A stretch of 64,000 nucleotides of DNA from Candidatus Eiseniibacteriota bacterium (lineage in GTDB: Bacteria; Orphanbacterota; Orphanbacteria; Orphanbacterales; Orphanbacteraceae): assembly GCA_029262235.1 (NCBI GenBank), contig JAJCZU010000007.1, positions 1 through 64,000 of the forward strand. The letters are read 5' to 3'. The notes beneath the pieces were generated by a model, which made no database searches, was not told the DNA's origin, and saw only the letters and a program-made list of their open reading frames with translations. Each line of letters begins with the position of its first letter. Positions within the stretch are counted from its first letter, which is position 1. This document shows positions 1-64,000 of this stretch, one piece after another. The position numbers and the translations under genes were made by a program.

Positions 1-68
1 CCCTTTGGTGGACGGGGGCCCCGGTGATCTGTTTTCGCCTCCCCTGTCTGCTGTGCCGACTGGGCCAT

Positions 69-82
69 GGCTATGGATAGCC
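69..82. repeat. Short perfect inverted repeat upstream of the sigma gene
   Basis: The bases GGCTAT-GG-ATAGCC form a perfect 14-base palindrome about 95 bases before the proposed sigma-factor start. It could be an operator for the sigma operon, but no regulator or promoter can be tied to it from sequence alone. The rest of bases 1-174 is pyrimidine-rich and shows nothing else I can support. Confidence 0.3.
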
Positions 83-174
83 ACGCTCCCCCCCACCACC
101 CCCCCAGCTCACCTCGCACTTTTTTGCGACCTTTCCCCTCACTCATTGCGTCTCTACATCGAAAGGCGGAATGG

Positions 175-801
175 ATGGTTCGAGATCGAGATCAACAGTG
201 GGAGCGTCTCTGGGGGCTTCTGGCGCCGATACACGACCAGGCTTTGTCGTCGGCCCGGGCGCTCTGCAAGAGCTCCGACGAGGGGAACGATCTCTTTCAA
301 GACACCATTCTCCGTGCATTCGACAAGCTCGACACCCTTCGCGACGAGTCGCGTTTCCGGGCCTGGTTTTACGCCGTACTCCTCTCGCGGCATCGAACCC
401 GATACCGGCGCCGATTCTGGAAGCGACTTCTTCCTCTCGAGAACGAGCTCGAAGAGGGGCGCGAACCGGCCGGCGACGACGGGACGAGAGACATCGAATC
501 ACGGGCAGGAGCAGAGCGGGCGGCCCGGGCCCTCGCGACACTCCCCGCCGCGCAGCGAGAAGCGTTCGTGCTCCACGACCTGGACGGGTTCACGATCGCC
601 GAGGTCGCGGCGATGCAGTCGAAAAGCATTTCAGCTGTGAAGTCCCGACTTGCGAGAGGGCGGGAGAGGCTTCGCAAATATTACAGGCGGCTCGGGCTCG
701 CGGACGAATTCGCGAGCGAAACAAACCGATCGCAATCGAACAAGGAGGAGCGCGATGAGACGTCATACTCACTCAAATGCGCACGATCCTCGACAGGATA
801 G
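175..801 (+). CDS. RNA polymerase sigma factor, ECF family
   Basis: This is a small sigma-70 family factor that would direct RNA polymerase to a specialised promoter set. Region 2 is visible as the stretch around LFQDTILRAFDKLDTLRDES followed by a FRAWFYAVLLSRHR helix. Region 4 is the LPAAQREAFVLHDLDGFTIA helix-turn-helix with the KSRLARGRERLRKYY recognition end. There are in-frame ATGs further upstream, but they code a Pro/His-rich leader not typical of the family. ATG 175 is preceded by AAAGGCGGA and gives about 208 residues, normal for an ECF factor. Its last 47 bases overlap the next gene, so the two are very likely co-expressed. The subgroup cannot be assigned by eye. Confidence 0.88.
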   Translation: MVRDRDQQWERLWGLLAPIHDQALSSARALCKSSDEGNDLFQDTILRAFDKLDTLRDESRFRAWFYAVLLSRHRTRYRRRFWKRLLPLENELEEGREPAGDDGTRDIESRAGAERAARALATLPAAQREAFVLHDLDGFTIAEVAAMQSKSISAVKSRLARGRERLRKYYRRLGLADEFASETNRSQSNKEERDETSYSLKCARSSTG

Positions 802-1747
802 CAATCCCTCCGGCAGCGACCCCGCGCGCGTGATGAAGGACGATTTGCGATCTCTGCGCGAGATGCGGACGCACGACATGCCGGGATGGGAAAGTACGAA
901 ACGAACATTGGCGGCGAAATGCCGTACCAATAATGAAAGGAACGCAATCATGCGAACCGTAAACGATATGAATGATCGACGCTGGTTCAAGCCCGTGCTG
1001 GTCGGCGCCTTCGCCGCGCTGCTTCTTCTCGTGATTCCGATTTCGTACGAACGAACCACCGGACACACGGTAACGATGGATCTTGCCATTCCGAATTATC
1101 ACGACGGTCAGATCCAGACCCTCGCGAACGAACTGGCCGACGTGCTCGAGGCGACCGAACTTCGGATCGAGCCTCGACTCGGCCATGAGGGGCAGTTCGC
1201 GCTGATCGCGAGCACCGACTCGAAGAGCGGGCCCTATGTGAAGCGCGTATCGAATGCCTTTGCGGCCGCGGTCGGCGAGCGCGGTATCGACGCCGAAGCT
1301 TCGATCGAACCCGTACGCACGGAGATCTCGAGCAACGCCTACGCATTCGGACGTGAATGCGTTCTGCGCCTGAGCCTCGACACCGCCGGGCGTTTCGAGG
1401 ACGAAATCGAAGAAGACATTCGCCAGCAGATCATCGCGTCCGGTTGCTGCGACAATCCGCAGGTCTCCTACTCCGATCAGGGCGCCGTCAAGATCATCAG
1501 CATCGAGAACGAAGACGGCACGTCCGCGTGCATCGGCGGACTCACGATGGAAACGCTCAACGGAAACTTCGAGCTCGAGTTCGACGGCGAAGCGACGGGC
1601 GACATTCACATGATCAAGATGGAAGAGCTCGACGGCCTGACCGACGCCGACAAAGCCGAGGCGATCAAGCGCATCCTAAGCGAACAGGGCCTCGACTGGA
1701 GCAGCGTCACCGTCGAAGACGGCCTCGTCGACATCAAAGTCGAGTAG
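755..1747 (+). CDS. Single-pass membrane protein, candidate anti-sigma partner
   Basis: The gene starts inside the end of the sigma gene, with a near-perfect Shine-Dalgarno AAGGAGGAG at 742-750. The 330-residue product has a charged N-terminal part (about 1-78, predicted cytoplasmic), one membrane segment at about 79-98 (VLVGAFAALLLLVIPISY) and an acidic soluble C-terminal part with a Cys pair (GCCDN). That topology and the position next to an ECF sigma factor fit an anti-sigma factor or membrane sensor. I see no zinc-finger HxxxCxxC motif, so it is not the common ZAS type. No family is recognised; the anti-sigma role is inference from context. Confidence 0.6.
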   Translation: MRRHTHSNAHDPRQDSNPSGSDPARVMKDDLRSLREMRTHDMPGWESTKRTLAAKCRTNNERNAIMRTVNDMNDRRWFKPVLVGAFAALLLLVIPISYERTTGHTVTMDLAIPNYHDGQIQTLANELADVLEATELRIEPRLGHEGQFALIASTDSKSGPYVKRVSNAFAAAVGERGIDAEASIEPVRTEISSNAYAFGRECVLRLSLDTAGRFEDEIEEDIRQQIIASGCCDNPQVSYSDQGAVKIISIENEDGTSACIGGLTMETLNGNFELEFDGEATGDIHMIKMEELDGLTDADKAEAIKRILSEQGLDWSSVTVEDGLVDIKVE

Positions 1748-1774
1748 TCACAGCGCTCATCTCCGAAAATATTC

Positions 1775-1804
1775 GAGCCCGGAAGGAATCGCTCCTCCGG
1801 GCTC
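1775..1804 (+). terminator. Hairpin terminator after the sigma operon
   Basis: GAGCCCGGA pairs perfectly with TCCGGGCTC around a 12-base loop, starting 27 bases after the stop codon of the membrane protein. It is followed by a pyrimidine run (CTCTTCTCTT) rather than a pure T-tract, so it may be an imperfect intrinsic terminator. It leads directly into the CT-rich part of repeat element A. Confidence 0.55.
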
Positions 1805-1805
1805 G

Positions 1806-2119
1806 CTCTTCTCTTCCGCCCTCTTCTCCCCCTCCTCTTCCCGCCTCTTCTCTTCCTCCCCTCTTCCCTCTTCCCCCCTCTTCATTCCTCACTCTCTACA
1901 AGCATGTCGACGCGCTGGGCCGGGTGCGTGACCGGGCCCCCGGAGCTGAGCCCCATTGGAGGACCGCGGGCACGGCGTTCCCGTTTCGAGTCCCATTCAA
2001 GACGGTCCGACAGGGCGAAGCGAGGAGGAGCCGGTCACGTACCCGGCCCAACACGTCTGTCGTGCGCGGCACGGCGAGGAGGAGCCGGTCACGTACCCGG
2101 CCCAACACGTCTGTCGTGC
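1806..2119 (+). repeat. Dispersed structured element, copy A (CT tract plus inverted arms)
   Basis: This gene-free stretch between two convergent genes has the following layout. A polypyrimidine tract runs from 1806 to 1895. The 5' arm is at 1914-1935. Core box 1, TGAGCCCCATTGGAGG, is at 1947-1962. A variable 46-base segment follows. Core box 2 starts with GACAGGGCGAAG at 2009 and runs into a CGAGGAG-AGCC stretch. The 3' arm at 2031-2052 is complementary to the 5' arm at 20 of 22 positions. A second copy at 41909-42183 has the same core boxes, the same spacing (45 against 46 bases) and the same CT tract, but different arm sequences that again pair with each other. It is not a known element that I recognise. 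Confidence 0.75.
2020..2119 (+). repeat. Tandem 46-base repeat, period 54, inside element A
   Basis: The segment at 2020-2065 is repeated exactly at 2074-2119. It includes the end of core box 2 and the whole 3' arm, so copy A of the element carries two identical 3' arms that could each pair with the single 5' arm at 1914-1935. Copy B of the element lacks this duplication. Two units are too few, and too tightly spaced, for a CRISPR array. Confidence 0.85.
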
Positions 2120-2120
2120 C

Positions 2121-2675
2121 CTACTTCCCGCCCCAATCCTCTTTCAGGATCGCCCATCGTTCGTGATCGCGCCACTGGCCGGCAATTTTCAGGTAGCGCC
2201 GCGAGTATCCTTCGCGCGTGAAGCCCGCTCGCTGCACGAGTGCGATCGAGGCCTCGTTCGTCGGCTGAATGTTGGCTTCCACGCGATGCAGTTTCATCTC
2301 GCGAAACGCGTACCGGAGCGCGAGCGTGAGTCCCTCGGTCATGTAGCCGCGGCGCGCAAACGGGCTGCCGATCCAGTACCCCATGTAGGCGCTCTGAAAA
2401 CAGCCGCGGATAATCTCGCTGAGCGTAATGACGCCGACGATGGCGCCGTCTTCGGTGCGACAAAGGAGAAAGCGCTTTACGCTTTCGAGGTTGGCGGTCA
2501 TTTGAAATCGGGTGAACGCCTCGGAACCGTACGGGTCGAATCCTTTCGGCGGCGTCGGTTCCCAGGCCTTGTGGAAGCGTTTGCTCTTCTGCCTGAGCCT
2601 CACGAACTCATCCCGGTCGGCCATGACGGGGTAACGGATGAGCACGGTTTTTCCTGTCTGCAGCACGTCGTTCAA
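2121..2675 (-). CDS. GNAT acetyltransferase, RimJ/RimL type
   Basis: The 184-residue product has the RimJ/RimL layout: an N-terminal strand VLIRYPVMADRDEFV, a central strand AIVGVITLSEI, the acetyl-CoA loop region GYWIGSPFARRGYMTEGLTL, and the C-terminal motif ANIQPTNEASIALVQRAGFT. Such enzymes move an acetyl group from acetyl-CoA to an N-terminal or side-chain amine of a protein or small molecule; the substrate cannot be told here. The start used is TTG at 2675 because no in-frame ATG lies before the first strand. It converges on the sigma operon with repeat element A between them. Confidence 0.85.
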   Translation of the reverse strand: MNDVLQTGKTVLIRYPVMADRDEFVRLRQKSKRFHKAWEPTPPKGFDPYGSEAFTRFQMTANLESVKRFLLCRTEDGAIVGVITLSEIIRGCFQSAYMGYWIGSPFARRGYMTEGLTLALRYAFREMKLHRVEANIQPTNEASIALVQRAGFTREGYSRRYLKIAGQWRDHERWAILKEDWGGK

Positions 2676-2876
2676 GCGGCGAATCCCTTCGAGCGGATCG
2701 TTGACTTTTGTTGAACGAATTGTACCGGGAGACGGGTCGAGAAGAAAGTCATGTCGAAAGAAGAGCTCCGAGATGCCCGCCCTGTTTCGGGCGGGGAGCC
2801 GTATCCAGGACGGACATCATCGGAGCAATCGAGCAGGAACCAGAAATCCAGAGTCAAGTACGTCGCGCTCTTCTAT

Positions 2877-3545
2877 CTAGCGAAAGAGCTCCTTGAACGA
2901 GCCCCACGAAGCCTCTTCGTTCGCCGTTGTCAGCTCGAGACCCGTGAAGAGCCAGTCGCGGGAGCCGGATGCGGCCCCGGGTTGCAGCCAGCCGGAGCCG
3001 GAAAAGACATCAGGGTCGTTTGCGATGGCGGCATTCCCTTTCGAGTCGGAATCATTGTCGAACAGGAACGAACAGCCCGAGCCGTTGGCCTTGTCCGTGA
3101 ATGCGTAGACGCCGTCGCCGCCCCAGCCGACGAGAGTCAGCGTGCCCCCGTTCAGCACGCTCTCCGAAGTGACATGGATGTCGTTTCCGGGCGCGCCCGT
3201 ACAATCGTCGGACTCGACGACATCAACAGAGTACGTAAAGTCGAGATCGATCCATCCCTGTTCCGTAACATCATAGCTGTGGCTCGTGATCTTTCCTCCG
3301 TAGGCGCTGCCCTGAATCGTGAACGACTCCCCGATCGGGTCGTAGGTCAGAAATACCGCGGCGCCGGGATAGTCGAAGCTGAACGTGTACACGGCGTCCG
3401 ACAGCAGGTCGTCGACGCGGAGCCCGTAGGCAGGCGGCGCCTCGGCCCCGTTCGGATGGTCGTGCAGCGCGTACACCTGGCCGAACGCGTCTGCGGCCGG
3501 AAGAGTGAGTGCGGCGAATACAAGTCCAGTCAGAAGCCTTCGCAT
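2877..3545 (-). CDS. Secreted protein of unknown function
   Basis: The chosen ATG has GGAG 10 bases upstream and opens with a clear signal peptide (MRRLLTGLVFAALTLPAADA, cleavage near AFG-Q). The mature part of about 200 residues is rich in Gly, Asp, Ser and aromatic residues, looks all-beta, and has Cys residues in SDDCTG and GSGCSFLF that could form a disulfide. No family is recognised. An extended -10 promoter lies about 65 bases upstream at 3610-3618. The 200 bases between this gene and the acetyltransferase hold nothing recognisable. Confidence 0.7.
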   Translation of the reverse strand: MRRLLTGLVFAALTLPAADAFGQVYALHDHPNGAEAPPAYGLRVDDLLSDAVYTFSFDYPGAAVFLTYDPIGESFTIQGSAYGGKITSHSYDVTEQGWIDLDFTYSVDVVESDDCTGAPGNDIHVTSESVLNGGTLTLVGWGGDGVYAFTDKANGSGCSFLFDNDSDSKGNAAIANDPDVFSGSGWLQPGAASGSRDWLFTGLELTTANEEASWGSFKELFR

Positions 3546-3609
3546 GGTTGTGTTTCTCCAGTTGTATGTTGGCTCGTTAAGCAGGAACCTTCGGGTTGTT
3601 GACGCCTCC

Positions 3610-3618
3610 ATTATACCA
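3610..3618 (-). promoter_or_regulatory. Extended -10 promoter for the secreted-protein gene
   Basis: On the minus strand the bases read TGGTATAAT, a perfect -10 hexamer with the TGn extension that can replace a good -35 box. No convincing -35 hexamer lies 17 bases upstream. Transcription would begin about 55 bases before the ATG at 3545. Confidence 0.55.
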
Positions 3619-3827
3619 AATGCGGTTCCTCATAACTCACAAGTTTTCAATGTGTTACGGGTTATTTTTTGACGCGGAAGCGCCTCATTCCGGCAGAATC
3701 GAACGGCGATCCGGTGCGTTGCGCCGGATTGACAATCTTCGGTCACCGTTGGCCTCGAACCGCCACGATCTGCAATACTCGCATCAGCCGTACTTCACAC
3801 GCACACGGACGCAAGGAGCCGCAGGAA

Positions 3828-4724
3828 GTGCTACCGAATTTCCTCGTGATCGGCGCGGGCCGGTCCGGCACCACATCGCTGCATCACTACCTCGGCAGCC
3901 ACCCGGACGTCTATCTTCCCCGGGTCAAGTCGCCGAGCCACTTCTATTGCAGGGATCGGGCGCCGTCGGAAAACCCCGGGGTCCGGCTCGTGACGCGCAA
4001 CTTTTTCGTGCCGAACGAGGCGGACTATGAAGCGCTCTTCGACGGGGTGCGCGGAGAGAAGGCGATCGGCGAGGTCTCGCCGGCCTATCTCGCTTCGACC
4101 GCGGTTCCGGCGCGCATTGCGGAACGGATTCCGGAGGCCCGCCTGATCGCAATTCTCCGCAACCCGGTCGATCGCGTGTACGCACGATATGTAGCGCGCC
4201 TCAGGGACGGTCTCGAAAACCGGAGCGATTTCGCCGGGATCGTGCGCGAAGAGCGAACGGAGTCCCTGATTCGCGACGACGCCGCCGGCACGTACCTGGC
4301 GGCCGGATTCTGCAGTCACGTTCTGCGGTCCTATTTTGAGAAGTTCAGCCGTGATAAGATAAGGATTCATCTGTTCGAAGATCTGCGGGATGATGCGGCG
4401 CGACTCATGGCGGAGACGTTCGAATTTCTGGGCGTCGACGCGTCGTTCCGGATCGACACGAGGGCGCGCCACAACGCGAGCGGCGGCGTAATACGCAACC
4501 CCCTGCTGCGTGCAATGTGGACGCGTTCCGCCCTGCTCCGCGCACGCGCGCAGCCGTATGTGCCGGGATGGATCCGTGGCCCCGTGTCTGCCGCGGTCAA
4601 GCGTGATCTCGACCGGCGCCCGCTCGACGCGGAACTGCGGGCGGAGCTTACGGCGCTTTACCGCACGGAAATCGAGAAACTGCAGCAGATGTTGAACCGC
4701 GATCTTTCGCACTGGCTGAGATAG
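3828..4724 (+). CDS. Sulfotransferase family protein
   Basis: A PAPS-dependent sulfotransferase of about 298 residues. The 5'-phosphosulfate-binding loop is at residues 7-15 (IGAGRSGTTS), and the 3'-phosphate-binding stretch is ARLIAILRNPVDRVYARY near residue 115, in the form LRdPvdRayS/A. GTG 3828 is used because AAGGAG lies nine bases upstream and the family loop begins within a few residues of the N-terminus; the longer frame upstream has no family likeness. The ending NRDLSHWLR is shared with the paralogue at 6290-7204. The acceptor is probably a carbohydrate or lipid, by context. Confidence 0.85.
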   Translation: MLPNFLVIGAGRSGTTSLHHYLGSHPDVYLPRVKSPSHFYCRDRAPSENPGVRLVTRNFFVPNEADYEALFDGVRGEKAIGEVSPAYLASTAVPARIAERIPEARLIAILRNPVDRVYARYVARLRDGLENRSDFAGIVREERTESLIRDDAAGTYLAAGFCSHVLRSYFEKFSRDKIRIHLFEDLRDDAARLMAETFEFLGVDASFRIDTRARHNASGGVIRNPLLRAMWTRSALLRARAQPYVPGWIRGPVSAAVKRDLDRRPLDAELRAELTALYRTEIEKLQQMLNRDLSHWLR

Positions 4725-4740
4725 AACCGGGAGCGGCACG

Positions 4741-6384
4741 TTGGGAGTTACGATCCGCATACTCGAAGGGTGCCTGCTCGGCTGGGCGTTTCTTCCGTGG
4801 GCGCGCCTGCTCGGTACAGGCTCGCTCCGGCGCATGTTTCCGCGCGCGTTCTTCGCGCTGCTTGCCGCTGGAATCTGTTTTGCCGCCCCCGCCATTCTGC
4901 TCGCGTTCTATTTTCCTCTCGGTTTTCACCTGCTGACCGCGGCCGTCGCGCTCCTGGCGATCGGACTCATGATACGAAACCGTCCGCGGTCGAATGTTTC
5001 GGCGCCGCTTCCTCCCGGAAACGTTTCGGTTGCCGAGTCGATCGAAGCGCTGGCCGACCGGCGGTTCTACTGGAGAAAGTTCGCACGCCACGGACCGATC
5101 TTCAAAATGGCGCAGTTTCATCACAAGGCTATCTGCGTCTTCGGAATCGAACGCGGGCACCGGCTCTTTCGCGAGCGCGCCGATCAGATCGGGCCGTGCC
5201 CCCTCCCGTTTTCCGACGAAGTCGCGGGCGGTTTTCTCCGCTACATGGACGAGGCCACGTACGAAAAGTACGGTCCCCTGTTCCGCAAGGCGTTCTCCGG
5301 GCCGGCAACGGTTACGGCAGCCGGGGTCACGCGCACGTCGGCGCGCGGGCAGCTTGCGTGCATGGCGGCGCAGGCGGGTGCCAGTGAGGGGCGCGGGATG
5401 CGGCCGGGGCCCTTCGTGCAGTCCATCGTGCACGACGCGCTTACGGCATCACTGTTCGGCATCGTTCCCGGCACGCCCGCTGCGGACGAACTCAAAGCGC
5501 TGACGAAAGAGTTCGGCGCGCAGGACCTGAATCAGCGTCTGAACGAAAGAACGAAGTCGGCGCTCGGGAAGCTTCGCGCGGTGATCCGAACAAAAGCGGA
5601 CGGGCTGCGATCGGGCGGCGGCGGCGATGAACCGGCAAACGCGCTTTCCGAACTTCACCGCGTCGACCCGTCCATGCCTGACGATGTGTGCATCGACAAC
5701 CTGCTGTTCATCTTGAAGATTTCCTCGGCGAACGTGTCGTCGCTTCTCCACTGGATTCTGCAGATGCTCGGCGAAAATCAGGAGTGGGTCGTGCGCCTGC
5801 GGAACGAACGCCGGTCCGCGGTCGACTCACGACGACATGACATCGCGAACCGGATCATTATGGAGACGCTCCGCCTCGCGCAGAGCGAATATCTGTACCG
5901 CGCCGTTCATACGGATTTCGAGTTCGAGGGAGTTCGTTTTCCGAAGGGATGGCTGATCCGCCAGTGCGTCTGGGAGAGCCACCGCGATCCCGCGCTGTTC
6001 GACGATCCCGATTCGTTCGATCCCGATCGACATTTGAAGGAAGATTTCCCGAAGCAGGCGTACTCGCCGTTCGGGTGCCCGCATCACGGGTGCAACGGCG
6101 TGGCGCTTACGTATGCGATCGCCAAAACATTCATGGAAGAACTCGCGGAATACGACTGGGATGCGAGTGGGGCCGATCGCGTGGAGCGTGACTTCCGGCA
6201 CTGGAGCCACTGGAGGCCGGGCGCCGCGTTTTCACTGGCTCTCCGCATGGTCCCCGGCGCGAAACCGCCGCTGTACGAAGCCGAAGCGATCAACGCGCGA
6301 CCGGCGTGTCCTGCAGCCAGTGCGACAGATCCCGATCGATCAGATTCTGCAGCTGATTCACATCCTCCCGAAACACATCGATAA
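4741..6384 (+). CDS. Membrane-anchored cytochrome P450 with unusual heme loop
   Basis: A 547-residue P450-like protein, starting at TTG 4741 with GGGAG upstream. Two hydrophobic segments (about 37-56 and 58-78) precede the catalytic domain, which is rare for bacterial P450s. The K-helix ExxR is E375-T-L-R378, and a PERF-like FDPDRH follows. The heme loop is FGCPHHGCNG with Cys451 as the predicted thiolate ligand; the usual Gly of FxxGxR/HxCxG is Pro. The I-helix reads ISSANVSSLLHW and lacks the acid-Thr pair, resembling CYP7/CYP8-type helices. It may therefore catalyse an isomerase, dehydratase or peroxygenase reaction, not a standard O2 monooxygenation. The last 30 or so residues are antisense to the next gene and look like a run-on past a lost stop. 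Confidence 0.8.
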   Translation: MGVTIRILEGCLLGWAFLPWARLLGTGSLRRMFPRAFFALLAAGICFAAPAILLAFYFPLGFHLLTAAVALLAIGLMIRNRPRSNVSAPLPPGNVSVAESIEALADRRFYWRKFARHGPIFKMAQFHHKAICVFGIERGHRLFRERADQIGPCPLPFSDEVAGGFLRYMDEATYEKYGPLFRKAFSGPATVTAAGVTRTSARGQLACMAAQAGASEGRGMRPGPFVQSIVHDALTASLFGIVPGTPAADELKALTKEFGAQDLNQRLNERTKSALGKLRAVIRTKADGLRSGGGGDEPANALSELHRVDPSMPDDVCIDNLLFILKISSANVSSLLHWILQMLGENQEWVVRLRNERRSAVDSRRHDIANRIIMETLRLAQSEYLYRAVHTDFEFEGVRFPKGWLIRQCVWESHRDPALFDDPDSFDPDRHLKEDFPKQAYSPFGCPHHGCNGVALTYAIAKTFMEELAEYDWDASGADRVERDFRHWSHWRPGAAFSLALRMVPGAKPPLYEAEAINARPACPAASATDPDRSDSAADSHPPETHR

Positions 6385-7204
6385 GTTCCGCTCGGATCGC
6401 TGGATCGAGCGCGGGCTTTACGAGCGTGACCGCGCGCAGCGGATGCACGGCATCACGCACGAACTCCGGCCACAGAGGGCGAAGCAGCGTGCGAATCGGG
6501 GCCGTTCGCGTCCACACGAAACGCGCCAGCGGATTCTCGATCATGCCGGTTTCATTGTGCCGGTACGCCGTGTCGGGCGCAAAGCCCGCGTCGACGTTCA
6601 GAAACTCGTAGATCTGTTTCATGAGACCGGGCAGGTCCCGGCGCAGGTCGTCGAACAGAAAGACGCGAATCCGTTCGTGCGGAAACCGTTCGTAATAACC
6701 GCGCAGGAAATGATGATAGCGCCCGCACCCGAGATAGCTTCCGAACGCGACATCGTCCGGGAGAGGAGCGGAAAGTTCTGTGGCGACGACTTCGCGGAAG
6801 TCCGCGCGTGGCTCGAGCCCGTCGCGCCGACGACCGAGATAGTGCGCGTACGCACGATCGATCGGATCGCGAAGAACGGCGATCATCCTGGCCTCGGGGC
6901 ATGCCTCGTGAATCGCGGCGGGCGCGCCGGCCGCCTGCAGATAAACCGGAGAAACTTCGCCGCGCACCTGCCCTCCGCGTGCCCCCGCGAACAGCTTCTC
7001 GTATGCGCTCCGGTCGGACACCCACTGCCGGGCCATCGCGCGGACCCTGGCGTTCTCGCGTGACGGCTGTTTCTCGTGAGAAACGAAGTAGTTGGGCGAC
7101 TTGTGCGGGCAGAGGAAGATGTCCGGGTGCTGCTTCAAACAGTGGTGGAGCGAGGTCGTGCCGCAGCGGCCGGCGCCGATTACGATGAAGTCGGGGAGTG
7201 CCAT
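6290..7204 (-). CDS. Sulfotransferase family protein, paralogue
   Basis: The 304-residue product is a clear paralogue of the sulfotransferase at 3828-4724. It has the phosphosulfate loop IGAGRCGTTSLHH close to the N-terminus, the LRDPIDRAYAHYL motif, the EVSPVYL segment and the NRDLSHWL ending. ATG 7204 is chosen because MALPDFIVIGAG matches the family start. There is no Shine-Dalgarno, but a -10 box lies six bases upstream (7211-7219), so the mRNA may be leaderless. Its 3' end overlaps the P450 gene by 95 bases on the opposite strand. It probably sulfates the product of the surrounding glycan genes. Confidence 0.85.
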   Translation of the reverse strand: MALPDFIVIGAGRCGTTSLHHCLKQHPDIFLCPHKSPNYFVSHEKQPSRENARVRAMARQWVSDRSAYEKLFAGARGGQVRGEVSPVYLQAAGAPAAIHEACPEARMIAVLRDPIDRAYAHYLGRRRDGLEPRADFREVVATELSAPLPDDVAFGSYLGCGRYHHFLRGYYERFPHERIRVFLFDDLRRDLPGLMKQIYEFLNVDAGFAPDTAYRHNETGMIENPLARFVWTRTAPIRTLLRPLWPEFVRDAVHPLRAVTLVKPALDPAIRAELIDVFREDVNQLQNLIDRDLSHWLQDTPVAR

Positions 7205-7210
7205 GGGGCC

Positions 7211-7219
7211 ACTGTACCA
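7211..7219 (-). promoter_or_regulatory. Extended -10 box, possible leaderless promoter
   Basis: The minus strand reads TGGTACAGT, ending six bases before ATG 7204. With that spacing transcription would begin at or next to the ATG. The -35 region is poor. The 60 bases between 7204 and 7265 must hold the promoters for both divergent genes. Confidence 0.4.
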
Positions 7220-7264
7220 AACCGGGCCGGGGATGCGCACATTCCATGGTATCGTGAGGACTCC

Positions 7265-8389
7265 ATGATCACTTTGAACGTCATATTTACGCCGCGCACA
7301 CCCGCCCGGCTGATTCCCTTCGCGACATCGCTGTTACAGGGTTCGGGCATTGCGGTTCGCATGGTCGACAACGGATGCCGCGCGGAGGAATCTGAACTTC
7401 TTCGCGAAGCGGCGGGGCGAGGCGATCGCGTTTCGTATTATTCGCTGGCGGCCGAATCCCCCGTCGAACACGGCCTCGCACTGAATCACCTGTTCGAGAG
7501 GTTTCCCGAGGAGTACTTCGGCATGGTCGACTCGGACGTGATCGCGAGCGGCGACTTCATGAAGGACGTCCATCCGGCTCTGCGCGCCGGGACCACGGTC
7601 TTCAGCGGATCGCCCGTCTGGGCCACCGACAGGGACACGGTAATCGCGCGGGCAAACACGTGGATCGGCGCGCGCCACCGGCAGTTCGAAGACGGAACGA
7701 GCGCCGGAAACTCCTACTTCGCGATTTATCCGCGCGCCGCGCTCGAATCCGTCTGGAATGACGCGCCCCGGGGCTTCGGCGTCGTCGACTCCTACGAACT
7801 GTCGCGGGAAAGGCGTGCCGCGTTTGCCGCGCGCGGATGGCGCTTCGTACTTTTCGACACAACGCGTGTTCTCAATCTGCTTCTGCTCGAAGCGGGCCAC
7901 GACCTCACACATCGCATTCTCCCCGATCTGCACCACGTGGGAGGATTCAGCGCTCAGCACTTCGCGCGCAGGCGTACCAGGCTCGCCGCGCTCACGGGCG
8001 GTGCGCTTGCGATTCTGCGGTCGAACGAGGGGAGTCGCCTGCAGCGCCTGATCGACGCGTCGCGGCACCACCTTTTTATCGCGCGCAGCAGGCGCGCGCC
8101 GGAACACAGAGCGATGAACGTGCGAAGAGCGCAGGTCATCGCCCACGTGCGCGAGTCTGTGGACGCGATCCGGGACGGCCGCGACGTTCCGCCGGCTCCG
8201 GACTTCGGTTCAGGCGCCGTCGGGCGACAGGTCGCGGCGCTCACAGCCGCCCTTGCCGTGCAGTGTGGGCCGGATCGGGCCGCACTTCGCGCGAGCGCGG
8301 GCACAGGCGCGAGCACGGGCACAGGCACGAGGGCGGGTACGGGCACGGGCGAAACAGGCCGCGCGGCCGGCGACACGCAAGCGCGATGA
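7265..8389 (+). CDS. GT-A-like glycosyltransferase, first of a paralogous pair
   Basis: A 374-residue protein beginning with a beta strand (TLNVIFTPRT), a VDNG motif near residue 37 and a DSD motif at 89-91 (GMVDSDVIASG). These resemble the nucleotide-sugar and metal-binding features of GT-A glycosyltransferases. It shares this order, and the exact DSD position, with the next gene. The C-terminus is a Gly/Thr/Ala repeat (GTGASTGTGTRAGTGTG) coded by imperfect ACGGGC-type hexamers. ATG 7265 has GTGAGGA upstream. It overlaps the next gene by ATGA, so translation is coupled. I cannot assign a CAZy family. Confidence 0.65.
   Translation: MITLNVIFTPRTPARLIPFATSLLQGSGIAVRMVDNGCRAEESELLREAAGRGDRVSYYSLAAESPVEHGLALNHLFERFPEEYFGMVDSDVIASGDFMKDVHPALRAGTTVFSGSPVWATDRDTVIARANTWIGARHRQFEDGTSAGNSYFAIYPRAALESVWNDAPRGFGVVDSYELSRERRAAFAARGWRFVLFDTTRVLNLLLLEAGHDLTHRILPDLHHVGGFSAQHFARRRTRLAALTGGALAILRSNEGSRLQRLIDASRHHLFIARSRRAPEHRAMNVRRAQVIAHVRESVDAIRDGRDVPPAPDFGSGAVGRQVAALTAALAVQCGPDRAALRASAGTGASTGTGTRAGTGTGETGRAAGDTQAR
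8290..8352 (+). repeat. Hexamer-like GC-rich tandem repeat in coding sequence
   Basis: Imperfect GGCACG / ACGGGC hexamers repeat across the 3' end of the first glycosyltransferase-like gene and code an Ala-Gly-Thr tail. Gain or loss of whole hexamers would change tail length without breaking the frame. A change of other sizes would disrupt the ATGA coupling with the next gene. Confidence 0.6.
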
Positions 8390-9426
8390 CGACATTTCAC
8401 GTCGTCTATACGGCCGGCACGACCGAGATCCTGCTGCCGTTCGCCTGGTCGCTTCTGCAGTCGCACGGCGCGCGCTTTCTGCTGGTCGACAACGGATGCG
8501 CGCCCGCGGAATCCGCGCGCATGCAGCAGGCAGCGAATGCGGAAAATCGCTTTTCGTACTACCGCCTTCCATTCGACCGCGTGGTGCGACACGGCATCGC
8601 GCTCGATCACCTTCTCGCGCGATCCGATGAATCCACGTTCGCGATCATCGACTCGGATATTCTGGCTACGGGCGACTTTCTGGCGGAACTCGAAGACCGC
8701 CCTTCGACCTGCGGCGCGATCTGCACCGGCTGGCCCGTCTGGATCGAGGACGACGAAGCGATCTGCGACCCCGCGCAGCCGTTTCTCGGCGGGCCGTATC
8801 GCGCGCTTGCAGACGGAACGGCGGCGGGCGGAACGGGCTGCGCGATCTATGACCGTGCGGCGCTGCGGGCCGCACTGGAGGTGATCGGCGCGGGCCTTCG
8901 GAACCGTCTCGCAGGTTCGCTCCCCGCGAAAGTGCGCCGCGCATTCGCCGCGCGCGGCTGGAACTTCGCGCGATACGGCACGGCGCGCGTGGCGCATCTC
9001 GAACTCGTGCGACAGGGCAACCCCATCGTGAATCGAGACTGCACGCTGCTGCATCACCTGGGCGGACTCAGCCACACCACCGATATCGCCTTCCCGCGCG
9101 CTACGCAGAAATGGAAGCGCACGGCCTCTCTGCTCATGCGCGGAGAACGTTCGCCCGCGATCAACTTCATGACGAACGTGAAGCGACGGCTCACGCCCGA
9201 GGGAAGACGCCAGGCACGCACCTACGCGCGCAAGAAAAGAGTCGTCGTGCAGGCTTCTGCCTGGATGGATTCGCTTCGCCGGGGTGAACCCCTTCCCCCC
9301 GCAATGCCGACAGGGTCGGCCGAAGTCAACAGCCGGTTCGAGCGCACGCGCGAAGCGCTCACGCGCGACTACCCCGCACTCTGCGACCGGGTGCGCAGGC
9401 TCGACCAGCAGGGGCATGCGGTTTGA
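8386..9426 (+). CDS. GT-A-like glycosyltransferase, second of a paralogous pair
   Basis: A 346-residue paralogue of the preceding protein, with the same VDNG motif (residues 34-37), IIDSD motif (DSD at 89-91), a DGTAAGGTGCAIY stretch matching DGTSAGNSYFAIY, and a FAARGW motif. It lacks the Gly/Thr tail. Start ATG overlaps the previous stop (ATGA), and its own stop overlaps the start of the flippase (TTGA). The pair probably arose by tandem duplication and may add two sugars to the same glycan; that is inference. Confidence 0.65.
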   Translation: MTTFHVVYTAGTTEILLPFAWSLLQSHGARFLLVDNGCAPAESARMQQAANAENRFSYYRLPFDRVVRHGIALDHLLARSDESTFAIIDSDILATGDFLAELEDRPSTCGAICTGWPVWIEDDEAICDPAQPFLGGPYRALADGTAAGGTGCAIYDRAALRAALEVIGAGLRNRLAGSLPAKVRRAFAARGWNFARYGTARVAHLELVRQGNPIVNRDCTLLHHLGGLSHTTDIAFPRATQKWKRTASLLMRGERSPAINFMTNVKRRLTPEGRRQARTYARKKRVVVQASAWMDSLRRGEPLPPAMPTGSAEVNSRFERTREALTRDYPALCDRVRRLDQQGHAV

Positions 9427-10946
9427 AGGATCAGGATCGCCACTTTCGCACGCAGGACCTGCAGGACGATCTGATCGGCCGCTCCGTGCGAGGCGGCACA
9501 GTGGCGCTCAGCGCGCAGGGCGCGCGCGTACTCCTGAGCATCGTTTCGACGATCGTTCTCGCACGCATTCTCGCCCCCGGCGACTTCGGTATCGTAGCCA
9601 TGGTGACCGCGTCGACCGGGTTCCTCGGCATTCTGCGAGACCTCGGTCTCGCCACGGCGACAGTACAAAGCGAAGAGATCGACCAGGGACAGGTCAGCAC
9701 ACTCTTCTGGGTCAACGTCATGACGGGCGCCCTTCTCGCGCTCGCGGTCATGCTCGTTTCACCCGCCATCGCGTCTTTCTTTCATGAACCGCGACTCGTT
9801 GCGATCGGGATCGCCCTCGGCATTCTCGGCTTCCTCGAATCGTTCGGTACGCAGCACGAAGGCCTGCTCCGAAGACGCATGCGGTTCGGCGCCCTTTCGA
9901 TCGCGGAAGTCGTCTCGCTCGCCGTGGGAGTGGCGACGGGAATCGCCCTCGCGGTGCGGGGACACGGTTACTGGGCCCTCGTCATCATGCGGTTCGCCAC
10001 GGAGATCACGCGCGTCAGCCTGCTCTGGATCCTCTGCGACTGGAGACCGGAGCGCGTGATTCGATTCGGGCGCGTCCGGTCGCAGCTGGCCTTCGGCGGC
10101 TACCTTACGTTGTCGCAGTTCGTGCGATACACGGCGCGCCACGTCGACAGACTTCTCGTGGGGCGCGCTTTCGGCGCCGAGGTCCTCGGCTTCTACGGGC
10201 GGGCACGCGGCTGGCTCTATACGCCGGCACACCTGATCTCCGGCCCCGTGTCGCGCGTCGCCGTTCCCGTGCTGAGCCGGTTGCGATCGGAACCCGCGCG
10301 GTTTCGCGCCTGGTTCTGCAAGGGCCAGGAGATCCTTGCCTCCATCGCGCTTCCGATGGCCGCGTTTCTTTTCGCGGACACGCGGGCGGTGGTGCTGCTC
10401 ATTCTCGGCGATCAGTGGACACCCGCGATCCCGATCTTCCGGCTGCTGGCGCCTGTCGCATTCGCGGCCGTCGTGCGCGCCGGCTTCGGGTGGTGTTACG
10501 TTTCTCTTGGACGCGCCGACCGGCAGTTCCGGTGGGAGGTGGTCGAGATGGTCGTCACGATCACGGCTTTTCTGGTCGGCATCCGGTGGGGCGTGCAGGG
10601 TGTCGCCGCCGCCTGGTCTCTCGTCGCCGTTTCGCTTGCCCTGCCGGGCGCCCTGTATTGTTTTCACGGCACTCCGGTCCGGTTGAACGATCTCGTGAAG
10701 GCGTTCTTCGCGCCGGTTACGGCGTCGATCGCCGGGGCCGCGGCCGTGCGCGCGTTTCTTGCGATGAACACGATCGATAGCACGATCGATAGCACGATCG
10801 ACAACACGTTTCTCGCAGTGGCCGTTCACGCCGCACTCTTTCTGTTCGTCTACGTCCTGATCTGGGTCGGGTTGCCGGGCGGCCGCGAACGTGCGAAGTT
10901 CTTCTTCGGTCTGGCGGGGCGCATGCGGCGTCCTGCCGCGAACTGA
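9423..10946 (+). CDS. Polysaccharide/oligosaccharide flippase, Wzx-like
   Basis: A 507-residue protein with about 12-14 hydrophobic segments. It opens with the family pattern ALSAQGARVLLSIVSTIVLA followed by LAPGDFGIVAMVTA, typical of PST-family lipopolysaccharide and teichuronic-acid flippases that move undecaprenyl-linked glycans across the inner membrane. The start is TTG 9423, overlapping the previous stop. Near the C-terminus a 12-base tandem repeat codes NTIDSTIDSTIDN. Position inside the glycosyltransferase and sulfotransferase operon supports export of the glycan made here. Confidence 0.85.
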   Translation: MKDQDRHFRTQDLQDDLIGRSVRGGTVALSAQGARVLLSIVSTIVLARILAPGDFGIVAMVTASTGFLGILRDLGLATATVQSEEIDQGQVSTLFWVNVMTGALLALAVMLVSPAIASFFHEPRLVAIGIALGILGFLESFGTQHEGLLRRRMRFGALSIAEVVSLAVGVATGIALAVRGHGYWALVIMRFATEITRVSLLWILCDWRPERVIRFGRVRSQLAFGGYLTLSQFVRYTARHVDRLLVGRAFGAEVLGFYGRARGWLYTPAHLISGPVSRVAVPVLSRLRSEPARFRAWFCKGQEILASIALPMAAFLFADTRAVVLLILGDQWTPAIPIFRLLAPVAFAAVVRAGFGWCYVSLGRADRQFRWEVVEMVVTITAFLVGIRWGVQGVAAAWSLVAVSLALPGALYCFHGTPVRLNDLVKAFFAPVTASIAGAAAVRAFLAMNTIDSTIDSTIDNTFLAVAVHAALFLFVYVLIWVGLPGGRERAKFFFGLAGRMRRPAAN

Positions 10947-10959
10947 AAGGCGATTTTCG

Positions 10960-12579
10960 ATGGCGCAGTTTCCTCCCGTTATCGTAGCCGGCATGCACCG
11001 GTCGGGTACTACGCTCGTGGCGAAACTGCTGCGAACCGGCGGCGTCGCGATGGGTCCGACGGAGCGCCGGGGCGATCACCAGGAAGACATCGGGTTCGTC
11101 GAGTTTCACCGCATGCTCCTGCATAACTGCGTGCCCGCGAATACGCCCGGCTGGGTCGACTGGGGATGGACCGAAGACGAAGGGTTCGACGCCGCGCTTG
11201 CCGATCCGTTCAAGAATCAGGCGTTCGCGCGCGCCCATACGCGCGTTCCTGGCGGGCGCTGGGGATGGAAGGATCCGCGCACGTCCCTTTTCCTCGATTT
11301 CTGGAAGGAGATCATCCCCGACTCCCGGTTCCTGCTCGTCTATCGATTTCCCTGGGAGGTGGCCGATTCCATGCAGCGGCTCGGCTCCGACGTCTTTCTC
11401 GAAAACCCGGAGTACGCGCACTGGATCTGGCGCTTCTATAATGAACGCATTCTCGCGTTCGCCCGTGCGAACAAGGATCGCTGCCTGCTCGTCAGCGCGA
11501 ACGCGATGATGCATCGCTTCGACGATTTCGGCGCACTCCTTCGCGATCGTTTCGCCATCGACATCCCAACGCGCGCCTTCGACCGCATTCGTGACAGCAA
11601 GCGATTCGTTTCGCCCGACGCCCGTGTCCACCCCCTGGTCACGCTGCTTGCCGCCGCTTCGCCCGATTCGATTCGACTTCTCGAGGAACTCGACGAATGC
11701 GCCGACTTGTCGTCCGCGGCTCTCTGGAACGAGGGCACACGCCCGGCGCTGCAATTGCTTCGCCGCCCCGGGCGCGCCAGCAGCGTGACCACGTCGGTCA
11801 TCATCCCCTGCTTCAATCACGGCGAGCTTCTGCTCGAAGCCGTGGCCAGCGTGGAGCGAAGCGTCCCCGCGGAAACTACCGAGCTCATCATCGTAAACGA
11901 CGGGTCGACCGAGCCGCGCACGCGCGAAGTGATGACCGCGCTCAGAACGCTCGGATACCACGTGGTCGACAAGGAGAACGGGGGGCTCGCCGGCGCGCGG
12001 AACGCCGGCATCGAAGCCGCGACCGGTCGCTTCATTCTGCCCCTCGACGCCGACAACCGGCTGCTGCCCGGTTACGTGCAGCAGGGAAGCGCCGTTCTGG
12101 AGAAGTCGCCCGCGACCGGCGTCGTGTATGCCGGCCGCCGCGTGTTCGGGGGGCGCAATCATCTCGTGTATCCTCCCTCGCCGCGCTTTCCCGAGATGTG
12201 CTACTGCAATCGCGTGGACGCATGCGCGCTCTTTCGGCGGGAAGTGTGGAACGACTGCGGCGGATACGACACGAGCCTGGACGCCCTGGAGGACTGGGAG
12301 TTCTGGATGCACGCTCTCATCAAGGGCTGGAAATTCCACCATCTGCGCGACGTACTTTTCGAGTATCGCGTGCGGCCGAATTCGATGCTGCGAGGCGCGG
12401 CACTCGACGACCCCTCGTCCGAGCGAACCCGCTACATCTACGCGAAACATGCCGCGGCGCTTCGTCCCTGGATCGGGCCGGGACCGGGCGGGCGCGATCC
12501 TCTTGCCGCGCGGCTCCTGCGCCGGCTCCGCCGCGCCTGGATTCTGCGGACGTACCGGCGAAAGGGTGTGAAGTCTTAG
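10960..12579 (+). CDS. Sulfotransferase - GT2 glycosyltransferase fusion
   Basis: A 539-residue two-domain protein. The N-terminal half has the sulfotransferase phosphosulfate loop AGMHRSGTTLVAKLL (residues 10-24) and a GWKDPRTSLFLDFW motif. The C-terminal half is a GT2 glycosyltransferase starting near residue 279 (TSVIIPCFNHGELLLEAV), with IIVNDGST, GLAGARNAGIEAATG, the metal-binding DADN near 362 and a LEDWEFW acceptor loop. Such a fusion would couple sugar transfer with sulfation of the same glycan. ATG 10960 has GAAAGG upstream. It is the last gene of the plus-strand run from 7265. Confidence 0.85.
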   Translation: MAQFPPVIVAGMHRSGTTLVAKLLRTGGVAMGPTERRGDHQEDIGFVEFHRMLLHNCVPANTPGWVDWGWTEDEGFDAALADPFKNQAFARAHTRVPGGRWGWKDPRTSLFLDFWKEIIPDSRFLLVYRFPWEVADSMQRLGSDVFLENPEYAHWIWRFYNERILAFARANKDRCLLVSANAMMHRFDDFGALLRDRFAIDIPTRAFDRIRDSKRFVSPDARVHPLVTLLAAASPDSIRLLEELDECADLSSAALWNEGTRPALQLLRRPGRASSVTTSVIIPCFNHGELLLEAVASVERSVPAETTELIIVNDGSTEPRTREVMTALRTLGYHVVDKENGGLAGARNAGIEAATGRFILPLDADNRLLPGYVQQGSAVLEKSPATGVVYAGRRVFGGRNHLVYPPSPRFPEMCYCNRVDACALFRREVWNDCGGYDTSLDALEDWEFWMHALIKGWKFHHLRDVLFEYRVRPNSMLRGAALDDPSSERTRYIYAKHAAALRPWIGPGPGGRDPLAARLLRRLRRAWILRTYRRKGVKS

Positions 12580-12649
12580 CGCGCCGCAATTGTTATGCTG
12601 AGGCACGGCTCGCAGCAATGACAGCAATTTTTGAATGAAGGATGATCGA

Positions 12650-13915
12650 ATGGAATGGATTCGCGACTGGATGACGGACCGCGGGATGCAACCCGGCGCG
12701 GCGGAGATTGCAGCATACGTGGCACTTGCTTTCGGCATTCTCGTGCTTGCGTGGATATCGTGGTTCGTTGCGAAACGGATCGTCCTTAGTATCTTGAAAC
12801 GCGTCATCTCGAAGAGCGCGGTCGAATGGGACGACGTGATTCTGGAGAACCAGGTGTTCTCGCGGCTGGCCGAGCTTGCCCCGGCATTCGTTGTGTACCT
12901 CACGGTGCCCATCGCGTTCGCGCAGCACGCCGGTGTCGTTACCGTGATCGAACGTCTCGCGGCTGCTTACATGATCCTTGTGGTGATCCGCGTCGTCTCC
13001 GGACTCCTCGACTCCGCCCACGTCATCTACACGCGCACGGAAGCGGGACGCCGGCGTCCGATTCGCGGCTATGTGCAGATCGCCAAAATCCTGACGTTCT
13101 TCGTTCTCGGCGTTCTCGCACTTGCCGTTCTCATGGACCGCTCCCCGTTCGTCTTCCTGAGCGGGATGGGCGCGCTGACCGCCGTGATCCTTCTCGTCTT
13201 CAAAGACACGATCCTCGGCTTCGTCGCGAGTATTCAGCTCTCGGCGAACGACATGGTGAAGGTGGGCGACTGGATCGAAATGCCGAAGTACGGCGCCGAC
13301 GGCACGGTTACCGACGCGACTCTCGCGGCCGTCAAGGTGCAGAACTGGGACAAGACGATCACGACGATTCCGACTTACGCTCTCGTCAGCGACGCGTTCC
13401 GGAACTGGAAAGGAATGGAGGAGTCGGGCGGAAGAAGGATCAAGCGCGCCATCAACATCGACATGACTTCCGTTCGATTTCTGTCGTCGGAGGATGTGGA
13501 CCGCTTTCGCAAGTTCGCGTTTCTTACGAAGTACATCGAAACGAAGGTCGCGGAAGTGCAGAAGTATAACGATGAGATCAAAGTGGATCTCAACGTGCTC
13601 GTGAACGGCCGCCGCCTGACGAATATCGGAACGTTCCGCGCCTATCTCGAGAACTACCTGAAGAAACATCCGCGCGTGAACTCGGAAATGACATTTCTGG
13701 TTCGTCAGCTCGCGCCGGGACCGCAGGGGATTCCGATCGAGATCTATGTGTTCTCGAAAGTGCAGGCGTGGGCGGACTACGAAGCGATTCAGGCCGACAT
13801 CTTCGATCACGTTCTGGCGGTGATCCCCGAGTTCGGGCTCCGCGTGTTCCAGGATCCGACGGGGGACGACTTCAGGCAGATTGGCGCGCGCTCCCCGGAG
13901 AGAGCGAAGGCGTAG
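12650..13915 (+). CDS. MscS-family mechanosensitive channel, YbdG-like
   Basis: A 421-residue inner-membrane channel of the YbdG/MscM subgroup, which opens under membrane tension to release solutes. Four or five membrane segments precede the MscS pore helix GALTAVILLVFKDTILGFVA. It is followed by the beta domain with the subgroup signatures VGDWIEMPKYGADGTV, NWDKTITTIPTYALVS and SGGRRIKRAINIDM. ATG 12650 is chosen because AAGGA lies seven bases upstream; ATG 12635 is the alternative and adds five residues. A TATGCT -10-like sequence is near 12592. It stands alone between the glycan cluster and the DUF2330 operon. Confidence 0.9.
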   Translation: MEWIRDWMTDRGMQPGAAEIAAYVALAFGILVLAWISWFVAKRIVLSILKRVISKSAVEWDDVILENQVFSRLAELAPAFVVYLTVPIAFAQHAGVVTVIERLAAAYMILVVIRVVSGLLDSAHVIYTRTEAGRRRPIRGYVQIAKILTFFVLGVLALAVLMDRSPFVFLSGMGALTAVILLVFKDTILGFVASIQLSANDMVKVGDWIEMPKYGADGTVTDATLAAVKVQNWDKTITTIPTYALVSDAFRNWKGMEESGGRRIKRAINIDMTSVRFLSSEDVDRFRKFAFLTKYIETKVAEVQKYNDEIKVDLNVLVNGRRLTNIGTFRAYLENYLKKHPRVNSEMTFLVRQLAPGPQGIPIEIYVFSKVQAWADYEAIQADIFDHVLAVIPEFGLRVFQDPTGDDFRQIGARSPERAKA

Positions 13916-14097
13916 AATCATTCGGGGGCGATGCGCCTTCGACTTCGATCGACGGCAATGGACGGCGATGCCATCAAGAGCGTATACTGAATGTGCGAAG
14001 AGTTCCCCGGGAGACGATCATGTACCCGGTTCCGGTTCGCCCCATCCCCTCGCGTTTTCGTCCGTTCCAGAACTCGACACCCACGGAGGACCTTCGC

Positions 14098-14700
14098 TTG
14101 CACCCGGTAATCAGACTCCTGGCAATTCTAATCGTGCTCGCCGGTTCGATCGCGCCGACCGACGCGGCAGAACTCGATCTCTACTTCGGCGGCGGGTTCT
14201 ACAACCCGTTCGACGACCAGCACGATGACGACTACGGAAGCAGCGCTTTATTCAGCGCCGGTGTTCTCGTTCCCATTCCGCCCGGCCCCGGCTTTTTCTT
14301 TCTCGAAACCGGATGGATGCATGCGAACGGGAACGACCTCGCTGCAGTCGATCCGACGTTCGAAACGGACGAGGCAACGTACAACGCGTTTCCCGTCACG
14401 ATCGGTACGGGAGTGACCGGCGGAAGCCCCGAGAGCCCCGTGCGGATCGCGTTCTCGATCGGATGGCAGACGCTCTTCGTGAAACGAACGAGCTCGTTCG
14501 CCGTGGAGTCGAGCGCCACCGCGCACGGGATCGCACTCGATTTTCGTCCGCGCGTGCGCGTGAACGACCGCATGTACGCGTGGATCAGACAACGCATTAC
14601 GATTCTCTCGGACAGCGACTTCGACGATCGGTCGCTCGACTTCGACGGCGCCCAGACAGAAATCGGCATCGCTCTTCCCCTCGGCGGAGGTCAATCATGA
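14098..14700 (+). CDS. Secreted beta-rich protein, possibly outer-membrane barrel
   Basis: The start used is TTG 14098, with GGAGGA seven bases upstream; it gives a clean signal peptide (HPVIRLLAILIVLAGSIAPT, cleavage near DAA-E). ATG 14020 is in frame but adds a Pro-rich leader. The mature part (about 175 residues) alternates hydrophobic and polar residues with aromatic ends (ELDLYFGGGFYNPF, GIALDFRPRVRVNDRMYAWI), suggesting an outer-membrane beta-barrel or beta-sandwich. No family is recognised. Its stop overlaps the DUF2330 gene by ATGA. Confidence 0.65.
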   Translation: MHPVIRLLAILIVLAGSIAPTDAAELDLYFGGGFYNPFDDQHDDDYGSSALFSAGVLVPIPPGPGFFFLETGWMHANGNDLAAVDPTFETDEATYNAFPVTIGTGVTGGSPESPVRIAFSIGWQTLFVKRTSSFAVESSATAHGIALDFRPRVRVNDRMYAWIRQRITILSDSDFDDRSLDFDGAQTEIGIALPLGGGQS

Positions 14701-15794
14701 AACACACGATCAGAACACTACTCTTCACGGCGGCCCTCGCCGTTTCCGCACTGCTCATCCATCCCGGGGAAGCGCGCGCGGTCTGCTGCCCGATTCCGGA
14801 CCCCGACTGGGAGATTCAGAACGCGGGGCAGCTGAACCTCGTGCGCATCGACAAGAAGAACGAGCTCGTGCAGCTGATCCCGAACATTCGCTTTACAGGA
14901 AACGCGCGCGACTTCGCGCTGATCGTGCCGACACCGGCCGAGCCGGCGCTCTTTCCCGCCAGCGCCACGATCTGGACGGAGGCGCGCAACATGACGGCCC
15001 CGGTCGTAGTGCGGCAGTCGAACTCCGACGACGGGTTCGGCTGCAACAGCAGCAGCCGGGTCGTGGGGGCGCCGAACGACGGCACGACGGGAGGCGGTGA
15101 TGCCGAAACGGCAGACGACGGCGTGATCGTGGTCAACGAAACGACCGTAGGCGCTTTCCAGGCGACGGTCATCACGTCGGACGATCCGGACGCGCTCGTG
15201 AACTGGCTGAGCGAACGAAACTTCCTGCTTGCGGAAGAGGATGCGGCGAAGTTCGTGCCCCTCGTCGAAAACGGCTGGTTCTTCACCGCGATGCGGCTCG
15301 ACACGACGAAGGTCCAGGTCCCCGCGCAGGGGTGGAACACGAACGTCGATCCCGTTCTCTTCGAATTCGCGGGCACCGATTTCGAGTTCGCGCTCCCGAT
15401 TCTGAGCATCAACTGGGCCGGCACGCTTCCCGTCACGTTTTATATCGTGAGCGACGACCGCGCCTCGCTCGACGGTTTCAGAACGCGCTACGCGAACCGG
15501 ATTACGGCGAGCGAGTATGAAGCGATGCTCACGCTGTATCCTTCGATGGCCGATTTTGCGAAGGCGGGCACGTTCCTGACGCGTCTCGAGCGCACGATCA
15601 CGACCGTGACGGCGTTTCGCCATTCGATCTTCATCGAGAAGGCGGCGACGAACGACGAGTTCCGCGAGACCACTACGCAGCAGCAGTTTTTCTTCCGGGG
15701 CGCCGGACCCGCACAGCTGCTCGTGCTGCTCATTCCCGCGGGCGCGTGGTGGCGGGCACGACGTGCCAGACGCAATGACTCGCGCCGGGCATGA
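14697..15794 (+). CDS. DUF2330 domain secreted protein
   Basis: A 365-residue protein with a signal peptide (RTLLFTAALAVSALLIHPGEARA) followed by the CCPIPDP segment and the FALIVPTPAEPALFPAS stretch typical of DUF2330 proteins. Near the C-terminus is a hydrophobic helix (AQLLVLLIPAGAWW) followed by Arg-rich residues, so the protein is probably anchored in the inner membrane with its bulk in the periplasm. The function of DUF2330 is unknown. It is coupled by ATGA overlaps to the genes on both sides, which suggests one functional unit with the barrel-like protein and the DCC protein. Confidence 0.8.
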   Translation: MKHTIRTLLFTAALAVSALLIHPGEARAVCCPIPDPDWEIQNAGQLNLVRIDKKNELVQLIPNIRFTGNARDFALIVPTPAEPALFPASATIWTEARNMTAPVVVRQSNSDDGFGCNSSSRVVGAPNDGTTGGGDAETADDGVIVVNETTVGAFQATVITSDDPDALVNWLSERNFLLAEEDAAKFVPLVENGWFFTAMRLDTTKVQVPAQGWNTNVDPVLFEFAGTDFEFALPILSINWAGTLPVTFYIVSDDRASLDGFRTRYANRITASEYEAMLTLYPSMADFAKAGTFLTRLERTITTVTAFRHSIFIEKAATNDEFRETTTQQQFFFRGAGPAQLLVLLIPAGAWWRARRARRNDSRRA

Positions 15795-16192
15795 CCGAAC
15801 CCGCCGGTGGTCCGATTCTTTTCTATGACGGCGAGTGCGCCCTCTGCCACAAGGCCGTTCGCTTCGTCTACACGCGCGACGGCGCAGGGGTCTTTCGCTA
15901 CGCGCCCCTGCAGGGGAAGACGGCGGCGCGACTCGGCGTGTCGGGCCCGGGTCCCGGGGAGACGCTCGTCCTCTATGAAAACGGGGCCATTCTCGAACGG
16001 TCCGACGCCGTGCTCCGCATCGTCACGCTGCTCGGGGGCTTCTGGGGATGGTTTCGTGTCTTCCGCATCGTGCCGCGTCCGATTCGCGACGCACTCTACC
16101 GCTTTGTCGCTCGCATCCGGTTTCGGGTATTCGGAAAGAGTGATGTCTGCCTGATCCCGGAGCGGGACCAGAGCGGTCGACTTCTCGACTGA
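15791..16192 (+). CDS. DCC-family thiol-disulfide oxidoreductase (DUF393)
   Basis: A 133-residue protein with the DCC signature near the N-terminus, FYDGECALCHKAVRFV, in which the CxxC pair sits after the DxE. The family motif YAPLQGKTA follows, with a GRSDA-like ILERSDAVLRI segment later. DCC proteins are thioredoxin-fold-like and are thought to act on thiols or disulfides. Its place as the third gene of the DUF2330 operon, whose second product has exported Cys residues, fits a redox role. The stop lies eight bases before the end of the convergent ankyrin gene. Confidence 0.88.
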   Translation: MTEPAGGPILFYDGECALCHKAVRFVYTRDGAGVFRYAPLQGKTAARLGVSGPGPGETLVLYENGAILERSDAVLRIVTLLGGFWGWFRVFRIVPRPIRDALYRFVARIRFRVFGKSDVCLIPERDQSGRLLD

Positions 16193-16199
16193 ATCGCGC

Positions 16200-17012
16200 T
16201 CAGCTCTTCGAGTCCGATGCTCCCATGAGAACTTCACGAATCAACCGGTACTGCTCGCGCATGCGTTTGTATTCGCCGGCCGCTTTTCCATCGGCGCCGA
16301 CCTCCTGCTCCGCCACCCACGCTTCGACCCGCTCGCATGCCTGCAGAATCGTTTCGCCGGTCGGGAGTTCGAGCCCCGTGTTCGCACCGTGAGCGACGAG
16401 CGCGCGCACGACATCGACGTGCCGATCATCGAAATGGCGATGCCAGTGCGTGATGACCTTTCCGAGAACGGGGACGCCGCCGTGTTCGGCATTCGGATTG
16501 GCGCCTGAGTCGAGAAACGCGGATACGTAGAGGGCGCGGTCGTCCGCCGAAACGAGTCGACCGCTTGCGTCGCCGAGTTCCGACGGATACGCGAGCGCGA
16601 AAATCAGACCACGATCCATCGCGACATCCCGTTCATGTCGAAAGAGCTTCGCCTCGAAATAGGTTGCGGGCGTCTCTTCCTTCTCGGGCGCGAGTCCCAT
16701 TTCCGATTCCTGAAATGCCGACGGGGTGTTCGTGTAATAGGAAATGTAAAGCAGGTCGGCGCCTTTGCGGGAGGCTTCGCGCATGATCTGCGCGCGCGCG
16801 CCCTGGCCGCGTGCGAGAATCTCGCCCATGTCCACATAGCCGTCAAGGCGAACGGCCAGCTCGGGTCGGGAAGATACGAGGGGGGTGGTGCGACCGCCGG
16901 AGCCCGGGTCGTCGTCATAGATGCGCGAGTATTCGACCTGTGTGCAGCCGAGCAGCATGATTGCGACGTGGGCCGCCGCCAGATGAAAACGTTTCGGGAG
17001 CGTCCTCCGCAT
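16200..17012 (-). CDS. Ankyrin-repeat lipoprotein
   Basis: The ATG has GGAGG five bases upstream. The 270-residue product starts with a lipoprotein signal ending in the lipobox MLLGC (Cys23). Ankyrin-like repeats are visible in the C-terminal half: ALYVSAFLDSGANPNAEHGG, then VDVVRALVAHGANTGLELPTGETILQAC. The middle (about 40-150) is not recognised. Ankyrin repeats usually mediate protein binding. It follows the aspartoacylase-like gene by 53 bases on the same strand and may be the last gene of the RimK operon. Confidence 0.72.
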   Translation of the reverse strand: MRRTLPKRFHLAAAHVAIMLLGCTQVEYSRIYDDDPGSGGRTTPLVSSRPELAVRLDGYVDMGEILARGQGARAQIMREASRKGADLLYISYYTNTPSAFQESEMGLAPEKEETPATYFEAKLFRHERDVAMDRGLIFALAYPSELGDASGRLVSADDRALYVSAFLDSGANPNAEHGGVPVLGKVITHWHRHFDDRHVDVVRALVAHGANTGLELPTGETILQACERVEAWVAEQEVGADGKAAGEYKRMREQYRLIREVLMGASDSKS

Positions 17013-17065
17013 GGCACCTCCACTCCGTTGCGGATGCGCTCCCACAATACCACAATGCGAGGGGG

Positions 17066-18202
17066 CTAGTCGACGGAAGCGATATGGACGATCGCGTCTC
17101 CCCGGTGCACGACGGCCACCCGCGTCATGCCGATGATCATGCCGTCGACTTTCGCCCGGATGACGGACTCCCACTGCGTGGCGGCGTCGTAGATGACCGC
17201 GATCCTGTCGCCTCTCTTGACGCTCGCCCCGATGCGGACAGTCAGCTGGCAGAGTCCCGAACGCCGCGCACGCACCCACTGGCTCGCGTGCGATCGCGCC
17301 GGACTGTTCGTAACCGGCGGGAGCCCCGACTCATACATGCCGAGCCGTTCGAGCACGCGCCTGACGCCTTCGTAACCGACCCGGAACGCTTCGCGATTGA
17401 AACGAAGCGCCTCCCCGCCCTCATAGACCAGAACGGGGATCCCCATTTTGGCCGCGGTCGCGCGAAGCGATCCGCCCCGAAGCGGGGCGTGCAGGTTGAG
17501 CGGAGCGCCGAAGACATCCGCGTATTCCGCCGTCACGGGATCTTCGAGGTCGCACCGGATCTGCGGAAGATTCGTCCGGCCATCGGAGCCCGTATGCAGG
17601 TCGAATCCGAGGCTCGACCCCGCAACGATATGCGTCATGAAAAGGTGCGCGAGCTGCGAAGCCATCGAGCCGCGCTCCGAGCCCGGGAACGAACGATTGA
17701 GATCGCGCCGGTCCGGAAGATAGCGCGATTCCTTGATCAGCCCGAACACGTTCACGACCGGAACGGCAATCACGGTCCCCTTGAGCCGGGACGGTTCGAT
17801 GTCGTTCACGAGTTCGCGAATGATCGGAATGCCGTTCAGTTCGTCGCCATGAACGACCGCGTTCACCCAGACGCGGGGACCGCGCCGCTTCCCGTGCAGA
17901 ACCGCAACCGGAATGGACGCCCACGTTCCCGTTGCAAGCCGGGAGAACGGAAGTTCCAGTCGCGTAAGCTCACCAGGCCGCGCCATGATCGGGCCGATCG
18001 AGATCGGACCCCACTTCTCCCGACCGCCCGTGGCGCCTGGTCTGGTTGTTTTGCCCGGCAAGTCCGGCCTGCCCGGCGTGGGCGATTGAGCCGTCTTGGC
18101 CGACTTCGCGGACACGGCCGACTTCGCCGACTTCGTCGTCTTGCCCGGTTTGCTCGTCTTGCCCGGTTTGCCCGGCTTGCCCGGTTCGCTCGCTTTGCTC
18201 AA
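17066..18202 (-). CDS. Succinylglutamate desuccinylase/aspartoacylase-like hydrolase
   Basis: A 378-residue member of the AstE/AspA zinc-carboxypeptidase-like family. The metal ligands are visible as H118-G-D-E121 (VVHGDELNG) and H203 (DLHTGSDG); the substrate motif DLNRSFPG is at 167-174. The TTG start overlaps the rimK stop (TTGA), with GGAGAGG upstream. The first 60 residues are a low-complexity Lys/Pro/Gly then Ser/Ala/Lys tail ([20 protein letters not shown]), unusual for the family. Neighbouring rimK and a RimB-like gene is a recurrent arrangement, so the substrate may be a glutamylated protein or peptide. Confidence 0.85.
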
Positions 18203-19101
18203 CCTTGAATCCTCTCCCTCTTCTTGCCCGGCGTGGCGTGTTTTTCGATGTAGCGGATGATCGCGTCCGCCACATCGATGCCGGTCGCCTTTTCAATTCC
18301 TTCTAGGCCGGGTGAGGAGTTCACTTCCATGATCATCGGGCCGTCGTTCGATCGGAGCATGTCGACACCCGCCACGCGAAGAGCCAGTGTCTTCGCCGCC
18401 TGAACCGCCAGCTTGCGTTCGGCGGGCGAGAGCTTGACCGCCGTCGCCGATCCGCCCCTGTGCAGGTTCGACCGGAACTCCCCTTCCGGCCCCTGCCGCA
18501 GCATCGACGCGACGACCCGGTCACCGACGACGAACGCGCGCACGTCGGCGCCTCCCGCTTCTGCGATAAACTGCTGCACGAGGATGTTCGCGTCGAGCTG
18601 GCGGAACGCGCTGATGACGGATTCGGCCGCCTTGTCCGTTTCGGCGAGCACGACGCCGGTGCCCTGCGTGCCCTCCAGCAGCTTGATCACGAGCGGCGCG
18701 CCGCCCACCGTGTCGATGACGCCGTCGATGTCCTTCGTCGAACGCGCGAACCCGGTCACGGGAAGGTGCACGCCGGCACGCGCCAGAAGCTGCAGCGCGC
18801 GCAACTTGTCACGCGAGCGCGCGATTCCGATCGACGAGTTCACGGAGTACTCGCCCATCATCTCGAACTGGCGCACGACGGCCGTGCCATAAAACGTCAT
18901 GGAGGCGCCGATGCGCGGAATGATTGCGTCGAACGTGAGCGGGTGCGACGCGTACAGAACGCGCGGCTTCCGCGACGTGATGTTCATATAGCAGCGAATG
19001 TAGTCGATGATTTTCGCGTCGTGACCACGCGCTTCCGCCGCTTCGCGCAATCTCCGCGTCGAATAAAGCTCTGCCTTGCGGGAGAGAATGCCGATTTTCA
19101 C
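18199..19101 (-). CDS. rimK: RimK-type ATP-grasp glutamate ligase
   Basis: Starting at GTG 19101 the product is 300 residues, the same length as E. coli RimK, which adds glutamates to the C-terminus of ribosomal protein S6. Family motifs are [20 protein letters not shown] at the start, the ATP-grasp core [16 protein letters not shown], the Gly-rich lid, and [19 protein letters not shown] at the metal-binding end. GTG overlaps the stop of the RimB-like gene (GTGA), and AAGGAAA is upstream. The operon order RimB-like, RimK, aspartoacylase-like supports a protein-modification role. Confidence 0.93.
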
Positions 19102-19580
19102 TGGGACATTTTCCTTTTCTTCAAGCTTTTCTTCTTCTTGCGTCGCGGAACGAGCTCGCGAAAGAGAAACGATCGTCCGGGATTGACGGTGAAGCGGTTT
19201 CGCACGGCTTCGCGTCCGAGCAGCATGCGGAATCCCATGAGGTCCCGGGACGTGAGATTGAGCTCGATGAGCCAGGCGGCCCCGTTCAAATGGAGATGGG
19301 TGCGGATCACCGGGCGCAGTTCCTTGCGGCCGTTCGAGCTTCTGACCGTTCGGAAGTCGTGGATGGGGAATTCGCACTCGATCACTTGCTTCGAGTCGCG
19401 TTGCATGGGGTGGATGGAGAAGCGGATCCACTGGCGATCCCGCTTCGCGAACCGTTCCATATCGAATGCATGTAGCGAGGAGGTGCGCGCGCCCGTGTCG
19501 ACCTTTGCCTTGATGCGCTCCACGCCGAGGTCGGGCATACCGACCCATTCCCGCCAGCCGATCACTTCAAGTTCCGTCAT
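19098..19580 (-). CDS. RimB-like retropepsin-fold protease (ATP-dependent zinc protease family)
   Basis: A 160-residue protein with the aspartic-protease-like motif [13 protein letters not shown] (D28-T29-G30) near the N-terminus and the family segments [26 protein letters not shown] and FRMLLGREA. These proteins (DUF785, RimB in the Pseudomonas rimABK operon) act with RimK. The C-terminus is a strongly basic tail ([12 protein letters not shown]). ATG 19580 has GGAGAGG upstream. It overlaps rimK by four bases. Confidence 0.87.
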
Positions 19581-19634
19581 TTCAGCACCTCTCCGTGGAT
19601 CTTTCCAGAGAGGGCGCATTCCCGTCAAGCGGTG

Positions 19635-20270
19635 TCAGGACTTCATGCGAAGCTTCGGGACGACGAAGCTGTCGGGCGTCGCCGTGAACAGGTCGCGATT
19701 CTCCTCGCTCAGGAAGTAGAACGGGATCCCCCCGTGATCCGTGCTCGGCGAAAGCGAGTTCGGCTCGAACCGCTGCATCGTAACGGGATCGGTCACGATA
19801 CCGACGTACTCGAGCGGCTTTTTCGCGAACTTCTCGCGTTCACGGCTCGTTGCGAAGTAGAAGATTTCGTGGTTCACGCGGGTACGATGCTCGGCGTCCA
19901 TCCTGGCGGGCATGCGCGGATTGACGGCGCACCGCACGGAGAGGTCGAGTTCATCGAGGTACGGGTCGGGGTCTTGCACGAAGACCTTGACGCAGGGGCT
20001 TCAGCAGAATCCGATCGGGCGCCCGTTCACATACACGGCGCCCATCTTGCGGTTCAGCTTGACCTGGCGCACGATGCAGCGATCGTTCATCGAGAGCGTG
20101 CCGTCTTCGTATCGAACGCGGGGGAACTCCGCTGTCGTGTCCTCGTAGGCGGCCATCCCGTCGAACACCAGCGGCTCGGGCGGAACGTCGCGCGAACAGG
20201 CGCCGAGCAGAACGAAGAACGCGGCGGCGGCCAGGTTGCGTGGCATATCAGCGGACAGACGAACAGACAT
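19635..20270 (-). CDS. Candidate selenoprotein: lipoprotein with YHS/TRASH-like repeats and in-frame TGA
   Basis: Read through an in-frame TGA at 20001-20003, this is a 211-residue lipoprotein. The ATG follows AGGAGGAGG, and the signal ends in the lipobox LLGAC (Cys25). The TGA codon is residue 90 in VNGRPIGFC-U-SPCVKVF, then QDPDPYL. The protein at 38325-39134 has [16 protein letters not shown] then RANPDIYL at the same place, so the TGA replaces the second Cys of an FCCxxC metal- or thiol-binding motif. Two further YHS-like repeats follow (VNHEIFYFATSREREKF and GIPFYFLSEENRDLF). A SECIS-like hairpin lies just after the TGA. If TGA were a true stop, the conserved DPxxYL tail and both later repeats would be lost. 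Selenium machinery is not in this window. Confidence 0.75.
19965..19991 (-). promoter_or_regulatory. SECIS-like hairpin downstream of the TGA codon
   Basis: In the mRNA, GGTCTT pairs perfectly with AAGACC around the five-base loop CGTGC. Below this are a 2x2 internal loop and a three-pair GTC/GAC stem. The apical loop begins 20 bases after the TGA and has G as its second base. Both fit the published bacterial SECIS pattern (loop about 16-37 bases downstream, G in the first two loop positions). The hairpin falls in coding sequence, as bacterial SECIS elements do. Confidence 0.65.
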
Positions 20271-20420
20271 CGCGGACCTCCTCCTCTTTTCAGATTCGGT
20301 CCGATCGTATCGCGGCTCGAGGGGGGCGCGGGTAAAACGCGTGTAACAAGTGCGACGGAGCCCGCGCGCGGTGCGGCACGCCGGCACGGGAAAGGCGGGC
20401 AGGGCGCGACCGTGAAAGCG

Positions 20421-20894
20421 CTAGTCGCCCGTCTGCTGCGATTCGATGAGCTGGTCGCGGGTCACGTTTTCGACTTCTTCCATCATGATGCGCACGCTTG
20501 CGATCTTCTTCTCCGCCTTCGGGCGAATCGCCGAATCGGGAAACTCCGTCGCAACCTTGTCCAGATAGAAGAGTGACGTGCCGAAGTCGCGGAACGGATT
20601 CAGCGGGTTCGACCATACGTCGCCGAGCCCGAGCAGCGCGCGGGAGCGATCTTCGGCCGAGGCTTTCTTGTTGTCGTACACGCCCTGGTAGGAGTGAATC
20701 GATTCCATCCACTGGCCTTCGCCGGCGGCTCGCGACGCGTAAGAGAGCTTGTCTTCGTCGTCAACCGAGACGGGCAGGGTCGTGGATGTCGAGTACGATT
20801 CGTCGATCTCGCTTTTTGTCGTTTCGGTCTGCGAATAACGGCTGGAGCAGGACAGCAGCAGAAGCAGAACCGGTAGAATTCTGTAGTACTTCAT
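20421..20894 (-). CDS. Small lipoprotein with TPR-like helices
   Basis: A 157-residue lipoprotein; the signal KYYRILPVLLLLLSC ends in a lipobox with Cys17. The mature part is Ser/Thr-rich for about 45 residues, then helical with YASRAAGEGQWMESIHSYQG and ALLGLGDVW, which look like tetratricopeptide-type repeats of the BamD/YbgF kind. There is no Shine-Dalgarno before ATG 20894, but a full promoter ends seven bases upstream, so the message is probably leaderless. It may be the first gene of the minus-strand run that continues to the selenoprotein and RimK genes. The 150 bases downstream hold no gene. Confidence 0.65.
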   Translation of the reverse strand: MKYYRILPVLLLLLSCSSRYSQTETTKSEIDESYSTSTTLPVSVDDEDKLSYASRAAGEGQWMESIHSYQGVYDNKKASAEDRSRALLGLGDVWSNPLNPFRDFGTSLFYLDKVATEFPDSAIRPKAEKKIASVRIMMEEVENVTRDQLIESQQTGD

Positions 20895-20901
20895 GCCGGG
20901 C

Positions 20902-20930
20902 AGTATACTGGAAGTGCCCTTTCTCGCCAA
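20902..20930 (-). promoter_or_regulatory. Promoter TTGGCG-17-TATACT, leaderless spacing
   Basis: On the minus strand TTGGCG (20925-20930) and TATACT (20902-20907) are separated by exactly 17 bases. Only seven bases (GCCCGGC) lie between the -10 hexamer and ATG 20894, so transcription should begin at or beside the start codon. The 270 bases between this promoter and the CBM48 gene at 21168 hold no other gene. Confidence 0.6.
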
Positions 20931-21167
20931 CCGCGTTGCGACGCTCCCGCAAACCGTGCGGATTCAACCGGTTGCAGCCGGCCTCCGGCAGGCCGACTCT
21001 GTGGTAAGATCGAAGAAGGAAACCACTCCGTTCGACCCCGTGCCGCGGCGATGACAATCCATTGAAATCTCGCCCCGGGTCCTTGCGGAATGGGGCCATT
21101 GCGCCTAATTTATGACAGTTTACCAGCAGATACTTCCCGCGCCGCACCGCGGGGAAGAGGAGACGAG

Positions 21168-21461
21168 ATGAAAAAGACCTATACGAAGACCGGCAAGGGA
21201 TGCCGCGTGACCTTCACGCTTCCCGCCGAGTCCAAAGCGCGCAAAGCCTGCGTGCTCGGCGAATTCAATGACTGGGATCCGAAAGCCAATCCGCTGAAGA
21301 AGCGGAAGGACGGCAGCTTCTCGACGACGATCTCGCTCGACTCGGGCAAGGAATACCGCTACCGGTATCTTCTCGACGGCAAGAAGTGGGAAAACGACGG
21401 CGAAGCCGACAAGTTCATTCCGAACGAACACGGCGACGAAGACTCCGTCATCGTTCTCTAG
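21168..21461 (+). CDS. Stand-alone CBM48/glycogen-binding E-set domain protein
   Basis: A 97-residue protein made almost wholly of an isoamylase-N/AMPK-beta type glycogen-binding domain: VTFTLPAESKARKACVLGEF, the hallmark NDWDPKANPLKKRKDG, and EYRYRYLLDGKKWENDGEAD. Trp in NDW and in GKKW are the expected sugar-stacking residues. There is no signal peptide, so it is cytoplasmic. The ATG has GAGGAGA upstream. It may bind glycogen or regulate glycogen enzymes, though none are nearby. Confidence 0.85.
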   Translation: MKKTYTKTGKGCRVTFTLPAESKARKACVLGEFNDWDPKANPLKKRKDGSFSTTISLDSGKEYRYRYLLDGKKWENDGEADKFIPNEHGDEDSVIVL

Positions 21462-21496
21462 ATTTCGGACCTCCCGGTCTCGGACCGCAACCCGGC

Positions 21497-24400
21497 CTAC
21501 CGGCGAATGCGGCGATCCCCCTGGCGCAGGACAACAATTCTCCCGAGGGATTCGTCGCGTTCGCTGCCGTCGGCCGAAACGGCGGTGGCGCGCACGACGT
21601 ACACGCCGTTCGCCACGATATCGCCATCCGCATCCCGCCCGTCCCACGCACAGTTCAGCTTCTCCGCGCCCGCCGCGATGCATTCGCGAAACGTGCGGAT
21701 TCTGCGCCCGTTCACCGTAAAGATCTCGATCGTCAGTTCGCCCACCGAACCGAAGTCCGTATAGAAAACAGATTCCTCGCGTTCCGGATCGAACGGATTC
21801 GGATAGCTCAGTATGTCCTGCATGAAACCGAACGTGCCGTCTTCGGGAATCACGCGCAGGCGGCGAACCGTTTCGCTGCGATTTTTGCGCGCGTCCGAGA
21901 ATACGAACGTGAGCTCGTGCTCTTCCAGCGTGAGCGTGCCCGGCGCAACCAGTGCGGCCAGCGTGAAACGAAGACGCCCCGTGCGGAAGTTCGCCGGGTC
22001 GATGGCGAAGAACGGCAGCAGCGGAATCGGTTCGCCGCCGTCCACCCGCACGTGCATCTGATAGAACGGGTCCGACTGCAGAATGTTCACACCGCTCGAG
22101 TCCTGCACCGTGATTTCGATGGGCGTCGAGAGTTTGATCGGCGCCGGGTCCGCGTTCGAGAAGCCTTCGAACGCGATCATGACGCGTGGCGGGTCGGCGT
22201 CGTCGAATGGAAACGTGAGCGGGGCCGGCGCGATCCTTGCCGAGTCGCTCCCGCCCGACGCGTCGATCTGCGACGACTGCGAGAACGCGTACGCCGAGAC
22301 GCGGGCGAGCGAACCGTGCGCGGCGTCGACCGGCACGACGAACTCCGTCGCGAAACGCCCGGCGACGACCGGGAGCGTGGCGGTGTAAACGGGCTCACCC
22401 GTGAGCGTGTAGCGGATGCGTTTGTCCGTTGGAAACGAGGTGCAGAGGGAGTCCGTGTACAAGAACCCCGACGTGTCCGACATCTCGTGAACCGTGAGGA
22501 TCGCTTCTCCGCTGAACGAAGAGACAACATCGCCCGCCGTGCTTACGATCGTGCCGGCGAGCGAGGATACCGTGCCGGCCGTGAATGTGAGAGTGTCGCC
22601 GAGGTCGATCGCGAGCCGCGGAATCGCGAGCTCCATCGCCGGGTCGCCAAGAAGATGATTCTTGCGCGCGTTGATGTGGAAACTGGTCGAGTGGCTGGAG
22701 TTCGCCTTCGCAATCATCGCCGCAAGCCCGAGCGGAATCGTTTCGTGCGGCGCGGGGAAGAGGGCGTCGAAGAAGTCGAGTGACAGCCGCTCGGCTAGAT
22801 TGGCGAAACTCGGGCCGTTCGCTCCATATGCCGCAACAGCTCCCCCAGGCTCCAGGAACAGCAGCCGCTCACTGAGAGAGCTCTGCGTCTGCAGGTCAAA
22901 CGAACCTACGGAGCTCGTCCACGAAGTGAACAAGTACTCACTCCCCGCATTCGAGTCGCCACTGTTCTGCAAAGATGCAAGTGACAGCAGATTCTCGTCT
23001 GCCAGCTTGTCGAACCCACCTCGTCCAACATAGCTGCTGAACAGAAATCCATCGTCCATGCGTGAGAGCAGGTCAGCTTGCGCTTCGGGCTTCTCTCCGT
23101 CGGGGCGCGGCGTATACTCCGTAAGGTAAATGCGTGGCTTTTCAAGATTGACCGGGAGCCCGTTTGCAATCTCCTCCGCACCTTCGGTGAACCGGCCGCC
23201 AAACGCGCAGTCCCCCTCAAACCCCTGCAAATGGTCATCCGCCAGCATGAGTGTTTCGTTCTTCCATGTACCGAACGGAGGCGCAATGTCGTAATCCACG
23301 ATCTTCTTCTGCACGCCAAACAGCTCCGCCTCGTTTTGCGCCGGAAGCCGTCCGATCGCGAGATCGGGGAGGAGATCGTCTGCCGTATCCGGATAGACAA
23401 GCGTGTAGAAATCGTCGGTTCCGAAGGTGAATTCGGAGCGCCCCCGCCGATCGACCTCCTGCAGAGTCGGTACGTCGTTCCGATTGGTCGTGGTCGGAAG
23501 GCGATTGGCGATATCGGTCGTGGCGTCACCAGCGAGCAACACAAAGAGTGGACGGATGCTCCAGGCTCTGTACGCGCTCGCGAGAAAATCACGGATCGCT
23601 ACGGGGTCGCGAAGGCCCCAGGCGTAGACGTCGAAGATGTCGAGCATGCGCGCGATGTAGGTCGAGTGCTCGAGACTGCGATGGCGCACGAGCGTTTCGA
23701 TTTCGTCGAAAAAGAACTCACCCGTGATCGCCACGTACTCCGCGCCCTCGGTCTCGGCGCGCAGGTCCGCAGGTCGCGTAAGCTCGATCGATGAAGGAAC
23801 GATCCACGCGTCGGCGTCGAGCGCGATCGCGTGCGTGCGCGACAAAGCCTCGTACGCGAACTGGAGTCGATCTCCCGAGACGGTCGAGCTCCTCCACTCG
23901 CGCGGCGCGAGCCGGTCACTGACATCGAAAACGCGCGCGGTCCCCGTCACCCCGCCGATGGATAGCGCATGGCTGCCCGGTTCCAGCGAAAAGGCGAGCG
24001 TGCCTTCGATTGCTTCGAAAAATCGATCGTAGAAGATTTCGATCCAGTCGAGCCAGAGCTCGGCGCGGCGTCGGGCCTCGATGCGGACCCTGTTCTCACC
24101 ACCCGTGACAGTTACGCTGGAGTCGATGAGTATCTGAGAGACGATTGCCCCGTTCTCGATGCGCGAACTGACCCACTGCGTCGAGTCCGGTTCTCCGTCG
24201 TTCAGTGTGAAGCGAACATCCTGACTGCCCCCGTTGTCATTCGCTCGTTCGTTTGCATCGTGAATCATGTGAATGCGAAGCACTCCGGGGGCGGCAGTGT
24301 CCGCGTGAACCAGGTGCGGCTGGCGATACGTCTTATCGTTACGGCTTCTTGTGAGTTCGTCCCAGAAGTAGAAGTCAGTGCCGAACCGTGTAATGTCGGC

Positions 24401-25816
24401 GAATTCCTGGATCTCGAAATGCGCGCGATCCCGAAAAACAGGACTCCCGCCTCCCGCGGCGTCGAACGCTTTTTCACCCGCGGCACCGAAGCCGTCTACT
24501 TCGAAACTCTCCATGCGCGCTGCAGGTTCTGCGAAGTCGCCCCCCCAGGTCAGCCAGTAGACGCCGTCATCGGCGTAGCGATGAAACACCCACTGGTCGG
24601 GGTCGGGGGCATCGGGATTGAAGTAGTCGGCGAAATTGTCGGGGGGCAGCGCGTAGAACTCGACCGCGTCGCCCGGGTCGAACGTGCCGTCATCGCCTCC
24701 CGCAACGAGAATCGCCGTCTGGTCCATCCAGGTCGCGCGGGGCTCGGTGATCGACTCGGGAAGCTCGCGCGCCGTACCTGTATACATGCGCAGACCGCGC
24801 GGATCACCTACGGCGTTTCGCGGGTTCAGGAGACCCGCGTCCAGGAAGTCCTGGTATGTGACGCGCGTCATGCCGCGCGCAGAGACCGTGATCTTGAGCC
24901 AGTCCGGGCTCGACGAGAACGAGTCGTCTTCACGCGCGCGACCCGCATTTGCACTCGCCGGTGCGCGATCGCCGTCGCCGTCCCGTTCGCTGCGTTCGCT
25001 GCGTTCGCTGTGCATTTTCGCACGCCAGGCGCGGCCGGTTTCATGATTCGTGGAAAGTGCGCGATAGAGCGCTTCGTCTTTTGATGGAGAAGTCGCAACC
25101 GGCACGTCTACGCGCATGCTTTCGTACGCGCTCGCACCCTGCTCACGATCGCCGCCGGAGAACGTGACGCGGATCGTAGCGCGAGTGAGCTCCTCGACAT
25201 CGCGCAGCGACCCGGGCCGTCCGCCCGATCCAGTAGGGGAGCGTTCATCCTCGCCCGCAAAGCGGACCGGCGCGAGTACGAGCGAGACGATCCTCTGGTC
25301 ACGCACGTGACCCGGGTTCGTAACGAACGCCCACGCGGACGAAAATTCATCCTGCTCGCGGCCGGCCATCGAACCCGCGCGATACGGCGCATGCGGACTC
25401 CCGCTCCCGAACGGAATCGCGAACGCACCGAGCGAACGCACTCGCTCCGAAACGACCTCGACGCGCACGGCTCCCCCCTGCGGCACCGCGATCGGAATCG
25501 ACACAATCGGAAACGACGGCGCGCCTTCATCCTCGCGCAGCGTCCAGCCGGGCGCGGCCAAGACGGTGCCCTTCCGGTCCTCCTGCATGGCCACGGTCCG
25601 CTCCGCCCAGTCAGGCGCGTCATATGCGAACGTAATGCCGCCGGGTGAGTCTTCGAGAATCGTGACGCCTGCCGGAAGGTCGCGCGCCGACACAGCGACA
25701 GGAACGCAGAGCAGAGCGCAGCTCGCGAGCAGAATCGGGAGGATCGCTGGAATCGGCAGGATCGGAATTGTGCGAGATCGAAGGAACGGGATGCGAAAGT
25801 GCGGGCATCGATTCAT
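21497..25816 (-). CDS. C25 (gingipain-like) family secreted protein with degenerate active site and C-terminal sorting domain
   Basis: A 1439-residue exported protein with a signal-like start (PILPIPAILPILLASCALLC). A C25 fold spans roughly 690-1070 (ITGEFFFDEIETLVRHRSLE, FVLLAGDATTD, DLAIGRLPAQNEAEL). In active members a GHG supplies the catalytic His and a Cys follows about 35 residues later. Here these read YVGRGG (near 929) and TSWTSSVGSFD (near 964), so both catalytic residues appear to be lost. An Ig-like region follows, and the end is a FlgD-like/T9SS-type domain (SYPNPFDP near 1340, then WDGRDADGD). Codon use changes across the active-site region. The start lies 17 bases after the sulfatase stop. 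A TATAGT -10 box sits six bases before the ATG. Confidence 0.82.
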   Translation of the reverse strand: MNRCPHFRIPFLRSRTIPILPIPAILPILLASCALLCVPVAVSARDLPAGVTILEDSPGGITFAYDAPDWAERTVAMQEDRKGTVLAAPGWTLREDEGAPSFPIVSIPIAVPQGGAVRVEVVSERVRSLGAFAIPFGSGSPHAPYRAGSMAGREQDEFSSAWAFVTNPGHVRDQRIVSLVLAPVRFAGEDERSPTGSGGRPGSLRDVEELTRATIRVTFSGGDREQGASAYESMRVDVPVATSPSKDEALYRALSTNHETGRAWRAKMHSERSERSERDGDGDRAPASANAGRAREDDSFSSSPDWLKITVSARGMTRVTYQDFLDAGLLNPRNAVGDPRGLRMYTGTARELPESITEPRATWMDQTAILVAGGDDGTFDPGDAVEFYALPPDNFADYFNPDAPDPDQWVFHRYADDGVYWLTWGGDFAEPAARMESFEVDGFGAAGEKAFDAAGGGSPVFRDRAHFEIQEFADITRFGTDFYFWDELTRSRNDKTYRQPHLVHADTAAPGVLRIHMIHDANERANDNGGSQDVRFTLNDGEPDSTQWVSSRIENGAIVSQILIDSSVTVTGGENRVRIEARRRAELWLDWIEIFYDRFFEAIEGTLAFSLEPGSHALSIGGVTGTARVFDVSDRLAPREWRSSTVSGDRLQFAYEALSRTHAIALDADAWIVPSSIELTRPADLRAETEGAEYVAITGEFFFDEIETLVRHRSLEHSTYIARMLDIFDVYAWGLRDPVAIRDFLASAYRAWSIRPLFVLLAGDATTDIANRLPTTTNRNDVPTLQEVDRRGRSEFTFGTDDFYTLVYPDTADDLLPDLAIGRLPAQNEAELFGVQKKIVDYDIAPPFGTWKNETLMLADDHLQGFEGDCAFGGRFTEGAEEIANGLPVNLEKPRIYLTEYTPRPDGEKPEAQADLLSRMDDGFLFSSYVGRGGFDKLADENLLSLASLQNSGDSNAGSEYLFTSWTSSVGSFDLQTQSSLSERLLFLEPGGAVAAYGANGPSFANLAERLSLDFFDALFPAPHETIPLGLAAMIAKANSSHSTSFHINARKNHLLGDPAMELAIPRLAIDLGDTLTFTAGTVSSLAGTIVSTAGDVVSSFSGEAILTVHEMSDTSGFLYTDSLCTSFPTDKRIRYTLTGEPVYTATLPVVAGRFATEFVVPVDAAHGSLARVSAYAFSQSSQIDASGGSDSARIAPAPLTFPFDDADPPRVMIAFEGFSNADPAPIKLSTPIEITVQDSSGVNILQSDPFYQMHVRVDGGEPIPLLPFFAIDPANFRTGRLRFTLAALVAPGTLTLEEHELTFVFSDARKNRSETVRRLRVIPEDGTFGFMQDILSYPNPFDPEREESVFYTDFGSVGELTIEIFTVNGRRIRTFRECIAAGAEKLNCAWDGRDADGDIVANGVYVVRATAVSADGSERDESLGRIVVLRQGDRRIRR

Positions 25817-25822
25817 GTTCGA

Positions 25823-25831
25823 ACTATAGCA
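25823..25831 (-). promoter_or_regulatory. Extended -10 box just before the C25 gene
   Basis: The minus strand reads TGCTATAGT, ending six bases before ATG 25816 and lying in the short gap after the sulfatase stop. No good -35 hexamer is visible. It could give a leaderless internal transcript for the C25 gene. Confidence 0.35.
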
Positions 25832-25832
25832 C

Positions 25833-27731
25833 TTAGTCGAGGTACCCGAGGGCGCGAAGTGCTTCTTGCTGTTCGGGCGTTGTGCTCTCACCGGAACGAC
25901 TGAACGTGCTCATCGAATCTTCAAACGAGGCAAGCAGCGAATCGAGCACGTGATATTCGCGCCGGAGAACAGAGTCAGTCTGCGCCTGCGCAAACAGGTT
26001 CACACGCTCATCCGGGTCCGCGCCCCTGTCGTACAGTTCCTGGCCTGACGCGCCGCGAACCAGTTTCCAGTCGCCACGCTCGACGGCGCGACGAAACTCT
26101 GCAGGCCCGTCCTCGGCCTCGACGAATACATGGTCAAGCGCTTCACCCGTGTCGCTACCCGGGACCGGAATCGCGGGCGCCTCCATCGCAGCGGCCGCCT
26201 CGTCGAGCCCCGACCATGCGAGAACCGTCGCCGCGATCTGGCGCGTCTGCACGTATTCATTATATGTAGACTGCGGCGCGCCGCCTGGCGGACGAACGAG
26301 AAGCGGCACGTCGATACACGGCGCATACACGTTCGAGTGCGCGGAGAGCCCGTGCTCCCCGAAGTACTCGCCATGGTCCGTCGTCACGATCACATAGCTC
26401 TCTTCGAAAAGGCCGGCGCTCTTGAGCCCGCCGACCAGCCGCCCGATCGCATCATCCACGTGCCGGATCTCGGCATCGTACAAACGAACGAACTGCGCCA
26501 CATCTTCCGGCCCGAGCTCCACGCTTCCCACGCGGAACGATTCGGCGCTTTCGTCGTACTTCATGTATTCGAATCCGTTGACCGGACCGTCGTACTCCGC
26601 TTCTCTGTCGCGCCAGTAACGAAGCGGCGCGCGGTACGGCCGGTGCGGGTCCATGTAGTGCACCAGCAGAAAGAACGGCTCGTCTTCTTTTGCGAGACCG
26701 TCGGCCACGGCGCGCGCGTTCCGCGTGACCTGCTCCGCGTGCTGATAATAGCGGGTGACGCGATGGAAGAAGCCCTGCACTTCCGGCTGGCTGCCTTTCT
26801 CGAATCGCAGCTTCCAGGTGCGCGAAAGCTGATCGAGAAAGAACCCGAACGGAAACGCGTTCTTCGTGTCGAGGTAGAAATCGAAACCCTGCGCGAACCC
26901 GAAACTTCGGCCGATCACGCTGTTGGCCGTGACGGCGGCCGTGCGATAGCCGCTCTCCTGGAGCGTTTCGACGAACGAAAGCTCGCGCGAAGAGAGCCGC
27001 GCCGTTTCGTGATGCACGCCGTGCTGCGACGGATAACGCGAAGTCAGAATCCCGGCTACGGAGGGCGCGGTCCAGCTGCTCGTGGAACGGGCCTTCGTAT
27101 ACCGAACGGAAGTGCGCGCCAGTTTCGCGAGACTCGGATTTCGCGTCACTTTGCGGTCGAACTGCAGACGATCTTTTCGAAGCGTATCGATGAGAATGAG
27201 CACGATATTCGGGCGGGCGTGTTCGCTGTCCGCGTTCGCGCCGGCATTCCCTTCCGCGCGATCGAACGTGATCGGGCCGAACGTGCCTCCCATCGCAAAC
27301 CCCGCGCCCGCCACGAGCAGGAGCGCCGCCGGAATCTGCGCCGGTATGTGCTTGAGTGCAGGCCGCAGCATGAAAAAGAGAGCGAACGAAGCGAGGAGCA
27401 TGGCGCCGAAGAGAAGCTTGCCGGTGCTGCTTCCCGCGAGCGAGAAGAGATCCGCGCGGAGCGCCCACCAGATCGTGAACAGGAGAGCCGCCTGCAGGAG
27501 CGCGAGCAGAAATCGATCGCCGGCTTTCGCGAACCAGTCGCGTTTCAGAAGCGCTGCCAGGCCGCGCGCGGTCAGTCCCGCAGCGAGAAAGAGAACGAGC
27601 GAGCCGATCACCGTGCCCGCGAGCCCGATCAGAAAGTCACCGGGGCCGATGCGGATGGAGCGGCCGAGTACGGAGAGTTCGCCCGCGCGAAGCAGCAGGC
27701 CGGAGAAGATGCCCCAGAGAATCCAGTTCAT
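25833..27731 (-). CDS. Membrane sulfatase/alkaline-phosphatase superfamily protein
   Basis: A 632-residue protein with four or five N-terminal membrane helices (to about residue 155), then a periplasmic sulfatase-fold domain. Motifs are NIVLILIDTLRKDRL, the nucleophile region SSWTAPSVAGILTSRYPSQHGV, HYMDPHRPY, and the metal-binding TTDHGEYFGEHG. The residue in the CxPSR position is Thr, not Cys or Ser, so maturation to formylglycine is not expected; it may be a phospho-transferase of the LtaS kind. It ends in EQQEALRALGYLD, the same ending as the paralogue at 50140-51987. It lies 19 bases after the giant Fn3 gene in one operon. Confidence 0.85.
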   Translation of the reverse strand: MNWILWGIFSGLLLRAGELSVLGRSIRIGPGDFLIGLAGTVIGSLVLFLAAGLTARGLAALLKRDWFAKAGDRFLLALLQAALLFTIWWALRADLFSLAGSSTGKLLFGAMLLASFALFFMLRPALKHIPAQIPAALLLVAGAGFAMGGTFGPITFDRAEGNAGANADSEHARPNIVLILIDTLRKDRLQFDRKVTRNPSLAKLARTSVRYTKARSTSSWTAPSVAGILTSRYPSQHGVHHETARLSSRELSFVETLQESGYRTAAVTANSVIGRSFGFAQGFDFYLDTKNAFPFGFFLDQLSRTWKLRFEKGSQPEVQGFFHRVTRYYQHAEQVTRNARAVADGLAKEDEPFFLLVHYMDPHRPYRAPLRYWRDREAEYDGPVNGFEYMKYDESAESFRVGSVELGPEDVAQFVRLYDAEIRHVDDAIGRLVGGLKSAGLFEESYVIVTTDHGEYFGEHGLSAHSNVYAPCIDVPLLVRPPGGAPQSTYNEYVQTRQIAATVLAWSGLDEAAAAMEAPAIPVPGSDTGEALDHVFVEAEDGPAEFRRAVERGDWKLVRGASGQELYDRGADPDERVNLFAQAQTDSVLRREYHVLDSLLASFEDSMSTFSRSGESTTPEQQEALRALGYLD

Positions 27732-27750
27732 TGCAGTGAAAACTCCAGGG

Positions 27751-30700
27751 TCAGCGAATCAGGACGATGCGCGATGTGCGCGTGTCGTCATGCCCTTCAC
27801 CGCGTGCTTCGAGCCGCGCGAAATAGAGACCGGACGCGACCGGTTCGCCGCTGTCGCTCGTTCCGTCCCAGACCGGCGCGTGCCATCCCGCGGCGCGATG
27901 CCCGGCTTCGAGCGTGCGCACGGCGCGCCCCGTCAGATCGTAGATCACGAGACGGACGAGAGACGCTCCGGGCACGTGATAGCGAAGTGTCGTGACGGGA
28001 TTGAACGGGTTCGGGCTCGCGTCAGGCCCCGACACATGGACCAGCCGCGGTCCCGTCACGGCAATCGTTTCTCCCGCGCTCTTCGCGCGCGCCACGGCGC
28101 CGTCGCCGAGCGTAACGAGGAGCTCGCGCACCGTCAATGCTTCCGGCGCGCCGCCGCCCGACACGATGATTCTGTACGCGCCCGCGCCCGTATCGTCGTT
28201 CCAGAGAATCCGGAGCGTGCCGGCACGCTGTGAGAAAAAGACGAGGCCGCTTTCCGTATTCTGCGTCGCGCCCGCACTCTCCACCTTCTCGATCGCCGCA
28301 ACGCGCCCCGCGTCTTCGGGCCACGCGAGCGAAACAAACGCGCTCCGGCTCGCTTCGCCTTCCAGCGTCAGCAGCAGCGTATAACCGTCCGGGTTACCGC
28401 TTCCCGCGCCGGGCTCACTCGCCAGGCTCATGGTGTGCGGCGCGCCCTTCGCAAAGTCGGGCAGAAGGACCACGCCCTCTTTCACGATCAGCTTCCCGAG
28501 AAAGACCACGTCGCCGACACCGAACCGTCCGTCGCGATTCAGATCGATCTCGGCCGCATCGTACTCCGCGGGATCCACCCGGCCGAGAACGATGTCCGCG
28601 GCGCGCGCGACATCCGCAGGCGTCCGCTGAAAGTCGATGTCGATATCGCCGAGAGGACGCGGCGCGGGCGCCGTTGTGAACGTGATCGGGGGCGTTCCTC
28701 CGAGCCCCTGCCCGAAGATGTCCTGCAGGCCGCCGACCAGCAGAGAATACGTCGTGTTGAACCGGAGCGAGTCGACAGGATCCACGACAAGAACGCTTCC
28801 CTCTGTCTCGAGCCGGCGCGAAACGGGCACTTCAGTCTCCCCGCGGAAGAGCTGCGCCCCGCTCAGGCTGGCAGGGTCGATCGGCAGGCTGAAGATCACG
28901 CGCACGTTCGCGTCAAGAGCCACACCCGTAGCGAAGTTCGCCGGGTCGCTCGCGAGCACCGTGGGCGCGCTCTGAATCGTCTGGAAGTTGCGCCACGCGC
29001 TCGGGATGCCGGGCCCGCAGTCGTCGACGGTGGCAACGCGCCACAGGTAGCGCTCACCGAGGGCGAGCTCCCCGATCGTGACGGACGGCGACGCCGGGAG
29101 CAGTGAGTCGAGGACGATCTCGGACGCGTCAGGATCCTGGACCTCGAGATAGTAGCCGGTTGCGGCCGGTACCGGCGTCCAGCTCATCGTGACGGGAATC
29201 GGCAGATTCGACGCACCCGAAGGCGGCCCTGAAAGAACGGGTGCGATGAGGCCCCGCAGCGCGCTCCCTTCGGCCGTGGGGGAAGCGCCGGCGGTACCGC
29301 AGCGGCTCGCGCCGACCACGAAATACTCGTACGTTTCGCCGAGCGCCGCCGTCTCGTCACTGAACGTGGTGTCGGTCGGCGATGCGGACGCGATCCACTC
29401 GCCATCGCGATACACGCGTACCTCTTCCATCACGGACGCCGAGCGATTCCAGTCGAGACGCACGGCGTTACAAAGATCGTTACTCGCGCGGAGACCCGAA
29501 AGGCGCACGGGCGTTTCTCCCACGCGGACCAGCCATGGCTCCGAACGCGGGCCGTCGCCGCAGACGCCGACAGGCTGCAGCTCGTAGCTCCGGTCGCCGA
29601 TCGAGGTCATCAGAATGGACGCGCTGGAATTGCTTCCCGCCACGACCGCCACGGGGATCGCGTCCCCCGTCTCCCAAACCTTATAGAAGAGCGCGTTCGG
29701 GTTCGGGTCCCACACGAGTTCGATGTTCGAGCCCCGGCAGCCCACGGAGTCGGATTCCGAACTGAAGTTCGTCGTCAGGAATGCCGGACGGAAAGAACCG
29801 AAGTCGCGCGCCGTTTCCGCGTCGGCCGACACGCCGCACTGGTTCATCGCGGCAATGCGATATTCGTAGAGCCCCACGCCGCCGCGATCAACGAAGCGAC
29901 GAAGCGCCGGGGCGAGCGAACCCACCACGAGAGTGGTCGAGTCGTTTCTCGTGCGCGTGATCTCGAAACCGTCGAGCACGATCTGGGACTGCGGCATCGA
30001 CCACGTAATGACGACGGAATCGCAGAGCGTGTTCGAGGCCGTGACTGCGATGGGCGCCGGCGGACGAATCAGCGGGCGGCCCAGCGTGACGGTGACTTCC
30101 GCGGACTCGCCGCAACCGTTGAAGGAGCGCACGCGGTACGTCACGCTCTTCACCGGGAAATCGGTCGCGAACCCGTTCCCCGCGCCCACATAAACGGGAT
30201 CCACACGATCCGACCGCGTTACGCGGATCGAGTCGAGCTGCGGGCTCCAGGTCACGTGCACCGAATCGCAGAACGAGCTGTCGATCCTGACGTCAAGCGG
30301 CACTGCGGGCAGATCGAAGACACGCACGAGCTGGCCTTCGCCGAGCGGTCCGGGGCCGCATTCACTGACGGCGCGCACGCGGAACTCGAATTCGCCTGTC
30401 TCGAAGACGCTGAGACGCAGACTCGGCTGCGCCACCGTTGCGATCAGGCTCCCGTCGCGCATGACTTCGTAACTCACTGCGCCCGCAACGGCCTGCCAGC
30501 GGAGCGAGAACGAAGCCGACTGACACGCCTCGCCGACTTCCGCCGTCCAGATCGGAATGCCGGGCGTACGGTTCGCGCGGCCGAAGTCTTCCGCTGCGAT
30601 CGAAAGGGCGCAGCGGTTCTCAGCCTGCACACCGTAGCGCCGGGACGCGGCGTCGGGCGGGAAGTCGACCACGCGATACTCGTCCTCGCTCGATAGAACG

Positions 30701-33700
30701 GCAATCGTCGTCGCCGAGGCGCCGTCGTAACGAATGACGCGGAAGTTCTGCACTGGCTCGATCGTCGATTCGTATGTCCACGTCACGATCACGGAATCGC
30801 AGAGCCCGTCCGTGGCGTGCACGCTGTCGGGCGCGGGCAGGAATCCCGGGAACGCGAAGCCGGTGAGAAGCGTCGTCGAACCCAGCGTGCCGCATGCGTT
30901 GTAACTGCCCACATGATACGAACGCGGTCCGCCGTCAGGATGAGCGTCGCGCCAGCTCTGCACGCCGGCGCCGAGGAACGACGTGTCACCGGCCGACGCG
31001 ATCCACACCCGGCTGTCCGTGCCGTTCTGCCATACGAGATCGATGAATCCGCACGAGTCCTGCGACGCGGACACGTTCGTCGGCGGCGATGGGCTCGCGA
31101 GTACCGTCACGGGGAACACGATGCTCGCGGGGCCCGGGCCGCATGCCGTGAACGCCGTAACCGTGAAGTTGTAATCGCCCGTCTGCGAGCGCACGAACGC
31201 GAACGACGTGTCCACGGTGCTGACGACGAATCCTCCCTGCGACACGCGGTATTCGAGCACGTTCGGCAGCGCGTTCCATCGAAGCGTGAACGACTCTCCC
31301 GTGCAGCTCGAGGAATCACTTGCCGCGGCCCATGTCGGGGCGGCCGGAATGCCGAGCATCGTTCCTTCGTCCTGGCTTCCGTCGTTCTGCGGAGAACGGC
31401 CGCACTGATTCCGCGCGCTGACCCAGTACTCATAGTTCCCCGGCGGCGGCGTGTGCACGAAGGAATTGCTCGTGACCGGAAGCGTCGTGATCGAGTCGTA
31501 CACGCCTCCCGCATTCAGATCGCGGAACGAAATCTGGAAACCGAGCAGCGAGGTCGTTGACCCCGAATAGCTCCACGTGATCGTGATGCCCGTGCAGCCG
31601 CCATCCGTCGCCGAAACGTTCGAAGGCGCGCTCGGCGCCCCCGCGAGACGTCGCCCGACAACACCGGGGTCCGAGATGCGACCGCCGCAGACGTTCAGCG
31701 CCTCCACCGTGTAGATATTCGAAACGCCGCCTGTCGCGCCGTCATCGAAATATGTGGTGGCGGACGCGGACAGATTCGTCGCGATCGTGACGCCGCCTCT
31801 TCGAATCGTGTAGGACGAAGCGTTGGCCGCAGCCGACCAGGTCAGGCGAACGCCTTCGCAGAGATCCTGCGTCGCCGTGAGATTGCCCGGCTCTCCCGGC
31901 CCCGCGCGCCGCGTTCCCGTGTCGACCGCTCCCGTGGAAGTGCCGCACAGGTTCCGCGCCTTCACGGCATACGTGTACGACCCCGGCTGCACCGCAGTGT
32001 CCGTGAAGAAATAGGGCGCCGAGAACACTTCGGCGACCTGGTTTCCATTGCGTTCGACCACGTAGCTGAGCGCATTCGGAGACTGGTCCCACACGATATT
32101 GACGACCTGGCAGAGATCGTCCGTCGCACTGACGCCCGTCGGCGGTGCCGGCTGATCGAACGGGCGCTTGCCCTGCGCCGGGGAGCCGAAGACCGGCCCG
32201 CCCGAGCACCGGTTGAACGGGCCGATGCGATAGCTGTGCGTGCTCCCGTAAACCACGGCGGTGTCGAGGTATGCGGTGAGCCCCGGCCCGATCGAATCGA
32301 GAAACGCGCCGTCGCGCTCCACGCTGTACCCGCTCGCAAACGCGCCGCCGACCCAGGTCAGCTGAATGCCCGCGCAGTTGTCGACTGTAGCCACGAGATT
32401 CGTGACCGGAACCGGCGGCGGCAGAATCGTGCCGAGGATCCCGGTCGACAGAAGCGGAGTTGCGGTGCAATCGTTGAACGGCCCGATCTGATAAGAGTGA
32501 TCGATGCCGGGCGCGGCAGTCGTGTCGACGTACGCCGTGATATCGGCAAGCACCGTGTCGACGAGAACTCCACCCCGCATGATGACGTAGCCGAGCTCGT
32601 TCTCGACATCGCTCCATGTGAGATAGACGCCGTCACAGGAATCCGTCGACGCGCTGACCGTCTCCGGCGGCGGCGGCGAGTCAGGCTTTCTCGCCCCCTG
32701 AATCAGCGCCGGCTTCGAAGCGCCGCACGAGTTCAATGCGATCACCGAGTAGAGCGGGCTTCCGGTCACGGCGCTCGTGTCGCGATAGAATCCGACGGCC
32801 GCGGGAACGCGCGCGATTTCATCTACGAAGTCGCGGACGATCGAAACCGTATCGGCCTCGACCGGCGCAATCCATTCGAGGCGGATCACGCCGCACGAAT
32901 CCTGGCTCGCGGTCAGCGCGGTCACGTCCCCGGGTGCGGCAAAGGGGCGTGCCCCCTGAACGGTGTCGCCGTATACGGGCCGGTCCTCGGAGCAGAAATT
33001 CGCGCCGCCCACGCGGTAGTTGTATGTGCTCCCCGAAAGCGCCGTCGTGTCCAGGTGAGAAACCGACCCCGCGGGCAGGTTCGCGATCGGGAATCCGTTT
33101 CGCTCCACGATGTAAAACGCTTCCCCTTCGACATCGCCCCACGTCAGAAGGATGCCGTCACAACGGTCCTTCGTCGCGGCAAGCGCGGTCACCGGATCGG
33201 GGGGCAGCGGAAGGCGTTCGCCCTGGGCCGGGTCGGAGGGCGTGGGCGCGGGGAAACAGGCGCCGAATGCGCCTACGCGATACAGCGTCGGGAGCGCGCC
33301 GTCCGCGAGTGTGTCGAGATACGAAATCGCATTCGCGGGAAGCGTGTCGATGCCGATCAGATTGCGATAGATGATGTAGCCGTCTTCGTTCGCGACGTCG
33401 CCCCAGCTGATCATGATCCCGTCGCATCGATCCGTGGACGCCGAATCGATCACGGGGATCGCAGGCGGTTCCGCCGCGCTGCCGCTGTCGCCCGCCGCAG
33501 CCGATATGCCGCACGCGTTCGATGCGCGCACTTCATAAAACGACGCCCCGGCGGGCGGCGCGATATCGCGGAAGAAGAGCGGTCCGTCGCTCACGAGGCC
33601 GGCGAAGAGTCCGTCGCGGAGCACTTCGTAGCCGTCCGCTCCCGGTGACGCATCCCACGTAACCCGAACCACGGCACACGAATCATCGGTCGCTGAAACA

Positions 33701-36700
33701 GATGTCGGCACCATCGGGATCGCCGCCAGGCGCGTTCCGTTCGCCTCGCTCGACCAGGCGGCATCCACGATACATTTCGCAAGCGCGCCGACGCGATACG
33801 CCGCCGTCGTGCCGGCGGGAATCGTCGAATCCGAAAAACTCGTCACGTCCGCCGGAAGGTCGACCAGAAAGCCCCCGTCACGCTCCACGCGATAGCCGGT
33901 TTCGTTCGCGCCGTCGAGCCATGTCAACTGGACGAAGGCGCAGTCGTCGGCCGTCGCAAGCAGCCCGGTCACGGCGCCCGGTACCGCCGGCCGACTTCCG
34001 ATCGCCGCATTCGAAAGCGCGGGGGTGATCGAGCAGCCGTTGAACGCGCCTGCGTAATACGTGTACGTCACGCCGGCAACGGCCGACGAGTCGCGCCACG
34101 TCACGATGTTCGGGGGGAGCGTAACGAGCGGAATGCTGTCGCGATAAACGGTGTAGCCTTCCTCGCCCGCGACCTGTCCCCACGCAAGCTGCACATAGTC
34201 GCACGAGTCGACCGTCGCGGTAAACCCGGCCGGACTGAACGGCGCGTTCGGCGGGCGCGTTCCGCTGTCGGTTCCGGAATCAGAGGCACCGCAATCGTTT
34301 CGCGCACGAATGCCATACGTATAAATGACTGTCGGAAGGGCCGCGAGATCCTGGTACGACACCGCGGCCGGACCGAGACGCGCCAGAATGTCGCCGTTTC
34401 GTAGAACGAATTGAGAGTCCGCGTCCGCGCCCGGCGTCCACGTAACGTAAACGGCGCCGCAGGAATCGTCCGTCGCTACGACGTTCGAAGGCGCGCCGGG
34501 GGCCCCGGGGAGCGCTGTTCCCGCGTCTGTGTTGCCGAAGATGACGCCACCCGAGCACGTATTGAAAACCCCCACCCGATAAGAGAGCGCCACGTCGATC
34601 AATGCCGGCGAGTCACGATATCCGGTGGCGCCGGGCGCGATCGTGTCGATCGGTACGCCCTCGCGCTCGATCACATAGCCGTCTTCGAACGATACGTCGG
34701 TCCACGCCAGCACCACGACGCCGCACGAGTCATCGCTCGCCACAAGGTCGTTCACGGCGGAAGGCGCCGCCGGCAGCCGCGACCCCGCAAGCGAGGCGGA
34801 AACCGCCGGCGTGACCGAACACGCGTTGAACGCGCCGACCTGGTAATCGGCCGAGGTGCCGGGCGCAATCACCGCATCCGTATAGAGCACCGTGTTTGCG
34901 GGGACCGTATCGAGCGCTACGCTGTCCCGGTACACGATGTAGCCGTCTTCGTTCGCCCCGTCTCCCCACGTGATCTCCACATGATCGCAGAGCGAGTCTG
35001 AAGCGCTCGCAAGCGTCGGCGCGATCGGGGGCGGCAGCAGCAGCGTGCCGGCGTCAACCGTCGAGGCCGAAACGCCACACGAGTTACCGGCCGCCACCGC
35101 ATATTCGTACGTGCCCGGCAGCGGTGTGTCGGCAAACGTAAGCTGCACCGTCCGCGCGACAACGGCGCCGTCGCGATACACGAAGTACGAGTCCGCTTCA
35201 GCCGAAGCGCTCCAGCTCACGAACACCGCGGCACACGAATCGTCTGTCGCCGTTACGAGCGCCGGCGCAGCGGGCGCGTCCGGCGGGCGCGTTCCGACAA
35301 CCGAAACCGAATCGCTTGCGCCACAAACGTTGAGAGCCGCGATCCAGTACGTCGAGGCGCCGTTCGGGGCGGCCGTATCGCGGTAGAACGGATCCGCCAC
35401 GTTCGCCAGAAAGGTGTTCTCGCGGTACACGGCGTAGCCCGTGTCGCCGGGATCGCCGGTCCACGTCACGCGCACGAGACCGCACGAGTCGGTCGACGCC
35501 GCAAGCCCTGTCGGAGGGACGGGCAGCGGGAACACAGCCACGCTGTCGATCACCGTGATCGAGCGCCCGCATTCGTTCGCGGCGAACGCCGCATATTCAT
35601 ACACGCCGGGCGAAACGACTTCGTTGAACGTTGTCTCGCCCAGCAGAAACTGCGCGATCTCCGCGCCGCCGCGGAACAGAAACACGGTATCCGCGTCGGC
35701 GGCTGTGTCCCAGTTCAGGGTTACGCTCACGCACGCCGTGTCGCCCGCGGTGAATCCCGTCATCGCACCCGGCGCGCCGGGGAGAACCGTGCCCTTCGCT
35801 TCGGTCGAATCTGAAACGCCGCATTCGTTGCCTGCCGCAATCCCGTACACGAACGATCCCGAACCGCCCGGAGCATCCTCGTAGCCCAGTACCGCAGCCG
35901 CGAGCGAGTCGATCCGCGCGCCGTCGCGATATACGTAGTAGAAATCCGCGTCGACCGAAGCGGACCACGCCAGGACGACGACGCTGCACGACGTATCGCT
36001 TGCCGTCACCGTGACCGGAGGCGCCGGCGCACCAGGAAGCACCGTGCCGACCGCGACCGTGCTGTCGGGCGAAGTGCCGCACGCGTTTTCGCCGGCCACT
36101 CCGTAGACGTAGCTTCCGCCCGGCACGGAGTCGACATACGTGAGCGATGCCGAAGACACGGTGTCGATCGCGATGTTGTCACGGTAGATGATGTACGTGC
36201 CGTCGGTGACGGACAGGCTCCACGAAAGGAACACGACGGCGCAGGACGTGTCACTCGCCGTCACATTGGAAGGCGCTGCGGGTGCGGGCTGCAGGCGGCG
36301 TCCCGTAATCGACGACCCGAATGCGGGCGAAGAGGAGCACTCGTTGAACGGGCCCACCCGGTAGTTGTAGGTAATTCCCGAGAACGCGCTCGCGTCCAGG
36401 TAGACCGTGAGGTTCGCGCCGATCGTGTCGATCGGAACGCCGTCACGCTCGATCACGTACGCCTCTTCGCGCGGCACGTCGATCCACGACACTTCGATTC
36501 CCGTGCAGAGATCCGAGGTCGCGGACAGACCGCTCACGACCGGAGGCGCGGCCGGTTTGCGCCAGCCGTTCACGGTGCCGGAAGCGACCGGCACCGGTTC
36601 GCAATCGCTCCACGCTTCGATCCGATAGGAGACCGAGTCGGCCGCCGCAGCGGTTCCGTCGAGAAACGAAACGGTGTTCGGCGGCAGCGAATCGACCGCA

Positions 36701-37137
36701 ATGCTGTCGCGATACAGAACGTAACCCGCTTCGCCCGCAACATCGGTCCACGACAGCAGGATCCCGTCGCAGCGATCGAGCGAGGCGGTGAAACCCGGCA
36801 CGGTCGCAAACGGCGCCGGGCGCAACCCGATCGCGGTCGCCGAATCGCCGATACCCGGATTGTTGATGGCCGCGACCCAGTACGTCGTGTTCAGACCGAC
36901 CGCCGCGAGCGAATCGCGAAACGAATTCGTGATCGTGTAGCGCACCGTGTCTGCCGTAAATACGGCGAATGAATCAGCCGCCGGCTGCGTGTCCCACGCG
37001 AGAGCGATCCCCCAGCACGAGTCGACACTCGCGGTCAGGTTTCCCGGTGCCGAAAGCTGGGCATACGCCGGCGCCGCCATCGACAGAAGAACAAGCAGGA
37101 GTGGAAACAGTGCGATCGCGCGGTTCCAGCGGCGCAT
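27751..37137 (-). CDS. Giant Fn3-repeat protein with Big_5, dockerin and C-terminal sorting domain
   Basis: A 3128-residue exported protein. The signal peptide is residues 1-26 (LFPLLLVLLSMAAPAYA). From about 27 to 2715 come 31 fibronectin-III-like repeats of about 87 residues. Thirty begin with a pattern like ASDDSCxxVxLxW, and nearly all of them have a second Cys near the end (ARNxCGxS), so a disulfide per repeat is predicted; this is unlike ordinary Fn3. A Big_5-like domain follows (about 2717-2824), then a type I dockerin with two EF-hand-like loops (DIDIDFQRTPAD and DLNRDGRFGVGD, about 2825-2890). The end is a FlgD-like/T9SS-type domain (SPNPFNPVTTLRYHVPG). It is probably a surface adhesin or scaffold. 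A cohesin-like lipoprotein is coded just upstream. Confidence 0.9.
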   Translation of the reverse strand: MRRWNRAIALFPLLLVLLSMAAPAYAQLSAPGNLTASVDSCWGIALAWDTQPAADSFAVFTADTVRYTITNSFRDSLAAVGLNTTYWVAAINNPGIGDSATAIGLRPAPFATVPGFTASLDRCDGILLSWTDVAGEAGYVLYRDSIAVDSLPPNTVSFLDGTAAAADSVSYRIEAWSDCEPVPVASGTVNGWRKPAAPPVVSGLSATSDLCTGIEVSWIDVPREEAYVIERDGVPIDTIGANLTVYLDASAFSGITYNYRVGPFNECSSSPAFGSSITGRRLQPAPAAPSNVTASDTSCAVVFLSWSLSVTDGTYIIYRDNIAIDTVSSASLTYVDSVPGGSYVYGVAGENACGTSPDSTVAVGTVLPGAPAPPVTVTASDTSCSVVVLAWSASVDADFYYVYRDGARIDSLAAAVLGYEDAPGGSGSFVYGIAAGNECGVSDSTEAKGTVLPGAPGAMTGFTAGDTACVSVTLNWDTAADADTVFLFRGGAEIAQFLLGETTFNEVVSPGVYEYAAFAANECGRSITVIDSVAVFPLPVPPTGLAASTDSCGLVRVTWTGDPGDTGYAVYRENTFLANVADPFYRDTAAPNGASTYWIAALNVCGASDSVSVVGTRPPDAPAAPALVTATDDSCAAVFVSWSASAEADSYFVYRDGAVVARTVQLTFADTPLPGTYEYAVAAGNSCGVSASTVDAGTLLLPPPIAPTLASASDSLCDHVEITWGDGANEDGYIVYRDSVALDTVPANTVLYTDAVIAPGTSADYQVGAFNACSVTPAVSASLAGSRLPAAPSAVNDLVASDDSCGVVVLAWTDVSFEDGYVIEREGVPIDTIAPGATGYRDSPALIDVALSYRVGVFNTCSGGVIFGNTDAGTALPGAPGAPSNVVATDDSCGAVYVTWTPGADADSQFVLRNGDILARLGPAAVSYQDLAALPTVIYTYGIRARNDCGASDSGTDSGTRPPNAPFSPAGFTATVDSCDYVQLAWGQVAGEEGYTVYRDSIPLVTLPPNIVTWRDSSAVAGVTYTYYAGAFNGCSITPALSNAAIGSRPAVPGAVTGLLATADDCAFVQLTWLDGANETGYRVERDGGFLVDLPADVTSFSDSTIPAGTTAAYRVGALAKCIVDAAWSSEANGTRLAAIPMVPTSVSATDDSCAVVRVTWDASPGADGYEVLRDGLFAGLVSDGPLFFRDIAPPAGASFYEVRASNACGISAAAGDSGSAAEPPAIPVIDSASTDRCDGIMISWGDVANEDGYIIYRNLIGIDTLPANAISYLDTLADGALPTLYRVGAFGACFPAPTPSDPAQGERLPLPPDPVTALAATKDRCDGILLTWGDVEGEAFYIVERNGFPIANLPAGSVSHLDTTALSGSTYNYRVGGANFCSEDRPVYGDTVQGARPFAAPGDVTALTASQDSCGVIRLEWIAPVEADTVSIVRDFVDEIARVPAAVGFYRDTSAVTGSPLYSVIALNSCGASKPALIQGARKPDSPPPPETVSASTDSCDGVYLTWSDVENELGYVIMRGGVLVDTVLADITAYVDTTAAPGIDHSYQIGPFNDCTATPLLSTGILGTILPPPVPVTNLVATVDNCAGIQLTWVGGAFASGYSVERDGAFLDSIGPGLTAYLDTAVVYGSTHSYRIGPFNRCSGGPVFGSPAQGKRPFDQPAPPTGVSATDDLCQVVNIVWDQSPNALSYVVERNGNQVAEVFSAPYFFTDTAVQPGSYTYAVKARNLCGTSTGAVDTGTRRAGPGEPGNLTATQDLCEGVRLTWSAAANASSYTIRRGGVTIATNLSASATTYFDDGATGGVSNIYTVEALNVCGGRISDPGVVGRRLAGAPSAPSNVSATDGGCTGITITWSYSGSTTSLLGFQISFRDLNAGGVYDSITTLPVTSNSFVHTPPPGNYEYWVSARNQCGRSPQNDGSQDEGTMLGIPAAPTWAAASDSSSCTGESFTLRWNALPNVLEYRVSQGGFVVSTVDTSFAFVRSQTGDYNFTVTAFTACGPGPASIVFPVTVLASPSPPTNVSASQDSCGFIDLVWQNGTDSRVWIASAGDTSFLGAGVQSWRDAHPDGGPRSYHVGSYNACGTLGSTTLLTGFAFPGFLPAPDSVHATDGLCDSVIVTWTYESTIEPVQNFRVIRYDGASATTIAVLSSEDEYRVVDFPPDAASRRYGVQAENRCALSIAAEDFGRANRTPGIPIWTAEVGEACQSASFSLRWQAVAGAVSYEVMRDGSLIATVAQPSLRLSVFETGEFEFRVRAVSECGPGPLGEGQLVRVFDLPAVPLDVRIDSSFCDSVHVTWSPQLDSIRVTRSDRVDPVYVGAGNGFATDFPVKSVTYRVRSFNGCGESAEVTVTLGRPLIRPPAPIAVTASNTLCDSVVITWSMPQSQIVLDGFEITRTRNDSTTLVVGSLAPALRRFVDRGGVGLYEYRIAAMNQCGVSADAETARDFGSFRPAFLTTNFSSESDSVGCRGSNIELVWDPNPNALFYKVWETGDAIPVAVVAGSNSSASILMTSIGDRSYELQPVGVCGDGPRSEPWLVRVGETPVRLSGLRASNDLCNAVRLDWNRSASVMEEVRVYRDGEWIASASPTDTTFSDETAALGETYEYFVVGASRCGTAGASPTAEGSALRGLIAPVLSGPPSGASNLPIPVTMSWTPVPAATGYYLEVQDPDASEIVLDSLLPASPSVTIGELALGERYLWRVATVDDCGPGIPSAWRNFQTIQSAPTVLASDPANFATGVALDANVRVIFSLPIDPASLSGAQLFRGETEVPVSRRLETEGSVLVVDPVDSLRFNTTYSLLVGGLQDIFGQGLGGTPPITFTTAPAPRPLGDIDIDFQRTPADVARAADIVLGRVDPAEYDAAEIDLNRDGRFGVGDVVFLGKLIVKEGVVLLPDFAKGAPHTMSLASEPGAGSGNPDGYTLLLTLEGEASRSAFVSLAWPEDAGRVAAIEKVESAGATQNTESGLVFFSQRAGTLRILWNDDTGAGAYRIIVSGGGAPEALTVRELLVTLGDGAVARAKSAGETIAVTGPRLVHVSGPDASPNPFNPVTTLRYHVPGASLVRLVIYDLTGRAVRTLEAGHRAAGWHAPVWDGTSDSGEPVASGLYFARLEARGEGHDDTRTSRIVLIR
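28500..28665 (-). other. Type I dockerin segment of the giant protein
   Basis: Two calcium-loop motifs, DIDIDFQRTPAD and DLNRDGRFGVGD, are each followed by a helix (VARAADIVLG and VVFLGKLIV). The second has Asp, Asn, Asp, Gly and Asp at all the EF-hand positions; the first is looser. Dockerins bind cohesin domains with calcium. The neighbouring gene at 37273-38295 has a cohesin-like domain. Confidence 0.75.
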
Positions 37138-37272
37138 GACGATTCTTACTTTACTTTCCGGGGGTCGAGGAACGTCCTCTGGAGCATGTACCCCATCTGT
37201 GAATTGTCCGTCCCTGGGTCTTCGATCTTAACAGAGATGCCCAAAGGCGGCAATTAGACGCGGTCTATCGCG

Positions 37273-38295
37273 TCAGGGGGTCATGATGAGGATGTCGTCG
37301 TGGGGGTCCGGAACCGCGACTTCCGTACTTCCCGAAGGAGTCGAGAAAAAGACGCCGCCCAGATCCATCGTAAACGTGTCAGGAAGCGCCGGCAGATTCG
37401 GGGCCAGATCCACCACGACGAAGAACAGCAGCTCCCGCCCCGGTACGATCACGCGGAGCGGCGCCGTCAACGAGTCGCCCTCGACCGTGAGGTCGACCGT
37501 CAGAACACGAAGCGTCGAATCGCTCGGCGTCGCGACCTGCGTCGGAATGAGCCGGCTTCCGCCCGTGCCGTCCGATACGTAAAGGCGGCTCGACGGATCG
37601 ACGCGAATGCCCACGACCTCACTGATCACGGCCGCGTCGTATTTCATCTCGAATTCGATGCCGCCGATCGAATCCGCATTCGTCAGCACGATCGGGATCT
37701 CGTGGCCCCGCGTACCCGACCGGGCGAACGATTTCACCACCGCCAGATCGTACGTTCCCGGCGAAGGAACGCCAGGCGCCGTCATGACCATCGCCACGAA
37801 CGAAGTCGCGCCCGGCACGAGATCGATCGTCCGCTCACCCGTCAGCACGCCCGGGCCGCTGCTGTCGACGACGCGCGCCACCACACGATACGAGCGCTCT
37901 TCGCTGAGATCGATCCGCATGTTCGCTTCGTAAAACGTGCCCGTCGCGTTGTCCTGCGACGGCGGATTCACCGCCGTGGCCGCAATCGGAAACGTGGCCG
38001 GTTCGTCCGTGTTCACATCCGCCGTCACGTCGTACACCGTGATCTGCAGCGAATCGACGATCGCCGACTTGCCGGCTGTGGTCGCCGCAGGCGCCGCGCC
38101 ATTCCCTGGAACCGCGCCACTAACCGTGCCACTATAATAGGTAAGGTGAACGGAAACCTCCGCCTCGTTCGCGTGCGGGTCGAGCGGATCCGCGTCGAGA
38201 CACGCGAGCCCGAGGGCCGCGATCAGCATGAGGACGAAAGCGTAAAGCCGCGCGCGGCCCGCGTGTTCGCAGGTAAGTTGGCAGAACCGTTTCAT
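37273..38295 (-). CDS. Lipoprotein with cohesin-like domain
   Basis: A 340-residue lipoprotein with a signal ending in LGLAC (Cys about 32). The middle (about 50-175) is beta-rich and unrecognised. From about 180 the sequence YDLAVVKSFARSGTRGHEIP, IVLTNADSIGGIEFEMKYDA and AVISEVVGI has the layout of a cohesin: a first strand, Gly-x-x-hydrophobic strand, the giefxlxYD motif, then further strands to the end. Cohesins bind dockerins, and the next gene downstream codes a dockerin. ATG 38295 has no Shine-Dalgarno but a -10 box seven bases upstream. It may anchor the giant protein to the outer membrane; that is inference. Confidence 0.7.
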   Translation of the reverse strand: MKRFCQLTCEHAGRARLYAFVLMLIAALGLACLDADPLDPHANEAEVSVHLTYYSGTVSGAVPGNGAAPAATTAGKSAIVDSLQITVYDVTADVNTDEPATFPIAATAVNPPSQDNATGTFYEANMRIDLSEERSYRVVARVVDSSGPGVLTGERTIDLVPGATSFVAMVMTAPGVPSPGTYDLAVVKSFARSGTRGHEIPIVLTNADSIGGIEFEMKYDAAVISEVVGIRVDPSSRLYVSDGTGGSRLIPTQVATPSDSTLRVLTVDLTVEGDSLTAPLRVIVPGRELLFFVVVDLAPNLPALPDTFTMDLGGVFFSTPSGSTEVAVPDPHDDILIMTP

Positions 38296-38302
38296 GCCGC
38301 GA

Positions 38303-38311
38303 ATGGTAGCA
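38303..38311 (-). promoter_or_regulatory. Extended -10 box, possible leaderless promoter of the cohesin lipoprotein
   Basis: The minus strand reads TGCTACCAT, ending seven bases (TCGCGGC) before ATG 38295. The TGn extension is present but the hexamer is only moderately good, and no clear -35 is seen. Confidence 0.4.
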
Positions 38312-38324
38312 CAATTCGGGCACA

Positions 38325-39134
38325 CTAGAACGCCAGGTGCCCGGGCCCCCGCACGAGAATGCCGCCGTAGAAGCTCCCGACAGCAACCAGGATCGCCGCC
38401 AGCACGAGCAGCGGAAGCCAGAGACGCCCCCCGAGTGCGGACCCGCGCCGCTCGAACCATTCGCGCGTCAGAAAAGCGAGCACAGTCGCAACCGAAGCCG
38501 CCACGCCGAGCCATCGATGCCGAAAGAGCGGCGTTTCGAGCGCCGCCCCGAAACCCTGCTTCCAGGCCGCCGCCCACCCGAGAGGCGCCGCCAGCAGCGC
38601 CGTGAGCGCCGCCGCGAACAGCAGAAACCGCGTGATCGGCCGCAAGGCCCGCAGATCCGCCATCAGCACGAACGCCTCACAAAGCAGCGCCGTCAGCAGA
38701 AACGCGATCGGAAAGTGGACCGTCATCGGATGCAGCTTGCCCAGGAAGCGGACGATCCGGGGAAACGCGCCCTCCTGTTCCTTCGCGCGCGCCGCCGCGT
38801 CCGCTTCAGCCGCCATCGTAGCCAGATAGATGTCCGGGTTCGCGCGGAATTTCGTCACGCAGCGGTCGCAGCAGAAGTAGATTCGCTCCCCCTCGTGATC
38901 GACAAAGAAGGCCGGGTCGATTTCCGTACCAGGCATGACGGGGCACGTTGTATTCTGCGCAAACGCCGCGCCCGGCCCGAACGACGCCGGCAGCCACGAG
39001 CCCGCAAACGGGCCCGCCAATACGACGGCCATCGCGATCGCTCCAAGTATCAGGAGTGGAAGTCGTCCCTTCCCTGCATTCATTGTCTTTCCCGATTCGG
39101 GCTCATTCTCCGTCCCTCGCGCTTCGTCATTCAT
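38325..39134 (-). CDS. YHS/TRASH-like metal-binding plus DUF2231 membrane protein
   Basis: A 269-residue membrane protein. After one membrane segment (about 25-45) comes a YHS-type motif: [12 protein letters not shown] (Cys64), then [12 protein letters not shown] (Cys88, Cys89, Cys92) and NPDIYL. This is followed by DUF2231-like helices starting [21 protein letters not shown]. The ATG at 39134 has GGAGG seven bases upstream. Such proteins are often linked with copper or other heavy-metal handling and cytochrome-type electron transfer. The FCCxxC motif is the Cys version of the FC-TGA-xxC motif in the candidate selenoprotein. Confidence 0.8.
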
Positions 39135-39221
39135 GATCCGGCCTCCGCGATCCGAATCCGCATCCTGATCGCACGCTCTCCGATCCCGTCACACAAGTCC
39201 AACGGAATCGTGGCCGACCCG

Positions 39222-39250
39222 GTTTTCATTTCGCGCATTCATGGTATCAT
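39222..39250 (+). promoter_or_regulatory. proS promoter with leaderless spacing
   Basis: A weak -35 (TTTTCA, 39222-39227) is 17 bases from an extended -10 (TGGTATCAT, hexamer 39245-39250). The hexamer ends seven bases (TTTGCCC) before ATG 39258, and no Shine-Dalgarno is present, so the proS mRNA is probably leaderless. Confidence 0.55.
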
Positions 39251-39257
39251 TTTGCCC

Positions 39258-40682
39258 ATGGCACAAAAAGTGACACCGATGACGCAGGATTTCAGCAAGT
39301 GGTATAACGACGTCGTGAAGATGGCGGAGCTGGCCGAGCACGCCCCGGTCAAGGGGTGCATGGTCATTCGGCCCTACGGGTACGCACTCTGGGAGAACAT
39401 GCGCGACAAGCTCGACAGCATGATCAAGGCCACGGGCCACGTGAACGCGTACTTCCCGATGCTGATCCCCGAAAGCTTTCTGCAGAAGGAGGCCGAGCAC
39501 GTCGAAGGCTTCGCGCCCGAGCTTGCGATCGTAACGCACGGCGGCGGCAAAAAACTCGAAGAGAACCTCGTGCTTCGCCCCACGTCCGAGACGATCATCT
39601 ATCATATGTTCGCGAAGTGGGTCATGTCGTACCGCGACCTCCCGATCCTCATGAACCAGTGGGCGAACGTGTTTCGCTGGGAGATGCGGCCGCGACTCTT
39701 TCTGCGCACGCTCGAGTTCCTGTGGCAGGAAGGGCACACCGCGCATCGTAACGAAGAAGAAGCCGAGGCTGAAACGCAGACGGCCCTTGAGATGTATAGA
39801 GAATTTGCAGAAGATACGCTCGCGATCCCCGTGATCACGGGCGAGAAAACGGAGACCGAACGCTTCGCGGGCGCGGTGCGGACGTACTGCATCGAAGCGA
39901 TGATGCGGGACGGTAAGGCGCTTCAGGCCGGCACGAGTCATATGCTCGGCCAGAATTTCGCGAAAGCGTTCGATCTCCAGTTCCAGGACCAGGACGGCGA
40001 AAACAAGTACGCGTACAACACGAGCTGGGGCGTTTCGACGCGGCTCGTCGGCGCGGTAATCATGGTGCACGGCGACGACGACGGCCTCATTCTGCCGCCG
40101 AAGATCGCGCCGCACCAGATCGTGATCGTCCCGATCTATCGCTCCGACGAAGAGCGCGCGCTCGTCATGGAAGTCGCCGACAAGGTGCGCGCCGCGCTGC
40201 CCGACGTTCGCATCCACCTTGACGACCGCGACCAGTACAAGCCCGGCTGGAAGTTCGCCGAGTGGGAACAGAAGGGCGTGCCCCTCCGCATGGAGATCGG
40301 CCCCAAAGATGTCGCCAAGGGTCAGGTCGTCCTGACGCAGCGTCACGATCGCGAGAAGGAGTTCCTTCCGATCGACGACGCCATCGCGCAGATTCCCACG
40401 AAGCTCGACGACCTCCAGAAAGCCCTGCTCGAACGCGCCCGCGCGTTCCGCGACGAGCGCACCCACAAGATCGACTCCTACGACGAGTTCAAGAAGCGCG
40501 TCGGCGACGGCGGCTTCTATCTTGCGCACTGGGACGGCACCAAAGAGACCGAAGCGAAAGTCAAAGCCGACACCAAAGCAACCATTCGCTGCATTCCGTT
40601 CGACACGGACGGTGAAGAAGGCGTCTGTATGGTGAGCGGAAAGCCGTCGAAGCAGCGGGTTGTTTTTGCCCGCGCGTACTAG
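39258..40682 (+). CDS. proS: Prolyl-tRNA synthetase, short (archaeal/eukaryotic-like) type
   Basis: A 474-residue class II aminoacyl-tRNA synthetase that charges tRNA-Pro. The start [20 protein letters not shown], the motif 2 region [20 protein letters not shown] with [14 protein letters not shown], and motif 3-like elements mark the short ProRS form without the bacterial editing insertion. The C-terminal anticodon-binding domain begins near [17 protein letters not shown]. The last residues VFARAY fit the family ending. A separate promoter lies directly upstream, divergent from the YHS-DUF2231 gene. Confidence 0.97.
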
Positions 40683-40715
40683 AATGTAATCGGGCCCCTT
40701 CATGAGGTGATGCAC

Positions 40716-40937
40716 ATGGCCATCGACAAAGATCTGCTCGAAATTCTCGCGTGCCCCGCGACCAAAGCACCCGTCGTTCTCGACGGCGGTTTTCTCGTCT
40801 CCACCGATCCCGCGACCCGGCGCCGCTACCGGATCGAAGACGACATTCCGAATATGCTCGTCGAAGAGTCCGAAGTGCTGCCCGAAGACGAGTGGCTCAC
40901 GATCATGAAACGGCACGGCGTCGACACCAGCAAGTGA
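40716..40937 (+). CDS. Trm112/UPF0434-family small protein
   Basis: A 73-residue protein with the family pattern DKDLLEILACPATKAPVVLD, then RRYRIEDDIPNMLVEES. Trm112-like proteins activate methyltransferases or act in other partnerships. Only one of the usual CPxC cysteines remains (CPAT), so zinc binding is doubtful. ATG 40716 has GAGGTG six bases upstream. Its stop overlaps the GTG start of the next gene (GTGA). Confidence 0.88.
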   Translation: MAIDKDLLEILACPATKAPVVLDGGFLVSTDPATRRRYRIEDDIPNMLVEESEVLPEDEWLTIMKRHGVDTSK

Positions 40938-41908
40938 GCGCCCTGCGGACCCCGCGCCGATTCCACGCTCTTCTTCCCTCGCTCGTTCTTATCTCATTTC
41001 TTACCGTCTCCGCTGTCCATGCCGATTCCACGCTCACCGAATCACCCGCACTCGGCCCAGCCGAGCACATTCTTCCCGACGCCGAAGGATTTCGCCCCGA
41101 ACTCTGGTCACCCGACGGCAACGCGCTCGTCCTCACCCGCGACCATCGCTACATTCGCATTCTCGACACGAAGTCCGGCCTGCTCTGGGACGTCTACTCC
41201 CTGACCGACCCCTCTCCCGTCCGCATTCCGATGGCCTGGGATTCCACCGGCGCCGCGCTTCGCTTCCTCGACTATCCCGCCGAAGCCATTCGCACCTACG
41301 ACCTGAAATCCGGCGCCCTCTCCGCGTTTCATGTGCGCGACCCGTTCCTGCTCCGCGAAATGTGGCGTGGCATAGAGGCGCCCGAAACGCGCGCGATCGT
41401 CTGGTGGGACCCGGTACGCGAATGGTGGTCTGCCTTTCGAGAGGGGGAGGGTCAGGGAATCAAACTAGTCGGCACACTATCGGAATTGCAAATGGATCGC
41501 ACTGTCTTTGATTTTTCTGGGGGCTGGACTGCGGACTTCAGGCATCGGCCCTCGGACCTTCTTGGAGTAGGCTCGAGAGAGATTCGGGTCGGCCCCTTGG
41601 ACAACGGACTCAGACATTCGCGGAACATCAATGACGATCTCGGGGACACGTCACGCCGGATTCCGGGAGTCCTGCCGACCTGGGAACCCGGGTGCACTCG
41701 TCTCTGGTATATCGCGGAGGATGCAGGGACGGAACCCGGCCTGCACGCCTACGAACCCCGCCTCGACTGGTACGAAAGGAGAGAGCATCACACCCGCTCG
41801 CTCGGCCCCCTCACCGGTGGACAAGTTCTCCACATCGCCATCGCACCAGGCGGGAAGCGCCTCGCCTGGCTCACGGCCTCCGGAATCTACACCGCCAATA
41901 TCGAGTAA
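40934..41908 (+). CDS. Secreted beta-propeller-like protein of unknown function
   Basis: The GTG start overlaps the Trm112 stop. The 324-residue product begins with a signal peptide (LLPSLVLISFLTVSAVHA). TolB/WD-like strands follow: RPELWSPDGNALVLTRDHRY, ILDTKSGLLWDVYSL, RTYDLKSGALSAF and, at the end, HIAIAPGGKRLAWLTASGIY. Between about 41430 and 41790 the codon use changes abruptly (CTA, TTG, AGA, AGG, GGA and TCT codons appear), while the frame stays open. The function is unknown. Confidence 0.7.
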   Translation: MSALRTPRRFHALLPSLVLISFLTVSAVHADSTLTESPALGPAEHILPDAEGFRPELWSPDGNALVLTRDHRYIRILDTKSGLLWDVYSLTDPSPVRIPMAWDSTGAALRFLDYPAEAIRTYDLKSGALSAFHVRDPFLLREMWRGIEAPETRAIVWWDPVREWWSAFREGEGQGIKLVGTLSELQMDRTVFDFSGGWTADFRHRPSDLLGVGSREIRVGPLDNGLRHSRNINDDLGDTSRRIPGVLPTWEPGCTRLWYIAEDAGTEPGLHAYEPRLDWYERREHHTRSLGPLTGGQVLHIAIAPGGKRLAWLTASGIYTANIE

Positions 41909-42183
41909 GACGCCCCGTCTCCTCCCCTCAATCGGCTCTCTACCTGCCCTCTTTTCCGGCTTCTTCTCTTCCTTTCTTCCTCTTCTCCTTCCGCCCTCTT
42001 CTCCCTTCCCCTCGCTCAAAGAGTGGGGGTGAGGGCGGGTGGGCGCGTGTCGGTTCCCCGCAGCCTGAGCCCCATTGGAGGGCCGGGCAACGATGACCTG
42101 GCAGTCTGAGTTTGTTACCGCGGCACGACAGGGCGAAGGCGAGGAGAAGCCGACACGCCCCACCCGCCCCCTCATCCCTACTC
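41909..42183 (+). repeat. Dispersed structured element, copy B
   Basis: This is the second copy of the element at 1806-2119, again between convergent genes. A CT-rich tract runs from about 41920 to 42015. The 5' arm is 42021-42055 and the 3' arm 42147-42183. Core box 1 (TGAGCCCCATTGGAGG) is at 42066-42081 and core box 2 starts with GACAGGGCGAAG at 42127. The arms are unrelated to those of copy A but pair with each other over about 35 bases. The substitutions I found between them keep G-U pairing in plus-strand RNA. The 3' arm overlaps the last codons and stop of the HAD gene. Confidence 0.75.
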
Positions 42184-42948
42184 CCACTTACCAATTCTTT
42201 TCAGCACCCCCCCCAACTCCCTGATCCCCTCAATCACGAAATCCGCATCATCCAGCTCGCCGTCCCGCCCGAAACCGTACAGGCACCCGACCGCCTTCGC
42301 CCCGATCCGCCGCGCACAGGCGACATCGTCCGCACGATCCCCGACAAAAGCGACGGCCTCGAGCGCCGGGAACGCCGACGCGATCTCGTTGGCCATTTCG
42401 GGTTTCTCGTCCTCGGGGGCCTGGCGATGCCGCACGCCGTGAAAGTACTTCTCGATCCGCTGCGACTTGAGCACGGTGCCGACATAGGGCTGCTGGCCGT
42501 TCGTGCAGATCCCGAGCGTGAAACCGGCACTGGTCAGCTCTTCGAGCATCTCGGGTACGCCGGGAAAGAGCCTGCCGTGGCTCGGCACGAGGTCGTTCTC
42601 GTGCACGATCACTTCCGCCGCGATCTCGGCGCCTGGCGCGATTTCTACGCCAGACGCGCGCGCGTCCCCCGACGCCTTCGCGCCGTGGGCATCGCAAAGG
42701 CCCGCGAGCCACTTCTGAAACTCGGCGGTCGGGATGCCGAAAAACGCCAGGATCTCGTCGCGGGGAGGGCACGGCACGCCGTACTTTTCGAATACATCCT
42801 GCACGGCCGTTACCGTAGCTTCGGCGCCGCTGAACAGCGTGCCGTCGAGGTCGAACAGAATCAGGCTCTCTGCGGGCACGACGGCGTGGAGTGGAAAGAC
42901 GCGATCGCCGGGGTCGCCGGCGCGGCGCGGTTTGCTGCGGTCGGTCAT
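42178..42948 (-). CDS. HAD-family phosphatase
   Basis: A 256-residue haloacid-dehalogenase-like hydrolase. Motif I is ILFDLDGTLF (nucleophile Asp33, acid Asp35), motif II is GICTNGQQPYV, motif III includes the Lys of DEKPEM, and motif IV is AFVGDRADDVACARRIGA. The cap domain lies between I and II. It looks like a phosphoglycolate-phosphatase-type enzyme, but the substrate cannot be named. The ATG is one base after the stop of the LamG-TPR gene, so the two are coupled. Its final codons lie within the 3' arm of repeat element B. Confidence 0.87.
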   Translation of the reverse strand: MTDRSKPRRAGDPGDRVFPLHAVVPAESLILFDLDGTLFSGAEATVTAVQDVFEKYGVPCPPRDEILAFFGIPTAEFQKWLAGLCDAHGAKASGDARASGVEIAPGAEIAAEVIVHENDLVPSHGRLFPGVPEMLEELTSAGFTLGICTNGQQPYVGTVLKSQRIEKYFHGVRHRQAPEDEKPEMANEIASAFPALEAVAFVGDRADDVACARRIGAKAVGCLYGFGRDGELDDADFVIEGIRELGGVLKRIGKWE

Positions 42949-42949
42949 C

Positions 42950-45589
42950 TCAGAACCCGCCGTCCTGCGCACCGCCATTCGCAAGCGTCCCGAGTGCGGT
43001 TCCGATCGCGCGCTCGGCAAGCGCCGCCTTCTTGTCGACCACGTACCAGGCGCCCCAGCGCTGCGGATCTTCGATGAAGCCCCCGATCGGATGATCCTGC
43101 GGCATCGCCGCGTCGATCAAGGTCGTGTATCGCGCGGGGTCGATCTCGGAGATCTGGCCGACTTCGGCGTTGGCGGCCGTCACGGCAAACGAGGGGTCGA
43201 GCGCGCCGGCCCGCTCGAACGAAGCGAGCGCTTCCGCCTTCTGCCGTTGATACGCGTCGTACATGTCGCTCGCGGCGAGGTCGAGCAGGGCGAGCGCGAT
43301 TTCAATACGGCCAAGCAGGTCGTACGCAACGGCATCCGAAGCAACCGGCGGAATGTGAATCTCGCTTTGCGCGAGAAGGTGCGCTTCTTCCAGATCTTCC
43401 CGCCCGGCGCCCTCGCGAAGCACGCCACTCTTATAGAGCGAGATCGCGCGCAGCAGATTGCGGGCGCGCCGGATCGTCGGCTCGTTCGACGACGGGAGCT
43501 CGGCAAGCGCGTCGCCGGCCCCGGCGAAGTCGCCCGTTTCGAAGCGGGTGAGTCCGAGACGCGCCTCGAGATCGCTCCGCGGAATCGGGGTCACGCCGTC
43601 CGCGAGCAGCCGTTCGTACCGCGCCAGCGCGCCTCCGATATCACCGAGCTTGCGCAGAATGTCGGCCTCCGTCACGAGCAGATCGAGCCGGCCGGGACCG
43701 ACCTGCTGCCCCAGACGGATCGTTTCGAGCGCGCGCGCGTAGTTTCCGAGCCGGTAGTACGCATGAGCAGCCACGCCGAATCCTGCAGCCCGCAGCGGCT
43801 CGCTCCCCTCGGTGGCCCACAGAAACTCACGAATCGCGAGGTCGTACTTCTTCTCGCGGTCGAGCATCAGGAGGGTGTTGTCGAGTCCGAACGCATCGGA
43901 CGGAAAGTCGGCCCGATACCGGCCGAGCGCGCCGTACGCTTCGTCGAACCGCCGCGCCGCCAGCAGACCGATGATCTCGATCTGGCGCGTATCGGCCGAC
44001 GGGCGGTCGCCCTCGGTGAGCTGCATGATATGCGCCACGGTGAGCGCTTCCTCCGGCTCGCCCGCACGCACGGCCTCGCGAAACGCGATCGGCAGCGCAT
44101 CGCGCAGTTCGGGGTCCAGAAAGTAGAGATCGCGAAGGGCATCGAACGCGGTGGCATGCTCTTCGTTCCGCATGTGCCGGACCGCCTTCTCCCAGAGCGC
44201 CGAAGGGGTTTCGCGCACCGCCCCTCTCCCGCGCGCGGGCGCCGCCCCCATCGTCACGATGACTTCGTCCACGCGGAAGCTCGACTGGCCGCGCGACTGA
44301 AACCCGATGGCGCCTGCCGGAACGAGCCCGCGATCCAGCGCATGAACGGGCGTGCCGTTGCACGAAAACCGCAGAGAGTCGTCGAGCGTGATCCGCAGGT
44401 CGTTGTTCCCCCATCGCGACCAGCCCGGCACAGGATCCACCGTCGTCCATGTCTGCTCGCTCCCGTTCGAGAGAAACCGCAGAGAAGAAGCGCCGTCGGG
44501 CGACCAGTCCCAGATCCACGCCTGGGTCAGCGTGCCCTGGTCCGCGCGGGCACCGAGCAGAATGGTCGCGCCCGACCCGCTTGCGGGCTTCACGACCGCA
44601 CGAAACGTGGCGAGCTCGGGAATCGTTTGCAGCAGCAGGTCCCAGGGATCGGACGAAGCCCCAGGGCGAACGGAGAGCGCGCCATCCTGCACACGAAAGG
44701 CGCCGCGCAGCCAGTCATCGCGCCCGTGCGAGAACGCCTCGAAATAGAGCGGCGGCGACGAACTGATCCCGTCGTCAAGGGCGCTGGCACGGGTCGGGAA
44801 GCGCCTCTCGAACCGGGCAAGCTGATCGATTTCCCATCGCCCCCCCTCGGCCACGAGAAACGCAAGGCCGGTCCCTTCGTTCGCCTCCATCGGCACCACG
44901 CCGACTTCCCTGCCGCCGACCACAACGGCGAGCTTCCCCTTGAAACCGCGGATCCCGACGCGATTCCATCCCCCCGGCTGGTAGCCCGCCGCCGGGGTCG
45001 GCGGCAGGAGCCGATCAACTCCACCGGGGGAGATCACGCGATCGATGGCCACGTGCCCGGTCGCGTCCAGGTGCACACGCAGGCCCGGCAGGCCGTCTTC
45101 GTACGGGACCGCGATCGTAAGGGCGGCATCCGCCGGGCCGCCGTCGAACCGCGCCAGAAACTCGATCGCAAAGTGACCGCGGGGGCGCCACTCGCAGCGC
45201 GCAACCGTCCGGGGCCCGCCCGTCGGAGTCGACAGAAACAGCGCGCCCCGTTCCCACGCACCGCCCCCCGTCCAGGGCGGACCGGGGTGATCGAACGCGT
45301 CGAAAGCAACGGGCGTCAGTCCGCGCACCAGATCCGCGCGCGAATGGACCATGGTCTGCGGGCGTTCGGTCGCCGGCGTTTGAGATTGAGATGGGTACGG
45401 CTGGGCGAACGAAAGTGAGGGAATGACTACGAGAAGCCAGCAGGGCGAGATCAATCGCCAAGCGGCATGTCTGAAACGCCTTACGCCGCCGGATCGGGCA
45501 CGGGAGAGCCAAATCTTTCTAGGCTGGCGTATCGCAGAGGTTTGTGGATAACGCATAAGATCCGTTGAGACAAGAATCCTGCAACCCAT
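42950..45589 (-). CDS. Exported LamG/DUF1080-like plus TPR protein
   Basis: An exported protein of up to 879 residues. A signal-like segment (WRLISPCWLLVVIPSLSFA) ends near residue 62. Two concanavalin-like sugar-binding-type domains follow (starting near FDAFDHPGPPWTGGGAW and YFEAFSHGRDDWLRGAF). The C-terminal half is tetratricopeptide-like (LAARRFDEAYGALGRYRADF, YRLGNYARALETIRLGQQ). The true start is uncertain: the first 40 codons overlap a DnaA-box cluster and look non-coding, no start has a good Shine-Dalgarno, and ATG 45556 is an alternative. The function is unknown. Confidence 0.7.
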   Translation of the reverse strand: MGCRILVSTDLMRYPQTSAIRQPRKIWLSRARSGGVRRFRHAAWRLISPCWLLVVIPSLSFAQPYPSQSQTPATERPQTMVHSRADLVRGLTPVAFDAFDHPGPPWTGGGAWERGALFLSTPTGGPRTVARCEWRPRGHFAIEFLARFDGGPADAALTIAVPYEDGLPGLRVHLDATGHVAIDRVISPGGVDRLLPPTPAAGYQPGGWNRVGIRGFKGKLAVVVGGREVGVVPMEANEGTGLAFLVAEGGRWEIDQLARFERRFPTRASALDDGISSSPPLYFEAFSHGRDDWLRGAFRVQDGALSVRPGASSDPWDLLLQTIPELATFRAVVKPASGSGATILLGARADQGTLTQAWIWDWSPDGASSLRFLSNGSEQTWTTVDPVPGWSRWGNNDLRITLDDSLRFSCNGTPVHALDRGLVPAGAIGFQSRGQSSFRVDEVIVTMGAAPARGRGAVRETPSALWEKAVRHMRNEEHATAFDALRDLYFLDPELRDALPIAFREAVRAGEPEEALTVAHIMQLTEGDRPSADTRQIEIIGLLAARRFDEAYGALGRYRADFPSDAFGLDNTLLMLDREKKYDLAIREFLWATEGSEPLRAAGFGVAAHAYYRLGNYARALETIRLGQQVGPGRLDLLVTEADILRKLGDIGGALARYERLLADGVTPIPRSDLEARLGLTRFETGDFAGAGDALAELPSSNEPTIRRARNLLRAISLYKSGVLREGAGREDLEEAHLLAQSEIHIPPVASDAVAYDLLGRIEIALALLDLAASDMYDAYQRQKAEALASFERAGALDPSFAVTAANAEVGQISEIDPARYTTLIDAAMPQDHPIGGFIEDPQRWGAWYVVDKKAALAERAIGTALGTLANGGAQDGGF

Positions 45590-45659
45590 TCAAATAAAAT
45601 GCATTGCAATCACAATGCTTCCAATAGGGGCTTCGTTTGAGGTTATCCACTTATCCACA
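45543..45659. other. Cluster of three DnaA boxes around an AT-richer stretch
   Basis: Perfect DnaA boxes (TTATCCACA) lie at 45543-45551 on the minus strand and 45651-45659 on the plus strand. An 8-of-9 match (TTATCCACT) is directly before the latter at 45643-45651. Between them is a stretch visibly richer in A and T than the surrounding DNA, containing the inverted repeat GCATTG-CAATCA-CAATGC. This could be an origin, a DnaA-titrating site or a DnaA-controlled promoter. No dnaA, dnaN, gyrB or rpmH gene is nearby. Confidence 0.5.
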
Positions 45660-45682
45660 GCTCATGGATGGATTGCAGAAGC

Positions 45683-46261
45683 TCAGGCGCTGTACGAAAG
45701 CTCACGCCGGACCTTCTCGTAGGTGCCGTCGTCATGCTGCACGAAAACGTTCGACCAGGTCAACTCGCCCCGATAGACGTGAATCGTGACCGCGGGCTCG
45801 TCCCCGGCGTTTTCGATCGTATGATAGTCGAACGGAGGAATCAGCGCTCCGGCCTCTCCGACCCCGGCAATCACTTCTTTCTGCGCTTCGAACACCGCCC
45901 GGTCGTCCGGTCCGTCGCTCGTGCGGTCGTAGGAAACCACGCGGATCCGCCCCCTGTAAACGCACTCTACACACCAGGCTCCGGCGTGATCGTGCAGCAG
46001 CGTCCCCTGCCCGCGATCCCAGACCATCACGACGACCGAATAGCGGTTCTGCGGACACTTGTGAAGCAGCCGCCTCGCATAGGCGCCGGGCGACGGAGCC
46101 AGAAACGCAGGCCCGAGCAGCTCGGGATCTTCCGCAAACTGCCTTTTGAGGGCGTCTTTCACGGCCGCGCAGAGGCTCTCCTCGTCCGTGCATGCCATCG
46201 CCTCGTCGAGCCTGGCGACGAAGCTTGCGATTTTCCCCGCGCCCTCTGCGTTCGCTTCCAC
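45683..46261 (-). CDS. Cysteine dioxygenase-family (cupin) thiol dioxygenase
   Basis: A 192-residue cupin with the iron-binding motif LLHDHAGAWCVECVYRGRI and, later, the second cupin motif with His in PPFDYHTIEN. It fits the type I cysteine dioxygenase / 3-mercaptopropionate dioxygenase family, which oxidises a thiol to a sulfinic acid with O2. The GTG start (46261) has AGGAGG five bases upstream; TTG 46285 is a weaker alternative. An extended -10 promoter is at 46297-46305. The exact thiol substrate cannot be told. Confidence 0.83.
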   Translation of the reverse strand: MEANAEGAGKIASFVARLDEAMACTDEESLCAAVKDALKRQFAEDPELLGPAFLAPSPGAYARRLLHKCPQNRYSVVVMVWDRGQGTLLHDHAGAWCVECVYRGRIRVVSYDRTSDGPDDRAVFEAQKEVIAGVGEAGALIPPFDYHTIENAGDEPAVTIHVYRGELTWSNVFVQHDDGTYEKVRRELSYSA

Positions 46262-46296
46262 TGTCCCCTCCTGCGTTCCGGCCAATCCCGCGAATC

Positions 46297-46305
46297 ATTA
46301 TACCA
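46297..46305 (-). promoter_or_regulatory. Extended -10 promoter of the thiol dioxygenase gene
   Basis: The minus strand reads TGGTATAAT, the same extended -10 as at 3610-3618. GTCACA 18 bases upstream is a weak -35. Transcription would start about 30 bases before the GTG at 46261. Confidence 0.55.
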
Positions 46306-46434
46306 GACATGTTGATTGCATGTGACTCACCGCGCGTCCGCCGGGTCCAATGCGCTGAGGGTTGCTTCTGCCCGCTTCCTCCTCATCAAAACAAAACAAT
46401 TCATGATCTTTTGATCGCATCGCGGGAGAAGCCC

Positions 46435-46842
46435 TTGGCCTACGATATTTTAGACGTGGTTGATATCGGCCTGGATAACGCACGGAAGCTGAGCGAGGCC
46501 GAAATCAGAAGCACGGACGACTTTCTGTTTCGCTGCGGAAGCAAACCGGCACGGCTGGATGTCAGCAGAAAGACCGGGATCGCGGAGAAGAACCTGCGGC
46601 GATGGGCCAACATGGCGGATCTCATGCGGATTAACGGAATCGGGCCGCAGTATTCGGAGCTACTTGACGCGGCCGGCGTCGACTCGATTCACGCGTTGCG
46701 AAAGCGACACGCGGAGCTTCTTGCGGAGAGATTGAAGAAGGCGAACAGAAAAGCGCGGCTCGTGCGAGCCACGCCTCCCGTCTCTTTGATCGTACGCTGG
46801 ATTCAGGAAGCCGAATCGATGGAGCCCGGCGTACTCGACTAG
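46435..46842 (+). CDS. DUF4332 domain protein (helix-hairpin-helix-like)
   Basis: A 135-residue protein matching the DUF4332 layout from start to end: AYDILDVVDIGLDNARKL, KTGIAEKNLRRWANMADLMR, the helix-hairpin-helix motif INGIGPQYSELLDAAGVDSI, and the ending with SLIVRWIQEAE. Members are thought to bind DNA or protein through their HhH motifs. TTG 46435 is chosen because GGGAGAA is upstream and the family begins with MAY. Its stop shares CTAG with the stop of the convergent nitroreductase gene. The upstream 170 bases hold divergent promoters. Confidence 0.87.
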   Translation: MAYDILDVVDIGLDNARKLSEAEIRSTDDFLFRCGSKPARLDVSRKTGIAEKNLRRWANMADLMRINGIGPQYSELLDAAGVDSIHALRKRHAELLAERLKKANRKARLVRATPPVSLIVRWIQEAESMEPGVLD

Positions 46843-47444
46843 CCCTTCGTGAAAGGCGCGGATTCGCCGAAGTCGCCGATAAAGACGAATTCGTCGATCG
46901 AACGGCGCGTCCGCGTGCCGCTGTCGCGCTTGCGAAACGGTTCCGGCACGTCTTCGATCGCTTCCGCATAGCCGATCGCGATTCCCGTCACGGGTTCGAA
47001 GTCGCCCGGCAGCTCGTACTCCGAACGAATCTTGTCGCGATGAATTCCCGCCATCCAGTGCGCCGAGAGTCCACGCGCGGTCGCCTCGAACGTGAGGCTC
47101 GCCGAAGCAAGACCCACGTCATGCCACGCGGACCCGTTCGGCTTGTCGTTGCGCGAAAACTTCGTCGACGCCACGCTCAGGATCAGCACCGGCGCCCGCT
47201 TCGCCCACTCCTGGTTCGCGTCGCTCAGACACGACAGCATCCGCGCGAATTCCTTCGGGTCGTCCTTCGTCGCCACGAGAAAGCGCCACGGCTGCTCGTT
47301 GAACGAAGACGCCGCCCATCGCGCCGCTTCGAACAGGCAGCACAGATCGTGCTCGCTCACGGGGCGATCCGAGAAGCCGTAGGGGCTCCACCGGGACGAC
47401 AGCACGTCGTGAATGGGGTGATCGGGGGTTGCTGCTTTACTCAT
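46839..47444 (-). CDS. Nitroreductase-family flavoprotein
   Basis: A 201-residue FMN-dependent nitroreductase-like enzyme. The FMN-binding start RWSPYGFSDRPVSEHDL and AARWAASSFNEQPWRFLVAT are clear, as is the WHDVGLASASLTFEATARGL dimer helix and the VTGIAIGYAE segment. It reduces nitro compounds or quinones with NAD(P)H. It is the third gene of a MarR-pirin-nitroreductase operon, which suggests a response to electrophiles, quinones or phenolic compounds. AGAGGA precedes the ATG. Confidence 0.9.
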   Translation of the reverse strand: MSKAATPDHPIHDVLSSRWSPYGFSDRPVSEHDLCCLFEAARWAASSFNEQPWRFLVATKDDPKEFARMLSCLSDANQEWAKRAPVLILSVASTKFSRNDKPNGSAWHDVGLASASLTFEATARGLSAHWMAGIHRDKIRSEYELPGDFEPVTGIAIGYAEAIEDVPEPFRKRDSGTRTRRSIDEFVFIGDFGESAPFTKG

Positions 47445-47469
47445 GGTCGTTCCTCTCTTCGGTCCGGTA

Positions 47470-48168
47470 TCAATTCAAGTCGAACAGTAACAGCTCGGCC
47501 GGGGCCTTCGCACGCAGCGTAAGCGCTTCCTCGTTGCTGATGGCGGCGCCGTCGCCCGCGCCGAGGCTTTCTCCGTTCACGTCTACGGCCCCGCTGATTA
47601 CCTGCACCCAGGCATGACGACCGTCCGCAATCGTGTGCGTGACTTCGGAGCCCTCGTCCAGCAGCGACGCAAAGATGCGCGCGTCCTGGTGAATCGGAAG
47701 CGACCCGCCGGCACCGTCGGGCGATACGAGCGTCCGCAGGCGGTTTCGTTTTTCGTCGTCGGGAATCAGCGCGTCGGCATAGCGCGGCGTCACGCCTCGC
47801 TCGGCCGGCATGATCCAGATCTGCAGGAGATGCACTTCCTCGTCCTGGGAACCGTTGAACTCGCTGTGCACGATTCCGCTTCCCGCGCTCATGGCCTGAA
47901 TGTAGCCGCGTTCGAGCGTTCCCGTATTGCCGCCGCTGTCCTTGTGCGCCAGTTTGCCGCTCACGACGTACGTCACGATTTCCATGTCGTTGTGCGGATG
48001 TGAGCCGAAACCCATGCCGGCGTCCACGCGATCTTCATTGATGACGCGGAGAGACCGGAATCCCATGTGCTCCGGATCGTGATAGCTCGAGAACGAGAAC
48101 GAATAGTGAGTATCGAGCCAGCCGTGGTTTGCGTGGCCCCTGTCGTTCGATTTACGAATGCGGATCAT
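47470..48168 (-). CDS. Pirin-family bicupin protein
   Basis: A 232-residue pirin. Motifs include YSFSFSSYHDPEHMGFRSLR at the N-terminus, the metal-binding GMGFGSHPHNDMEIVTYVVS, then SGIVHSEFN and LLQIWIMPAERG. Bacterial pirins such as YhhW can act as quercetin dioxygenases. Here the MarR gene upstream and the nitroreductase gene downstream suggest a defence against reactive aromatics. AAAGGAG precedes the ATG. A GTTGCAAC operator lies about 25 bases upstream. Confidence 0.92.
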   Translation of the reverse strand: MIRIRKSNDRGHANHGWLDTHYSFSFSSYHDPEHMGFRSLRVINEDRVDAGMGFGSHPHNDMEIVTYVVSGKLAHKDSGGNTGTLERGYIQAMSAGSGIVHSEFNGSQDEEVHLLQIWIMPAERGVTPRYADALIPDDEKRNRLRTLVSPDGAGGSLPIHQDARIFASLLDEGSEVTHTIADGRHAWVQVISGAVDVNGESLGAGDGAAISNEEALTLRAKAPAELLLFDLN

Positions 48169-48188
48169 TGTCCGGCTCCTTTCGATAT

Positions 48189-48200
48189 TCGTTGCAACAA
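48189..48200. promoter_or_regulatory. Second MarR-type operator, upstream of pirin
   Basis: TCGTTGCAACAA contains the perfect palindrome GTTGCAAC (48191-48198) that also forms the centre of the 16-base palindrome in the marR promoter. It lies in an AT-rich gap between the marR stop and the pirin start, so the regulator may control pirin and nitroreductase from here. Confidence 0.6.
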
Positions 48201-48223
48201 GTAATTAATCAAAAAAAGGCGCG

Positions 48224-48670
48224 CTACTGTTCTTCGAGCGAGCGGAGAATCTGGAGCATGTCACGGATTTCCCTGAGCGAAAGTCGCGAGAACTGCGTCC
48301 TGTGAATGTCCGCGATCGGCGCGTCGAGTGTGTCCAGAAGCCTGCGGCCGCGAGGGGCAAGCCGCACGCGGACGACACGGCGATCGGTGACATCCTTTTC
48401 GCGATTCACCATGCGCGCCAGCAGCAGGCGGTCAATCAGCCGCGTGATGTCGGGAACGCGCGTGATCATGCGGTCGGCGATCCCCTGGCACGGAAGTCCG
48501 GCAGGGTCCGCGCCGCGCAGGATTCGCAGTACGTTATACTGCGGACCCGAAATGCCGTGCGCCTTGAGGACCGCGTGCACTTCAGACTGCAGGCAGTCCG
48601 TGGTGCGGACCAGGGCGACAAACGCCTCCTGGGCCAGCTTCGACTTCGTGTCGTGCGGCGTACTCTTCAT
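48224..48670 (-). CDS. MarR-family transcriptional regulator
   Basis: A 148-residue winged-helix repressor. The N-terminal dimer helix TDCLQSEVHAVLKAHGISGP is followed by the helix-turn-helix LRILRGADPAGLPCQGIADR and MITRVPDITRLIDRLL, then the wing VTDRRVVRVRLAPRGRRLL, as in MarR. It probably represses its own gene and the pirin-nitroreductase genes until an aromatic or oxidant ligand binds. A Cys (LPCQG) lies in the DNA-binding domain. It is transcribed away from the HExxH gene, with 14 bases between the two start codons. Confidence 0.92.
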   Translation of the reverse strand: MKSTPHDTKSKLAQEAFVALVRTTDCLQSEVHAVLKAHGISGPQYNVLRILRGADPAGLPCQGIADRMITRVPDITRLIDRLLLARMVNREKDVTDRRVVRVRLAPRGRRLLDTLDAPIADIHRTQFSRLSLREIRDMLQILRSLEEQ

Positions 48671-48679
48671 GACAGGGAG

Positions 48680-48713
48680 ATTATATGGGAAAACGATATT
48701 TGTTGCAACAAAT
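48680..48713 (-). promoter_or_regulatory. marR promoter with overlapping palindromic operator
   Basis: On the minus strand TTGCAA (48703-48708) and TATAAT (48680-48685) are 17 bases apart, a near-consensus promoter. The -35 box lies inside the perfect 16-base palindrome ATTTGTTGCAACAAAT (48698-48713). Binding there would block polymerase. The same core occurs upstream of pirin, which supports MarR autoregulation. Confidence 0.75.
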
Positions 48714-50139
48714 AAATGACACAAGGCGTTTCGGGGCCATCGCGCTGCTCGGCACGGGAGCGCTGATCATGAGTGTCGGGGCATCTCCTGGTGTCCCACC
48801 GGACGTGGACGCCGGTGGCGCAGCAGGGGACGCCAGTGCCGCCCCCGCCCCATCCCCCGCGCATGCCAGTGCCGTCCCCGCGCAGGTCGAGGCCCTGCTC
48901 CGCGCTCCCGACACCGGCTGGAGCGCGATCTGGCCCGGCTTCGATCCGGCGTCCGTTCCGGTCGCACTCTACGATGGCGGGTCGACGTGGCTCTTTCGCC
49001 ACCCCGCTCCCCCCGCGGAGTTTCAGCCGAACGGTTCCCTGCACGGGAAGCCGCTCTTTTCAATGGAGGGGCGCCATCCAGCGGTGACCGCCAATGCGAG
49101 CGCCGTGATCGGGGAAGTGCGAACTGCCACGCTGCTTCTCGATCGCGACGACCGGGACGATCGCTTGCGACAGATCCTTCTGCACGAATCGTTTCATGTC
49201 TATCAGCGCCGCGCGCACCCGCACTGGAGCGCGAACGAGGCCGATCTGTTCCTGTATCCCGTTGAGCGCGCGGTCGTGCTTGCCGAGGCGCGGCTCGAAA
49301 TCCTCGCGCTGTCCCGCGCTGCGAACGAACAGGGCAACGGCCGTGCGTCGTGGGCGCAGGCGGCGCTCGAAGCCCGTGGTCGCCGTTACGCCGTGCTCGA
49401 CTCGACCGCGATCGCCTACGAACGCAAGACCGAGTGGAACGAGGGTACGGCGACCTACGTCGAACAGACCGGGGCGGCATGGGAGCGCTTCGACACGCTG
49501 CTCGACCGCCAGTACCCGCCCGAGGACGTGCGCCAGCGCGCGTATGTTTCGGGCGCGCTCCTCTGCCGTGCGCTCGACTTTCTGCGACCGGGCTGGCGGA
49601 TCGCGCTCGAGCAGAACGATACGATACCGCTCGACGTGCTGCTTGCGGGCGCGATTCCGGCTGGCACGGTGGCCGCCACGCTTCCCGTCGACAGCGTACT
49701 CACCGCGTCGCACACCGAGATCGCGCTGCTCGCGGTGCGAAACCGGGAGCGCCTGCGCGCAATGCAGGACCGGCCCGGCTATCAGCTTCGCATTCAATCG
49801 CTCGAGGAGCCTCTGTTTCCGGAGCGATTCGATCCGCTGAACATGGTGGTACTCGAGCCTGGCGTTGTACTGCACAGCCGGTTCGTGCGTCTCGGAAACG
49901 GGCGGGGATCGGTCGAGGTGTTCGACTGGGAGTCGCTTACGATTGCGAGCGGTGCGAACCATCCGCTCTTCGCCGGAGTGCGCGAGATTTCGATTACGGG
50001 GCTGAGCACGCCGGTGGTCGTCGCGCAGGAAACGGGCACGATCCGCATCGCGACGCCGCCCCTGCAACTCGTTTTCGAGGGGGCGACTTTCGTGACGCTC
50101 GATTCCGCTACGATCATCACGCTTCCGGGAGGACCTTGA
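48685..50139 (+). CDS. Exported HExxH-motif protein, putative metallopeptidase
   Basis: A 484-residue protein with a signal-like N-terminus (FGAIALLGTGALIMSVGAS). The zinc-protease-type motif LLHESFHVYQ (H167-E168-S-F-H171) has Glu-containing helices after it (EADLF, AVVLAEARLEIL) that could supply a third ligand; the glutamate of YERKTEWNEGTATYVEQTG is another candidate. No known peptidase family is recognised with confidence. ATG 48685 has AGGGAGA upstream but lies in the marR promoter, so the promoter for this gene must sit inside the marR coding region. It abuts the sulfatase gene end to end. Confidence 0.65.
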   Translation: MGKRYLLQQINDTRRFGAIALLGTGALIMSVGASPGVPPDVDAGGAAGDASAAPAPSPAHASAVPAQVEALLRAPDTGWSAIWPGFDPASVPVALYDGGSTWLFRHPAPPAEFQPNGSLHGKPLFSMEGRHPAVTANASAVIGEVRTATLLLDRDDRDDRLRQILLHESFHVYQRRAHPHWSANEADLFLYPVERAVVLAEARLEILALSRAANEQGNGRASWAQAALEARGRRYAVLDSTAIAYERKTEWNEGTATYVEQTGAAWERFDTLLDRQYPPEDVRQRAYVSGALLCRALDFLRPGWRIALEQNDTIPLDVLLAGAIPAGTVAATLPVDSVLTASHTEIALLAVRNRERLRAMQDRPGYQLRIQSLEEPLFPERFDPLNMVVLEPGVVLHSRFVRLGNGRGSVEVFDWESLTIASGANHPLFAGVREISITGLSTPVVVAQETGTIRIATPPLQLVFEGATFVTLDSATIITLPGGP

Positions 50140-51987
50140 TCAGTCCAGGTAGCCCATGGCGCGCAACTGCTGTTCCAGGTTCGGGTCGAGCTCTACGTTC
50201 TCCGTAGTGCCGCGGATTGCGCGCGCGTCTTCGATCGTAGCGTTCAGCTTCTCGAGCATCGCCTTCGCTCGCATCGAGTCGAGCGCGATTGTCGACCTTT
50301 GCTCGCCCGGGTCCGCTCCGAGATCGTACTGCTCCACTGCCTCTGAAGACTGCTTCCAGTACTGAATGATCTTCGCTCCGTCGACCAGCAGCATTTGCGC
50401 TTCGGCGCCCGACGAGCGAGCGAGCTCCGCGAAGATTTCGGACCGTGGCTCGAAACGCGCATCACCCCGAAGCAGGGGAGCGAAGCTGTAGCCACGGAAC
50501 GTTGCGGGAGCGGCGATGCCGGTCAGATCGAGCAGAGCAGGGGCTACGTCGACCATGCTCACGTATTCGCGCGAACGGCCGGGCGGCGCCCCCGGAATGC
50601 GAATGAAGAGCGGAATGCTCACGAGTTCTTCGAAGAGCGTCGTGCCATGCTTCCAGCTTCGGTGTTCGTAGAACTCCTCGCCGTGATCCGCCATCACGAC
50701 CACGATCGTATTCTCGAGCAACCCCTGTTCTTCCATCCACTCGAATAGATCACCGACCGCACGGTCGACCTCCCGAACGTCGTCGTCATACTTGTCGATC
50801 CGAAGCCGCAGGCTGTCGGCCGGGATCGGGGGCGCCACATCGAACGGATAGAGCGTCGCACCCGAGGCCCCGTACTTGAAATCGAGCGGGCCGGGCGGGG
50901 CGTAGATTCCGCGCCCCACGTAAGGCGTGTGCGGCTCGAGCACGTGAACGTACGCGAAAAAATTCTCGCCCCCGATCTGCTCGATCCATCGGCGGAATGC
51001 ATCGCTGAGCCGCGGCGTGGTCAGCCAGTCGAGCACGAGTGCGGGACGGCACCACTCCTCGAAAAGCGTAATGAGGTCGTGCCTGTGCCACGGCAGCATC
51101 GGGATCTTGCCGACCGTGCGGCCGAAGTACTCCGTAATCAGCAGTCTCTCGTACGCCGGTTTCCCCATCGAAACTTCATGTTGAAAGCCCTGATCCAGGC
51201 CATAGATCTTCGGCACGAAGGCGCTCGCGGTAAAAATGCCCGTTCGATAACCCTCTCTCTCGAATGCTTCCGCGAGCGTTTCGAAACCCCCGTTCAGGCT
51301 CGAGACCTTCGTTTCGACTCCGTGCGAAGAGGGATATTGAGACGTAAAGAGTGAGGTGACGGCGGGGTGCGTCCAGCTCGACGTGGAGTAGGCGCGATCG
51401 AAAATGCGCGCGTCGCGGGCAAGGCGATCGAGATGCGGTGTCACGCTCCGCGGATACCCGTAAACCCCCACGTGGTCCTTGCGCAGCGTGTCGATCATGA
51501 GAACGAGCACGTTCTGTCTGCCCGTAATGCCGGGCCGGCCGGGGTCTTTCACGAGGCCCGCCGTGAAGTACGAACCGAGCGCGAGCGTCAGGCCGAGCGA
51601 AAGCATGATCAGCGCCGGCTTCGCGCGCGGAAAGTCCCCGAGCCTGCGGCCGAAAGCGACCCCGAGTGGAATCGCGCCTCCGAAACATGCGGCCCAGAAG
51701 AGTGTAGATCCGGGAGGAACGAGGTCGGCAAGCAGATGGCGGATGAGAACGGCGTGCAGAGTGAAACCGAGAACGAGCGCGGGAACGATTCCGTTCGGTC
51801 GCAGCACGCGAAGCGGCGGAATCCTGCTGATGAGCGTGAAGGCGGCGCCGACGAGCGACCAGTACAGAAGAAAAAGCAGAATGATTCCCGGAATCATCGC
51901 GGCGGTGAGAAAGGAACGGCCGCCGAGAAGCCGCAGGCAGACTTCGGCAAGACAGACTGCCGTTCCCCAGAATATGCCTGCGAACAT
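50140..51987 (-). CDS. Membrane sulfatase/alkaline-phosphatase superfamily protein, paralogue
   Basis: A 615-residue paralogue of the protein at 25833-27731, with N-terminal membrane helices to about 145, then LVLMIDTLRKDHVGVYGYPR, SSWTHPAVTSLFTSQYPSSHGV, VLEPHTPYVG, VMADHGEEFYEH and the same C-terminal ending LRAMGYLD. As in the paralogue, the nucleophile position of the sulfatase motif holds Thr. It is likely to hydrolyse or transfer a phosphate or sulfate ester in the periplasm. AGGAGG precedes ATG 51987. Confidence 0.87.
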   Translation of the reverse strand: MFAGIFWGTAVCLAEVCLRLLGGRSFLTAAMIPGIILLFLLYWSLVGAAFTLISRIPPLRVLRPNGIVPALVLGFTLHAVLIRHLLADLVPPGSTLFWAACFGGAIPLGVAFGRRLGDFPRAKPALIMLSLGLTLALGSYFTAGLVKDPGRPGITGRQNVLVLMIDTLRKDHVGVYGYPRSVTPHLDRLARDARIFDRAYSTSSWTHPAVTSLFTSQYPSSHGVETKVSSLNGGFETLAEAFEREGYRTGIFTASAFVPKIYGLDQGFQHEVSMGKPAYERLLITEYFGRTVGKIPMLPWHRHDLITLFEEWCRPALVLDWLTTPRLSDAFRRWIEQIGGENFFAYVHVLEPHTPYVGRGIYAPPGPLDFKYGASGATLYPFDVAPPIPADSLRLRIDKYDDDVREVDRAVGDLFEWMEEQGLLENTIVVVMADHGEEFYEHRSWKHGTTLFEELVSIPLFIRIPGAPPGRSREYVSMVDVAPALLDLTGIAAPATFRGYSFAPLLRGDARFEPRSEIFAELARSSGAEAQMLLVDGAKIIQYWKQSSEAVEQYDLGADPGEQRSTIALDSMRAKAMLEKLNATIEDARAIRGTTENVELDPNLEQQLRAMGYLD

Positions 51988-52114
51988 GTGCCCTCCTGCC
52001 GGTCATTGTCTGCGATCGGAGCGGAATCGACCGCGCATCGGATCTTACACGTGCCTCTTCGGTTCATGCAATCCACTTGCCTGCATGGCGCCCGTCGCCT
52101 AGAGTCGGAGCACG

Positions 52115-53359
52115 ATGCAACTCACCGGACCCTGGTATATGCGCCTGCACTGGCAGGTCTTCATCGCGATGCTCCTCGGAATCGCAGCCGGCCTTCTCGG
52201 CGGCGAAGCGATCGTGCCGAGCGTAGCATGGCTCGGTACGCTCTTCGTGCGTCTGCTCAAGATGGTGATCGTGCCGCTCGTCGCGTTTTCGATCATTTCC
52301 GGCGTTGCCTCTGTCGGAGCCGGTGCCTCTCTCGGCCGTCTCTTCGGCAAAACCCTCGGCTACTACGTACTTTCGAGTCTGCTTGCTATTATCGTCGGCC
52401 TTCTTCTCGTGAACCTGATCCGTCCGGGCGACGGCGCGAACCTCGTAGACGCGGAAGCCGCGGTGCTGCCGGAGCTCGAAACGCCCGGGGGCCCGACCGA
52501 TCTTCTCATGCGCATGGTTCCGGTGAACGTGATTGACGCGGCTGCCAGACCCGACATGCTCGCGGTCATCTTCTTCTGCATCCTGTTCGGCATCGCGATC
52601 GCTTCGCTCCCGAAAGATCCGCGCGAAACCATGACGAACTTTTTCAGCGCCGGTTTCGAGGCGATGATGAAGCTCACCTCGGGCGTGATCCGCTTCGCCC
52701 CCATCGGCGTTTTCGGCCTCATCACAAAGGTCGTGGGCCTCACGGGATTCGCTTCGTTCAAGGCGCTCGGCCTCTACATGCTCACGATCGCGGCCGGCCT
52801 TTCCATTCATATGTTCCTGACGCTGCCGCTCCTGCTCGTGTTTCTCGGGCGCATCAACCCGCGCGTTCACTTTCGCAACATGATCGAACCGATCGCGCTC
52901 GCGTTCTCCACGAGTTCGTCGGGCGCCACGCTGCCGGTCACGCTTCGCACGCTCGAAAAGGAAGTGGGCGTTTCGAACCGCGTCACGTCGTTCGTGATTC
53001 CGATGGGCGCGACTGTCAACATGGACGGTACCGCGCTTTACGAATGCGCCGGCGTTCTGTTTATCGCGCAGGTACTCGGCATCGACCTGACGCTCGCGCA
53101 GCAGGCGATTGTCGTGCTCACGGCGCTGCTCGCCTCGATCGGCGCGGCGGCCGTACCCAGCGCGGGCCTCGTGATCATCTTTCTCGTGCTCGACGCCGTG
53201 AACCTGCGCGGGCCCGAAGTCGAAGCGATCGTGGGCACGATGCTCGCGATCGACCGGCCGCTCGACATGTTCCGCACGGCTGTCAACGTGTTCAGCGACT
53301 CGTGCGGCGCCGCGATCATCGCCCGCTCCGAAGGCGAAGAAGGGGTCGATATCGCCTGA
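52115..53359 (+). CDS. Dicarboxylate/amino acid:cation symporter (DAACS family)
   Basis: A 414-residue transporter of the GltP/DctA family, which brings in glutamate, aspartate or C4-dicarboxylates with Na+ or H+. Hallmarks are LFVRLLKMVIVPLVAFSIIS, the serine-rich hairpin AFSTSSSGATLPVTLRTLE, PMGATVNMDGTALYE in helix 7, and ASIGAAAVPSAGLVIIFLVL in hairpin 2. ATG 52115 has GGAG upstream. Its stop overlaps the start of a small membrane-protein gene. Confidence 0.95.
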   Translation: MQLTGPWYMRLHWQVFIAMLLGIAAGLLGGEAIVPSVAWLGTLFVRLLKMVIVPLVAFSIISGVASVGAGASLGRLFGKTLGYYVLSSLLAIIVGLLLVNLIRPGDGANLVDAEAAVLPELETPGGPTDLLMRMVPVNVIDAAARPDMLAVIFFCILFGIAIASLPKDPRETMTNFFSAGFEAMMKLTSGVIRFAPIGVFGLITKVVGLTGFASFKALGLYMLTIAAGLSIHMFLTLPLLLVFLGRINPRVHFRNMIEPIALAFSTSSSGATLPVTLRTLEKEVGVSNRVTSFVIPMGATVNMDGTALYECAGVLFIAQVLGIDLTLAQQAIVVLTALLASIGAAAVPSAGLVIIFLVLDAVNLRGPEVEAIVGTMLAIDRPLDMFRTAVNVFSDSCGAAIIARSEGEEGVDIA

Positions 53360-53514
53360 TGGAACTGATTCTTCCCATATGGTTCGTTTTCGGCATCATC
53401 GGCGCCTGGATCGCGACGACGAAGGGTCGTTCCGGCTGCGGATGGTTTCTGATCTGCGGGCTGCTCGGTCCGATCGGCATTCTGATCGCCGCGATTATCA
53501 AGAAGAAGGGATAG
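53359..53514 (+). CDS. Small hydrophobic membrane protein (51 residues)
   Basis: The ATG shares one base with the stop of the symporter gene (TGATGG), so translation is coupled. The product has two hydrophobic segments (IWFVFGIIGAWIA and WFLICGLLGPIGILIAAII) linked by TTKGRSGCG, and ends in KKK. This form is common in unnamed small membrane proteins. It may stabilise or regulate the symporter, but that is inference from coupling only. Confidence 0.7.
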   Translation: MELILPIWFVFGIIGAWIATTKGRSGCGWFLICGLLGPIGILIAAIIKKKG

Positions 53515-53580
53515 CCGTTCCCCCGCGCGGAGCGCTCTGCCTGTAAGAGCCACGCCAGACCGCACGATTCACGAACCCGC

Positions 53581-53610
53581 TTGACTCACCCCGCCGTCAT
53601 CCCCTACGCT
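53581..53610 (+). promoter_or_regulatory. Probable promoter of the riboswitch-btuB transcript
   Basis: TTGACT (53581-53586) is followed after 18 bases by TACGCT (53605-53610). The transcript would start about 15-20 bases before the riboswitch. The -35 is strong and the -10 weak. Confidence 0.4.
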
Positions 53611-53632
53611 TCGTGTACAAATGATTTCACGT

Positions 53633-53782
53633 TTCTTCGGGCTCTCAGGGAAAACGGTGCAAAACCGTTGCGGGCCCGCCGCTGTAACCGGGGACGAAAC
53701 CTGCAGTTCAGCCACTGTGACTCTGTCATGGGAAGGCGCAGGAAGTAGGACGATCCGGGAGCCAGAACACCTACCCGAAGAA
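53633..53782 (+). ncRNA. Cobalamin riboswitch
   Basis: The stretch has the conserved cobalamin-aptamer segments in order: AAAACGGTGCAAAACCGTTG, CGGGCCCGCCGCTGTAACCG, GCCACTGTGACTC, GGGAAGGCGCAGGAAGTAGG and the B12-box-like GGGAGCCAGAACACCTACC. The closing P1 stem is TTCTTCGGG with CCCGAAGAA. It lies 48 bases upstream of a BtuB-like receptor gene and should lower its expression when cobalamin is plentiful. Confidence 0.93.
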
Positions 53783-53829
53783 CCAACCGATGCAGGCTCG
53801 CGGATCGCGCCGGCATCCGGTCGTTTACC

Positions 53830-56049
53830 ATGCAGACAGATTTTCCAGGACGCCCGGCGCGGTTTTCGCGTGCCGTGTTTCGTCTCGTCGTGCTGGCCCT
53901 GCTTTGCGGGGGGGCGGCGGCATCCGTGCACGCGGAAGACGGTGACGGCGGCGCAGCGGTTGCTCACGCGGGCGCGGCGGTTGCTCACGCGGACGCGGCT
54001 GCAGACACGAGCAAAGCGGTCGACCGGATCACGGCAGGCCGGGCCGCGACCGACACGATCGATGTGCCGGCTTCGACGATGCGGGCACGGGAGCAGGCGC
54101 TCCGCTCCCCGTACCCCGTAACCTGGATCGACTTCGCCGCCGCGAACGCGAACCTGCACGACCTGTCGGACCTTCTCGAAAGCGTCCCCGGCGTGCGCGT
54201 AAAACGGTACGGCGGCCTCGGCGCGCTCGCCACCCCGTCGGTTCGCGGCAGCGGCGCGAGCCAGGTCGAAGTGTTTCTCGACGGCGTTCCGCTGAACTCG
54301 GCGCAATGGGGCATCACGAACCTGAGCGAACTGCCCGTGCAGCATCTCGACCATGCCGCGATCTATCGAAGCGGCTCCTCACTCGCTTCGGGGCGCATCG
54401 GCATCGGCGGCGCGCTGCATCTTTATACCCGCCGCGCGGACACGCCCCGCACGACCTTCACCTCGTCCGCGGGCAGCTTCGACACGTATCAGAATGCTCT
54501 CGTGCACGCGCGCCCGGTCGGGCCCGCGCAGCTGCTCGCATCGTATTCGCGAACCGAAAGCGACGGTGACTTCACGTATCGGTACGATCCCGGCACGCGC
54601 TTTTTCAATGAAGATGATGACAGTGAAGTGCGTCGTGAGAACAATCGTTTCCACGAAGAGGGCCTGCTTCTCAAACTGGCCTCGCCGCTTCCCGGTGGCG
54701 CGTCGCTCCACGCGCAGGCTGACTGGTACGATCGTGACGGCGGCATTGCGGGACACGGAAACCTGCTCTTCGAAGCGGCTTCGAGCGAGGGTAGCCGGCG
54801 GCTTGCGTCGCTGCTCGTGAACGCGCCGCCGATGGCGGGGGGGCGGCTGAAGAGCGAAGCCGGCGGTTACCGGCTCGCGCGCACCGCGCGCTACGAGAAC
54901 CCTCTGCGTGAAACCGGGCTCTCGTCTTTTCCCGTGAATCACGAAACGGAAGCGAGCGGGGTCAGGGCGAACAGCGCGTATCACTGGCTCGAAGCGGGGC
55001 AGACGATACACGTCTTCGTCGAGCGAAGAAGCGAGCGCTTTACGCCGACCGAAGATCGCGCGGGCGCAGCAGGCGCGGGGGGTTCGGGTGCGGCGCAGCC
55101 CGCGACGTTCGCGCGCGAGCGTACCCTTCACTACTGGGGCGCCGAGAATCGTGCTTCGTTCGCCGGCGATCGCGTTTCACTCACGGCTTCCGTTCAGGGT
55201 CAGGAGTCCGAAGACAACTTTCACGGACAGGTTTCGTTCGGACGGCCGCCGGAAGCGCGAGCGGAACGTCACCGTTTTTCTTTCACGGGAAACGCCTTCG
55301 GCGCCCGCTGGGAGTTCGCGCCCGGTTTCGCGGCGCGCGCCTCCCGCACGAGAAGTGCGCGCTTCCCGACACTGTTCGAGCTCTTCGGCACCAGCGGCGA
55401 AGTCGTAACGAACCCGGCGCTCGTCCCGGAACGGGCCACGTCATGGGACGGCGGCGTGCGCTATGCGCGCGGGGGCTTCATGGCCGACCTCGGGGTCTAC
55501 CATGCCGCGCGCGACTCGATCATTTATCTCGTGCAGAACTCGCAGCGCGCGTTCGTCGCGCAGAATCTCGAACGCGTCATAGCGAAGGGCGTCGAGTTTG
55601 AATTCGAATGGCGCCGGGGGCGTTTCCATTGCGGCGGCTCGTTTCTGTCGCAGGACGTGCGCCACGACGGCACGATCGCGCGCTGGAACGATCGCTGGCT
55701 CCCGTATGTTTCCCCGCGCGAGTATGCGCTCCGTGCGGGCGTGCGCGCCGGCGCGTTCCGATTCGGCTACGACGTTCTCTACGCCGACACGTTCTATCGC
55801 GATCGCGCGAACTCGCCCGAGAACCGGGCCGACTCGCGCACACTGCACAATGCAAGCGTCCGCTGGCAGCAGTGGCAATCCGTCGCGTTCGATTTCGACA
55901 TGCGCAACCTGACCGACGACACTTCCTACGACGTGTACGGCTATCCGATGCCGGGCCGTTCCTACTACATGACCATGACGCTCGACGCGCCGACACTCAC
56001 GCATTCGGGCAACAAGAACCGCATACCCTGGAACGAGGACACACCATGA
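53830..56049 (+). CDS. btuB: TonB-dependent outer-membrane receptor, BtuB-like
   Basis: A 739-residue outer-membrane transporter. A signal peptide is followed by a low-complexity AVAHAGAAVAHADAA repeat. The plug domain begins near residue 95 (LHDLSDLLESVPGVRVKRYG, VRGSGASQVEVFLDGVPLNS, SLASGRIGIGGALHLYTRR). The rest is a 22-strand-type barrel ending in aromatic-rich strands. I do not see an obvious Ton box. The cobalamin riboswitch immediately upstream makes vitamin B12 or a cobinamide the most likely substrate. The stop overlaps the next gene (ATGA). Confidence 0.88.
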   Translation: MQTDFPGRPARFSRAVFRLVVLALLCGGAAASVHAEDGDGGAAVAHAGAAVAHADAAADTSKAVDRITAGRAATDTIDVPASTMRAREQALRSPYPVTWIDFAAANANLHDLSDLLESVPGVRVKRYGGLGALATPSVRGSGASQVEVFLDGVPLNSAQWGITNLSELPVQHLDHAAIYRSGSSLASGRIGIGGALHLYTRRADTPRTTFTSSAGSFDTYQNALVHARPVGPAQLLASYSRTESDGDFTYRYDPGTRFFNEDDDSEVRRENNRFHEEGLLLKLASPLPGGASLHAQADWYDRDGGIAGHGNLLFEAASSEGSRRLASLLVNAPPMAGGRLKSEAGGYRLARTARYENPLRETGLSSFPVNHETEASGVRANSAYHWLEAGQTIHVFVERRSERFTPTEDRAGAAGAGGSGAAQPATFARERTLHYWGAENRASFAGDRVSLTASVQGQESEDNFHGQVSFGRPPEARAERHRFSFTGNAFGARWEFAPGFAARASRTRSARFPTLFELFGTSGEVVTNPALVPERATSWDGGVRYARGGFMADLGVYHAARDSIIYLVQNSQRAFVAQNLERVIAKGVEFEFEWRRGRFHCGGSFLSQDVRHDGTIARWNDRWLPYVSPREYALRAGVRAGAFRFGYDVLYADTFYRDRANSPENRADSRTLHNASVRWQQWQSVAFDFDMRNLTDDTSYDVYGYPMPGRSYYMTMTLDAPTLTHSGNKNRIPWNEDTP

Positions 56050-57536
56050 TCGACAATTCGAAAACAATCATCCCGGCCGCCCTGTTCGTGCTTGCGCTTG
56101 CGTGCATGATCGCGCCCGTTCCCGTGCACGCTGACGATTTCCTGTTCGCGACGACGACCGAGTACGAAATCTCGGGCTCCACTGCGCGCGTCGAACTTGA
56201 TACACCGTGGTCGCCGCAGGCGGATATCACTCCGGTCGGATCCGACGCAGTCGTCCGAAACGACGGCCGCTATCTCTACGTGGTGAACCGGCTCGGCGCC
56301 GACAATCTTCAGGTCATCGACCCCGGGGCGAGCTTCCAGACCGTGGCCGAGTTCTCACTCGGCGCGGGGAGCAATCCGCAGGACGCGGTGATCGTTTCGC
56401 CGAACGAGGCGTTCGTGTCGCGCTACGAGTCGACGCAGCTCTACGTCGTCGATCCGCTCGGCCAGGCGATTCTCGATTCGATCGACCTCGCACCGTTCGC
56501 CGACGCGGACGGGCTGCCCGAAGCCGCGCGCATGATCCGTGTCGGCGGGCGCATCTTCGTCGCATTGCAGCGGCTCGACCGCACGAACGCGTGGGCGCCC
56601 GCGTTTCCGTCGATGGTCGCCGTGATCGATATCGCCACGCGTACTCTCGTTGACGCTGACCCCGTTGCGCCGGGAATGCAGGCGATCGCGCTCGTCGCAA
56701 TGAACCCGTCGAATGAAATGTCGTGGGACGAAACCGGTGCGCGCATTCTCGTGCCGCTCGTGGGAACATACGGCGTGAACGACGGCGGCGTGGAAGCCGT
56801 CGACCCCGTCGCGCTTCAATCCCAGGGGCTTGTCGTCAGCGAATCGCAGCTCGGGACCGAAGTCGGACCCGCCGTCGCCGCCGGGAACGATCTCTTCGTA
56901 GTCACTTCTTCGAACTTCTTTTTCGATACGCAGCTCATCGCATTTGATCTGGTGGGCGGGGTCGTGACAGATACGCTTCATGCTTCGTTGGGTTTCGTAT
57001 CCGACTGCATCCACGACCCTCCCACCGATCGCCTCTACCTCGCCGATCGTAAGAACGCGGATCCCGGCGTGCGCGTGTTCGACGCCGCCACGAAAACCGA
57101 GATCACGTCATCGCCGATCGACACCGGACTGCCGCCGCACGACCTGACGCTGTTTCGCGCGAGCTACGTCGGTGTGGCAGGCGGGGGTGAAGCGAACGAG
57201 AACGTGGACGGCGCGCAGAGCGCGGGCGGCGCGGACGAAAGCGCAATCGAAGCGCCGTCGCTCACGGCTTGGCCGAACCCGTCGCGGGGCGAGGTCACGA
57301 TCCGCATGACGGGCGCGCGGGATGTGAATCGCACGCACTCGGTCGCGATCTACGATATCCGCGGGAGGGTGATTCGCGTGCTGGCCGGCTCGGGCGCGAA
57401 CCGGACCGACCATGTCTGGGACGGCACGGATATCAACGGACGTGCCGTTTCTCCGGGTGTGTATTTCGCGCGCCAGCGTTCCCTCGATCCCGCATCGAGC
57501 GACGCGCCCGCACTTCGCCTGATTCGCATTCGCTGA
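56046..57536 (+). CDS. Secreted beta-propeller protein with C-terminal sorting domain, B12-uptake partner
   Basis: A 496-residue protein with a signal peptide (AALFVLALACMIAPVPVHA). YVTN-type propeller strands follow (YLYVVNRLGADNLQVIDPG, VSPNEAFVSRYESTQLYVVD, RLYLADRKNADPGVRVFDA). The last 85 residues are a FlgD-like/T9SS-type domain (AWPNPSRGEVTIRM, HVWDGTDINGRAVSPGVYFA). It is translationally coupled to btuB, so it is probably under the same riboswitch and may bind cobalamin at the surface, as propeller lipoproteins do in other B12 systems; that role is inference. Confidence 0.78.
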   Translation: MIDNSKTIIPAALFVLALACMIAPVPVHADDFLFATTTEYEISGSTARVELDTPWSPQADITPVGSDAVVRNDGRYLYVVNRLGADNLQVIDPGASFQTVAEFSLGAGSNPQDAVIVSPNEAFVSRYESTQLYVVDPLGQAILDSIDLAPFADADGLPEAARMIRVGGRIFVALQRLDRTNAWAPAFPSMVAVIDIATRTLVDADPVAPGMQAIALVAMNPSNEMSWDETGARILVPLVGTYGVNDGGVEAVDPVALQSQGLVVSESQLGTEVGPAVAAGNDLFVVTSSNFFFDTQLIAFDLVGGVVTDTLHASLGFVSDCIHDPPTDRLYLADRKNADPGVRVFDAATKTEITSSPIDTGLPPHDLTLFRASYVGVAGGGEANENVDGAQSAGGADESAIEAPSLTAWPNPSRGEVTIRMTGARDVNRTHSVAIYDIRGRVIRVLAGSGANRTDHVWDGTDINGRAVSPGVYFARQRSLDPASSDAPALRLIRIR

Positions 57537-57675
57537 TCCGCGCACTCCGGCGCGAAGATGTGTCCTGCCGAAAGCTCGCCCGCGCGGGGATTTCTCCGTT
57601 TTCGCGGCGCACCGTTTCGCGCATAATGGGGCTCGTACCCGGGTTCGATCATCGCAGCCTGCATCGCCGGAGTTC

Positions 57676-58689
57676 ATGATGAAAATCACAGCGTTCGCCC
57701 CGATCTCGATGGGGAATGTCAGCGTCGGATTCGACATCCTCGGAGCGGCATTCGCGCCGATCGACGAAACGAACCCGCCCCTCGGCGATCGGGTCACGGT
57801 GAGCGCGTGCGAAGCGGGCGCGGCGAGCGGGGGGGCGGCGAGCGGCGCGAATGTCTCCGGCACCGGCGCTCCCGACACGCTCACGGTCGGCGGGCCGTTC
57901 GCGCACATCCTTCCCGAGGACCACGCGCAGAACCTCGCGCTCATCGCCGCCGGCTACTTTCGCGCGGCGCTCGAAGCGAAGGGCGGGGGGTGCGCGCCGA
58001 TGGCCCTCCATCTCGAAAAGAACCTGCCGATCGGCAGCGGTCTCGGTTCGAGCGCATCGACGGTCGTCGCGGCGCTGGCGGCGATGAACGAATTCGCGGG
58101 GCGCCCGTTCACGCCCGACGAACTCGTGGTCGTCATGGGGCGCGCGGAAGGACACGTGAGCGGCGGCGTTCATCTGGATAACGTGGCGGGCTCGTATCTC
58201 GGCGGGCTGCGGCTCCTCCCGGCCGACGGGCGCGACGGCGGTATCGCGCTCCCGGGCGCGGACCACTGGTACTGGGCCCTCGCGTATCCCGGCACGACGA
58301 TGCTCACGAAAGAGGGGCGCGCCGTGCTGCCGAAGACTGTACCGTTCCATACGGCGATCGAAGCCGCCGGACATCTCGCTTCGTTCGTGAGCGCCTGCTA
58401 TCGGGGCGACGACGAATTCGCCTGGGAACACCTCGTCGACCTGCTCGCCGAACCGTACCGCGCCAGACTGCTGCCGGGGTTCGCCGAAGCGAAAGCAGCG
58501 CTGCCGGCACTCGGCGCGAAAGCCGTGGGCATTTCGGGTTCGGGCCCCACGATCTTCGCGATCTCCGATACGCGCGCCGGCGCCGACAAGCTCGCGGATT
58601 ACATGCGTGAGCACTATCTGAAGAACGAGAACGGATTCTGCCATCTTTGCAAGTTGCAGAACGAAGGCGCGATCATCACGAAGTCGTAG
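57676..58689 (+). CDS. thrB: Homoserine kinase
   Basis: A 337-residue GHMP kinase that phosphorylates homoserine in threonine synthesis. The N-terminal strand ITAFAPISMGNVSVGFDILG is typical of ThrB. The ATP-binding motif PIGSGLGSSASTVVAALAAM is near residue 115, and the third GHMP motif is KAVGISGSGPTIFAI. Two ATGs are possible (57676 and 57679); CCGGAG is spaced better for the second. A CATAAT -10-like sequence is near 57622. The threonine synthase gene follows after 48 bases. Confidence 0.95.
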   Translation: MMKITAFAPISMGNVSVGFDILGAAFAPIDETNPPLGDRVTVSACEAGAASGGAASGANVSGTGAPDTLTVGGPFAHILPEDHAQNLALIAAGYFRAALEAKGGGCAPMALHLEKNLPIGSGLGSSASTVVAALAAMNEFAGRPFTPDELVVVMGRAEGHVSGGVHLDNVAGSYLGGLRLLPADGRDGGIALPGADHWYWALAYPGTTMLTKEGRAVLPKTVPFHTAIEAAGHLASFVSACYRGDDEFAWEHLVDLLAEPYRARLLPGFAEAKAALPALGAKAVGISGSGPTIFAISDTRAGADKLADYMREHYLKNENGFCHLCKLQNEGAIITKS

Positions 58690-58737
58690 AACAGAAAAGG
58701 CCAGGCCGCTCGAACGAACAACCGAAAACGGACTGAC

Positions 58738-60021
58738 ATGCACTACACGAATTTGAAAGACGAAACGCAGCGCGTCGATTTTGCCGAAGCCGTCGCGACG
58801 GGGCTCGGCAGAAACCAGGGGCTCTTCATGCCCGAGTCGATCCCGCGCGTGGACGATCCTGCGGCGTTTCTCGCGCAGCCGTTCATCGAGCGCAGCATCA
58901 ACGTGCTGGCCGGATTCGTCGGGAGCAGCATCCCTACGGACGTGCTGGCGCACATCGTACGCGAAGCGTTCTCGTTTCCGGTGCCGGTCGTGCAGGCCTC
59001 GCCGAAAACGCGCTGCCTCGAACTGTTTCACGGGCCGACGCTCGCATTCAAAGACTTCGGCGCCCGCTTTCTCGCGCGTTCACTCTCCTATATAGCGGGC
59101 GACCGCAAGATCACGATCCTGACGGCGACATCGGGCGACACGGGCGCGGCGGTCGCGCACGCGTTCCACGGCCTCGACAACATTCGCTGCGCGATTCTCT
59201 ACCCGGCAGGCAAGATCAGCCCGCTGCAGGAGAAGCTGTTCTGCACGCTCGGCGGGAACATTCATACGTTCGCGGTCGACGGCGCGTTCGACGATTGTCA
59301 AACGCTCGTGAAGCAGGCGTTCGACGTCGACGCCCTTCGCAAAGATCTCGCATTGAACTCCGCGAACTCGATCAACATCGCCCGCCTGGTTGCCCAGATC
59401 TGCTACTACTGGGAGGGCGTGGCGCAGATCCCGGCCGGCGACCACGACTCGCTCGTAATCGCGGTTCCGAGCGGCAACTTCGGCAACCTGACCGCCGGGC
59501 TGATCGCAAAGGCGATGGGACTTCCGGCGAAACGATATATCGCCGCGACGAATCGCAACGATACGGTGCCGCGATTTCTAGCGACAGGCGAATGGGAACC
59601 GAACCCGACCGTGCCGACGATGTCGAATGCGATGGACGTTTCCGCGCCGAATAACTGGCCGCGCGTCGAGGCGCTGTTCGCACGGGGCGATCTGGAGCCC
59701 GGCATTCTGACCGGGTTCGTGACGAGTGAATCCGAGACGGAAGCGAAGCTTCGCACGCTGAACGGCTATGGCTACGTCAGCGAACCGCATGCGGCGGTGG
59801 CGTTTCGCGCGCTCGAAGAACGTCTCGTCCCCGGCGAGAACGGTCTCTTTCTCGGCACCGCACATCCCGCGAAGTTCCTCGAGACAGTAGAACGTGTGCT
59901 CGGAACGAAGCTCGCGCTCCCCGAGCCCCTTGCGGCTGTTGCGGACAAGGGTGTTCTCTCCGTCCACATTCCGAACGATTTCGGCGCGTTCGAACGCGAA
60001 CTCAGAACGCGCCTGGGGTAG
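58738..60021 (+). CDS. thrC: Threonine synthase
   Basis: A 427-residue PLP enzyme that converts phosphohomoserine to threonine. The start YTNLKDETQRVDFAEAVATG, the PLP-lysine motif HGPTLAFKDFGARFLAR, TATSGDTGAAVAHAF and the phosphate-binding VPSGNFGNLTAGLIA are all as in the E. coli-type enzyme. It forms an operon with thrB. Its TAG stop is in the same reading frame as the FAD enzyme that begins six bases later. Confidence 0.96.
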   Translation: MHYTNLKDETQRVDFAEAVATGLGRNQGLFMPESIPRVDDPAAFLAQPFIERSINVLAGFVGSSIPTDVLAHIVREAFSFPVPVVQASPKTRCLELFHGPTLAFKDFGARFLARSLSYIAGDRKITILTATSGDTGAAVAHAFHGLDNIRCAILYPAGKISPLQEKLFCTLGGNIHTFAVDGAFDDCQTLVKQAFDVDALRKDLALNSANSINIARLVAQICYYWEGVAQIPAGDHDSLVIAVPSGNFGNLTAGLIAKAMGLPAKRYIAATNRNDTVPRFLATGEWEPNPTVPTMSNAMDVSAPNNWPRVEALFARGDLEPGILTGFVTSESETEAKLRTLNGYGYVSEPHAAVAFRALEERLVPGENGLFLGTAHPAKFLETVERVLGTKLALPEPLAAVADKGVLSVHIPNDFGAFERELRTRLG

Positions 60022-60027
60022 CGACCC

Positions 60028-61716
60028 ATCTCCGGCAACGCCACGCCATCGGAAGCGACGCCCGGCACCCGCCCCGAGCACAAACGCACCGCGATCATCG
60101 TCGGCGCCGGGCCTGCCGGCCTGACTGCGGCCTACGAACTGCTTCTCCGCACCGACGTGTATCCGATCGTGATTGAGATGTCCGAGTACATGGGCGGCAT
60201 TTCGCGCACCGTGAACTACAAGGGAAACCGGATCGACATCGGCGGCCATCGTTTCTTCTCGAAGTCCGATCGTGTCATGAACTGGTGGCTCGCGATGATG
60301 CCGGTCGAGCCGGGCGCGGACGACGAGATCACGATTACGTACCAGCGCCAGTCGCGCGATATTTCCACGCGAGCGGTTTCGCGGGAAACGGATCCCGGCC
60401 CGATAGCGCACAGCATGACCGGGCAAACCGCCACTCCGACCACGCAAGTCCCGAATCCCGACACGGTCCTGCTCGTCCGCAGCCGCCGATCCCGTATCTA
60501 CTTTTTGCGCAAGCTGTTCGAGTACCCGATCCGGCTCAGCGTCGACACGCTCACGAAACTCGGCGTTCTGCGCGTCGCCCGGATCGGCTTCAGCTACGTG
60601 AGGGCGGCTCTCTTCCCGATCCGGCCCGAAACCAACCTCGAAGAGTTTTTCGTCAATCGATTCGGGCGCGAGCTCTACTCCACATTCTTCGAGTCGTATA
60701 CGGAGAAGGTCTGGGGAGTGCCGTGCCGCGGCATCAGCGCAGAATGGGGCGCGCAGCGAATCAAGGGGCTCTCGATTGCGAAAACGGTCATGCACATGTT
60801 CAAGAAAGTGTTTTCGCGGGGGAGCGACCTCGCGCAGAAGAACACCGAAACATCGCTGATCGAACGATTTCTCTATCCGAAGCACGGCCCCGGACAGATG
60901 TGGGAAGAGGTCGCACGGCGGGTGCGCGAAATGGGGGGCGAAATTCACACCGGCCTTCGCGTAAGCACGGTGCGGACGGAGGGCGACTCGCTCCGCATAG
61001 CCGGCGTCGACACGACACGCGTGGATCGTTCACCGGGTCCATCGTTCGAGGGTGACTTTTTCTTTTCGACGATGCCGGTCCGCGAGCTCATCGCCCAGCT
61101 CGACTGCCCGGTTCCTGCGGACGTGCGCGCGGTCAGCGACGGCCTCGTCTATCGCGATTTCCTGACCGTCGGGCTTCTCGTCAGGAAGCTCGAACTGCGC
61201 GACAAGAGCGAGCCCGGGCGCAAACTGATCCGCGACAACTGGATCTACATTCAGGAACCGGACGTGCAGGTCGGGCGACTTCAGATTTTCAATAACTGGA
61301 GTCCGCACCTCGTCGCCGACCCCGATACCGTGTGGATCGGCCTCGAGTACTTCTGCAACGATACGGACGATCTCTGGAAGATGACGGATTCGGCGCTGTA
61401 CGAATTCGCGCGCATGGAAATGGAGCGCATCGGCATTCTCGCACCCGGCGCCGTGCTCGACGCCACCGTAATCCGCATGCCGAAGACGTACCCCGCGTAC
61501 TTCGGCACGTACGACGAGTTCCACAAGGTGCGTGACTTCGTCGATGCGATCGACAACCTGTTTCTCGTCGGCCGAAACGGCATGCACAAGTACAACAACC
61601 AGGACCACTCGATGCTGACGGCAATGACGGCAGTCGACAACATTGCCGCCGGGCGCACCGACAAGTCGAACATCTGGGACGTGAACGCCGAGCGGGAATA
61701 CCACGAGGAGAAGTGA
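60028..61716 (+). CDS. FAD-dependent amine-oxidase/UDP-galactopyranose-mutase-like enzyme, apparent ATC start
   Basis: The frame codes a 562-residue flavoprotein. The FAD-binding GxGxxG ([17 protein letters not shown], glycines 26, 28, 31) and the following GG motif ([20 protein letters not shown]) are complete. Near the end, [20 protein letters not shown] closes the FAD site. No ATG, GTG or TTG lies between the thrC stop (60019-60021) and the GxGxxG motif. The first GTG (60157) is after it and would remove the cofactor site. ATC 60028 would give [10 protein letters not shown], a natural-looking start. The alternatives are readthrough of the thrC amber codon (same frame) or a sequence error. 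Substrate unknown. Confidence 0.78.
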
Positions 61717-61756
61717 TGAGCGGAGGCGGAACGTCGGCCGCACATTCCGACGATGA

Positions 61757-62227
61757 CTAGGACTCGCCCTTCACCATCTTCCTGATGAGCGCCATCTGCC
61801 CCATGTGATAGTAACTGTGTTCGAGCAGCCCGAGCAGGTTTCGAAACCACGTTCCGTACTTGCCGTCGACAAAATCCCCCTGCAGCTCGTCGTCGCTCAG
61901 CTTCTCGATCAACGCCGCGAATATTTCCGCATTCGCGAACGCGCCGTCGCGCAAGCTCTCCCAGTCGGCGCTCGATGCGATCACCGGGCAGTCGAAGCTG
62001 TACTTGTCGTGCGCGTCGAGCGGCCCGCCCTGCAGCACTTTCGTCACCGCCCGCACGTAGTAGTCGAGATGAAAGACCAGCATCGCGATCGAGTTGAACC
62101 CTTCGGGGCGTCTTGCGGCTTCCTCCCAGGTGAGGTCCGCGACGTGGTCTTTGATGCAAGCACCGACGAAGCCGCCGTCAAAGTAGAGGGACCGGACATC
62201 GCTCGCGAATTGTGCCGACAGACTCAT
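61757..62227 (-). CDS. DinB-family four-helix-bundle protein
   Basis: A 156-residue protein with the DinB/DUF1569-like layout: an N-terminal helix, the motif SIAMLVFHLDYYVRAVTKVL with the first metal-type His, and the C-terminal NLLGLLEHSYYHMGQMALIR with the HxxxH pair. DinB-like proteins bind a metal and include thiol S-transferases. The specific reaction is unknown. It converges on the FAD gene and lies downstream of the ATP synthase terminator. Confidence 0.87.
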   Translation of the reverse strand: MSLSAQFASDVRSLYFDGGFVGACIKDHVADLTWEEAARRPEGFNSIAMLVFHLDYYVRAVTKVLQGGPLDAHDKYSFDCPVIASSADWESLRDGAFANAEIFAALIEKLSDDELQGDFVDGKYGTWFRNLLGLLEHSYYHMGQMALIRKMVKGES

Positions 62228-62243
62228 GATTCACCTTCCCACA

Positions 62244-62275
62244 GAAAAAGGGCCGGAGATTGCTCCCCGGCCCTT
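62244..62275 (-). terminator. Rho-independent terminator of the ATP synthase genes
   Basis: On the minus strand AAGGGCCGG pairs perfectly with CCGGCCCTT around a 10-base loop, followed by a run of T (TTTTTCTG). It lies about 95 bases after the atpC stop and 17 bases before the DinB start, so it should end the atp transcript. Confidence 0.88.
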
Positions 62276-62368
62276 CGTATCTCGTCAAGATTGGCCGGAG
62301 CCTTTCTTCTTTTCGTATTCAGGCGGCGGGTCTCGGCCTTCCAGCCGCTCCCGCGCTCTCTCCCCGCC

Positions 62369-62632
62369 TTACTTCTCCTCGATCTTGTCCGACAGAATCG
62401 TCACCTTGTTCTGCGACACTTCGAGAAAACCGCCTTCGGCGCGCCACACTTTTTCGCCGCCGCCTTCGAGCTCGAGGCGCAGGCGCCCTTTGCCGAGGGC
62501 CGCGATCAGGGGTGCGTGGTTATAGAGCAGGCCGAATTCGCCGTCGATCGCGGTGGCGACAACGAGTGTCGCTTCGCCCGCAAAGACGCTTCCTTCGGGC
62601 GAGAGAATTTCGCAGTGCAGCGTGCGCGCCAC
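62369..62632 (-). CDS. atpC: ATP synthase epsilon subunit, short form
   Basis: An 87-residue protein containing only the N-terminal beta-sandwich of AtpC: LHCEILSPEGSVFAGEATLV, the DGEFGLLYNHAPLIAALGKG motif and the ending VSQNKVTILSDKIEE. The C-terminal helical hairpin that inhibits ATP hydrolysis in E. coli is absent, as in several other phyla. It follows atpD by three bases. Confidence 0.94.
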   Translation of the reverse strand: MARTLHCEILSPEGSVFAGEATLVVATAIDGEFGLLYNHAPLIAALGKGRLRLELEGGGEKVWRAEGGFLEVSQNKVTILSDKIEEK

Positions 62633-62635
62633 TGT

Positions 62636-64000
<1,365 letters not shown>

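Follow-up and report, generated by a model that had tools for sequence, protein, structure and literature searches.

Stem-loop repeats in bacteria are usually read as selfish debris. Two distant intergenic loci in the window, meaning the whole stretch of 64,000 nucleotides analysed here, raise the question of whether they belong to such a family and whether that reading suffices for it. The 16-mer TGAGCCCCATTGGAGG occurs in exact form at 1947-1962 (copy A) and 42066-42081 (copy B) and nowhere else in the window, and GACAGGGCGAAG follows it after 46 bases in copy A, starting at 2009, and after 45 bases in copy B, starting at 42127. Core boxes common to two distant loci at this spacing had been taken in the original prediction to mark a new dispersed intergenic element with paired arms, and both loci indeed carry them. 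Taken alone, the 16-mer pair is weak evidence; two matches at up to three mismatches were also reached by 6 of 100 shuffles.

Copy A contains a 52-nucleotide inverted repeat (1909-1960 against 2006-2057, 73% complementary), and 46 nucleotides on its 3' side (2020-2065) are duplicated exactly at 2074-2119; the pairing arms and the repeated 3' arm described for this copy are thus both present. Copy A is flanked by convergent genes at 950-1747 (+) and 2121-2675 (-), and copy B by convergent genes at 40934-41908 (+) and 42178-42948 (-). A CT tract lies 5' of each copy. The features of the two loci are as follows.

1774-1805, + strand: hairpin resembling an intrinsic terminator, belonging to the upstream gene (its stop is at 1747) and adjoining the CT tract of copy A; 12 pairs and a T-rich tail, scored on the - strand
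1806-1885, + strand: polypyrimidine tract before copy A, associated with it and outside the core
1909-1940, + strand: outer 5' arm of copy A, copy-specific, partner of 2028-2057
1941-1962, + strand: 5' core box of copy A, with GAGCTGAGCCCCATTGGAGG at its end; holds the 5' half of each tandem G-A loop
1963-2008, + strand: variable inner arm of copy A, type 1 (type 2 in the ortholog of the congener)
2009-2027, + strand: 3' core box of copy A, GACAGGGCGAAGCGAGGAG
2028-2057, + strand: outer 3' arm of copy A
2074-2119, + strand: second, identical copy of 2020-2065 (3' arm and part of the 3' box), absent at the orthologous site of the congener
41929-42014, + strand: polypyrimidine tract before copy B
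42022-42059, + strand: outer 5' arm of copy B
42060-42081, + strand: 5' core box of copy B, GCAGCCTGAGCCCCATTGGAGG
42082-42126, + strand: variable inner arm of copy B, type 2, GGGCAACGATGA...CCGCGGCAC
42127-42147, + strand: 3' core box of copy B, GACAGGGCGAAGGCGAGGAGA
42148-42172, + strand: outer 3' arm of copy B; the stop of the antisense gene is at 42178

At the site matching the terminator-like hairpin at 1774-1805, the congener has an orthologous hairpin with T6. Elsewhere in the window, a cobalamin riboswitch lies at 53622-53792 (99.6 bits), and an ORF at 2877-3545 (-) is one of seven otherwise different ORFs that end in a C-terminal tag of approximately TExxSWGxVKxLFR-stop, the others being at C7:91695, C10:71472, C4:105698, C4:939718, C8:333838 and C2:1003735 (contig:position; the window belongs to C7). 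By its sequence the shared tag looks like a protein sorting signal. The tagged protein of the window had no Pfam or NCBIfam match, and two of the tails had no NCBIfam match. The orthologous loci of the congener lack the tagged genes found at window 2930-3604 and at C4:939078-939755, which suggests that such genes are gained or lost singly.

In the 4.47-Mb genome that contains the window, the 16-mer had 12 exact matches and 34 at up to two mismatches, far above the 2 of a reversed control pattern, and these counts settled that the family is real. A blastn search with copy A against its own genome returned 27 matches. The covariance model that had been proposed as a check was built from 21 long copies (R1) and found 28 long-form copies at 76-124 bits, plus a tail of shorter relatives; it matched copy A at C7:1928-2040 (98 bits) and copy B at C7:42046-42159 (103 bits). 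A second model, built from short forms (R2), found 83 matches in the same genome, approximately 60 of them other than long forms, including a third shape with a central TTGGCCAnnTGGCCA (TTGGCCA form) that often occurs in tandem arrays. The total for this genome is about 90 hairpins, and the congener (G001) has approximately 20 copies of the long and short kinds. With this many further copies in both genomes, a simple two-copy duplication is ruled out and the dispersed element of the original prediction is borne out. Hairpin copies or tandem arrays also stand at contig ends (C6:71-310, C3:631716-631959, C7:187472, C10:120652-121007 and C1:8-123), so the assembly probably breaks at the hairpins.

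The covariance models found no match in five other genomes of the same family (G002-G006), which together with the window's genome (G000) and the congener are all the genomes of the phylum in the comparison set, and R1 found none in 91 further genomes outside the phylum. When 84,980 species were scanned for the exact pattern, a single organism was hit, the MAG 'Gemmatimonadetes bacterium SS_bin_27' (JABDJQ01), at loci coinciding with those of G001; JABDJQ01 is also the name of an uncultured lineage of phylum rank close to Eisenbacteria and Latescibacterota (PMC11323493), to which the window, judging by the shared name, probably belongs. The hairpin family was found only in one genus of an uncultured bacterial phylum; Rfam does not contain it, and none of the other genomes searched has it. 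Samples of G002 (180 kb) and G005 (108 kb), inspected for related hairpins in other genera of the family, hold unrelated ones only. G005, from another genus of the family, has different, near-perfect hairpins of approximately 90 nucleotides with GGGGACACAATAC arms (L242, L244-L247, L249). With regard to a phage or plasmid origin, no match was found for copy A in phages, for copy B in plasmids, or for the long and short core patterns in viral contigs.

Every copy is one long imperfect hairpin of 115-190 nucleotides with no constant foot and no constant ends. From the outside inwards, a copy-specific stem leads to a loop (GCAG/CGA, GGA/GGA or GA/GA) and then to a short stem closing on pair 22:96, inward of which lie GA/GA, a 4-bp stem (GCCC/GGGC) and a CAU bulge. 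After the bulge, the tip of the short form is a TGGC-loop-GCCA apical hairpin, and that of the long form consists of UG/CA, a second GA/GA and a 5-bp stem with the variable inner arm. Given a plain MAFFT alignment of all 27 copies, RNAalifold did not recover the outer stem, owing to register shifts between copies; the pairing was therefore assigned manually and the pairs were counted. The outer arms of a copy form a mean of 25.0 Watson-Crick pairs with each other in long forms and 20.8 in short forms, and arms swapped between copies form only 6.3 and 3.9, respectively. Among 21 copies, 10 have C-G, 9 have U-A and 1 has G-C at pair 22:96, and the covariation score exceeded all 500 shuffles and every slid register. 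Both tandem GA/GA motifs are unrepaired in nearly all copies. Wobble counts showed little strand bias (GU 56 versus AC 38) and so do not single out one strand as an acting RNA.

The loci of the two species align at approximately 80-90%, which allowed orthologous copies to be compared. Across 14 orthologous long-form pairs, mean identity was 0.95 for the 5' core and 0.98 for the 3' core, with 0.74 for the inner arm, 0.76 and 0.78 for the outer arms, and 0.62 and 0.69 for the flanks. The state of pair 22:96 (T-A, C-G or G-C) varies between loci and was the same at a given locus in all 14 pairs, which means that the copies have been inherited locus by locus; the invariance of the core is therefore not explained by homogenisation. 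These alignments indicate probable selection on the core at each locus. The outer stems have undergone compensating changes at copy A, copy B (T-A to C-G) and C4:814431.

Gene calls covering 706 kb of the genome were used to place the elements relative to genes. Copies lie roughly 10-45 nucleotides past stop codons, at a median of 30 nucleotides (interquartile range 16-43), and 40 of 47 elements were antisense to the gene with that stop codon. Plain intrinsic terminators of this genome occupy the same slot, their median start being 40 nucleotides past the stop codon. Proximity to the stop codon of an antisense gene is a rule shared by the family. Two other properties claimed for the element, its location between convergent genes and a preceding CT tract, hold for copies A and B but not family-wide. 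Convergent gene pairs enclose only 27 of 60 short and 6 of 28 long copies, and a CT-rich tract lies within 175 nucleotides on the 5' side of 30 of 72 copies and on the 3' side of 1 of 72, as compared to 7 of 172 element-free intergenic stretches that contain one. The CT tract is an associated feature, seen with approximately 40% of copies, and lies outside the element proper.

Plain intrinsic terminators would fit this location, but the U-tract is mostly missing, being present in a minority such as C2:405484, C8:67794 and C4:106714. The foot of the stem shows a modest A/T skew. A plain terminator and an element are both present at six gene ends, and at C8:67504 a separate conserved terminator stands behind the element. 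The two species differ at C2:405484: a plain terminator, GGGCCGGATTCCCTCCGGCCC followed by T7, stands there in the congener, and a hairpin with the core, likewise with T7 behind it, in the window's genome.

Our leading reading, held tentatively and at a little under an even chance, is that these are genus-specific structured 3'-end hairpins that act at transcript ends and are retained and reshaped via template switching. In cis, the hairpin would serve as a 3'-end signal for pausing or termination and would also protect the mRNA end. One hairpin may often serve both genes of a convergent pair, and the conserved non-Watson-Crick tip would be bound by some factor. Template switching at replication would create, repair, one-sidedly duplicate and nest the stems. 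That the G-A mismatches survive, although such switching would remove them as well, argues for recognition of the folded core. We counted for the 3'-end role the family-wide spread, own-arm pairing, covariation, core constraint in orthologs, the stop-codon slot, the alternation at C2:405484 and the compensating changes, and against it the scarce U-tracts, the modest A/T skew, the coexistence with terminators, the small strand bias of wobble pairs and the empty orthologous sites.

Differences between the species bear on the next reading, in which the hairpins are selfish repeats without host function that spread by nesting and template switching, like the RHE, DHE and GC clusters of organelles. 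At three orthologous sites (C6:308.7 kb, C3:73.1 kb and C6:133.8 kb) the window's genome has a short form and the congener a long form, which, with its own stem, is nested within the outer arms of that same hairpin. Four sites (C4:940.9k, C4:941.8k, C4:948.9k and C8:67504) are filled in the window's genome and empty in the congener, with no clear target-site duplication, though the flanks are diverged. The inner-arm type was swapped in 3 of the 14 ortholog pairs, copy A included. Duplications of the 3' arm occur in 6 of 28 long copies and of the 5' arm in none, and they are lineage-specific, the ortholog of copy A being without the duplicate. Nesting, lineage-specific presence and absence, arm swaps, one-sided duplications and tandem arrays, several of them at contig ends, would all be at home among selfish repeats. 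If neutral, such repeats would be expected to decay at each locus as fast as the sequence beside them, but core identity is 95-98%, with variants that are locus-specific in 14 of 14 pairs, and neither a RAYT-type transposase, a reverse transcriptase nor constant ends were found. We consider this reading somewhat unlikely.

Further rearrangements were seen at individual loci. At C10:91880-92050 (L192), an 83-nucleotide insert, TCGTTACC...GCCTAACA, lies beside the GA loop of a short form, with its neighbour intact; the end of the insert may resemble an integron attC box. Integron attC sites, which have R and L boxes and go with an integron integrase, came into consideration because they too are bulged hairpins. 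In the congener, L138 4886-5012 and 5449-5620 are two more copies with a repeated 3' arm, outward-facing, and the region between them is wholly different between the species.

The long forms are clustered around the origin. The genome has a single dnaA match, at C7:160.7 kb, in a neighbourhood read by eye as gyrB-recF-dnaN-dnaA-yidC-jag-mnmE-mnmG, and the cumulative GC-skew minimum is at C7:157 kb when C1 (reversed), C7 and C10 (reversed) are joined, the C1-C7 join being backed by congener contig L140 and the C7-C10 join by a shared tandem array. On C1, C7, C10 and C11, which make up 9.7% of the genome and of which C11 is unplaced relative to the origin, lie 19 of the 28 long forms (binomial p 1.6e-13). 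With neighbouring copies collapsed by hand, about 9 of 17 loci are on C1, C7 and C10 (p about 5e-6, an estimate). REP/BIME, with gyrase and IHF, or parS/ParB act elsewhere as protein-bound chromosome sites, and a putative protein on the folded or duplex core might likewise make the family a DNA-level signal that organises the origin region. The closeness of the long forms to dnaA and the GC-skew minimum, the lack of any parS, with as many as two mismatches allowed, in the 402 kb that surround the origin, and wobble pairs with little strand bias are consistent with such a signal, which we nevertheless regard as improbable: the short forms are unclustered (10 of 61, p 0.07), element orientation around the origin is mixed, and stop-codon coupling with antisense polarity is unexpected of a segregation site. 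More doubtful still is a combination in which a protein or RNP recognising the tandem G-A core would, via approximately 16-19 copies over approximately 300 kb around oriC, couple transcript ends to the organisation of the origin region, the hairpins being built by insertion of one into the tip of another. At C7:169049-170242, no parA/parB pair, common elsewhere at this place, was seen by eye after rsmG; two short-form hairpins lie there.

Least probable of all, in our view, are small non-coding RNAs made from the + strand (the tandem G-A strand) and antisense to the adjacent 3' end, which the strand preference of sheared G-A geometry, the upstream CT tract (30 of 72 against 1 of 72) and the polarity (40 of 47) would suit, but for which Sigma-70-like promoters did not exceed chance over a scanned 20 kb (2 against 3.1 expected) with none at copy A, the GU excess was just 56 to 38, and no Rfam match was found.

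The family was also compared with known mobile kinds. The RAYT (Y1) transposase PF01797 had no match in G000 or G001 but did match in G003, in G004 and in 5 of 14 controls, and a RAYT-driven REP is rejected because neither the window's genome nor the congener has the transposase. A group II intron or retroelement is likewise rejected, since reverse transcriptase PF00078 had no match in the genome. The constant terminal inverted repeats of a MITE are lacking, as arms differ between copies and swapped arms fail to pair. Rfam 15 covariance models gave no match at gathering score at either window copy and none at E<=1 in six loci. The assertion that the element is not a REP, IS end or CRISPR withstood the tests that were run.

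The family comes with two species to compare, dozens of copies at orthologous positions, sites both filled and empty, and intermediates of nesting, and with such material selection per locus can be tested directly against mere mutational maintenance, as can the origin of long perfect stems. Invariant mismatches within freely changing stems are hardly explained by template switching alone, and the origin clustering of one form, the long one, was unexpected.

Among known systems, REP/BIME resemble the family as GC-rich hairpins that occupy 3' intergenic regions in pairs and tandem arrays, and their effects on 3' ends are known in E. coli; however, they are palindromes of 20-40 nucleotides with a GTAG foot, whereas the hairpins described here measure 115-190 nucleotides, with a multi-loop core and no constant foot. 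Intrinsic terminators share the slot behind the stop codon, the T-rich tails of some short forms and the one site of alternation, but lack the conserved long multi-loop tip, and most copies here lack a U-tract. Template switching, argued to be capable of generating hairpins and of keeping them intact (Monttinen and Loytynoja 2022, PMC8794818), accounts for the perfect copy-specific stems and the multi-base compensatory changes; in contrast, the G-A mismatches, which switching would also repair, are invariant. The SLS families of bacteria are mostly intergenic repeats with a common secondary structure (Cozzuto et al. 2008, PMC2267715). The present family likewise comprises numerous intergenic copies that are predicted to fold alike, but its copy-specific outer arms, conserved core, nesting and per-locus selection signal in orthologs set it apart. 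RHE and DHE of mitochondrial DNA are intergenic hairpins that have spread in the genomes of close relatives and differ between them (PMC2800124). The hairpins described here also spread within the genomes of close relatives, but on a bacterial chromosome, tied to stop codons and strongly retained at orthologous sites. The family fits intergenic stem-loop repeats in the broad sense and resembles the hairpin elements of organelles.

Follow-up and report, generated by a model that had tools for sequence, protein, structure and literature searches.

Between positions 20270 and 19635 on the minus strand of a 64,000-nucleotide stretch of DNA from a Candidatus Eiseniibacteriota bacterium (contig JAJCZU010000007.1; the whole stretch is called the window here), an in-frame TGA interrupts an otherwise open reading frame, which raises the question of whether the codon ends a gene or is read through as part of one. 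From 20270, the frame consists of ATG, 89 codons, TGA 20003-20001, and then 121 codons to TGA 19637-19635, bearing out an earlier sequence-only reading that had described an open frame on both sides of the TGA. The gene and in-frame TGA that it had proposed were confirmed, and the strand, which it left unstated, is minus. Judging from the comparisons reported below, what looks like a gene severed by a stop codon is almost certainly a single gene for an exported protein of a metal-binding type that contains selenocysteine (Sec). The run gaggaggagg before the ATG is a strong Shine-Dalgarno-like signal. Translation with TGA as Sec gives MSVRLSADMPRNLAAAAFFVLLGACSRD...NDRCIVRQVKLNRKMGAVYVNGRPIGFC-U-SPCVKVFVQDPDPYL..., and the tryptic peptide spanning Sec90 in the predicted product would be MGAVYVNGRPIGFC(Sec)SPCVK. 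The DPDPYL tail, which had been placed right after the TGA, is present 10 residues after it.

Coordinates of the predicted selenoprotein gene, its features, and a Cys-containing relative in the window
Feature	Coordinates	Strand	Basis
Predicted complete selenoprotein gene	19635..20270	-	211 residues, Sec at 90; ends at TGA 19637-19635; homologues
Shine-Dalgarno-like purine run aagaggaggagg	20277..20288	-	Upstream of ATG 20270; from sequence
Predicted lipoprotein signal peptide, lipobox LGA-C25	20196..20270	-	Sequence; AF2 helix 9-22
First YHS/TRASH-like domain with C65, C89, Sec90, and C93	19953..20093 (approximate)	-	Pfam PF04945; invariant columns
In-frame TGA, predicted selenocysteine 90, motif GFC-U-S-P-C	20001..20003	-	TGA in 12/12 homologues
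Putative bacterial SECIS hairpin GGTCTT / CGTGC loop / AAGACC	19970..19986	-	Begins 14 nt after TGA; covariation; MFE -9.6 kcal/mol
Second YHS-like repeat, no Cys	19800..19889 (approximate)	-	Profile match to tandem-YHS proteins; AF2 strand-strand-helix 129-150
Third YHS-like repeat, no Cys	19656..19796 (approximate)	-	Weak NF041384 match at residues 176-203; AF2 176-197
Cys-containing relative, YHS (FCCDRC) fused to DUF2231 membrane domain	38325..39134	-	Profile comparison

The lipobox of the window protein was judged by eye, and a similar one is found in most homologues but is not evident in five. The description of the product as a lipoprotein thus appears to fit the window protein and most of its relatives but not those of genomes G011, G062, G063, G064, and G076, which have an N-terminal signal with no evident lipobox. 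The product is predicted to be exported and, in the window species, is probably held by a lipid anchor on the periplasmic side.

The search for homologues covered two phylum sets, a single scan of GTDB contigs by pattern, plasmids, and viral contigs. Protein search of the phylum set of the window (7 genomes) returned three further copies, whose matched parts share 90, 46, and 46% identity with the query and which have exactly one internal TGA each. The GTDB contig scan returned the same three copies and one more, in the MAG KW1-S15_115, and the 80-genome phylum set to which this MAG belongs contributed seven additional copies, again with one TGA each. No homologue was found in the plasmids or the viral contigs searched. 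The 11 homologues are 91 to 37% identical to the window protein, all come from draft or uncultured-bacteria genomes, and their tree is only partly resolved. Each (11/11) has exactly one internal stop, which is always TGA and always lies within GFC-U-x-P-C; the terminal stops among the 12 members differ (TGA, TAA, or TAG). Thus, at the codon where the sequence-only reading had allowed for either TGA or TGC/TGT among homologues, all have TGA, and the downstream part is conserved. No Cys orthologue was found among 87 genomes. Proteins with Cys at the Sec position are distant homologues only (FCC YHS proteins), and in the remaining weaker matches, which are ordinary proteins with YHS repeats, the aligned site reads FCE, FCS, FCA, or FCC. 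In the part that follows the TGA, the two nearest genomes show 29 synonymous versus 11 nonsynonymous codon differences, and changes by codon position (1/2/3) number 5/8/36, a pattern which indicates that the tail is under protein-coding selection. Overall, these sequence comparisons strongly support the reading of TGA 90 as selenocysteine. Since gene-calling software that takes every TGA for a stop divides the protein, it has probably gone unrecognized in the majority of deposited genomes that carry it.

The hairpin proposed from the sequence, with six pairs and a five-base loop whose second base is G, starting 14 bases after the TGA, proved exact in its geometry (GGTCTT at 19986-19981, loop CGTGC at 19980-19976, and AAGACC at 19975-19970). 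It was also correctly said to fit the rules for bacterial SECIS elements, which call for a loop of 3 to 9 nt, a stem of 4 to 16 bp, G in the first two loop bases, a spacing of 16 to 37 nt, and an MFE of <= -7.5 (PMC13188914); the values here are a 5-nt loop, a 6-bp stem, G at position 2, a spacing of 20 nt, and an MFE of -9.6 kcal/mol. The rule alone is weak evidence, since a permissive form of it (stem of >= 6 bp) finds a match after 22% of codons in the genes of the window; the exact hairpin geometry follows 0.26% of them. The folding energy of single sequences is not unusual (z of -1.16 for the window; range, -0.03 to -1.97). What settles the question, at the level of sequence comparison, is the covariation of the hairpin across homologues rather than its fit to the rules. 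All stem positions pair in the 12 sequences (72/72 cells), and three of the six stem pairs have changed on both sides (A-U/G-C, U-A/C-G, and C-G/U-A). Pairing falls to 22 to 65% when the partner strand is slid by 1 to 3 columns, and the observed pairing was reached in 0 of 20,000 trials in which the 3' halves were shuffled among sequences, although these shuffles ignore relatedness. Residues +6 and +10 after Sec vary jointly (V/D, I/D, T/G, A/S, and I/G), and through this joint change the stem survives. The chance that codon choice would give a full stem with the amino acids as they are is 0.39 for the window and 0.015 to 0.022 for the T/G and A/S members; it is therefore the covariation in these last members that carries the argument.

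The genes selA, selB, selC, and selD, proposed by the sequence-only reading as a check on decoding, are all present in the same genome. The window genome has selB (370 bits versus a cut-off of 242), selA (538 bits versus 268), and a tRNA-Sec with anticodon tca called by both Rfam and ARAGORN. It also has two selD genes. The first (L026) carries Sec, with an in-frame TGA of its own (CGUAAK); the second (L027; G000 C3:267519-268475) is fused behind a domain resembling NAD(P)H-disulfide oxidoreductases and has no internal TGA. Among the phylum sets, selB scores above its cut-off in 7 of 7 genomes in that of the window and in 73 of 80 in that of KW1-S15_115. Of the 11 homologue genomes tested for selA, 10 gave a match and one, G001 (82% complete), gave none; selB was missing above its cut-off from G046 and G062. 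Because the last two have selA and G001 has selB, these absences are likely due to gaps in the draft assemblies.

The Pfam YHS model (PF04945) matches all 12 members (best E of 7.3e-12), the window protein itself scoring 28.8 bits, just under the cut-off of 30.3 (E of 1.2e-6). C65, C89, Sec90, and C93 are invariant in the 12 members, with Sec90 directly after C89, and so is Pro92 in U-x-P-C. The ligands of YHS/TRASH domains lie in the motifs D/C-x-x-C and C-x3-C (PMC4626032), and their equivalents in the window protein are N62-x-x-C65 and C89-x3-C93, with Asn62 at the first ligand position. The two further YHS-like repeats that had been claimed ahead of the real stop were found. A confident AF2 model built from the 12 sequences (mean pLDDT of 83, with Sec modeled as Cys) consists of small strand-strand-helix units and places Sec at a hairpin/helix junction, the helix starting at residue 91; it replaced a poor model based on 5 sequences (pLDDT of 41). 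The PDB fold search gave nothing significant, its top matches being methane and toluene monooxygenase hydroxylases (E of >= 0.25); a toluene hydroxylase carries a YHS domain (PMC4626032). The PDB sequence search gave no useful match.

No neighborhood conserved across the family was found. In the window, a zinc-protease-family gene, rimK, and an AstE-like gene follow the selenoprotein gene, an arrangement that recurs in the sister species G001 alone, and the other homologues lie beside unrelated genes. In G064, a soft-metal resistance cluster (L062, 3701-12028; merR / CopZ N-terminal protein / MerT-HMA / CusA-HlyD-OEP) adjoins the selenoprotein gene. There, the gene is divergent from merR-copZ-merTP, whose products are MerR, a protein of the CopZ N-terminal family, and a MerT-HMA protein, and convergent with genes for a CusA/CzcA-type pump and the HlyD and OEP components that go with it. 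In the intergenic region between the divergent genes, the merR side has TTGACC-19 bp-TATACT around the dyad GTACCAAGGTAC (GTAC-N4-GTAC). A 19-bp spacer around a dyad is the known layout of MerR-type promoters. Sec forms are known in the group of which the CopZ-type neighbor is a member. As one case in twelve, the metal cluster is suggestive only. We also found a cobalamin riboswitch in the window (53622-53792, plus strand; 99.6 bits), upstream of a 739-codon ORF (53830-56049), and a 3,128-codon ORF (27751-37137, minus strand) that starts with a signal-like peptide; giant repeat proteins similar to the latter lie near the selenoprotein gene in L031 and L032.

We propose that SelB would bind the hairpin that lies shortly after UGA 90 and deliver Sec-tRNA-Sec made with SelA and SelD, and that the ribosome would then read UGA as selenocysteine. 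Given the sequence and its covariation, decoding of UGA 90 by this route is very highly probable. The first YHS/TRASH domain keeps the three metal-site cysteines of its relatives (C65, C89, and C93) and would add Sec90 beside C89. Outside the cytoplasm, the resulting Cys3-Sec cluster may trap a soft metal ion, e.g., Hg(II), Cu(I), or Ag(I), and either hold it or pass it on for efflux. For the two YHS repeats that lack Cys, a structural role or the binding of a partner is probable. Metal capture is inferred from the domain, the conservation of the ligands, and the one gene cluster; points against the proposal are that only one homologue neighborhood is an obvious metal cluster, that the window protein scores just below the Pfam YHS cut-off, that U-x-P-C resembles redox motifs, and that selB or selA is missing from the three homologue genomes named above. 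We give the proposal as a whole, an exported selenoprotein whose Cys3-Sec first domain would trap a soft metal outside the cytoplasm, an even chance of being right. The combination in which Sec90 is itself a metal ligand, the exported YHS/TRASH domain has a Cys3-Sec soft-metal site, the family exists only as selenoproteins, and the SECIS stem shapes nearby pairs of amino acids is more tentative and falls somewhat short of that. The predicted family places Sec beside the ligands of a classical metal-binding domain, outside the cell, and is a clear example of a protein sequence constrained by a signal in the RNA. The small size of the domain makes the question of whether bacterial Sec is used as a metal ligand directly testable.

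The main alternative is a selenoprotein in which Sec90 is a redox centre that forms a selenenyl-sulfide with C89 or C93 and reduces or oxidizes periplasmic substrates. The invariant Pro92 of U-x-P-C is consistent with such a role, as are the position of this motif at the start of a helix in the AF2 model, as in thioredoxin-like motifs, and the UxxC or CxxU redox motifs of many catalogued selenoproteins (PMC13188914). However, the domain is YHS/TRASH-like rather than thioredoxin-like, none of the three metal-ligand Cys residues has been lost, not even C65, which lies far from the motif, and the neighborhoods have no conserved redox partner gene, so that we consider redox catalysis possible but rather doubtful. 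A role in sensing or buffering selenium or a metalloid, or a structural role in the envelope apart from metal or redox chemistry, would suit the varied neighborhoods and the two Cys-free YHS-like repeats, but the invariant Cys3-Sec cluster points to direct chemistry and the metal cluster in G064 to metals, and we regard such a role as improbable. The possibility that the TGA is a true stop, in a decayed or split gene or through a sequencing error, gains from an internal GTG (19979) that opens a downstream ORF, yet it is extremely unlikely, given that the 12 genomes have TGA and never TAA or TAG, that conservation persists between the TGA and this GTG, that the hairpin covaries, and that coding selection continues past the TGA; gene decay and assembly error were rejected on the TGA conservation, the covariation, and the downstream selection. 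Genome-wide reassignment of TGA, or general readthrough in place of the Sec system, has nothing in its favor beyond the in-frame TGA itself and is hardly credible, as 18 of the 45 ORFs picked in the window end in TGA, as does the selenoprotein gene itself, and complete Sec machinery and a hairpin are present.

The preferred reading, an exported selenoprotein with a putative Cys3-Sec soft-metal site, can be set beside several known systems. One is the YHS-DUF2231 protein of the window (39134-38325), described by the sequence-only reading as a paralogue whose second Cys aligns with the TGA; profile comparison indeed places its FCC on FCU, a Cys/Sec pair. However, this protein has a single YHS and a membrane domain and is not orthologous. 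An exported protein, at loci L024 and L037 (G004 and G008, C18), has three tandem CC-type YHS units (RFCCKGC, RLCCKMC, and RFCCDGC) and is encoded close to two YHS-DUF2231 genes. The YHS/TRASH domains of Cu-ATPases, L24e, and the Mycobacterium phlei adenylyl cyclase (PMC4626032) likewise have three conserved Cys and a CxxxC near a beta-hairpin/helix junction, whereas here Sec follows the second Cys, Asn62 occupies the first ligand position, and three tandem repeats occur in an exported protein. An adjacent Cys-Sec is shared with the CU-motif metal selenoproteins (SaoC, MerB-like SaoL, HgcA, MbdU, and CopZ-family NF045877), most of which are linked to Hg or other soft metals (PMC13188914), but none of their HMM models matches here. 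None of the NCBIfam models (June 2026) fits above its cut-off.

A YHS-domain selenoprotein with the motif GxU (NF041384) is already in the literature (PMC13188914, PMC9312934, PMC2398784) and is included in a 2026 inventory of 119 prokaryotic selenoprotein families and subfamilies (PMC13188914). The claim that a protein of the present kind had not been described therefore fails for a YHS selenoprotein as such and stands for the exported FC-U-xPC family with three repeats, since that site and that architecture were found in no catalogued selenoprotein family. Membership in NF041384 was rejected (best score of 25.2 bits versus a cut-off of 70). The model matches 9 of the 12 members weakly, and the best-scoring part of the window protein is residues 176 to 203, in the third repeat, not the Sec site. 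The two thus share a YHS-type domain, with Sec in some members of NF041384, and the third repeat resembles part of its profile, but the Sec motif is GxU there versus GFC-U (G-x-x-U) in 12 of 12 members here, with FC-U-xPC in the first of three repeats. By the rule of the inventory, under which the same domain with a different Sec site makes a different family (PMC13188914), these proteins form a separate one. The family is new although its domain class is known, and it adds one to the approximately 120 prokaryotic selenoproteins listed.

Follow-up and report, generated by a model that had tools for sequence, protein, structure and literature searches.

The window, a stretch of 64,000 nt on contig 7 of a 4.47-Mb genome in 11 contigs (G000), carries two copies of a palindromic element, A and B, both located between convergent genes. 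Each consists of a left arm, a core and a right arm, and each is preceded by a pyrimidine-rich tract:

41932-41992 (+): pyrimidine-rich tract upstream of copy B, rut-like (C/U-rich, G-poor)
42021-42055 (+): left (5') arm of copy B, copy-specific
42056-42146 (+): conserved core of copy B, CCCCGCAGCCTGAGCCCCATTGG .. loop .. CGACAGGGCGAAGGCGAGGAG, with two tandem G.A/A.G motifs
42147-42183 (+): right (3') arm of copy B, which at its end overlaps the 3' end of the gene on the opposing strand, 42178-42948 (-)
1792-1901 (+): pyrimidine-rich tract upstream of copy A
1910-1937 (+): left arm of copy A
1938-2027 (+): core of copy A
2028-2065 (+): right arm of copy A
2074-2119 (+): tandem repeat of the core end and right arm of copy A (46 nt at a spacing of 54, with 100% identity to the stretch 2020-2065)

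Half-element duplications such as the one at copy A (2020-2119) also occur at C3:143849/143902 and C8:73864/73924, and in the second genome analysed, G001 (L070).

Copy B (42015-42190) folds as one long hairpin with an RNA energy of -105.6 kcal/mol and a z-score of -6.7, none of 200 shuffles being as good, and on either strand the interval 42021-42183 forms a single long hairpin that far outdoes shuffled sequence. Walked outward from the core, the arms span 38 columns with 32 Watson-Crick pairs, two G.T mismatches and four gaps. Both G.T mismatches are on the + strand and there is no A.C. Copy A (about 1910-2065) forms a similar hairpin with different arms. As both copies fold with their own paired arms, the observation made in the earlier note is real: the arms of copy B are complementary to each other over about 35 bases, although indels interrupt the pairing, and their substitutions do leave G-U pairs on the plus strand. 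The statement that the arms of the two copies are unrelated holds for their outer part but not for the innermost nucleotides (GCGTGTCGG in one copy and GCGTGACCGG in the other), which are recognisably related.

The element belongs to a family. A DNA search of G000 returned 33 matches, and a covariance model of this long type, built from 42 copies of two genomes (24 from G000 and 18 from G001, the sole sampled congener, which is 82% complete and in 830 contigs), detected 28 strong copies in G000, 18 in G001 and none in five other genomes of the family. Ten weak G000 matches of this model represent a second type with a short apical loop. The corresponding short-type model gave 65 matches in G000, of which 10 were long-type copies again, and 13 in G001, of which 8 were, with none in the five other family genomes. 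The total at E up to 0.001 is 83 elements in G000 (28 long and 55 short or variant, 44 of the latter being examined in their genomic context) and 23 in G001. A third variant, whose core is GGATCCGCGAGGCCT..TTGGCCATTTGGCCAGGCCGAGCGGTC, occurs in tandem arrays of about 165 bp (L155, L156, L157, L158), and an 880-bp block in L157 has elements in both outward orientations where G001 has 12 bp. Three G000 contigs end at or near element copies (L030 1-133, L010 1500-1618, L004 1500-1672), so the hairpin repeats seem to break the assembly.

The palindromes are multi-copy, intergenic and restricted to the genus of the window. The phylum is represented in the data set by seven genomes (G000, G001 and the five others of the family); we take its name to be JABDJQ01, and the accession prefix JABDJQ was seen in the scan. 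Of 41 genomes searched at the nucleotide level, 2 contained the family. When about 85,000 species genomes were scanned with exact patterns, 14 loci came up, all of them in the MAG 'Gemmatimonadetes bacterium SS_bin_27', a genome probably identical with G001. Neither type had an exact-pattern match in IMG/VR, and the phage and plasmid collections gave none either. Rfam 15 at the gathering score returned nothing relevant for the window and nothing for 12 loci with short-type or variant copies; permissive matches to copy B were mostly eukaryotic miRNA models, all far below the cut-offs. No description of the family was found by title or abstract in the open-licence PMC literature.

The arms differ from copy to copy while still pairing. 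Over 20 nt, the left arms of different copies share 43% identity, and the own-arm pairing score averages 15.4, as against 4.7 for swapped arms (95th percentile 10.8; 42 copies, two genomes). With the innermost 10 nt left out, 30 of the 42 copies still lie above the swapped-arm 95th percentile. The set of 42 was obtained from 45 candidate rows, 17 chance matches having been removed by eye, by dropping C1:23 (core edge unrecognised), C10:120904 (a near-duplicate) and the truncated C8:319472, together with the intact C8:319695 on the same row. The arms of the truncated copy do not pair, and those of C10:58555 and C10:120662 pair weakly. A conserved core with copy-specific stems, as first described from the two copies in the window, is supported.

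The comparison of the two species gives the same picture at single loci. Fourteen long-type loci are common to both, with alignable flanks (about 80-89% identity), and 39 of the 47 changed left-arm positions in these pairs are matched by a change in the partner. Double changes that leave Watson-Crick pairs in both species number 31, compared with 0-7 in six slid registers (arms compared gapless, C8:319695 added by hand). A gap-aware count over 142 pairs in a shared register, to which C1:706, one of the 14, has no such register to contribute, yields 113 unchanged pairs, 15 double changes, 6 changes to G.T, 1 to A.C and 7 others. The earlier note had named non-pairing arms in further copies, or a lack of covariation across homologues, as grounds for giving up the idea of maintained pairing; the additional copies and the homologues both point to pairing maintained by co-variation.

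The core is conserved in structure as well as in sequence. It has 95.2% of its cells paired, and 44 cells are changed on both sides, versus a shuffle mean of 13.2 and 2-5 when slid. Examples are the column pairs 30-105 (U-A 21, C-G 18, G-C 2), 46-92 (G-C 25, A-U 14) and 28-107 (C-G 25, G-C 7). Two tandem G.A/A.G motifs on the GAGCCCCATTGGAGG-bearing strand are kept in 41-42 of 42 copies; on the opposite strand they would read U.C/C.U. For the inner helix, the register of single-sequence folds was used, which differs from the one chosen by RNAalifold, because it accounts for the invariant G.A positions.

The mismatches left in the arms are also biased. If pairing were equally important on both strands, G.T and A.C leftovers would be expected in equal numbers. 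In the first 16 arm columns, their ratio is 18:5 in the 24 G000 copies (p 0.011) and 14:0 in the 18 G001 copies (p 0.00012), and the 44 short-type and variant copies give 36:17 (p 0.013, tandem duplicates not collapsed). The ratio over all alignable long-type columns is 62:48, which is not significant, the bias being limited to the columns near the core; the claim about the strand uses the inner columns only, because pairing is certain there. Together with the G.A/A.G motifs on the same strand, this bias indicates that the GAGCCCCATTGGAGG (+) strand is most likely the one that folds, single-stranded and as RNA. The earlier note had left the choice between a selected RNA hairpin and a cruciform, and the strand-biased mismatches and motifs favour the RNA hairpin over a symmetrical DNA cruciform. 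A single-stranded DNA hairpin may be expected to show the same bias.

The right-arm end adjoins the stop codon of an opposing gene at 41 of 59 loci (p 0.004; the long-type part, 16:7, was counted by hand), and at the other 18 the element points into a 5' region. In the short-type groups, 19 of the 25 opposing stops are at most 50 nt away, and the groups with both neighbours called lie between convergent genes in 13 cases and between divergent genes in 2. The upstream gene of short-type copies, called for 35 of 44, is co-directional in 23 and divergent in 12. These gene limits come from the analysis's own codon-usage caller rather than a published one. Elements also occur as outward-facing (-)(+) pairs. 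Some of these pairs (L081 4530-5850, L070 5014-5450, L079 4700-6730) enclose genes that look by eye like those of secreted or beta-helix proteins, and the content enclosed by the C7:70903/72357 pair differs between the two species.

A pyrimidine-rich tract often precedes the hairpin. By a strict test (a 40-nt stretch with at least 90% pyrimidine, at most 110 nt upstream of the element), it is present in 26 of 71 copies (8/27 long and 18/44 other) and in none of 146 control intergenic windows; most copies (19/27 long, 26/44 other) are thus without a strong tract by this test, and a purine tract lies upstream of none of the 71. The 217 kb composed of the window and of stretches chosen around elements hold nine long purine/pyrimidine tracts, eight of which are upstream of an element in the orientation of the GAGCCCCATTGGAGG strand, the exception being C6:113008. 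In the 64-kb window, the only two are those of copies A and B. In the tandem arrays, tract and hairpin repeat together, with about 165 bp per unit.

The order of parts is therefore a pyrimidine-rich tract, paired copy-specific arms around a conserved core, and the stop codon of the opposing gene. We tentatively favour the reading of this arrangement as a repeated 3'-end module, in which a Rho-loading-like tract and an exonuclease-resistant hairpin would end transcripts that run into the opposing gene. Family membership, co-varying pairing at orthologous positions, strand bias, position and orientation are direct observations, and from them we infer the mechanism. RNA transcribed through the pyrimidine tract in the direction of the opposing gene would fold into the hairpin, and the unstructured C/U-rich tract could load Rho, so that transcription would stop at or just past the hairpin, before an antisense run into the opposing gene. 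Exonucleases would then trim the transcript back to the hairpin, which would protect the 3' end of the upstream transcript. The arms would be free to change in sequence so long as they pair, the core would be kept because it is read by a protein or by the fold itself, and the present copy number would have been reached through element-like spread and the exchange of cores between copies. The data thus suggest that the folded RNA is useful, probably at transcript ends. Among the roles listed in the earlier note was a bidirectional 3'-end or RNA-stability element; the position fits a 3'-end role, while "bidirectional" finds no support because of the bias towards one strand.

A Rho gene is encoded in the genome (PF07497 at G000:C2:507641-507862, E 3.4e-35). 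The resemblance to Rho-dependent terminators lies in the pyrimidine-rich, G-poor tract, which faces antisense, and in a stable structure that would stop 3'-5' exonucleases. We know of no conserved hairpin core in Rho-dependent terminators; they are not a repeated sequence family, unlike the elements described here, and termination is deduced for the latter from their parts. According to PMC12350095, rut sites lie preferentially antisense to genes and are unstructured, rich in pyrimidines and poor in G; the 3' ends made by Rho are trimmed back to a stable structure.

The main rival explanation, which is possible but rather unlikely, is a selfish non-autonomous palindrome (REP/MITE-like), mobile as a folded single strand of DNA or copied by an enzyme that either belongs to the host or has been lost. 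The strand-specific fold would serve mobility only, and the position at 3' ends would be where insertion is tolerated. A strand-specific hairpin of single-stranded DNA would also yield the G.T bias, and the history of the family has features that fit movement. The G001 genome was searched for 11 flanks of short-type and variant copies and eight were found, the flanks of C4:106713, C2:345543 and C2:360681 being absent from the matches. The element is present at C3:91008. Two sites are empty with syntenic sequence on both flanks, that of C8:67793 with its partner C8:67505 and that of the C8:381170 block, the flanks being too diverged to place the element ends, and with them any target-site duplication such as TA, exactly; C8:128923 and C4:1010133 are empty as judged from one flank. 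At C7:170118, G001 has a degenerate partner only, and at C2:405483 it has arms without a core. At C3:73087, a long-type element is nested in the loop of an old short-type hairpin. Between C8:67505 and C8:67793 lies an ordinary intrinsic-terminator-like hairpin (AAACGCCGC..GCGGCGTTT; L127 820-850, L181), which is conserved in G001, a genome that lacks the two elements.

Spread and decay have thus both taken place in the family. Many short-type copies were lost or never present in G001 without an obvious replacement, and these are at least dispensable. The earlier suggestion of a non-autonomous mobile element is supported in part, by presence/absence between the species, by the nested copy and by the tandem arrays; the outward-facing (-)(+) pairs recall BIMEs. 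What mobility leaves unexplained is that the 14 shared long-type loci co-vary in place, as selection for movement would not act on copies that stay immobile. Moreover, no Y1 transposase (PF01797) and no reverse transcriptase (PF00078) was matched in G000 or in the 82% complete G001, a Y1 transposase being present in four of the five other family genomes.

Several known repeats bear comparison on this point. The REP/BIME elements of TnpA-REP (RAYT) systems are palindromes of 20-50 nt that carry a GTAG tetranucleotide and have their stem in common. PMC8266576 describes them as intergenic, numerous in a genome, found in inverted pairs and tandem copies and recognised as a fold on one strand. The present family resembles them in its numerous intergenic palindromes and in its inverted pairs and tandem arrays. 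It differs in its hairpins of about 90-160 nt, its arms that vary by copy and the absence of a Y1 transposase from either genome, and the alignment, 18-nt arms included, shows no shared GTAG-type tetranucleotide outside the core. A RAYT/REP identity was rejected because no Y1 transposase was matched, and a retron or group II intron derivative because no reverse transcriptase was. MITE-like repeats typically have terminal repeats common to all copies. The present elements share with this group (ERIC, RPE, RUP, Correia) an insertion/absence polymorphism, seen at two loci, but their outer arms are copy-specific and the core alone is shared. The resemblance is to ERIC, NEMIS/Correia, RPE and YPAL/RU-2 as PMC2229807 describes them, namely non-coding intergenic palindromes of about 100-170 bp that form long RNA stem-loops affecting neighbouring transcripts.

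A further reading, an unlikely one in our estimate, is that the core and its loop form an exchangeable cassette able to enter the loops of existing 3' hairpins, the arms belonging to the site and the core to the cassette. At C4:814443, C7:70903 and C7:1938, the arms are conserved between the species and the loop type differs, from which it follows that cores have been exchanged between copies; the arms without a core in G001 and the nested element agree with this. The swapped loops also lend indirect support to the "recombination site" of the earlier note. The cassette would amount to a hairpin-targeted mobile or conversion system that doubles as an RNA 3'-end module, with no Y1 transposase or reverse transcriptase found. 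In integron attC sites, stems vary but keep pairing and recognition of the fold is strand-specific, both of which resemble the present elements. The conserved parts are the outer ends in attC and the inner core here, and no cassette array was seen.

Maintenance of arm identity by mutation, through template switching between the arms of the quasi-palindrome as it is replicated and with selection playing little or no part, appears improbable. At C7:91361, both arms have a matching insertion in G001 that the other species lacks, so templated correction has contributed at least once and the templated inversion proposed earlier has one orthologous pair in its favour. This paired insertion suggests that templated DNA repair, and not selection, maintains part of the arm pairing. 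Slippage, which is expected at long hairpins, would likewise produce the tandem duplications of right arm and core end at copy A and the two loci listed with it. Nevertheless, the double changes in orthologous arms are mostly isolated single pairs and not runs, template switching gives perfect pairs with no preference for G.T over A.C, and the core helices co-vary around invariant mismatches that arm correction would erase.

Dispersed small-RNA genes, whose individually transcribed copies would act in trans through pairing of the C/U tract with purine-rich ribosome-binding sites, seem very unlikely. The strand-specific fold, the pyrimidine-rich single-stranded leader and the divergent pairs that could share a promoter region would all suit such genes, but no sigma-70-like promoter was found near copy B, the location beside opposing stop codons is unexpected for free-standing genes, and pairs lie as close as about 70 nt (C2:486498/486568). 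Oversized intrinsic terminators of the opposing gene are highly improbable: the hairpin does follow the opposing stop by 12-47 nt in many copies, a few short-type copies (e.g. C8:67793, C2:405483) have an A-run before the left arm that equals a post-hairpin U-run on the opposing strand, and the C2:405483 site in G001 has a core-less hairpin, but a scan of 41850-42300 (loops of 3-8 only) found no intrinsic terminator (GC hairpin and U-tract) at copy B on either strand, long-type copies have neither an excess of A immediately beyond the left arm nor one of T immediately beyond the right arm, and the G.T bias and G.A motifs are on the other strand.

Palindromic repeats next to gene ends are widespread in bacteria, and their stems are usually common to all copies, which makes it hard to tell whether the pairing itself is selected. 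In the present family, the arms are particular to each copy and two species allow a copy-by-copy comparison, so that an old question becomes testable, namely whether such repeats owe their retention to an RNA fold at transcript ends or are parasites only. Should the core cassette indeed enter existing hairpins, its manner of spreading would be unusual among small elements.

Two other features of the window were recorded. A cobalamin riboswitch at 53622-53792 (+), the sole Rfam match of the window at the gathering score, with 99.6 bits, lies upstream of the gene at 53875. The interval 27751-37137 (-) encodes one protein of 3,128 aa with many diverged domain repeats, the C-terminal part of which is presumably FlgD-like, a label assigned from its sequence.
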